Source: Campylobacterota bacterium
GTDB taxonomy: Bacteria > Campylobacterota > Campylobacteria > Campylobacterales > Arcobacteraceae
Length of the DNA: 37,790 bases
Assembly (NCBI GenBank): GCA_003643835.1
Contig: QMKX01000014.1
Location: 1-37,790, forward strand
Reading direction: 5' to 3'
Below the pieces are notes generated by a model, which was not told the origin of the DNA, made no database searches, and saw only the letters and a program-made list of their open reading frames with translations. Position 1 is the stretch's first letter, and each line of letters begins with the position of its first letter. This document shows positions 1 through 37,790 of this stretch, piece by piece. The translations under genes were made by a program, and so were the position numbers.

Positions 1-406
1 GATGTCTCGTTCGTGCTCCTTGATACAGATGTAAAATCTGTGTCAATTCCTAACTCACGGTAGCAAGCGAGTTGCTACTATAGATGTCTCGTTCGTGCTT
101 TGCGAGAGACGAGGCAGGAGTGACGAGGGACGATATGGACTATTATATTCTTGGAACCGCGAACTTGTTCGGGCTAATCATTCAAACTATTACAAACAAA
201 AATATATTTTATTTATTGGTATCACGCTTCAAGCGGACAAACTATCATTGTGAGGCAAAGCCGAAACAATTCAGCTACAATGGTTCGCTTTAGATAAGAG
301 ATGTCTCACTCGTGCTATCGCTTGACAGGCAAAAGCCTGTCTATCGCTCCCTAACGAGTGGTAGCAAGCGAGTTGCTACTATAGATGTCTCGTTCGTGCC
401 TTGCTA
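1..406. repeat. Non-coding region with two nested-hairpin repeat units
   Basis: No credible gene is visible here. Two related units of about 82-84 bp lie at 1-82 and 300-383. Each begins with a 17-nt word, GATGTCTCGTTCGTGCT or a variant with two changes; carries a central hairpin of different sequence; continues through CCTAAC; and ends in a conserved 24-nt block containing the perfect inverted repeat GTAGCAA-gcgag-TTGCTAC. The opening word recurs after each unit at 83-99 and 384-400. The unit hairpins are 20-30/36-46 (11 bp, one wobble) and 324-330/335-341 (7 bp, perfect). Between the units are two shorter repeat words, 102-138 and 153-173, that recur near 10 kb. The second unit ends 7 bp from the stop codon of the convergent MFS gene. 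Function unknown. Confidence 0.75.
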
Positions 407-1645
407 TCAACTATTCTCTTGTTTGCTGTCGTCTATTTGTTTACTTGAATAATACAACGCCACCAAAAGCAAAACTATAGTCCATATATACAAAAATGTA
501 TAACTAGTGAAGTTTAGCACAACACCCCCAACGATAGAAAAAAACATACCCAACGACATAATATTTGTTTTCAAAGCCGTATATATAGGTCGTTTGTCTT
601 CAGGAGCTATGAGCAGTATCATATTGCCAGAGCTGATACGATTGCCATCCATACTCGCACCTATGACAAAAAATACCACAAAATACCACCACAAATCAAA
701 AGCAAACAAACTCAAAACTATAGCAAATATAGACATAGATATAGTGATATTTGATATAAGTTTGTTTAGACCCAAACCACTTAACTTCGCCCACAATATA
801 TTACTAATCATAGCTCCTGTCATCTGCGATGTGATAAGCAAACCAATAGTAGCACCATCAAGTTTAAAATTTTCACTAGCATCTATGATGACAAACGGCA
901 AAGCAAAAAGATATGAAAATGCCAGAGTATATGTGGCTATGTGTATCTTGAGTTGCTCGTCCTGGGCTAACATCTTGGCACTATTTTTCAAAAACAACCT
1001 AAAGCTCCGCTCTTTTGTCCGTAAGTTTGTCTTGATAGGTTCGTTCACGGTGGCTATAGCTATATATCCACATGCCATGACAAATGACGATGCCACAAAA
1101 AGCACTCCAAAACTAAAAGGAGCATCATAAGTATGTAAAATATATCCAGCTACGAGCCCACTACCAAGTGCTCCAAGTCCAGAGAAAAATTGTCTCATAG
1201 ACATAGTCTTGCCTCGAAACTTATGGCTAAATAGTTTAGCTAGTATCTCACGAAAATATATCGCACCAAACCCAGCAGAAAACGAAAATACAAAAAGCCC
1301 TATGCCTATAAACCACAAAGTCAAATTATGATTATCGTCCCCTATATATAGTATAGCTACACCTATAAAAAACCACGACAAAAACCTCGCCAGTAAAACT
1401 CGCCGAAAATACCTCAACATCTTAGGATATGTTTGTGCATGAAAAGCAGCATACATCTGTATGATGATAGCCCCACCTCGCAAAAGTGAAGAGAACAAAC
1501 CTATAAGTATAGGACCGCCACCAAAAAAATTAACCATAAGAGGCAGTATAGTATGTGGCTCTGCTATAGTTGTGCCAATAGATAGGAAAAATCCATGAGC
1601 TATGTTTTTGTAGTGGTCGCTTTTTTTGTCTGCTGGTTTTAGCAA
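407..1645 (-). CDS. MFS-type transporter, 12 predicted membrane helices
   Basis: A 412-residue polytopic inner-membrane protein, the usual size of a major facilitator superfamily permease. About a dozen hydrophobic segments are spread along the chain, with a basic cytoplasmic stretch between the halves around residues 200-225 (NEPIKTNLRTKERSF). The substrate cannot be read from sequence. It starts with TTG and overlaps the end of hisC by 7 nt, so it is probably translated from the same mRNA as the moaD-moaE-rho-hisC row. That linkage does not suggest a substrate. It ends just before the repeat region at 1-400. Family assignment is good; anything more specific would be a guess. Confidence 0.85.
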   Translation of the reverse strand: MLKPADKKSDHYKNIAHGFFLSIGTTIAEPHTILPLMVNFFGGGPILIGLFSSLLRGGAIIIQMYAAFHAQTYPKMLRYFRRVLLARFLSWFFIGVAILYIGDDNHNLTLWFIGIGLFVFSFSAGFGAIYFREILAKLFSHKFRGKTMSMRQFFSGLGALGSGLVAGYILHTYDAPFSFGVLFVASSFVMACGYIAIATVNEPIKTNLRTKERSFRLFLKNSAKMLAQDEQLKIHIATYTLAFSYLFALPFVIIDASENFKLDGATIGLLITSQMTGAMISNILWAKLSGLGLNKLISNITISMSIFAIVLSLFAFDLWWYFVVFFVIGASMDGNRISSGNMILLIAPEDKRPIYTALKTNIMSLGMFFSIVGGVVLNFTSYTFLYIWTIVLLLVALYYSSKQIDDSKQENS

Positions 1646-2727
1646 AGTTTATCCAAGACCTCGAGCACTGTGTCATTTTGCTTTTTTGTGCCTATGGTTA
1701 TACGAATAGCATTTAATCCATAACTAGTCATATCTCGCACTATCAAGCCCTTTTTTAGAAGTTTTTCACATAGCTCTTTTGAGTTAGTTTCCATATATAT
1801 AAATATGAAGTTAGTATAGCTATCGATATATTTTAGACCTTTTTTATCGGCAAACTCTTCATATCTTATCATTTGTTCGAAGTTTTTCTCCACAGTATCG
1901 TGGACAAATTTTTGGTCTTTGAGTGCTTCTATGGCACCTTGGAGCGACAAAGTTGTGATATTAAAAGGTGGGCGAAGTTTATGCAAAGTCGCTATTGTAT
2001 TCCGGTTTGATATACCATACCCTACTCGCAAACCTCCCAAACCATAGACCTTTGAAAATGTGCCTAAGCAAATAGTATTTGAGTATTTGGTGGTGATATC
2101 CTTGGGGTCTATCACTTTTGATGGGTCTTTGTATCTCGCATACTCCTGATATGCTCCATCTATAACAACAAGTGTATTTTTGTCTATACTATCTAAAAAG
2201 GCATATACCTCATCTGTATTGAGGCACTCTCCTAAAGGATTGTTTGGCAAACACAAAAAGATGATATTGGGTTTGTGTTTTTTATAAATATCTTTAAAGT
2301 CGTCTATATTGTGTTCGTGGCTTTGTGTTTTGAGGATAGTTGCACCTGATAGACGCCCATATATCTCATACATAGCAAATGTAGTTTTAGCCATAAGTAT
2401 TTTGCTGTTTGTATCACAAATGCTATTTATCACAAACTCAATTATCTGGTCGCTTCCTGCTCCTATGATGATATTTTCACTTAACATATCAAAGTGTGAG
2501 GCTAAAGCACTTTTGAGCTCATAGGCACTATCATCTGGATACATAGATACTTTGTCTATGCTTCTATTTAAACTTTTGATAACAGCGGGGCTAGTGCCGT
2601 ATGGATTTTCGTTTGATGCTAATTTGATTATGTCGCCTGGTTTTATACCATACTCTCGCACCAGTAACTCCATAGGTTTGCCTGCTTCATATGTCTTGAT
2701 ACCGTTTAACAAACTTTTAAACTTCAT
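1639..2727 (-). CDS. hisC: Histidinol-phosphate aminotransferase
   Basis: PLP-dependent class I/II aminotransferase that converts imidazole-acetol phosphate and glutamate to histidinol phosphate in histidine synthesis; it acts as a cytosolic dimer. At 362 residues it has normal HisC length. Visible motifs are SNENPYG (38-44), the YPDD segment (63-66), LPNNPLGE (160-167), the PLP-binding aspartate in VVIDGAYQEY (D190) and the Schiff-base lysine in GTFSKVYGLGGLRVGYG (K226). It starts with ATG 2 nt after the rho stop codon, so it is cotranscribed and probably coupled to rho. Another histidine gene, hisA, is nearby at 8600-9304 but is not in the same operon. Confidence 0.95.
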   Translation of the reverse strand: MKFKSLLNGIKTYEAGKPMELLVREYGIKPGDIIKLASNENPYGTSPAVIKSLNRSIDKVSMYPDDSAYELKSALASHFDMLSENIIIGAGSDQIIEFVINSICDTNSKILMAKTTFAMYEIYGRLSGATILKTQSHEHNIDDFKDIYKKHKPNIIFLCLPNNPLGECLNTDEVYAFLDSIDKNTLVVIDGAYQEYARYKDPSKVIDPKDITTKYSNTICLGTFSKVYGLGGLRVGYGISNRNTIATLHKLRPPFNITTLSLQGAIEALKDQKFVHDTVEKNFEQMIRYEEFADKKGLKYIDSYTNFIFIYMETNSKELCEKLLKKGLIVRDMTSYGLNAIRITIGTKKQNDTVLEVLDKLC

Positions 2728-2729
2728 AC

Positions 2730-4031
2730 CTATTCATTCATAGAGCGAAAAAACTCTTCATTTGTTTCGGTTTTTCGCATCTTTTGATACAAAAATTTCA
2801 GCGATTCTACCTCGTCCATCTTGGCAACTGCATTTCTAAGTATCCAAATTTTTTGTAGCTTTTCTGGAGTTAATAACAGTTCCTCTTTTCTTGTGCCACT
2901 TTTAGTGATATTTACAGCAGGATAAACTCGCAAGTTTGAAGCCGTTCTACTTAAAACCACTTCGCTGTTGCCGGTGCCTTTGAACTCTTCAAATATCACA
3001 TCGTCCATCTTTGAGCCAGTTTCTACTAAAGCAGTGGCTATGATAGTCAAGCTTCCTCCGTGCTCTATGTTTCTCGCTGCTCCAAAAAATCGTTTTGGTT
3101 TGTGTAGGGCATTTGCATCAACTCCACCACTTAGGACCTTGCCAGATGATGGCGTGACCGTATTGTATGCTCTGGCTAATCGTGTGATAGAATCCAGCAG
3201 TATGACTACATCTTTGCCCATCTCTACTTTTCGTTTGGCTTTTTCGAGCACCATATTTGCTACTCTTGTGTGATTTTGTGCTGGTAGGTCAAATGTAGAG
3301 TTAAACACCTCGCCTTTAACAGAGCGTTGCATATCGGTTACCTCTTCTGGTCTTTCGTCTATGAGCAGAACTATAAGCTCCACATCATCGTGGTTTGCTG
3401 TGATACCGTGTGCCAGCTCTTTCATAAGCTCCGTTTTGCCTGTCTTTGGCGACGCTACTATAAGCCCTCTTTGACCTTTGCCCATAGGAGCAAATATATC
3501 CAACACTCGTCCCGTTAGTCTATCTTGCCTGTATTCAAATGTAAATGGATCCAAAGAGTAAAGAGGAGTTAAGTTCTCAAAAAGTGGTCTTTTGTTTGAT
3601 TGGTTTGGTGGAAGATAGTTTATAGCTTCTATTTTGAGCAAAGCGTTGTATTTTTCTTTGTCGTTGTTAGGAGCTCGCACTTGTCCGCTGACTATATCAC
3701 CAGTTCGTAGGGCAAATCGTTTTATCTGTGTAACACTTACATACGAGTCATTACTGCTGTCTTGAAAGTTGCCATCGAGTGTTCGCAAAAACCCAAACCC
3801 GCCTTGTAATATCTCCAATATACCAGTAAAAAGTATGAAGCCACCTTCGCTTGTTTGTGATTTAAGTATCTCAAATATCAAGTCTTGTCTTTTTAGCTCT
3901 TGGGGGTTTTCTATATCTTTTTCATTGCCTATTTTTATAAGCTCATCTATATCCAAAGCTCTAAGTTGCTCTATATCCAAACCAGATACTGGAGTGTGTT
4001 TTCGTTTGTTGTTTTGATTTTTCTCTGCCAT
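2730..4031 (-). CDS. rho: Transcription termination factor Rho
   Basis: Hexameric RNA-dependent ATPase/helicase that ends transcription at Rho-dependent sites. At 433 residues, the N-terminal helical domain (about 17-60) is followed by the cold-shock-like RNA-binding domain with GFGFLR (78-83), then the ATPase core: Walker A ASPKTGKT (193-200), LIDERPEEV, Walker [16 protein letters not shown], the Q-loop/R-loop region with [21 protein letters not shown], and the C-terminal EEFKGTGN stretch. The Walker A loop has Ser where many Rho proteins have the first Pro of PPK. The ATG is preceded by AAAGGA. The upstream 65-nt gap holds a -10-like TAAAAT and a small hairpin in the leader. Confidence 0.97.
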
Positions 4032-4096
4032 TTATTTCCTTTGATGGACGATACAAAATAGTATCGCTGTTTAAAAAGTATGCTATTTTATCAAAT
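4032..4096 (-). promoter_or_regulatory. Possible rho promoter and leader hairpin
   Basis: The gap between moaE and rho contains, on the minus strand, a -10-like TAAAAT (4085-4090) and downstream of it a 6-bp inverted repeat CGATAC-aaaata-GTATCG (4049-4066) just upstream of the rho ribosome binding site. rho genes are often autoregulated by attenuation in their leader, so a role for the hairpin is conceivable. This rests on sequence inspection only. Confidence 0.35.
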
Positions 4097-4531
4097 TTAA
4101 CTTAAGATACCGCTATGCTTTAGATTTTTGCCTCTTTTTTCTATCCATATATGATTTTTATCTACTATGTCGTATTTCCATATAGGAGCAGAAGCTTTGA
4201 AATCTTCTACAAATTCATCAATCAATCGCAAAGCAACTTTTCTCTGTGGGCTACAAACACATGCTACAAAACTGCTTTCGTGGAGTGGCACATCTCCTAA
4301 ACTATGCGCCATAAGTATGACGGCATTTTGCTCTTTGGCTTTTGCTTGCCATGTGTCAAACCAGTTTTTAAGTATAGGTTCATATATATCAAAACTCAAA
4401 CCCCCAATACCGCACTCATCTCGCACAACTCCTACAAATGTGACGATAGCACCATAGTTTTGATTTTTAAACTTATCAAACCAACCATTTGTGATAGTTT
4501 TGACATCTAAAGCGCCTTTGTGTATAGACAA
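4097..4531 (-). CDS. moaE: Molybdopterin synthase catalytic subunit MoaE
   Basis: Large subunit of molybdopterin synthase, which inserts dithiolene sulfur, carried by MoaD, into precursor Z during molybdenum cofactor synthesis. Family hallmarks are GAIVTFVGVVRDE near the N terminus, the MAHSLGDVPLHESSF region, the CSPQRKVAL helix and the PIWKYDI...WIEK segment with the conserved lysines. I chose the TTG at 4531, giving 144 residues, because homologues begin at about (M)LxIxxGALDV. This leaves 10 nt after the moaD stop. An in-frame ATG at 4585 exists, but its extra 18 residues would be read inside moaD. A GTG between the two is also possible. Confidence 0.88.
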   Translation of the reverse strand: MSIHKGALDVKTITNGWFDKFKNQNYGAIVTFVGVVRDECGIGGLSFDIYEPILKNWFDTWQAKAKEQNAVILMAHSLGDVPLHESSFVACVCSPQRKVALRLIDEFVEDFKASAPIWKYDIVDKNHIWIEKRGKNLKHSGILS

Positions 4532-4541
4532 ATAGCTCAAG

Positions 4542-4763
4542 CTATCCACCACAAACAGGAGGCAACAAACACACCACATCGCCATCTTTTAAGGCACTGT
4601 TTGGGTTTTTTGTTATTTTGTCATTTATCGCTATACTTGAGTTTTCAAGCCATATTTGCATACTTTTATCTTGTTTCAATATATCTTTTAGCTCATTTAA
4701 ATTTGATATATTCAAACTCATTTTTGGTTTGTTTATAGGACCTAAAAATTCAACTTGTATCAT
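4542..4763 (-). CDS. moaD: Molybdopterin synthase sulfur carrier subunit MoaD
   Basis: Small ubiquitin-like protein whose C-terminal glycine is thiocarboxylated and donates sulfur to precursor Z inside the MoaE2-MoaD2 complex. It has 73 residues, ends in PPVCGG with the required Gly-Gly, and begins MIQVEFLGPI, the beta-grasp first strand. The ATG at 4763 has AAAGGA upstream; an in-frame ATG at 4811 would add 16 residues that do not fit the family. It is the first gene of the moaD-moaE-rho row and lies divergently from tyrA, 68 bp away. moaA is in this window at 34.2-35.1 kb, not clustered with moaDE. Confidence 0.92.
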   Translation of the reverse strand: MIQVEFLGPINKPKMSLNISNLNELKDILKQDKSMQIWLENSSIAINDKITKNPNSALKDGDVVCLLPPVCGG

Positions 4764-4776
4764 ATTTGCATTTTCC

Positions 4777-4831
4777 TTTGTGATTTTTAAAATTTTTGAG
4801 TATAATAACAAAAAAAACTTAAGGCAAAAAG
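4777..4831 (+). promoter_or_regulatory. tyrA promoter
   Basis: A perfect -10 hexamer TATAAT (4801-4806) lies 17 bp downstream of a -35-like TTGTGA (4778-4783). Transcription would start near 4813, giving a leader of about 20 nt with the ribosome binding site AAGG at 4820-4823 ahead of the ATG at 4832. No transcript data; read from consensus only. Confidence 0.6.
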
Positions 4832-5662
4832 ATGGATGTAGGTATAGTTGGTTTGGGGCTTATGGGTGGCTCGCTTGGCAAAATTCTCAAAAAATACAAA
4901 ATAGCTTCAACTGTTTATGGATATGACCACAACAAAAAGCACATAAAGAAGGCTGAGGAGTTGAAACTGGTTGATGAGATATGCGATATAGAAAAACTGA
5001 AAACTCTTGATATGATAGTGCTGTGTGTTCCAGTTCAAAGCATAATCAACTTCACAAAGAAACTACACAACATAAACAAAACAACTACAATTGTGGATTT
5101 TGGAAGCACCAAAGAACAAATAATAAAAAACATACCGACAAAAATAAGAGAAAACTTCGTAGCAGTTCACCCTATGGTTGGCACAGAGAAGTTTGGTCCC
5201 ACTGCTGCTATAGATAACTTTTATGAACAAGGCATAGTAGTGTTTTGCGATACAAACGATAGTGGCGATATACACATAAAAAAAACTAAAGATATGTTTG
5301 AGGCTATGCTTATGAATATAGTCTATATGAGCTCAAGCGAGCACGATATACATGCATGCTATATGAGTCACTTGCCTCATGCTATATCGTTTGGACTGGC
5401 AAATACAGTTATGGACCACGAAAATCCCAAAGATATCATAGCTTTAGCTGGTGGTGGGTTTAGAAGTATGAGCCGTATCGCTAAAAGTTCGCCTGCGATG
5501 TGGGCAGAGATATTTAGACAAAATAAAATAAATTTATTGAACTCGTTTGATGTATTTGACAAAAATATGCAAAAACTCAAAACTATGATAGAGTGTGATG
5601 ACTACGAGCAGATACAACAATGGATGACAAAAGCAAATGGGCTAAACCCTCTCATAAAATAG
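4832..5662 (+). CDS. tyrA: Prephenate dehydrogenase
   Basis: NAD-dependent oxidative decarboxylation of prephenate to 4-hydroxyphenylpyruvate in tyrosine synthesis. At 276 residues this is a monofunctional TyrA without chorismate mutase or ACT domain. The N-terminal Rossmann fold has GLGLMGGS (7-14) and the acidic end of strand 2 (GYDHN). The catalytic region includes AVHPMVGTEKFGP (112-124), and SHLPHAISFGLA is the helix lining the active site. It is a single-gene unit between the divergent moaD and the accessory block; its 3' side has no clear terminator. Confidence 0.95.
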   Translation: MDVGIVGLGLMGGSLGKILKKYKIASTVYGYDHNKKHIKKAEELKLVDEICDIEKLKTLDMIVLCVPVQSIINFTKKLHNINKTTTIVDFGSTKEQIIKNIPTKIRENFVAVHPMVGTEKFGPTAAIDNFYEQGIVVFCDTNDSGDIHIKKTKDMFEAMLMNIVYMSSSEHDIHACYMSHLPHAISFGLANTVMDHENPKDIIALAGGGFRSMSRIAKSSPAMWAEIFRQNKINLLNSFDVFDKNMQKLKTMIECDDYEQIQQWMTKANGLNPLIK

Positions 5663-5854
5663 CGAAAAACCGCTGCATAACACCAGAGTGTGTCAGCAAG
5701 ACTTTCAGACTACACTAAACTTGAAAAATGTTTAGAGATACTTTAAGATGTATATGCTACGATATATAAAATTTATCAAAAGTAGCTATAGAGGTTTTAA
5801 GAGGCTACATCGAGAGCGACACGGCATTAGATAGATTGGATATAGGAGAAAATT
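5663..5854 (+). other. Intergenic DNA, possible gene remnant
   Basis: No intact gene. Just after tyrA is a weak stem AGCG-aaaaac-CGCT without a T run. From about 5765 an open stretch of roughly 33 codons without a start reads NLSKVAIEVLRGYIES and onward to a stop inside the next gene. Its codon choice (GTA GCT ATA GAG) resembles the core genes, so it may be the tail of a lost gene. The strong ribosome binding site AGGAG at 5844-5848 belongs to the next gene. Confidence 0.3.
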
Positions 5855-6330
5855 ATGGACAACAAAATTGAATTAGAATTTATCCTAAAGAAAAAAGACT
5901 TAATTAAAATAGCTTTTTTAGAGGCATCTTACCATTATCTTTGGCGGTAATTATTTTTACAATCGGGCACTATGTATTGACAGACTATAAAAGTATTTTT
6001 ATATCTGCAGTTTTCTTTGTTTTGTTTGCGATATTGATTTTCTTGTATAATTATCTGTATTTTTTATTTTTTTATACCAAAAATAAGATGGTTTTTTATC
6101 CACATAAACTAATAATAAACGATAAATATTTTTGTAGCGAGAGAAATGAAAATTATAGCAAATTTAGCATAAATCAGATAACAAACTGCAAAAAAATCTG
6201 TAAGCATTATGTCTGCTATACGACAACTATCACAGCCATTTTCATCCCATTTTCAGCATTTGAAACCCCAGAACAGATAGAACAATTTGAAAATATCTTA
6301 AAACAAAACAAAGTCAAGGGCATAAAATGA
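5855..6330 (+). CDS. YcxB-like membrane protein, apparently frameshifted
   Basis: The ATG at 5855 follows AGGAG by 6 nt and opens a frame reading MDNKIELEFILKKKDLIK, but it stops after 35 codons. The downstream frame, with a weak TTG at 5941, has two hydrophobic segments and a C-terminal part (ITAIFIPFSAFETPEQIEQF, about the last 35 residues) that resembles the YcxB-like domain. Joining the two frames at the run of six Ts (5914-5919) gives a continuous protein of about 158 residues, IAFFRGILPLSLAVII across the junction. The gene is therefore either broken by loss of one T or read by slippage. It overlaps the next gene by 4 nt (ATGA). YcxB-like domains have no well-defined biochemical role. 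Family assignment is tentative. Confidence 0.6.
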
Positions 6331-7307
6331 AAAAAATTATATATATCATGCTATTTGGTTATTTGCTGATTTTTGCAAATAGTAATCTTTTTGCTTGTGC
6401 ATGTAGCCACCCAAAAATATTAAAAGAATTAAAAAATAATTATCAATATGCTTTTGTAGGTGATGTGCTTGATGTAAAACGGATAGAATGGAAGGGGACA
6501 ATAGAGGAGGTTGTAACATTTAAAATAATGAAGCAGTTCATCAACACACCAAAACACAAAAAAATAAAAGAAAAAATTATAAAAGTGTCATTTCCATATG
6601 GTAGCAGTTCTTGTCATCTTATAAAACCCAATTTTAAAATGAACGAGAGGTGGACTTTGACGGTTAGTAAAAATAAAAGTAGAGAGATTTACGATCATAA
6701 TTTTTGTAATTTAAAAACAAAACACGAAAAAAACAAAGACAAAGAACAAATTTCAAAAGTCATCAAAAGTTTTTATATGGATTGGTATTTGCTTAATCAT
6801 AAAGAGTTAAACAAAACAAGTTTTTGTATTTGTCATATAGACAAAACAATTTATCGTGTTGATTTTGTGGCAGTTAAAAAGTATATCAAGTTTTTAAAGT
6901 CAAGCGGCTTTTTCACTCAAATATTTTTAGATGGAATATATAAGACTTACCAAGATGCAGATAAAATAATGCTTGACAGAAAAGAGATGATGGATAGTGC
7001 AACAGGTAGAGTAGATAAACCACATATTGCAGGTATGAAAGATTATTTACTTTTCGGCATGGATGATATGCTGTCTGATTGCGGTTTGTCAAAAAAAGCT
7101 TTTGGCAAAATGAGATTTGAAAATCTTGTTATCAATAAAAATACCGCAAGTATCAAAATAACATTTGTGGCTATTTGCGAGGGAGAGAGTTGGCAAGGAT
7201 ATGAGAACAAAGACAAATATCAAGATTTTTATAAACAAGAGTTTGAGTTAAAAAGAATCAACAACAGATGGCTGATTGATAAAATAAAGAATTTTGAAGC
7301 ACTTTAA
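6327..7307 (+). CDS. Secreted protein with TIMP/NTR-like N-terminal domain
   Basis: The 326-residue protein starts with a clear signal peptide (about 1-23, core IIYIMLFGYLLIFA). Cleavage after ...NLFA would leave Cys24-Ala-Cys26 at the mature N terminus, followed by SHPK and YAFVGDVLDVK, the arrangement seen in tissue-inhibitor-of-metalloprotease (NTR) domains, which begin Cys-x-Cys. LFAC is also a poor lipobox. Further cysteines (SSCH, FC, FCICH, DC, ICEG) suggest disulfides. The second half (from about 150, FYMDWYLLN onward, with SGFFTQIFLDGIY) loosely resembles DUF3828-type periplasmic domains; I am not sure of this. The start overlaps the preceding gene by ATGA. The gene is more AT-rich than the core genes, suggesting transfer. 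The molecular target is unknown. Confidence 0.6.
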   Translation: MKKIIYIMLFGYLLIFANSNLFACACSHPKILKELKNNYQYAFVGDVLDVKRIEWKGTIEEVVTFKIMKQFINTPKHKKIKEKIIKVSFPYGSSSCHLIKPNFKMNERWTLTVSKNKSREIYDHNFCNLKTKHEKNKDKEQISKVIKSFYMDWYLLNHKELNKTSFCICHIDKTIYRVDFVAVKKYIKFLKSSGFFTQIFLDGIYKTYQDADKIMLDRKEMMDSATGRVDKPHIAGMKDYLLFGMDDMLSDCGLSKKAFGKMRFENLVINKNTASIKITFVAICEGESWQGYENKDKYQDFYKQEFELKRINNRWLIDKIKNFEAL

Positions 7308-7328
7308 AATATTTTATAGGAGAATATA

Positions 7329-7760
7329 ATGAAAAACAATACATTTAATGATGGAAAAATAAAAGTGAAAAATATATTTACCGTATTCTTGTTGCTGTTT
7401 GTAGTGATATTTATTATGCATTCTTGTAATAATTATCTAACTTCTCATCTAAAAATTATAACTACCGACAACGGTATAGAGGTGCAGACTGTGTATCTTG
7501 GAGAGTATCATGCGAGGATAAAAAAATTAGATTTCATACAAGATGGAAAAATCAAATATTATTTTAGACAAAATAGCGATGATCCTGTTTTTCATTCATT
7601 TAAAATAGATAAATCAAATAAATTTCATGGTGATATTTACTATAAAAAAAATTTCATAACTAATTTAAATGAAAATATTATTTTAGATAGTGGCAAATAT
7701 AAAATTGAGGTGTATTTTATAGATAGTAGGATAGAATCTGGAAATATTGAGTTACAATAA
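7329..7760 (+). CDS. Membrane-anchored protein of unknown function
   Basis: The family is not recognised. Its 143 residues have one hydrophobic segment (about 16-31, IFTVFLLLFVVIFIMH) directly followed by Ser-Cys, so it is either an N-terminally anchored protein or an atypical lipoprotein. The remainder is polar, beta-rich and presumably periplasmic, with several GKIKYY / SGKYKIEVYF strand-like stretches. A good ribosome binding site (AGGAG, 7318-7322) precedes the ATG by 6 nt, and the gene follows the TIMP-like gene by 21 nt, so the two are probably cotranscribed. A weak stem with a T run follows the stop codon. Confidence 0.6.
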   Translation: MKNNTFNDGKIKVKNIFTVFLLLFVVIFIMHSCNNYLTSHLKIITTDNGIEVQTVYLGEYHARIKKLDFIQDGKIKYYFRQNSDDPVFHSFKIDKSNKFHGDIYYKKNFITNLNENIILDSGKYKIEVYFIDSRIESGNIELQ

Positions 7761-8252
7761 ACTTTAAAATTATATTGTTTTTATTTGTTTACAAAATACA
7801 TAAATTATAGGTTGAAAAAACGAATAGAGCCTTCTGATTAAACACCATTAAATATCGTGTGTTCTTGGTTTATCACAAATGCTACAATATCATACACAAG
7901 CAACTTAATATTCTTTGATAAAACAACTCTTTTTATTTCTCTGAATTACTATAAAACCCTTTGCTTGTAGGCTTTGTTTTATCTTTTTTGGATACAATGG
8001 AATATAAATATAACAAAGGTTTTAAATCACAGTAAACTATAGACGACAAAATATCATCTATAGTCAAACGATTGGCCCCGAATAAATTTGGGGTTCCGAG
8101 ATTGTTGCCAAATATTTAAGATTAACCAGTCCGTGGTTCCGATAGCTTCCAAATATTTCCACTTTTTGTGGTTAGATTTATTTAAAAATGCTACAATATC
8201 AAACAAAAAGAATTAAATCATCTCAAATCAGAAGGCACAATTTAAAAAAGGG
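7761..8252. other. Gene-free, repeat-bearing decayed DNA
   Basis: No intact gene on either strand. The stretch holds an 11-nt inverted pair GCCTTCTGATT (7829-7839) / AATCAGAAGGC (8226-8236) framing about 400 bp; a 16-nt direct repeat, AAATGCTACAATATCA, starting near 7877 and near 8187; a hairpin (arms 8036-8043 and 8057-8064); a palindromic GGAACC-family repeat at 8074-8100; and a tandem partial copy of its flank at 8135-8158. On the minus strand two short open stretches look protein-like (a tract containing KKWKYLEAIGTTDW, and one containing SSIVYCDLKPLLYLYS), but neither forms a full gene. This may be gene debris or an untranslated RNA. Confidence 0.5.
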
Positions 8253-8321
8253 GTTAAAAAAATTATAGTTGTTCTATTTGTTGTTTTATGTTCTTGCAGT
8301 ATTTCATATGCTGGTGATTAT

Positions 8322-8642
8322 ATGCTTACTATATATGACAAATCAACATATGAAAAATGTATAAACAAAAAATCTAATTATGATTCGGCTGATATAAAAA
8401 ATGTTAAAATTGCATTATATCAATATCTTACAGGACAAAAACATAACATAAAAATATTGGAAGCTGCTTTTACAAATGGACATGTTAACTTTTGTAGCCA
8501 AAAAATTAAAATGCAAATTAGCAAATATCTAAAAAGTCTTTCCAGAAATAAAAATATAGTTAAAAAGAAGCATTTAAGAGATTTTATAAATATTTGGAGC
8601 TATAAACCAAAGGCCTTTTGTAGATCTATAGTCTTTTCATAA
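8322..8642 (+). CDS. Small probable exported protein, start codon missing
   Basis: Unknown family. From the first ATG (8322) the frame encodes 106 residues beginning [13 protein letters not shown], but the same frame is open upstream to 8217 and reads VKKIIVVLFVVLCSCSIS-YAGDY, a typical signal peptide, with no ATG, GTG or TTG before it. AAAAGGGG sits just in front of the GTT (8253) where a start codon would be expected. The gene thus looks as if it has lost its start codon. At the 3' end its last 14 codons (from 8600) lie antisense to the end of hisA, so the original C terminus may be lost too. It is probably a decaying gene, but could be translated from 8322 without export. Confidence 0.4.
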
Positions 8643-9304
8643 TAAGCCCTGCCTACTATCACTCCAGATATATTTGGGTTGCTTAAACATATCTGTATAT
8701 CTCGCATATCTTTGACGCCACCACTAGCGATTGTGTCTATGCCACTAGCTTTTGCTATATCTTGAGTGAATTTTTCATTTATACCGCACAACATACCGTC
8801 CTTTCCTATATCGGTGCATATGATAGCTTTCACACCGGCACGGGCAAATTTTTTAGCAAGTGTAGTCGCTTTCATAGACGATACTTCTGCCCACCCTTGC
8901 ACTGCTACAGCTCCATCTTTGGCATCTATGCCCACAACTATGGGATATTTAGCGGCCATATCTTTGACAAATAAAGGGTTTTTAAAGGCAACTGAACCCA
9001 ATATCACACGACTAACTCCTATATCCATATAGGCTTGTATCGTCTTTTCATCTCGTATGCCTCCGCCTACTTGGACATTGAGTTTAGTCTTTTTGAGTAT
9101 CTTTTTGACAGTATCTATATTTTGAGGTTTCCCAGCAAATGCTCCATCTAAATCCACGATATGTAGCCACACTGCACCCATAGCTTCAAATTTTTTGCAT
9201 AACTCTTCTGGGCGGTGGCTGTATATGGTAGCTGTATTCATATCGCCTTTAGATAATCGCACTGCCTTGCCGTCTTTTAAATCGATAGCTGGGTATATTG
9301 TCAT
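8600..9304 (-). CDS. hisA: ProFAR isomerase (phosphoribosylformimino-5-aminoimidazole carboxamide ribotide isomerase)
   Basis: Fourth step of histidine synthesis, an Amadori rearrangement catalysed by a (beta-alpha)8 barrel. The 234-residue product carries the catalytic Asp8 ([13 protein letters not shown]), Asp127 (VVGIDAKDG) and Thr164 ([11 protein letters not shown]) and phosphate-binding loops GGGIRD (80-85) and ASGGV. I chose the ATG at 9304 because AGGAC precedes it and [10 protein letters not shown] matches the family start; an ATG at 9325 would add seven non-conserved residues. The gene stands alone, with a likely extended -10 TTTTGATACAAT upstream. Its 3' end overlaps the opposing small gene by 43 nt. 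Confidence 0.95.
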
Positions 9305-9423
9305 ATTTTTGTCCTTTTTTAGCATTGTATCAAAATTGTTTTAAAAAGATAGATAGAGGTTTTTAGAGGTTGCCTTAAGTTTTGTTTAAGAATATTTTGA
9401 TATAGTTTTAAAAAGGAGAATAT
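9305..9423. promoter_or_regulatory. Divergent promoter region of hisA and the first PEBP gene
   Basis: For hisA (minus strand) a TACAAT -10 with upstream TTTTGA lies at 9324-9329. For the PEBP gene (plus strand) TTTTGA precedes TATAGT at 9401-9406, followed by AAAAGGAG as ribosome binding site. Between them is a short inverted repeat CTTAA-...-TTAAG (9374-9390) that could be an operator. All are consensus-based readings. Confidence 0.45.
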
Positions 9424-9926
9424 ATGAAAAATATATTAGTGGGGTTACCAATTTCCCTATAACCTCCACAAGTTATGCAGATGGCGGTGTGATACCGTTG
9501 CGATTTGCTTGTGTGGTGCCAGATGGAGGAACTAATGTATCACCACAATATAACTGGAGCGATGTTCCTGGTGGCACAACTTATCTTGCTATTGTTATGG
9601 ACGATGAAGTTGCTCCTTGTGGCACAGGCACAGGTGCTTGTAAGCACTGGGCTTTATACAATATACCTGTCGCTACTACATCAGTAGCGGAAGATTTAGA
9701 CATAAGCACAATAGCAGGAACCACAGAGGGTGAAAATTATGATGGATTAAATGACTATGCTGGACCATGTCCTCCAGACACACATACTTATAAAACTACT
9801 ATATATGCTACGGATACAATGGTTTTGATACCTCCTGGAGAAGCTCACAATAGAGCCAGCTTTGAAGCAGCCTATAAAGCAGATATTATAGGCAAAGCTA
9901 CATACACAGGCACTTACACGCCATAG
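9424..9926 (+). pseudogene. PEBP (YbhB/YbcL-like) gene with deleted signal-peptide region
   Basis: A well-placed AAAAGGAG and ATG (9424) open MKNILV, as in the intact paralogue's MKNIFIV at 10268, but this frame stops after 12 codons. The phosphatidylethanolamine-binding domain is in another frame, readable from FPITSTSYADGGVIP (about 9453) to 9926. It keeps NVSPQYNWSDVP, the ligand-pocket MDDEVAP, CKHWALYNIP and YAGPCPP...HTYKTTIYA motifs and is about 40-50% identical to the next PEBP copy by eye. The simplest reading is an out-of-frame deletion between MKNILV and the mature domain that removed the signal peptide. The first usable in-frame start is GTG at 9489, with no ribosome binding site; a cytoplasmic product of 145 residues from there cannot be excluded. 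Confidence 0.65.
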
Positions 9927-10190
9927 ATAGTTTGCTATTTTAAAAGCCCCACATATTAGCTTTGGGGCAAAATATGTTCTATACTCGGAACCGCGAACTT
10001 GTTCGGGGCAAAATATGAAACAAACAACAAAATAGAATACGATAGCCCATATCGTCCCTCGTCGCTCCTGCCTCGCAACTCATCCCGGAACCCCGTAACT
10101 TGTTCAGGGTCAAAGTTTCAACTTTTTTTAACTCAAGAGTGCCTCTAAAAATCCAACATAAAAAGAATTTTTAAGGTTCGTTAAAGAAAA
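9927..10190. repeat. Intergenic palindromic repeat cluster
   Basis: Between the two PEBP genes are a hairpin GCCCCA/TGGGGC (9946-9968); a GGAACC-family palindrome at 9985-10010 (core CCGCGAACTTGTTCGGGG), identical over 21 nt to 153-173; a block at 10047-10074 that is the inverse complement of 111-138 with one mismatch; and a diverged GGAACC-family copy at 10084-10109. No coding potential is seen. The order A, inverted B, A' suggests a small composite non-autonomous element or recombination hot spot. Confidence 0.65.
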
Positions 10191-10215
10191 CTATGTTATA
10201 ATTTCAAACAAGAGA
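10191..10215 (+). promoter_or_regulatory. Extended -10 promoter of the second PEBP gene
   Basis: TATGTTATAAT (hexamer TATAAT 10197-10202) forms an extended -10 element (TnTGnTATAAT). It is followed by a short leader with GAGAGG as ribosome binding site for the ATG at 10223. No good -35 box is present, as is common in Campylobacterota. Confidence 0.55.
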
Positions 10216-10222
10216 GGTTTGT

Positions 10223-10819
10223 ATGAAAACAAGAAAATCATCTTTTTTCATAGAAAAAAATGTTTCTATGAAAAATATATTTATCGTTGTTTTGTTTAGT
10301 TTAGTATTTGTGTCGTGTGGTATGGATATAAACGATGACGATGATGGTGTATTTACTATCACATCAGCGAGCTACAGTAGCGATGGCATCATACCAGAGA
10401 AGTATAGTTGCGATGGAGCAAATATATCACCACACTACAGATGGAGCAGTGCTCCAACTAGCACAGATAGTTTTGTGCTTATTTTAGATGACGAATCAAC
10501 TCCTGGTTGTAGCACAGGCACATCTGCTTGTAGGCACTGGGCTTTATACAATATACCATCAAACATAAACAGCATAAAAGAGGACTTCGACCCAAACACT
10601 ATATCTGGTGTAGCTATCGGTGATAACTACAAAAACAAAGCTATTTATGCAGGACCATGCCCACCTACAACAGACCAACATATATACAAAACCACTATAT
10701 ATGCTTTGGACACAACTACAACTATAGCTTCCGGCACAGCACATACTAGAGCGAGCTTTGAAGCAGCTTTTAGCTCAAATATCTTAAGCAAAGCTACCTA
10801 TCAAGGCAGATACAAATAA
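10223..10819 (+). CDS. PEBP/YbhB-like lipoprotein
   Basis: Phosphatidylethanolamine-binding-protein family (Raf kinase inhibitor-like, YbhB/YbcL), 198 residues. The signal sequence (about 16-31) ends FVS-Cys32, a near-consensus lipobox, so it is probably a lipid-anchored periplasmic protein; an acidic DDDD linker follows. The PEBP fold shows NISPHYRWSSAP, LILDDESTPGC in place of the usual DPD-P ligand loop, CRHWALYNIP and YAGPCPP...HIYKTTIYALD. Paired cysteines in the pocket loop (PGCSTGTSACRHW) may form a disulfide. I kept the ATG at 10223 because GAGAGG precedes it; ATG 10268 would give a shorter signal peptide without a clear binding site. It is a paralogue of the broken copy upstream. The ligand in bacteria is generally unknown. 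Confidence 0.9.
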   Translation: MKTRKSSFFIEKNVSMKNIFIVVLFSLVFVSCGMDINDDDDGVFTITSASYSSDGIIPEKYSCDGANISPHYRWSSAPTSTDSFVLILDDESTPGCSTGTSACRHWALYNIPSNINSIKEDFDPNTISGVAIGDNYKNKAIYAGPCPPTTDQHIYKTTIYALDTTTTIASGTAHTRASFEAAFSSNILSKATYQGRYK

Positions 10820-10859
10820 AAGTGTCGTTTGCTTTAGGTCACCTTTAGTTAATTTTATT

Positions 10860-10895
10860 TTAATATGATATAATCATATACAAAATTCAAAGGAC
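10860..10895 (+). promoter_or_regulatory. Extended -10 promoter of the lemA-htpX-recA operon
   Basis: TATGATATAAT (hexamer 10869-10874), preceded by T-rich tracts, forms an extended -10 element; AGGA near 10891 is the ribosome binding site for lemA at 10901. This would drive the long plus-strand gene row that includes recA, eno, mraY and murD. Confidence 0.6.
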
Positions 10896-10900
10896 AATTT

Positions 10901-11491
10901 ATGGAGATATTATTAGGCTTGATAGTCGCAACTGTTTTAGTGATAGTAGTTTGGTACAACAAACTAATAGGTTTAAAAGAAGCGGTATTTACCGATGAGA
11001 AAGGTATAGGCATACAGCTCGATGAGCGAAACAAACTGTATGATAGTCTTATCAATACGGTCAAAAAATACATGGACCACGAGAAAGGCACTTTTGCCGA
11101 TATAGTTCGCTTGAGAACACAAGCAAACCAGACAACTGGAGTAGCTACAAACAAGCAAGCTCAAGCAGCTCAAGAGGAGTTGTCGCAAATAGTAAGTAGT
11201 GGTGCTTTGTCAAGTGGCATAAACATAGCCGTAGAAGCGTATCCTGATTTAAAATCAGCTACAAATATGCTTCAACTTCAAGAATCTATAGAAAATATAG
11301 AAAGAAAATTGGCAAACAGCAAAAAAGCCTTCAATATGAGCATAGAGGATTATAACACAACTTCACAAGGCATACCTGGTGTGTTTGTGGTAGGTATATT
11401 CAAAAAGCAGTTGAAGTTTGATTTTGTGCGATGGGAATTGAGCAAAGAAAAAATAGAAAAAGCAGAAGAGAGAGTTGTCTCTTTTGATTGA
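10901..11491 (+). CDS. lemA: LemA family protein
   Basis: A 196-residue protein with a short N-terminus, one membrane helix (about 3-18) and a helical-bundle domain with the LemA signature: YNKLIGLKEAV, QLDERNKLYDSLI, then long helices with QEELSQIV, AYPDLKSATNMLQLQ and the SIENIERKLANSKKAFN stretch, ending in YNTTSQGIPGVFVVGIF. The physiological role of LemA proteins is not firmly known. It sits 7 nt before the HtpX-like protease gene; LemA-M48 protease pairs are recurrent in bacteria, so a functional link in membrane protein quality control is plausible but inferred. Confidence 0.92.
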   Translation: MEILLGLIVATVLVIVVWYNKLIGLKEAVFTDEKGIGIQLDERNKLYDSLINTVKKYMDHEKGTFADIVRLRTQANQTTGVATNKQAQAAQEELSQIVSSGALSSGINIAVEAYPDLKSATNMLQLQESIENIERKLANSKKAFNMSIEDYNTTSQGIPGVFVVGIFKKQLKFDFVRWELSKEKIEKAEERVVSFD

Positions 11492-11498
11492 TTAAGAT

Positions 11499-12470
11499 AT
11501 GAACTATAGGAAAATAAAAGAGCAAAACTATAGAAAAACAAATATCGTGTTGGTTTTTTATGTGGTGTTATTTTTGCTCATAGGGCTTTTGGGTGAGACT
11601 ATATATATAAATTTGATGATACCTGCCGAATATGGTTTGACAGATGCTATGTTTTTCACTTATGAAGCGATATTAACAGGAGTTCATTTTCCTATATTTA
11701 CAGTAAGTATGGCCAGTATCGCTGTGGTTATCATATTTATCACTATAAAATTTGGCAATAAAATTATGTTAAGCGGAAATCAATACATAAAATTAAACGA
11801 CAAAGAAGGACGGACATCTCAAGAGCAGATGGTTTTAAATATAACCGAAGAGCTAAAAATATCTTCACGGATAAGATTTATGCCCGATGTTTATATTATA
11901 GACGAACCATATATGAATGCTTTTGCTTCTGGGTGGAGTGAGGGTAACTCTATGGTGGCTATAACTCGTGGGCTTTTGGACAAGCTCACCCGTGCTGAAG
12001 TAGAAGCTGTGATGGCTCACGAGATGGGTCATATCAAAAATGCCGATGTGAGATTGACTTTGGTTGTAGGAGTGCTGACAAATGTCATGGTATATGCAGT
12101 TGATTGGATATATTATGGTATGATTGGACGCGGTGGTGGCAACTCCAAAGCTATGCAACAAGCAAAAATAGTCATACTTGTATTAAAGATATTTTTGCCA
12201 ATTTTGACAATAGTTTTACAGCTTTATATATCGAGAAAACGAGAGTTCTTGGCCGATGCGGCTTCTGTGGAGTTTACAGGCAATCAAGACGCCATGGTAT
12301 CAGCTTTGCAAAAAATAAGCGGTGATTATAAAAAAAACAATTATGACTTAGATGAAGCAGAAAACCAAACCAGAAAGTTTGCGAACTTTTTTGATGCTGG
12401 AAGTTGGTTTTCAACTCATCCAAAAGTAGAAAAACGAATAGAAAACTTGACAGGAGCGAAAAAACGATGA
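11499..12470 (+). CDS. htpX: HtpX-like M48 family membrane metalloprotease
   Basis: Zinc-dependent inner-membrane peptidase, 323 residues. Four hydrophobic segments are seen at about 15-37, 63-84, 187-208 and 223-245. The catalytic HExxH is HEMGH (174-178), and the third zinc ligand is in [13 protein letters not shown] (Glu249). A canonical NAFASG-like segment (MNAFASGW, 139-146) and [13 protein letters not shown] at the C terminus match HtpX/M48B. In known relatives the role is degradation of damaged membrane proteins. The gene follows lemA closely and its TGA overlaps the recA ATG by 4 nt (ATGA), tying it translationally to recA. HtpX is the closest family name; strict orthology to E. coli HtpX is not proven. 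Confidence 0.88.
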
Positions 12471-13483
12471 CAAATGAACAACAAAATGCTTTAAATTTAG
12501 CGATAAAACAGATGGACAAAGCCTTTGGCAAGGGCGCTTTAGTTAGGCTTGGCGACAAAGAGGTAGAGGATATTGAAGCTATCAGCACAGGCTCACTTGG
12601 ACTTGACTTAGCTTTGGGTATAGGAGGTATACCAAAAGGACGAGTTGTAGAGATATATGGGCCAGAAAGTAGTGGCAAGACAACATTGAGTTTGCATGCC
12701 ATTGCCCAATGCCAAAAAGCTGGTGGAGTTTGCACTTTCATCGATGCCGAACATGCGCTTGATGTAGGCTATGCCAAAGATATAGGAGTAGATACAGACA
12801 ATTTACTTGTATCTCAACCTGACTATGGTGAGCAGGCTTTAGATATACTAGAGACCGTCATACGAAGTGGTGCAGTTGACTTGGTAGTGGTAGATAGCGT
12901 AGCAGCTCTCACACCAAAGGTAGAGATAGATGGCGATATGGACGATATGCAAGTAGGCTTACAAGCGAGACTTATGAGTAAAGCTATGCGAAAAATCACT
13001 AGCGTCCTACACAAGATGAATACAACAGTGATATTTATAAACCAAATTCGTATGAAGATAGGCATGACAGGATATGGCTCTCCAGAGACTACCACAGGAG
13101 GCAATGCTTTGAAATTTTATAGCTCGGTGCGACTTGATATACGACGAATAGCATCGCTTAAAGTAGCCGAAGAGATTATAGGCAATAGAACCAAAGTCAA
13201 GGTTGTCAAAAATAAAGTAGCACCACCTTTTAAGATAGTGGAGTTTGATATAATTTTTGGTGAGGGTATATCAAAGTTAGGTGAGATTGTTGATTATGGT
13301 GTGAAGATGGATATCATAGACAAAGCTGGAGCTTGGTTTAGCTACAATGACAAGAAAATAGGTCAAGGTAAAGAAAAAGCTAAACAATTTTTGAAAGAAA
13401 ACGAAGATATATGCAAAGAGATAGAGGAGAAAATACTTCTGTCTATGGGTGTGAAACAAGGAGCAAAAGATGGTGCTGATTGA
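12467..13483 (+). CDS. recA: Recombinase RecA
   Basis: ATP-dependent strand-exchange protein and LexA-type coprotease of homologous recombination. The 338-residue chain shows Walker A GPESSGKT (65-72), Walker [11 protein letters not shown], loop L1/L2 regions and the [20 protein letters not shown]-type MAW region, with [10 protein letters not shown]-like acidic C-terminal helices. The ATG at 12467 is chosen because AGGAG lies upstream at 12452 and the sequence [10 protein letters not shown] fits the family; a more upstream in-frame ATG would lie inside htpX. It overlaps htpX by 4 nt and the following eno gene by 14 nt. No SOS-type box is recognisable, as expected in Campylobacterota, which lack classical LexA. 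Confidence 0.97.
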
Positions 13484-14747
13484 TGATATATATGCTATAG
13501 AGGTGATGGATAGCCGTGGCAACCCAACCGTGCAAGCTACAGTCGTGCTAAGCGATGGAGCGCAAGGCACAGCTATATGCCCAAGTGGTGCGAGCACAGG
13601 CAAAAAAGAAGCGATAGAACTACGAGATAACGAAGACAGATACAACGGCAAAGGAGTTTTACAAGCAGTAGACAACATAAACAACATCATAGCACCGCTT
13701 CTTGATGGGCACAATCCATTTAACCAAAGCTATATAGATGAGATCATACGACAAGAGGATGGTAGCGAAAACTACAAAAACTTAGGAGCAAATGCCTCGC
13801 TCACTGTATCTATGGCAGTAGCACGAGCAGGTGCAAATAGTTTGGGAATTCCTTTGTATCGATATTTAGGTGGTGCAAATGCTTTAACTTTACCTGTTGG
13901 TATGTTCAATATCATAAATGGTGGAGAACATGCGAACAATAGTGTTGATTTTCAAGAGTATATGATAATTCCTACAAATTTTGAAAACTTCAAAGAAGCT
14001 TTGAGAGCAGTTAGTGAGATTTATAATGAACTAAAAAAGATTATAGATAGTATGAACTTGACTACAGCAGTAGGCGATGAAGGCGGCTTTGCTCCAAACT
14101 TAAACTCAAATGAAGAACCGCTACAACTCATAACCAAAGCTGTAGAAAATACCAAATACACGATAGGTGTCGATATCAAATTGGCACTTGATGTAGCTTC
14201 ATCTGAACTGGTAAACGAAGATGGCAAATATCACTTAAAATCAGAAAATAAAAAACTCAACAGCAAAGAGCTTGTGGATTATTATAAACTCTTATGCGAC
14301 AAATACCCTATAGTCTCTATAGAAGATGGTTTGAGTGAATATGATTGGGATGGGTGGGCTTATATGACCAAGGTGCTTGGTGATAAAATTCAGCTCGTAG
14401 GCGATGACCTGTTTGTGACAAATAAAAATATTCTCCAAGAAGGTATAAACAAAAACATAGCAAATAGCATCTTAATCAAACCAAACCAGATAGGAGATGT
14501 ATCGCAAACCATGGCAACGGTAAGATTGGCACAAAGAAATGGATACACTTGTGTTATGAGCCATAGAAGTGGTGAAAGCGAAGATACATTTATAGCTGAC
14601 TTTGCAGTTGCTTTAAACTGTGGACAAATAAAAACAGGTAGCACCTCAAGAAGCGATAGAGTAGCAAAATACAATAGACTTTTAAATATAGAACGAGAGC
14701 TAGGTGGTCTTGGCGAATATCTAAAAGATAGTATATTTGAAAAATAG
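13470..14747 (+). CDS. eno: Enolase (phosphopyruvate hydratase)
   Basis: Interconverts 2-phosphoglycerate and phosphoenolpyruvate. The 425-residue sequence has all family landmarks: [13 protein letters not shown] near the N terminus, the [16 protein letters not shown] loop, [12 protein letters not shown], metal ligands in [22 protein letters not shown] and VGDDLFVTN, catalytic Lys in [10 protein letters not shown], and [17 protein letters not shown]. It starts inside the last codons of recA (14-nt overlap), the recA-eno pairing characteristic of Campylobacterota, and is followed 12 nt later by the FtsB-like gene. Confidence 0.97.
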
Positions 14748-14759
14748 TTCTATTTTATT

Positions 14760-14957
14760 ATGATTAGGTTGTCGTTAGGCTTTCTTGTATTAGTGTATTT
14801 TGTATATCTGGGGTTCTTCAGCAAAAATTCTTGGATAATACATCATAACTTAACTTCAAAACAAAAAATATTATCAAAAGAGATATATGATATACGAGAC
14901 AAAAATGCAAAACTACAAAAAGAGTATCTTGAGCTTAAAAACTTGGAGCCACAATGA
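14760..14957 (+). CDS. Small FtsB/DivIC-like septum formation initiator protein
   Basis: Sixty-five residues: one N-terminal membrane helix (about 4-20) followed by a coiled-coil segment (LTSKQKILSKEIYDIRDKNAKLQKEYLELK). This is the FtsB/DivIC architecture, bitopic proteins that join the FtsQ-FtsL subcomplex of the divisome. The position right after eno and before an AMIN-domain gene is conserved in Campylobacterota. It overlaps the next gene by ATGA. The ribosome binding site is weak, so translation may depend on coupling from eno. Such short proteins are hard to assign from sequence alone. Confidence 0.7.
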   Translation: MIRLSLGFLVLVYFVYLGFFSKNSWIIHHNLTSKQKILSKEIYDIRDKNAKLQKEYLELKNLEPQ

Positions 14958-15394
14958 TTTTTAAAATAGTTCTTATTTTGATTTTATCAATAACAGCAAA
15001 CAGCAGATTAAATCCATTTGAACCTACTGATTTATTTGACGATATCAAAATAGAAGATGATATCGTATCAGCTGATTTAAAACAAAATGACACCATAAAC
15101 ATAAACAAATATATCAAAGTATCTATATTTGAAAATAAACTTACAATAGATACAAACAAATACAAACTAAAAAAATCAATAATATTTGAGGATATTGGCA
15201 AGATTATGATAGACTTCAAAGCAAAAGTGCGATTTAAATCCAAAACAGTGTCGGTATCGCACAAAAGTATTGACAAAATATCTGTTGGCTCACACTATGA
15301 AGAAAATCTTTTTCGTGTGGTTATTAGGATGAACAAAAATACAAAAAAATACAAGATAATCAAGAGCAAAAACTTGACTACGATTAGATTTTAA
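14954..15394 (+). CDS. AMIN-domain envelope protein
   Basis: A 146-residue exported protein: signal peptide (about 1-16, IFKIVLILILSITA), then NPFEPTD, the proline-rich start typical of Campylobacterota AMIN proteins, and a C-terminal AMIN-like domain (about 70-146; KIMIDFKAK..., SVSHKSIDKISVGSH, FRVVIRMNK, repeated beta strands). AMIN domains bind peptidoglycan or septal sites in other proteins such as AmiC. The neighbours (FtsB-like, mraY, murD) support a role in cell-wall growth or division. No enzymatic domain is present. Confidence 0.75.
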   Translation: MIFKIVLILILSITANSRLNPFEPTDLFDDIKIEDDIVSADLKQNDTININKYIKVSIFENKLTIDTNKYKLKKSIIFEDIGKIMIDFKAKVRFKSKTVSVSHKSIDKISVGSHYEENLFRVVIRMNKNTKKYKIIKSKNLTTIRF

Positions 15395-15404
15395 GGAGAT
15401 ATAA

Positions 15405-16466
15405 GTGCTTTATCTTTTATATACATATTTTGATATCAACATATTTCAATACATCACAGTTCGTGCTGGTATTGGGTTTATGGTATCATTTATTTTGACA
15501 TATTTTTTGCTGGGTCGTTTTATATTTTGGGCAAAAAAGAAAAACCAAAGTCAGCCTATATTGTCGTTTGCTCCTAAATCGCATGCTTTAAAAAACGGCA
15601 CTCCTACTATGGGTGGAGCTGTGTTTATATTGTCTACCATACTGACGATATTATTGACAACAAAATTGCACAACATATATGTGTGGGGTGCTATAATTGT
15701 GTTGTGTTTGTTTACTCTTATTGGTATAAAAGACGATATATTAAAAATAAGACACAAAAAAAATCAAGCTGGACTTTCTGCTTCACAAAAATTTTTATCT
15801 CAAATTGTAGTTGCTCTTATCGCTGCTGGCATACTTTTTGTAGCTGGTTTTGAGACTACTTTTTATGTGCCATTTGTCAAAGAACCTATATTTGATATGG
15901 GTTTATTTTCTATAATTTTTTGGGTTGTTGTGATAGTCGCTGCCTCAAATGCTGTAAACTTGACAGATGGATTAGATGGATTAGCAACCGCTCCATCTAT
16001 CATAGGTTTATTTTCGCTTAGCCTTATAGCATACATAACAGGTCATGCGGTTATCAGCGAATACCTCCTTATGCCAAATATCAAACTAAGTGGTGAGCTT
16101 TTTATTGTTGGTATGTGTTTAGTTGGCTCACTTATTGCATTTTTGTGGTTCAATTCTCACCCGGCTCAAGTTTTCATGGGCGATAGCGGTAGCTTGTCTA
16201 TTGGTGCCTTTATGGGTTATATCGCAATCGTAGGTAAAAGTGAGATACTATTGCTGCTTATTGGGTTTATATTTGTATTTGAAACAGTATCGGTGATACT
16301 CCAAGTAGGTAGCTTCAAACTTAGAAAAAAGCGCATATTTAAGATGGCCCCTATTCATCATCATTTTGAACAAAAAGGTTGGCACGAAAACAAAATCATA
16401 GTGCGATTTTGGATAATATCTTTTATGAGTAATATTTTAGCCCTCATTAGTCTCAAAATACGATAA
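15405..16466 (+). CDS. mraY: Phospho-N-acetylmuramoyl-pentapeptide transferase
   Basis: Inner-membrane enzyme that transfers phospho-MurNAc-pentapeptide from UDP to undecaprenyl phosphate, forming lipid I. It has 353 residues and about ten membrane helices. Signature motifs are PTMGG, GIKDD followed by the basic KIRHKKNQAGLSASQKF loop, NAVNLTDGLDGLA and the metal-binding NSHPAQVFMGDSGSL; the C-terminal FKMAPIHHHFE histidine loop is intact. The start is GTG with a strong AAGGAG 8 nt upstream. It overlaps murD by one base (TAATG). Confidence 0.96.
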   Translation: MLYLLYTYFDINIFQYITVRAGIGFMVSFILTYFLLGRFIFWAKKKNQSQPILSFAPKSHALKNGTPTMGGAVFILSTILTILLTTKLHNIYVWGAIIVLCLFTLIGIKDDILKIRHKKNQAGLSASQKFLSQIVVALIAAGILFVAGFETTFYVPFVKEPIFDMGLFSIIFWVVVIVAASNAVNLTDGLDGLATAPSIIGLFSLSLIAYITGHAVISEYLLMPNIKLSGELFIVGMCLVGSLIAFLWFNSHPAQVFMGDSGSLSIGAFMGYIAIVGKSEILLLLIGFIFVFETVSVILQVGSFKLRKKRIFKMAPIHHHFEQKGWHENKIIVRFWIISFMSNILALISLKIR

Positions 16467-17611
16467 TGAGAATCATAGGCAAAGGTAAGACAGCGGTAGC
16501 TATCAAGGAGCGATTTGATAGCAGTTGGTTTGATGACAACGACCACGACAGCTTCGATCCAAATAGCAGTGAACCTACAGTTATAAGCCCAGGTGTGCCA
16601 CCGCACAATAAACTTGTAGCGAGCACCATAAACCCCATAAGCGACCTTGATATAATCAAGCCACCATACAGTATATGGATAAGTGGCACAAATGGCAAAA
16701 CAACAACCACATCTATGGTAGAGTTGCTACTTAAAAACAAAGGGGCTATATGTGGCGGAAATATCGGCACTCCTGTTGTGCAGTTAGATGAAAAAGCAAA
16801 AATATGGGTGCTTGAGGTATCATCTTTTACGATACATTATACGACAAAAGCTATACCAAATATATACTTACTGCTACCCATAACACCAGACCATATATCG
16901 TGGCATGGTAGCTTTGAAGCATATAAACAAACTAAACTAAAACCGCTTAAAACTATGGGCAAACAAAGCATAGCTATTTTGCCTGAGACTCACAAGCATA
17001 TCAAAACCCAAGCAAAAACAATATACTACAAAAATACAAAAGAGTTAGCAAAAAAATATAATATAGATACAAGCAAGATAAATTTCAAGGAACCCTTTTT
17101 ATTTGATGCTGTTATAAGCTTGGTAGTTTCTATTTTATTAGACCAAAAACCAAACTATAAACTACTAAATAGTTTTAAGCAAGACAATCACAAAATAGAA
17201 CGTATCACTGATAAAAAAGGCAGAGTATGGATAAACGACAGCAAGGCTACAAATATAGACGCCACAATACAAGCTATCAAAACTTTCAAATCAAAAAAAA
17301 TATACCTGATATTAGGTGGTGATGACAAAGATGTGAATATGACAACCTTGTTTGACTTTCTAAAAGATTTAAATATTGAGCTATTTTGCATAGGGAAAAG
17401 TTCCCAAAAAATACACACTCAATTATCTAAAAGAGATTTAAAAACAACACAGCTACAAACATTGCAAAATGCTGTGAAACATATAGACAAACTATACCAA
17501 GACAAAAATGATATAGCTATACTTAGTCCTGCTTGTTCATCTTTTGACCAGTTTAACTCATATAAACAAAGAGGTGAAAAGTTCAAGCAATTTGTATTTG
17601 AATTGTCTTAA
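16466..17611 (+). CDS. murD: UDP-N-acetylmuramoylalanine--D-glutamate ligase
   Basis: Cytoplasmic Mur ligase that adds D-glutamate to UDP-MurNAc-L-Ala. The product is 381 residues, shorter than the usual 430-450 because the N-terminal UDP-binding domain is compact. SPGVP (41-45), ATP loop GTNGKTTT (74-81), LEVSSFTIH, the NIYLLLPITPDHISWH segment, the carbamylated-lysine region, NDSKATNIDATIQAI and the C-terminal LSPACSSFDQFNSYKQRGEKF are all recognisable. It is the last gene of the plus-strand row; the convergent nuclease gene begins to be read 15 bp beyond its stop. Confidence 0.94.
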   Translation: MRIIGKGKTAVAIKERFDSSWFDDNDHDSFDPNSSEPTVISPGVPPHNKLVASTINPISDLDIIKPPYSIWISGTNGKTTTTSMVELLLKNKGAICGGNIGTPVVQLDEKAKIWVLEVSSFTIHYTTKAIPNIYLLLPITPDHISWHGSFEAYKQTKLKPLKTMGKQSIAILPETHKHIKTQAKTIYYKNTKELAKKYNIDTSKINFKEPFLFDAVISLVVSILLDQKPNYKLLNSFKQDNHKIERITDKKGRVWINDSKATNIDATIQAIKTFKSKKIYLILGGDDKDVNMTTLFDFLKDLNIELFCIGKSSQKIHTQLSKRDLKTTQLQTLQNAVKHIDKLYQDKNDIAILSPACSSFDQFNSYKQRGEKFKQFVFELS

Positions 17612-17626
17612 CAAAACTCACAACAA

Positions 17627-27808
<10,182 letters not shown>

Positions 27809-27857
27809 TGTATCCCTTTGGTTGTCGAATTTTTAGTGCCCTTAAGCTCAATGTTTT

Positions 27858-27902
27858 ACAAAACAAAACTATAAATAACACATATTTATAGTTTTGTTTT
27901 GT
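27858..27902 (-). terminator. 19-bp perfect hairpin between rplL and rpoB
   Basis: Arms ACAAAACAAAACTATAAAT (27858-27876) and its exact complement (27884-27902) are separated by 7 nt. No T run follows on the minus strand, so it is not a textbook terminator. It could be an attenuator or an RNase III processing site between the ribosomal-protein and rpoBC parts of the transcript, as is known at this position in E. coli. Further upstream on the minus strand TACAAT (27927-27932) might serve as an internal -10. Confidence 0.6.
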
Positions 27903-28003
27903 TTTGAAAATCAAACACAAATCAATATTGTAAATATCGATACTAATGTTTGAGCCAATTATGGACACATCTATTTGATAGAGATGCCCATACTGATTTT
28001 TGG

Positions 28004-28375
28004 TTATACCAGCTCTACTGTTGCTCCTGCGTCTTCGAGTAGTTTTTTTGCTGCTTCGGCATCTTCTTTGCTTGCTGCTTCTTTCACTTTCGCACCTGCT
28101 TCTTCTGCCATAGCTTTTGCCTCTTTCAATCCAAGTCCTGTTAAAGCCCGAACTGCTTTTATCACATTTATCTTTTTTGCTCCTGGGTCTTTTAATATAA
28201 CATCAAACTCTGTTTTTTCCTCTTCTGCCTCACCTGCGCTTGCTACTGCTCCTGCTACTGCTACTGGTTGAGCCGATACGCCAAATTTCTCTTCAAACTC
28301 TTTTACAAGTTGCGACAACTCCAATACACTTATGTTTGAAATATACTCTAATACATCTTCTTTTGATACTGCCAT
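28004..28375 (-). CDS. rplL: 50S ribosomal protein L7/L12
   Basis: Multi-copy stalk protein that binds translation factors, 123 residues. The N-terminal dimerisation helices ([24 protein letters not shown], about 3-27) are followed by the Ala/Val/Glu-rich hinge (about 36-50) and the C-terminal factor-binding domain with [21 protein letters not shown] and ending GATVELV. The ribosome binding site is AAGGAT. It follows rplJ by 26 nt. Confidence 0.97.
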
Positions 28376-28401
28376 TTTTTATCCTTTTTTAAATTTAATT
28401 T

Positions 28402-28887
28402 TTATGCTGATTTATCTTTGCTTTTTCTCAAAGCTTCTAAACCGATTGTCCAGTTTGTTAACGGTGCCATCCAAGTTGCTGCCAACATACCAAGCAACTC
28501 ATCGTGACTTGGCAATTTCGCAAACTCAATAATAGTCTGCAAAGTTGCTGTCTTTTTTTCAATTACTCCTGATTTTATCTTGAAGCTATCTTTATAAATC
28601 TGTGCAAATTTATCAGCTACTTTACAAGCAGATATTTGATTTTCACTCCACAAAAATATATTCGTCTGTGTTAGTTCAAGTTTTTCAAGCTTTGCTTTTT
28701 CTAAACTTAAGTTTACTAAACTATTTTTTACTACTCTTACAATCACTTCATCTTGTTTTGCCATATCTCTCAACTCTTCGAGTTGTTTGTGTGTAGTGCC
28801 TTTATAGTCTGCTACAACTATGGCATTTGAATTTTCAAACTCTTTTGAAAGCTGTGCTACAATTTCATTTTTTTCTTCTCTTGTCAT
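28402..28887 (-). CDS. rplJ: 50S ribosomal protein L10
   Basis: Stalk base protein that binds 23S rRNA and carries L12 dimers, 161 residues. It begins MTREEKNEIVAQLSKEFENS and has VVADYKGTTHKQLEELR and VVKNSLVNLSLEKA segments typical of L10. The ATG is preceded by the strongest ribosome binding site in this block, AAAGGAGG. A probable L10 autoregulatory leader lies just upstream. Confidence 0.96.
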   Translation of the reverse strand: MTREEKNEIVAQLSKEFENSNAIVVADYKGTTHKQLEELRDMAKQDEVIVRVVKNSLVNLSLEKAKLEKLELTQTNIFLWSENQISACKVADKFAQIYKDSFKIKSGVIEKKTATLQTIIEFAKLPSHDELLGMLAATWMAPLTNWTIGLEALRKSKDKSA

Positions 28888-28904
28888 ATCATCCTCCTTT
28901 CAAA

Positions 28905-28955
28905 ACGAAACTTCGGTAGGAATTTACGAAAACTTATTTTCACCTACTGTCATCA
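28905..28955 (-). promoter_or_regulatory. Probable L10 leader (autoregulatory mRNA element)
   Basis: In the 91-nt rplA-rplJ gap the minus strand can pair CAGTAGG (28943-28949) with CCTACCG (28914-28920), leaving an internal A-rich region, directly before the rplJ ribosome binding site. This layout matches L10 leader elements, where excess L10-L12 complex binds and represses rplJL translation. Assignment is by shape and position; a covariance-model search was not possible. Confidence 0.5.
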
Positions 28956-28978
28956 GTTTTAAGATTAAATCTTTTTTG

Positions 28979-29671
28979 CTATTTTATATCCATAGCTTGT
29001 GTTGTGTCCAACTTCACTGGTGGACTCATAGTCAAAGATATTGTCGCTGTTGTTATATATCTACCTTTTGCTGTTGATGGTTTTAGCTTGTTGATTGTAG
29101 ACAAAAATGTATTTAAGTTTTCCAAAAGTGAATTTTCATCAAAAGATACTTTTCCTATACCTACTTGAAGGTTGCCTTTTTTATCTACTTTAAATGCCAC
29201 TTGACCACCTTTGGCATCACTGACTGCTTTTGTTACATCCATAGTCACAGTTCCTACTTTTGGATTTGGCATGAGACCTTTTGGCCCAAGTATTCTGCCT
29301 ATTTTTCCTACCAATGCCATAGTATCTGGTGTAGCTATAAGCACATCAAAGTTTATATTTCCTGCTTTTATAGACTCAACCAAGTCATCGTTGCCGACTA
29401 TATCAGCGCCTGCTTTTTTTGCTTCATCTTCTTTGACACCTTTTGCCATGACTGCTACTGTGACTGTCTTGCCGGTGCCGGCTGGCAAAACAACTGACCC
29501 TCTTATCATCTGATCTGAGTGCCTTGGATCTACATTTAAATTTAAAGACAGCTCAACAGTCTCATCAAATTTTGCAGATTTTAACTCTTTGATTTTTTTT
29601 ATAGCTTCTAAAATACCATATCTTTTTTCAATCTCTATTTTTTCCAACAATGCTTTGTATCTTTTATTCAT
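28979..29671 (-). CDS. rplA: 50S ribosomal protein L1
   Basis: 230-residue protein of the L1 stalk that assists release of E-site tRNA; in many bacteria it also represses the rplKA mRNA. The sequence includes [32 protein letters not shown], the [18 protein letters not shown] signature and the C-terminal [16 protein letters not shown]. It follows rplK by 45 nt. Confidence 0.97.
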
Positions 29672-29716
29672 ATTTTCCTCGCAATTTTTTTGCTACCACA
29701 CTTGTGGTGTTATTTT

Positions 29717-30139
29717 TTATACTGATATTCCCATGCTCTGACAAGAGCCTTTTACTATCTTTCTCGCTTCTTCTTTATCTTTTGTATTTAAATCCTCTAT
29801 CTTCATATCAACTATCTCATCGATTTGATCAATCGTGAGTGTAGCTACTTTTGTAGTGAGTGGATTGTCTGATCCTTTTTTTATATTTGCTACCTTTTTT
29901 ATCAAATCAGACATAGGCGGCTGCTTGGTTACAAATGTGAAACTTTTATCTTGATATACAGTAATCTCCACAGGTATTTTGAAGCCAGATTTCTCTTTTG
30001 TTTTATCATTAAATGCTTTGCAAAACTCCATGATATTTATGCCTCGCTGACCAAGTGCCGGCCCTACTGGTGGTGAAGGGTTCGCTTGTCCTGCTGGTAT
30101 TTGAAGCTTCAATATACCTGTTACTTTCTTTTTTGCCAT
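29717..30139 (-). CDS. rplK: 50S ribosomal protein L11
   Basis: 140-residue protein of the GTPase-associated centre; binds 23S rRNA helices 43/44. The N-terminal domain has [20 protein letters not shown] and [12 protein letters not shown]; the C-terminal rRNA-binding domain has the [20 protein letters not shown] motif and ends SMGISV. Ribosome binding site AAAGGAG. Upstream of it, between nusG and rplK, is a 20-bp perfect hairpin. Confidence 0.97.
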
Positions 30140-30161
30140 CTTTTCTCCTTTTTATTTTTAT

Positions 30162-30204
30162 AAACACAAAACTAAAATCATACTATGATTTTAGTTTTGT
30201 GTTT
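30162..30204 (-). terminator. 20-bp perfect hairpin between nusG and rplK
   Basis: Arms AAACACAAAACTAAAATCAT (30162-30181) and the exact complement (30185-30204) around a 3-nt centre, starting 5 nt after the nusG stop codon. On the minus strand it is followed by ATAAAAATAAAAAGG, not a T run. It is either a partial terminator separating secE-nusG from rplKAJL or a double-strand RNase processing site. Its sequence resembles the rplL/rpoB hairpin (ACAAAACT core). Confidence 0.6.
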
Positions 30205-30208
30205 TAGT

Positions 30209-30748
30209 TTATGCCATAAGCTCCACATGCATATACGATATCACAACGGGTGTGTTTCTTCCAAATATCGATACATTTAATGTAAGCATACCAGATGCCA
30301 TCTCAAAACTTTCAACTACACCATTGAAGTTTGCAAATGAGCCCTCTTTTATACGCACGGTTTCTCCTTTGACAAATGCTACTTTTGGTCTTGGAGCTGA
30401 TCTATTTTCAATTTTGTCTAAAATTGATTTGATATCCTTGTCGCTTAGTGGTGTAGGCTGTTTAGCGCCACCTATAAATCTACCAACCTTTGGCATAGAC
30501 TGGATAGTATGCCACAAAGCTGTATCCAAATCTAACTTTGCAAATACATAAGCAGAATAAAGTGGTTTTTCTACAACTCGTTTTTTATTGTTTTTTATCT
30601 CTATTATATCTTCTGTTGGCACTAAAATTTCACCGATTTTGTCATCTAAAACTCTCTGCTTTAGTCTAATCAAAGCATTTTTGACAGATATCTCACTGCC
30701 TGAGTGTGTCAAAATCGCATACCATCTTTGACCTAAGTTATCGTTCAT
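30209..30748 (-). CDS. nusG: Transcription termination/antitermination protein NusG
   Basis: Elongation factor that binds RNA polymerase through its NGN domain and couples to Rho or ribosomal S10 through the KOW domain. 179 residues: NGN region with QRWYAILTHSGSEISVKNAL, PTEDIIEIKNNKKRVVEKPL and YSAYVFAKL; KOW motif KGETVRIKEGSFANFNGVVE (about 126-145). It follows secE by 8 nt, with AGGAT as ribosome binding site. Confidence 0.96.
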   Translation of the reverse strand: MNDNLGQRWYAILTHSGSEISVKNALIRLKQRVLDDKIGEILVPTEDIIEIKNNKKRVVEKPLYSAYVFAKLDLDTALWHTIQSMPKVGRFIGGAKQPTPLSDKDIKSILDKIENRSAPRPKVAFVKGETVRIKEGSFANFNGVVESFEMASGMLTLNVSIFGRNTPVVISYMHVELMA

Positions 30749-30756
30749 TTTTTATC

Positions 30757-30936
30757 CTATATTATAGCAGATAAGCTATACGACATAACCACATCTACAA
30801 GTGCTAAAAATAGCGATATGATTGTCACTACTACTATGACAGATATATAAGCGCTTTTTATTTGTTCTTTGATTGGAAATATGACCTTATGAAGTTCATC
30901 TTTCGCTTGTCTATAATATAAACCATATTTTCCCAT
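30757..30936 (-). CDS. secE: Preprotein translocase subunit SecE
   Basis: A short gene of 59 codons encoding MGKYGLYYRQAKDELHKVIF and then PIKEQIKSAY, the amphipathic cytoplasmic helix of SecE, followed by one membrane helix (about 32-52, VIVVVTIISLFLALVDVVM). This is the single-helix form found outside Enterobacteria. SecE clamps the two halves of SecY in the translocon. It lies immediately before nusG, the standard bacterial arrangement. Confidence 0.95.
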   Translation of the reverse strand: MGKYGLYYRQAKDELHKVIFPIKEQIKSAYISVIVVVTIISLFLALVDVVMSYSLSAII

Positions 30937-31050
30937 ATTTTCCCTTTTTTTATTTTGTAGTTGCTTTGCTTCAAGTGTCTAACCATACACTAAAATATAC
31001 TTAGCTAATTTAGTTTTTATAAACATCGTATATAAAAACTACAACTATGT

Positions 31051-31098
31051 TGCCAAATCATAAATACTACATATTTTAGTAGTATTTATGATTTGGCA
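31051..31098 (-). terminator. 20-bp perfect hairpin between tRNA-Trp and secE
   Basis: Arms TGCCAAATCATAAATACTAC (31051-31070) and the exact complement (31079-31098) around 8 nt. It begins 11 nt beyond the 3' end of tRNA-Trp in the direction of transcription. No T run follows. Probable roles are maturation of the tRNA 3' side or partial termination before secE. Confidence 0.6.
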
Positions 31099-31109
31099 TA
31101 CATTATAAA

Positions 31110-31185
31110 TGGCAGACCAAGAGGGACTCGAACCCCCAACACCTGGATTTGGAATCCAGTGCTCTACCATTGGAGCTATTGGTCT
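31110..31185 (-). tRNA. tRNA-Trp (anticodon CCA)
   Basis: 76 nt including encoded CCA (TGG on the plus strand at 31110-31112). The acceptor stem AGACCAA/TTGGTCT, D arm AGCTCC..., anticodon loop with CCA flanked by GGATT/AATCC and T arm GGGGGTTCGAGTCCC are all formed. It lies between rpmG and secE, the usual place for this tRNA in the tuf-rpmG-secE row. Confidence 0.97.
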
Positions 31186-31286
31186 GTATTCAGATAACAG
31201 ATAGCAAATAACCGATACCAAAACCGCATCTTGTATTGCTATATCGCTACTATTTGCAAGCACCTATAGCAAAGTGCCTGCAAAAA

Positions 31287-31451
31287 CTATGATTTGAGCT
31301 TAATCTCTTTGTGAGTTGTGTGCTTCTTCAACCGTGGCGAATACTTTTTCGTAGAAAATTTATCGGTGTGAGTTTTTGGATTTTTCCATGTAGTGTAGTT
31401 AATATCGCCACACTCCTCACACTTTAAACCTATTTTGATTCTATCTGCCAT
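31287..31451 (-). CDS. rpmG: 50S ribosomal protein L33
   Basis: A 54-codon gene: [20 protein letters not shown], then [13 protein letters not shown] and [15 protein letters not shown]. The size, the [12 protein letters not shown] start and the KKHT-HKE end identify L33. The first Cys-x-x-Cys pair of the zinc-ribbon type is kept (Cys11, Cys14), but the second pair is absent (KYSPRLKK where zinc-type L33 has KYCPRCRK). It follows tuf by 6 nt. Confidence 0.95.
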
Positions 31452-31457
31452 ATTTTT

Positions 31458-32666
31458 CTACTTGATGATTTCAGATACTACACCAGCACCAACTGTTCTA
31501 CCACCTTCTCTTATAGCAAACTTTGTTCCTTTTTCGAGGGCTACAGGAGCTACGAGCTCTACTGTCAACTCTACATTGTCTCCGGGCATTACCATCTCTA
31601 TGCCCTCTTTCAAACTAATAGCACCTGTTACATCTGTAGTTCGCACATAAAATTGTGGTCTATAGTTATTGAAAAATGGCGTATGGCGACCACCTTCCTC
31701 TTTTGAGAGTATATACACTTCACACTTAAATTGTGTATGCGGTGTGATAGAACCAGGAGCTGTCAGCACTTGACCTCTTTGCACTGCATCTTTTTCTATA
31801 CCTCTTAAAAGTATTCCAGCATTGTCGCCTGCTTGAGCAAACTCCATCTCTTTTCTAAACATCTCTATACCAGTGACTGTAGTCTCTTGAGTATCTTTTA
31901 TTCCTACTATTTCTATCTTTTCGCTTAGCTTGATAGTCCCTTGAGATATAGCACCAGTTACCACTGTTCCACGACCTGATATTGAAAATACATCTTCAAC
32001 AGGCATCAAAAATGGTTTTTCTGTTTCTCTTTTTGGAGTTGGTATATACTTATCTACTTCATCCATAAGTTTTGTGATTTTCTCAGACCACTCACCTAGT
32101 GTGCCAGTTTTTGCTTCTTCAAGAGCATTAAATGCCGAACCAGCTATGATAGGAGTATCGTCTCCTGGGAATTCGTATTCAGTTAGAAGTTCTCGAACCT
32201 CCATCTCTACAAGCTCAAGCATCTCATCTTTGTCATCATCGTCAAGCTGATCTTCTTTGTTCAAGAATACCACTATGTATGGCACACCTACTTGTTTTGA
32301 CAGAAGTATGTGTTCTCTTGTTTGTGCCATTGGTCCATCTGTTGCAGCTATTACTAGTATAGCTCCGTCCATTTGTGCTGCACCTGTGACCATATTCTTG
32401 ATATAGTCAGCATGCCCAGGACAATCCACATGTGCATAGTGTCTAGCATCTGTCTCGTATTCAACATGACTAGTAGCTATAGTTATACCTCTTTCTCTCT
32501 CTTCTGGTGCGTTATCAATAGCATCATAATCCATCAATTTTGTATTGCCTTTTACTGCTAATACAGCAGTAATAGCTGCCGTCAAAGTTGTCTTGCCATG
32601 ATCAACATGCCCTATCGTTCCTATATTTACATGCGGTTTATTCCGCTCAAATTTTTCTTTTGCCAT
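31458..32666 (-). CDS. tuf: Elongation factor Tu
   Basis: GTPase that delivers aminoacyl-tRNA to the ribosome; 402 residues. G1 [15 protein letters not shown]2 region [17 protein letters not shown]3 DCPGHADY, G4 NKED and G5 SAF motifs are all present, followed by domains 2 ([13 protein letters not shown]) and 3 ([16 protein letters not shown]). The ATG at 32666 fits [20 protein letters not shown] and has AAAAGGA; an ATG at 32705 would add 13 non-conserved residues. Cotranscribed with the five tRNAs upstream and rpmG downstream, as in tufB-type operons. Confidence 0.98.
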
Positions 32667-32725
32667 TTTTTTCCTTTTCTTTTGATTTGACACAAAATAT
32701 GCCACTTCATTTTTTTGAAATCAGG

Positions 32726-32769
32726 TTGCCCCTTGAATAGATATTGTAGTATATCCATTCAAAGAGCAA
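32726..32769 (-). other. Long leader hairpin between tRNA-Thr and tuf
   Basis: Arms TTGCCCCTTGAATAGATAT (32726-32744) and ATATCCATTCAAAGAGCAA (32751-32769) pair over 19 positions on the minus strand RNA, with three G-U wobbles, around a 6-nt loop. It lies 47 nt downstream of tRNA-Thr(GGT) and 59 nt before tuf, so it is a good candidate for a processing site that separates tRNA precursors from the tuf mRNA. Confidence 0.55.
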
Positions 32770-32816
32770 CAGATAATAAACCTAAACTAGCCAATACTAT
32801 CTTAAGTTTTTTATCG

Positions 32817-32891
32817 TGGAGCCCATAAGAAGAGTTGAACTTCCGACCTCTTACTTACCAAGCAAGTGCTCTACCCCTGAGCTATATGGGC
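32817..32891 (-). tRNA. tRNA-Thr (anticodon GGT)
   Basis: 75 nt with encoded CCA. Acceptor GCCCATA/TATGGGC, D arm with AGGGGTA loop, anticodon loop TTGGTAA on stem CTTGC/GTAAG, T arm with GTTCAACTC. Last tRNA before tuf in the direction of transcription. Confidence 0.96.
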
Positions 32892-33042
32892 AAATACACC
32901 TATAAAATAGTTCTAACTATCTTAAAGCTATATTTTGTTGCAGTTTGATTTGTAGTAGATGTACAAATTTATTTGTATCACATAAACACAAAAATTACCT
33001 CAACTGCTCCCAAATCATCATATCTCATCGTAGTTGAAACGC

Positions 33043-33119
33043 TGGAGCGGGTGACGCGACTCGAACGCGCGACAGTCTGCTTGGAAGGCAGAAGCTCTAG
33101 CCAACTGAGCTACACCCGC
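33043..33119 (-). tRNA. tRNA-Gly (anticodon TCC)
   Basis: 77 nt with encoded CCA. Acceptor GCGGGTG/CACCCGC, anticodon loop CTTCCAA on stem TCTGC/GCAGA, T arm CGCGCGTTCGAGTCGCG. Second tRNA from the tuf end of the cluster. Confidence 0.96.
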
Positions 33120-33169
33120 ATACAGAATGTTTAGCTTGAGATTAATAATATCAAACAAACATCAACAAA

Positions 33170-33254
33170 TGGTGGTGGGAGAAGGACTTGAACCTTCGAA
33201 GCCGTAGGCGACGGATTTACAATCCGTTGGATTTGACCACTCTCCAACCCCACC
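33170..33254 (-). tRNA. tRNA-Tyr (anticodon GTA)
   Basis: 85 nt, a class II tRNA with the expected long variable arm (CGCCTACGGCTTCG region) and encoded CCA. Acceptor GGTGGGG paired with TCCCACC, the first position of that arm being a wobble or mismatch; anticodon loop TTGTAAA on stem ACGGA/TCCGT. Confidence 0.95.
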
Positions 33255-33290
33255 AAAACAATATAATATGGTCTAACGCAATGTTATATA

Positions 33291-33366
33291 TGGAGCTGGT
33301 GAGAGGACTCGAACCACCGACCGCCTCATTACAAGTGAGATGCTCTACCAACTGAGCTACACCAGC
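33291..33366 (-). tRNA. tRNA-Thr (anticodon TGT)
   Basis: 76 nt with encoded CCA. Acceptor GCTGGTG/CACCAGC, anticodon loop CTTGTAA on stem TCTCA/TGAGG, T arm GGTGGTTCGAGTCC. Together with the GGT isoacceptor in the same cluster it covers most Thr codons. Confidence 0.96.
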
Positions 33367-33382
33367 ATCCAAAACTCAATTA

Positions 33383-33458
33383 TGGTGGCGCGAGGCAGAA
33401 TCGAACTGCCGACACAAGGATTTTCAGTCCTTTGCTCTACCGACTGAGCTATCGGGCC
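33383..33458 (-). tRNA. tRNA-Phe (anticodon GAA)
   Basis: 76 nt with encoded CCA. D arm, anticodon stem AAGGA/TCCTT with loop CTGAAAA, and T arm GGCAGTTCGATTCTGCC are normal. The acceptor stem reads GGCCCGA against TCGCGCC, giving a C4-C69 mismatch in the middle of the stem. First tRNA of the cluster, 14 nt behind the predicted transcription start. Confidence 0.94.
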
Positions 33459-33471
33459 AAAACACAAATTG

Positions 33472-33489
33472 AATGAGTATTATATCATA
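33472..33489 (-). promoter_or_regulatory. Promoter of the tRNA-tuf operon
   Basis: On the minus strand TATGATATAAT (TATAAT at 33479-33484) is a perfect extended -10 element, with T-rich DNA upstream and a start point expected near 33472, a short distance before tRNA-Phe. It is the same word as the lemA-recA operon promoter. Confidence 0.65.
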
Positions 33490-33534
33490 AAAAAATTAAA
33501 CTAACTCAAAAACATATTATTTTTTATTATTTTA

Positions 33535-34155
33535 TCAATATGTAGCCATTATTTTATCTACTTTGTCCCAATTTAAAGCATTCTTATCTGTTTTCTTAAA
33601 AAGATTGTAAATATATCTTGCGAACATATCTGTCTCTATGTTTACCTCATCGCCTATTTTATATGTAGAAAATATAGTATTAGCCCAAGTATGCGGCACT
33701 ATTACTAACTCAAATGAGCTACTATTTTCATCTATATAACTTATAGTTAAACTTATGCCATCAATTGCTATAGAGCCTTTGTTTATGACAAATTTTAAAA
33801 ACTCTTTGTCTAAAGCTATTTTCAATCTTGTTTGTTTTGGTTGCTTGATGATATGCTTGACAATACCAACACAATCTATATGTCCTTGAACTATATGGCC
33901 ATCTAATCTATCATTTAGTTTCATAGCTTGCTCTATATGAACCTCTCCTTTGAAACTATTTTTTGCTATTGTTTTTTTAGTTTCATTTGATACATCTACC
34001 ACAAATCCATTATTTGATACAACTACAACCGTCAAGCATACTCCATTTATAGCGATACTATCACCTATTTTGCAATCTATTTTTGCTTTTATTGTTAGTT
34101 TGTCGCCATCAAATGATGCAACTTCGCCTATATTTGATACCAAACCTGTAAACAT
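33535..34155 (-). CDS. ribE: Riboflavin synthase alpha chain
   Basis: Dismutates two 6,7-dimethyl-8-ribityllumazine molecules to riboflavin and the pyrimidinedione. 206 residues with two lumazine-binding repeats: the first starts MFTGLVSNIGEV and has SIAINGVCLTVV, the second follows GHIVQGHIDCVG and has SIAIDGISLTISYID. The ATG lies 3 nt after the moaA stop codon with AGGTGG upstream, so it is coupled to moaA. Named ribE after E. coli/Campylobacter use; in some species this gene is called ribC or ribB. Confidence 0.95.
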   Translation of the reverse strand: MFTGLVSNIGEVASFDGDKLTIKAKIDCKIGDSIAINGVCLTVVVVSNNGFVVDVSNETKKTIAKNSFKGEVHIEQAMKLNDRLDGHIVQGHIDCVGIVKHIIKQPKQTRLKIALDKEFLKFVINKGSIAIDGISLTISYIDENSSSFELVIVPHTWANTIFSTYKIGDEVNIETDMFARYIYNLFKKTDKNALNWDKVDKIMATY

Positions 34156-34158
34156 ATA

Positions 34159-35130
34159 TCAGCCACCTGTCTCATAAAATGCTCTCGATGATATCTCGTT
34201 TTCGTTTGTATTTTTTGACCATTTGTTTTTCTCTGGTTTGTTTAACAGCACCTTTTCAAGCATCGCACATGCCCCATCTATGTCATCGTTTTGCACTGCT
34301 TCTTTGATACTTAGGGCATCTTCAAAATACAAACAAGGTATCAAAAATCCCTCTGCTGTGAGTCTAATACGGTTGCAACTTTCGCAAAAATCATCTTCAT
34401 ATGGCTCTATTATACCAAACTGGTATCCATTTTCCAGCTCATAATATGCTGCCACGCTTGTATTTTGTCTTGGCAATTTTTTAAAACTATATTTTGACGA
34501 TATGGTATTTAATATATCTTTTGCTTTTAAACCTACGATATCAGCAGATGCCAATGAGTTTTCCATATACTCTATGAATCTTACAGGAAATTTTAACTCT
34601 TGACAATACTGCAATATATCCAATATCTCGTGGTCGTTTATACCTTCAAGTGGCACGCAATTTATCTTGACACCAAGTCCTACATCTCTGGCTTTTTCTA
34701 TGCCTGCTATGACATCGTCATAAACATCTTTTTGTGATATTTTTATAGTTGTTTGTTTGTCAAGTGAATCAAGTGATACATTGATCCTACGAAGTCCTGC
34801 ATCTTTGAGAAGCTTTGCTGTTTGTTTAAGCAAAAAACCATTTGTTGTAAGACACAAATCAATATCTGGTTTATAATCGCTAATCATCTTGATAAATATA
34901 TGCAACCTTTCTCGCAAAAGTGGTTCGCCACCTGTGATTCGTATCTTGGTTACTCCTTTGTCTATAGCTACTTTTACAAACTTGAACATATCTTCATAAC
35001 TCAATAAATTTTCTCTTGGCACCCACGAAAATGGCTTTTCTGGCATACAATACAAACATCTAAAATTGCATCGTTGGGTCACTGATATACGAAGATAATC
35101 AACAACTCTACCATGTCCATCTTTTAACAT
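34159..35130 (-). CDS. moaA: GTP 3',8-cyclase (molybdenum cofactor biosynthesis protein A)
   Basis: Radical SAM enzyme that starts molybdenum cofactor synthesis by converting GTP to 3',8-cyclo-GTP. 323 residues. N-terminal [4Fe-4S] motif CNFRCLYC (Cys21, 25, 28), SAM-binding TGGEPLLR, and the second cluster [18 protein letters not shown] in the C-terminal part. The essential C-terminal Gly-Gly is kept (FYETGG). Ribosome binding site AAGGAT. Divergent from argB, only 36 bp away; upstream of ribE. Confidence 0.96.
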
Positions 35131-35166
35131 CTGTCTATCCTTTATAATTTTTCGCTATTATATCGT
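35131..35166. promoter_or_regulatory. Compact divergent promoter of moaA and argB
   Basis: Within 36 bp there is a TATAAT facing argB (35143-35148) and a TATAAT facing moaA (plus-strand ATTATA at 35157-35162). The two -10 boxes point in opposite directions and any -35 elements would lie inside the opposite gene's coding sequence. argB would have a very short leader without an obvious ribosome binding site. Confidence 0.45.
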
Positions 35167-36027
35167 ATGAAAATAAAACAAAAGAAAATCAGCACGCTTC
35201 TTGATGCCTTGCCATATATCAAGAAATTTTACGGCAAAACTATAGTCATAAAGTATGGTGGCTCAGCACAAACAAACGATGAACTTAAACAAAAATTTGC
35301 TTTGGATATATCTTTGTTGGTGCTTGTAGGTATCAAACCAGTTATAGTTCACGGAGGTGGAGAGAAAATATCGCAAATGCTCGATGCCCTTGATATCAAA
35401 TCAAGTTTTATAGATGGCCACAGAGTTACTTGTGCTCAAAGTATGAATATAGTAGAGATGGTGCTTAGCGGCTCTGTAAACAAAGAGATAACATCGCTTT
35501 TGAATTTTTATGGTGTCAAATCTATAGGCATAAGTGGCAAAGACAGCAACCTTATCAAAGCAAAAACAAAAGACAGCAGTGTTTATGGTTTCACTGGTGA
35601 TATTGTAAATGTAGACGGACAAGTTATAAACAACCTACTCTCAAACTCTTTGGTGCCAGTGATAGCACCTATAGGGTATAGTGGCGAGTTGTCTCACCCT
35701 GGATTTAATATCAATGCCGATATGGCTGCTTCAAAAATCGCCACAGCGATAAAAGCCGACAAAGTTCTGTTTTTGACCGATACCAAAGGTGTGTTAGACA
35801 AAGATGGCAAACTTTTAAGCTCTATGGATAGACAAAAGATAGAAAAATACAAAAAAGATGGCACCATAGTAGGCGGTATGATACCCAAGGTTGATAGCTG
35901 TATAGAGGCTATATACGGCGGAGTTGATAAAGCTCACATAATAGATGGAGCAGTTGAGCATAGTATTTTGCTTGAACTTTTCACCAGTGACGGCATAGGC
36001 ACACAAATTTTGAAAGATACAATATGA
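35167..36027 (+). CDS. argB: Acetylglutamate kinase
   Basis: Phosphorylates N-acetylglutamate in arginine synthesis. 286 residues of the amino-acid kinase family: IVIKYGGSAQ (phosphate-binding lysine and glycines), IVHGGGEKIS, DGHRVTC, GISGKDSNLI, NINADMAASKIA, KVLFLTDTKGV and GGMIPKVDSC. The N-terminal helix is of the length seen in arginine-regulated hexameric enzymes (about 20 residues before the first strand), so feedback inhibition is possible. Last codons overlap the NYN-LOTUS gene by ATGA. Confidence 0.96.
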   Translation: MKIKQKKISTLLDALPYIKKFYGKTIVIKYGGSAQTNDELKQKFALDISLLVLVGIKPVIVHGGGEKISQMLDALDIKSSFIDGHRVTCAQSMNIVEMVLSGSVNKEITSLLNFYGVKSIGISGKDSNLIKAKTKDSSVYGFTGDIVNVDGQVINNLLSNSLVPVIAPIGYSGELSHPGFNINADMAASKIATAIKADKVLFLTDTKGVLDKDGKLLSSMDRQKIEKYKKDGTIVGGMIPKVDSCIEAIYGGVDKAHIIDGAVEHSILLELFTSDGIGTQILKDTI

Positions 36028-36842
36028 ACGATATAAATACACAAGAGTCCCTACAAAAATTGGCAGTGCTTATAGATGCCGACAACGCACAAGCATCAGT
36101 GACAAATGGACTATTTGCAGAGATAGCAAAATTTGGCGATGTCTCGGTCAAACGAATATACGGAGACTTCACCTCTCCTCATAGCTCATCGTGGAAAAAA
36201 GTGCTTCAAGAACATGCTATAAAACCTATGCAACAGTTTGCTTATACTACTGGCAAAAATGCCACAGATAGCTCTATGATCATAGATGCTATGGATCTGT
36301 TATACACTCGTAGGTTCGATGGCTTTTGTCTCGTCACCAGCGATAGCGATTTTACTGGGCTTGCCATGAGACTCAAAGAAGCAGGACTTAAAGTATTTGG
36401 CTTTGGTGAGCAAAAAACTCCAAAAGCATTTCGCAATGCTTGCCATAAATTTATATTGACCGAACTCTTGCGACAAGACAACAACACAAACCAAAAAGAA
36501 CCAAGCAAACCAAACAATAGCAAAACTAAAACAACCAATGACAATCAAAATGAACCTAAACCAAAAGAAACAAAAGAAGCTCTCATAGCAACTATAGAAA
36601 AAGATAAAGTCTTAGATAAATTTATTTTACTTGCTATCGAAGAATCAAGCGATGACACTGGCTGGGCACAATTGGGCACGGTAGGAAGCTACCTCACTAA
36701 ACTTCAGCCAGACTTTGACCCAAGGTTATATGGATTTAAAAAGTTATCTGACCTGATCAAATCAAAAAAGAAGATATTTCAAACACAAGTGATACTATCA
36801 CCCAGTGGCACAGGCAAAAACTTATATATCAAAGCAAAATAG
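36024..36842 (+). CDS. NYN-domain protein with C-terminal LOTUS/OST-HTH domain
   Basis: 272 residues in two parts. The N-terminal NYN (LabA/PIN-like) ribonuclease fold carries the acidic residues of the family: VLIDADN (Asp18, Asp20), ATDSSMIIDAM (Asp82, Asp88) and VTSDSDF (106-110), then LKVFGFG. After a Lys/Asn/Thr-rich linker (about 153-187) comes a LOTUS/OST-HTH domain (about 190-270; AIEESSDDTGWAQLGTVGSY, DFDPRLYGFKKLSDLI), which binds RNA in other proteins. The combination suggests an RNA-directed nuclease or RNA-binding regulator; the target is unknown. It starts within argB (ATGA), so it is expressed together with an arginine gene. Confidence 0.85.
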   Translation: MNDINTQESLQKLAVLIDADNAQASVTNGLFAEIAKFGDVSVKRIYGDFTSPHSSSWKKVLQEHAIKPMQQFAYTTGKNATDSSMIIDAMDLLYTRRFDGFCLVTSDSDFTGLAMRLKEAGLKVFGFGEQKTPKAFRNACHKFILTELLRQDNNTNQKEPSKPNNSKTKTTNDNQNEPKPKETKEALIATIEKDKVLDKFILLAIEESSDDTGWAQLGTVGSYLTKLQPDFDPRLYGFKKLSDLIKSKKKIFQTQVILSPSGTGKNLYIKAK

Positions 36843-36858
36843 CCAAACATATGGGCTT

Positions 36859-37326
36859 TTATGCTTTTGTTCGCCGAAACTTGAGTGTGAGCTCCTTGTA
36901 GTCCTTGAGAGTGTCAGCCAACTCTCCTAAAAACATATCGGGAGCGAACTTGAGCATATCTTTGATATACTCTATCTTGTAGTTGGGTTTTGTTGGCAAG
37001 TCTGCCTGTGTCGCCGTAGAGCTATCAAACAGCTCTCGCTCCTCTTGTGTCAGAGTGCTTTTGATATGCTTGATATATAGTCGCCTATCATAAGCAGTAT
37101 CGCCAAACAGCAGTCCTACTGGTATGTTAAACACTCGTGCGACATATGGTAGCAACTCTACTCGCATACCGATTCTACCGATGAGATAAGCATATACAGC
37201 ATTGGTCGTAGGCACTTCGCCAGTGTTTGTCATCTTTGGTTCAAGTGCTACAAGTCGTCTATAAAACTCGATTTTGCTTATCTTTGTCTCTCTTATGTAG
37301 TGATTGATATGTTCGTATACTTCCAT
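36859..37326 (-). CDS. Small helix-turn-helix-like (XRE-type) protein
   Basis: 155 residues without membrane segments. The first half (YIRETKISKIEFYRRLVAL, then TTNAVYAYLIGRIGM and LLPYVARVFNIPVGLLFGD) has the layout of a lambda-repressor-like HTH fold, a recognition helix with a FNIPVGLLFG end as in XRE regulators. The second half is helical and charged (TLTQEERELF...ADTLKDYKELTLKF). Probably a DNA-binding regulator of unknown target. A TATAAT (37350-37355) lies upstream. Convergent with the NYN-LOTUS gene, 16 bp away. Confidence 0.6.
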   Translation of the reverse strand: MEVYEHINHYIRETKISKIEFYRRLVALEPKMTNTGEVPTTNAVYAYLIGRIGMRVELLPYVARVFNIPVGLLFGDTAYDRRLYIKHIKSTLTQEERELFDSSTATQADLPTKPNYKIEYIKDMLKFAPDMFLGELADTLKDYKELTLKFRRTKA

Positions 37327-37597
37327 GAGTGTTGTCCTGTGTTTTTCACATTATATAGATATTTTTGATACATAGTGTAGCCAAATAGCCGGATTAAGTT
37401 TCTTTAGATAAGATACAATACTTTTTGTATAAGTATCTGCCATATTTGTATAGTTTAAGACAAAAACTACACTTATCGTGCTGGTATCTATACGAGCAAG
37501 CAAAGCAAAAGCGGAGACTATCATAGGTCAAGAGTGCCTGAAGCAAGGCAAAGGGAAAGAGAAAGCACGACAAAGTGCGATAGAAAGGAAAATTTTC
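37327..37597. other. Intergenic region with hairpin
   Basis: No supported gene. Next to the HTH gene is its likely -10 (37350-37355). An imperfect inverted repeat lies at 37411-37421/37427-37438 (AGATACAATAC / GTATAAGTATCT), which might be an operator or a terminator. The stretch 37478-37597 is open on the plus strand and Lys/Ala/Gly-rich if translated, but without a convincing start. Confidence 0.4.
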
Positions 37598-37690
37598 ATG
37601 GAAGAAAATCAAAACATAGAGAAAAAAGGTTGGAGCTGGATGGGCTTCTTTTTTGGAGCATTTTATTATTATAATGTCTCCACAAAATAG
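37598..37690 (+). pseudogene. Gene remnant (DUF2628-like N terminus) cut by an insertion sequence
   Basis: An ATG with AAAGGA upstream opens MEENQNIEKKGWSWMGFFFG followed by AFYY and then runs into the IS end, stopping after 30 codons. The Trp/Phe/Gly pattern W-SW--FFFGAFYY is the opening of DUF2628-like membrane proteins, which continue with membrane helices that are absent here. The break coincides with the first bases of the IS3-family element at 37675. The rest of the gene, if still present, would lie beyond the window. Confidence 0.5.
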
Positions 37691-37790
37691 AACCGATTTA
37701 CAGCTCATTTTTATTCCTAAACGATACAATATAAAAAAGGATAAAATATGAGTAGAAAAAGAAGGACATATACCGCTGATTTCAAAGCAA
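37675..37790 (+). mobile_element. Left end of an IS3-family insertion sequence (partial)
   Basis: The element appears to begin at TGTCTCCACAAAATAGAACC (TG start as in IS3-family ends) and carries a transposase OrfA start 73 bp inside. The right end and any target duplication are outside the window, so the boundary is inferred. Confidence 0.6.
37748..37790 (+). CDS. IS3-family transposase OrfA, N terminus only
   Basis: The last 43 bases encode MSRKRRTYTADFKA, the standard beginning of the helix-turn-helix OrfA of IS3-family elements, which binds the terminal repeats. AGGA lies 6 nt before the ATG. The gene continues out of the window; an OrfB with DDE domain would be expected to follow. Confidence 0.8.
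   Translation, partial: MSRKRRTYTADFKA

Follow-up and report, generated by a model that had tools for sequence, protein, structure and literature searches.

Small palindromic elements of one Arcobacteraceae genus, probably non-autonomous and tolerated in coding DNA

At the beginning of a contig from an Arcobacteraceae genome, two repeat units begin and end alike and carry different hairpins in their centres. What kind of sequence keeps its pairing while the paired bases change? A sequence-only reading of the locus had named a folded-DNA recombination site, a structured RNA and a non-autonomous element as candidates. The stretch of DNA analysed here (the window, 37,790 nucleotides) is the whole of contig C14 of a 1.43-Mb, 40-contig MAG, and the genes around the units in it, for rho, EF-Tu and RNA polymerase subunits, are chromosomal and have housekeeping functions. 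Other contigs of this genome are likewise given by a C and a number, and loci in the genus-mates G001, G002 and G003 carry the genome as a prefix.

Structure of the repeat units

The two units lie where the sequence-only reading had placed them (Table 1). The opening 17-mer that it regarded as common to both is identical at 15 of its 17 positions only (1-17 compared with 300-316), and the same 17-mer, said to be repeated after each unit, is exact behind the first and slightly altered behind the second. The closing 24-mer is indeed identical in both units (59-82 and 360-383) and contains the perfect inverted repeat GTAGCAA/TTGCTAC. The differing central stems and the additional outer pairing in unit 2 were found as described. 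Unit 1 starts directly at the end of the contig, and the first 123 bases of the window are also present on C21. The partial unit that follows unit 1 is probably the remnant of a tandem array.

Table 1. Features of the repeat locus in the window. Copies in the training sets of the covariance models R1 and R2 match their own models by construction.
Feature	Position	Strand	Remarks
Unit 1	1-82	+	type B linkers TCCTTG...CAATTCC; R2 match 3-79, 85.1 bits, in training set
Central hairpin, unit 1	20-46	+	TTGATACAGAT / ATCTGTGTCAA; arms 20-30/36-46, 11 pairs including one G-T
Terminal hairpin, unit 1	60-78	+	GTAGCAA-GCGAG-TTGCTAC; arms 60-66/72-78
Partial next unit (opening 17-mer again)	83-99	+	exact match to 1-17
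Other dispersed repeat families, as a mosaic between units 1 and 2	100-299		similar layout at C10:46756-46984
Unit 2	300-383	+	type A linkers TATCGCTT...CGCTCCCTAAC; R1 match 302-361, 89.3 bits, in training set
Outer clamp, unit 2	307-360	+	CACTCGT (307-313) / ACGAGTG (354-360), full pairing
Central hairpin, unit 2	324-341	+	GACAGGC-AAAA-GCCTGTC; arms 324-330/335-341, 7/7 pairs
Terminal hairpin, unit 2	361-379	+	GTAGCAA/TTGCTAC; arms 361-367/373-379
Partial next unit after unit 2	384-400	+	opening 17-mer with 1 mismatch
MFS transporter gene	407-1645	-	stop codon adjoins the repeats; gene-sense strand of the element also minus

Allowing up to three mismatches, the terminal hairpin occurs at two places and the opening 16-mer at four places in the window, compared with 0.08 expected per shuffled window in either case. 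When the units were folded as single-stranded DNA, the z values were -4.9 for unit 1 and -3.5 for unit 2, and none of 200 shuffles equalled either. Eight of ten tested copies fold at a z of -1.8 or lower; the other two, at z 0.20 and 0.35, do not stand out from shuffles.

The copies can be folded into three hairpins. On the written strand, TGTCTC is followed by the first outer arm of 7 bases. The central hairpin then stands between two linkers, the second of which ends in CTAAC, and after these come the second outer arm and the terminal hairpin. On the gene-sense strand the element begins with ATGAGC and ends with GTGAGACA; these ends are not inverted repeats, the paired arms being internal. 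Two types of linkers exist, type A (TATCGCTT ... CGCTCCCTAAC) and type B (TCCTTG ... CAATTCCTAAC), and the window has one unit of each.

Most copies of this genome have GTAGCAA/TTGCTAC as their terminal hairpin, and GTAG pairs with CTAC inside its stem; GTAG is absent in copies that have GCACCGTGTGC instead. Other terminal hairpins (GCAC/GTGC, GCCC/GGGC, GCAG/CTGC) are all fully paired, and two more variants pair at only 4 of 7 positions. The outer clamps CACTCGT/ACGAGTG, CATTTGT/ACAAATG and CACTTGT/ATGAGTG have seven of seven pairs, and a few copies have only two to four. A loss of the outer clamp in copies with AACTCGTG was considered and ruled out, as the many copies of this kind retain five of the seven pairs.

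At C2:8674-8782 and C24:2399-2490 the central part of the element is replaced by repeated words like GATAACAGATACCGGATACCAG. G001 and G002 contain degenerate short-word runs such as CTAGTCTCTAGTCTCCAG beside or within elements, and on G002:C64 a run of this type stands in place of the central hairpin.

Further repeat families were seen in the same DNA. A second palindromic family, GGAACC-(variable)-GGGGC with a changing centre, is found at 8073-8103 and 9980-10117 of the window and adjoins ATATCGTCCCTCGTCGCTCCTGCC repeats; a loose GGAACC pattern gave 17 matches in the DNA of this genome that was examined. A third family (GTGAGGCAAAGCCGAAACAA ... ATGGTTCGCTTT) is present at 230-300 of the window and at loci on C10, C2, C24, C25, C4 and C9, often directly 5' of the element. 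In the DNA examined, its two patterns had 12 (GTGAGGCAAAGCCGAAACAA) and 9 (ATGGTTCGCTTT) matches.

Copy number, distribution and covariation

The sequence-only reading had made its case depend on further copies in the genome, and such copies exist: the exact terminal hairpin was found 16 times and a reversed control pattern not at all. With unit 2 as the query, blastn gave 29 matches in this genome, and the union of the covariance searches with R1 and R2 gave 31 places at E <= 0.02. Near-full copies number about 27 when duplicates and fragments are removed, i.e. without C21:28730 (the window start, through the contig overlap), C31:15197 (the sequence of C5:72401 at another contig end), C9:53788 (which reaches barely beyond the opening 14-mer) and the fragment C10:17401. 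The repeat is about 78-83 bp long, and its copies are dispersed, both single and in tandem. An exact tandem pair with an 83-bp period lies on C24 and a near-exact one with a 78-bp period on G002:C62; array copies are probably under-counted. Ten of the 80 contig ends of the MAG lie inside a copy or about 150 bases or less from one.

Conserved ends around a variable paired centre, and also the tandem arrays, are features that an attC-like folded-DNA recombination site would share. The boxes of attC sites are RYYYAAC and GTTRRRY. This box pair was not seen in the units when they were inspected by eye, the array units of 78-83 bp follow each other without cassettes between them, and single copies occur within genes. 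We regard an attC-like site as most improbable, and positive evidence for this part of the earlier interpretation is absent. The part that proposed a non-autonomous element has fared better: dispersed copies, tandem arrays and insertions opposite empty sites (see below) all speak for it.

Among the genus-mates, the searches with R1 and R2 together found four places in G001, six in G002 and one in G003 (E <= 0.02). Of 104 family genomes, R1 was positive in three, which all belong to this genus, and in none of the 100 outside it; since the one diverged type B copy in G003 was matched with R2 and not with R1, the numbers obtained with R1 are minimum values for type B copies. In the order, R1 was positive in 3 of 398 genomes, one of which (G015, from another family) is a chance match to a coding stretch without the TGTCTC end. 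One exact 23-mer pattern, compared with the GTDB species collection, was present on four contigs only, all from two genus-mates. Plasmid and phage records contained no match to the element. Spread by viruses was considered on account of two viral contigs with the 23-mer pattern and was rejected, as both matches lie in a phage gene without the rest of the element and are due to chance. Among the genomes searched, the genomes compared being fragmented MAGs, the element is confined to one genus.

The earlier observation that pairing is kept while the sequence changes was made on two units, and it holds for the larger set. In an alignment of eight copies made from sequence alone (A5), the central helix has two-sided changes at six of its seven pairs, and the whole structure has 12 two-sided-change cells, where shuffles give 2.9 and slid controls 1-2. 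Alignment A6 has two-sided changes at all seven central pairs and 59 two-sided-change cells (12.6 shuffled, 7-16 slid), its 43 matches in 38 distinct rows being fitted to the model and thus leaning toward the structure. Type B copies by themselves have 8 such cells (2.4 shuffled, 0-2 slid). The arms of 19 copies were also read by hand. They form 18 distinct arm pairs in which 115 of 126 positions are paired, a count that is favoured by picking the best hairpin; when the partners were permuted, the mean was 84.0 and the maximum 104, and none of 100,000 permutations reached 115. The central arms, for which covariation had been proposed as a check, covary in A5, in A6 and in the set read by hand.

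The cores ACAGAT/ATCTGT, AGGC/GCCT and GGAT/ATCC are present with both linker types. Because the same cores occur in both, an exchange of hairpins is favoured over slow or repeated parallel compensation. From these common cores, the central hairpins look exchanged between copies, in keeping with the active exchange of structure that the sequence-only reading had offered beside selection.

Copies in genes, insertion sites and orientation

The element also occurs in frame within protein genes, of which the sequence-only reading had made no mention. One copy (C5:24347) lies inside carB and is read on the opposite strand, in frame. The carB frame is open for 1115 aa, compared with 1097, 1097 and 1098 aa in G001, G002 and G003. 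The copy encodes NELGIDTDFKSVSRSTSETS, and the protein alignment shows 13-14 more residues in the interdomain linker than the three genus-mates have; E. coli CarB has no such stretch at this place, which is the passage into the second half. This copy is truncated and has no terminal (third) hairpin. It was matched by blastn with a type A query (E 5.6e-9), independently of any model. A structure model of CarB was uninformative (mean pLDDT 37.9 from a 4-sequence alignment).

The second case is a complete copy on G001:C37, in frame within a 122-aa, Rpn-like PD-(D/E)XK ORF (Pfam PDDEXK_2). Here 31 residues stand opposite 5 in the G002 homologue, i.e. 26 additional codons or 78 bp. The ORF is shorter than its homologues, whose open frames have 214 and 306 aa, and may be a decaying gene or pseudogene; carB is the only intact conserved gene with an internal copy. 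In-frame copies just upstream of an HMA ORF and of ORFs that we take to be fic-like, znuA-like and hisH-like were excluded as coding, their native starts being ambiguous.

In the 57-nt core of 35 copies, the three gene-sense frames are open in 17, 1 and 18 copies and the antisense frames in 3, 22 and 14, and selection for an open sense frame, looked for in this core, found no support. The element is therefore permissive rather than built to code.

Empty and filled sites can be compared directly at a palindrome of about 125 bp (ATTTCAGG...CCTGAAAT, on C6, C25, C2, C4 and C10). Of its six copies, four are empty and two are filled with the element at the same point; the two filled copies may go back to a single insertion that was multiplied together with its host. 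Here TTTT was replaced and no duplication was seen. In the Rpn-like ORF, GACAACCATG / GACAACAATG flank the insert and coincide with the period boundary of the element itself. Clean target-site duplications were seen at none of the three insertion sites (carB, the Rpn-like ORF, the 125-bp palindrome).

C16:5301 and G002:C33 have nearly identical upstream flanks, and the outer arms of the element differ between them on both sides. An orthologous site in three species was considered and rejected: G001:C43 shares only the last 60 bases or so, and only the former two look orthologous. This is the only site seen that is common to two species. Elements also lie upstream of nifU-like genes in two species (G003:C70 and C31:11796), apparently at different sites.

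By crude ORF calls, 25 of 34 loci have the element on the same strand as the neighbours or host gene only, 4 on the opposite strand only, 4 are mixed and 1 has no gene in range; the fragments C10:17401, C2:85442 and C11:9513 stand outside this count and would score opposite, mixed and same, respectively. Counted neighbour by neighbour, 40 are on the same and 10 on the opposite strand (binomial p 2.4e-5, with related copies and hence counts that are not independent). Replication-strand bias, transcription or selection could be the cause of this co-orientation.

For a structured RNA, the orientation bias would fit transcription. The copies would then act in mRNA as hairpins between cistrons or in the 3' UTR, kept in sense orientation for their part in stabilising or processing messages (a use like that of ERIC or BIMEs). 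Many copies do lie 30 nt or less from an ORF end, and some lie between apparent operon partners, e.g. nifS-nifU. Yet no Rfam family corresponds to the element: the whole window at gathering level gave only six tRNAs, and six loci with copies, searched at E <= 0.5, gave no match at an element. A terminator-like site is absent at the units, as a search for intrinsic terminators (GC stem plus T run) in positions 1-1700 found none versus 1.2 expected in shuffles. Furthermore, the carB copy, the tandem arrays and the lineage-restricted spread look selfish rather than regulatory, and the single site common to two species also argues against a function in the message. We consider mRNA elements unlikely.

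Relation to known repeat systems

The reading that we hold to be probable unites all copies in a single family of small palindromic elements which are non-autonomous, tolerated in coding DNA and similar in behaviour to the Rickettsia palindromic elements (RPEs). RPEs are described, in passages of the papers cited, as palindromes of about 100-150 bp that lie in frame in many Rickettsia genes and occur also in Wolbachia (PMC10969869, PMC3767692, PMC2229807, PMC3733652); a table in one of them gives terminal inverted repeats of 12 bp (PMC2229807). Like RPEs and the Wolbachia palindromic elements, as these passages present them (PMC10969869, PMC3767692, PMC2229807), our element is a short palindrome with several variants, whose copies lie between genes and also, in frame, within genes that are unrelated to each other and include housekeeping genes. 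It inserts in frame without destroying the gene (carB has no stop; the second case is the short ORF), and its hairpins are stable by folding z and covariation. It differs from RPEs, as far as those passages go, in its length (78-83 bp versus 100-150 bp) and in having three hairpins instead of long stem-loops with terminal inverted repeats; it also differs in its Campylobacterota host and in the exchange of the central hairpin. A direct reading of the ends showed no terminal inverted repeats. Because these are missing, we do not claim membership in the RPEs, with which the element was compared by their descriptions. To our knowledge, no transposase is known for RPEs or the Wolbachia palindromic elements.

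How such an element moves bears on a further alternative. A strand bias like the one found here is expected of a lagging-strand ssDNA process. The element could be a non-autonomous derivative of an HUH transposon (IS200/IS605 or RAYT) that is moved as ssDNA via its hairpins, in line with the subterminal position of the hairpins and the absence of a clear target duplication. The Y1 tyrosine transposase, however, was found in none of the four genus genomes (Y1_Tnp, PF01797; genomes 94-99% complete), compared with 5 of 14 named genomes as a control, and GTAG lies within the stem and is not a tag before it. This derivation seems rather improbable to us. The same two traits, the transposase and a GTAG tag outside the stem at one end, are also what separates the element from the REP/RAYT system. 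In the passage on REPs in PMC3733652, GTAG-tagged REP/RAYT and CGTC-tagged REPs resemble our copies in being palindromic, dispersed and mostly near gene ends, and CGTC REPs too have no dedicated transposase; REPs are 20-40 bp long with a tetranucleotide tag at one end, whereas here GTAG is a part of the stem.

Classical bacterial MITEs (Correia, RUP, ERIC) are likewise small, non-autonomous and sometimes with ORFs, but the present element has ends without inverted repeats and no clear sign of a target duplication. BOX and bacterial interspersed mosaic elements are modular mosaics of small units. In this they are similar to the present element, which has another sequence and in which the exchanged module is the hairpin core within one unit. 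BIMEs are mentioned in a part of PMC2229807.

For an RPE-like element, the following course of events can be envisaged. A mobiliser would lay a copy into a new site, and arrays would grow or shrink by slippage, leaving partial 17-mers. At the central hairpin, conversion or template switching would replace one centre by another or rewrite it, giving new arms that still pair. Copies in genes would survive where they fall in a linker and where orientation and frame stay open.

A possible, more tentative interpretation goes further. On this view a palindromic element that invades proteins would exist outside the Rickettsiales, and its central hairpin would be actively swapped. Conversion or template switching would place new self-complementary cores into a conserved frame, such that copies could differ in their hairpins and, in genes, in the inserted peptides. 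The element would have spread without any known transposase. The 'selfish' palindromes previously described in frame are from bacteria whose genomes are reduced, Rickettsia and Wolbachia. A literature search for palindromic or repetitive elements of Arcobacter or Arcobacteraceae came up empty, and one for MITEs of Epsilonproteobacteria yielded nothing but a Thiomargarita paper. The repeats explain a common kind of place at which the contigs of this MAG end. A counterpart in an Arcobacteraceae genus with genomes of 1.3-1.5 Mb would demonstrate that elements of this sort also originate in other bacteria, and as the genus has both empty and filled carB genes, a direct test is possible. The interchangeable central hairpins, finally, are a natural record of how paired sequence gets rewritten.
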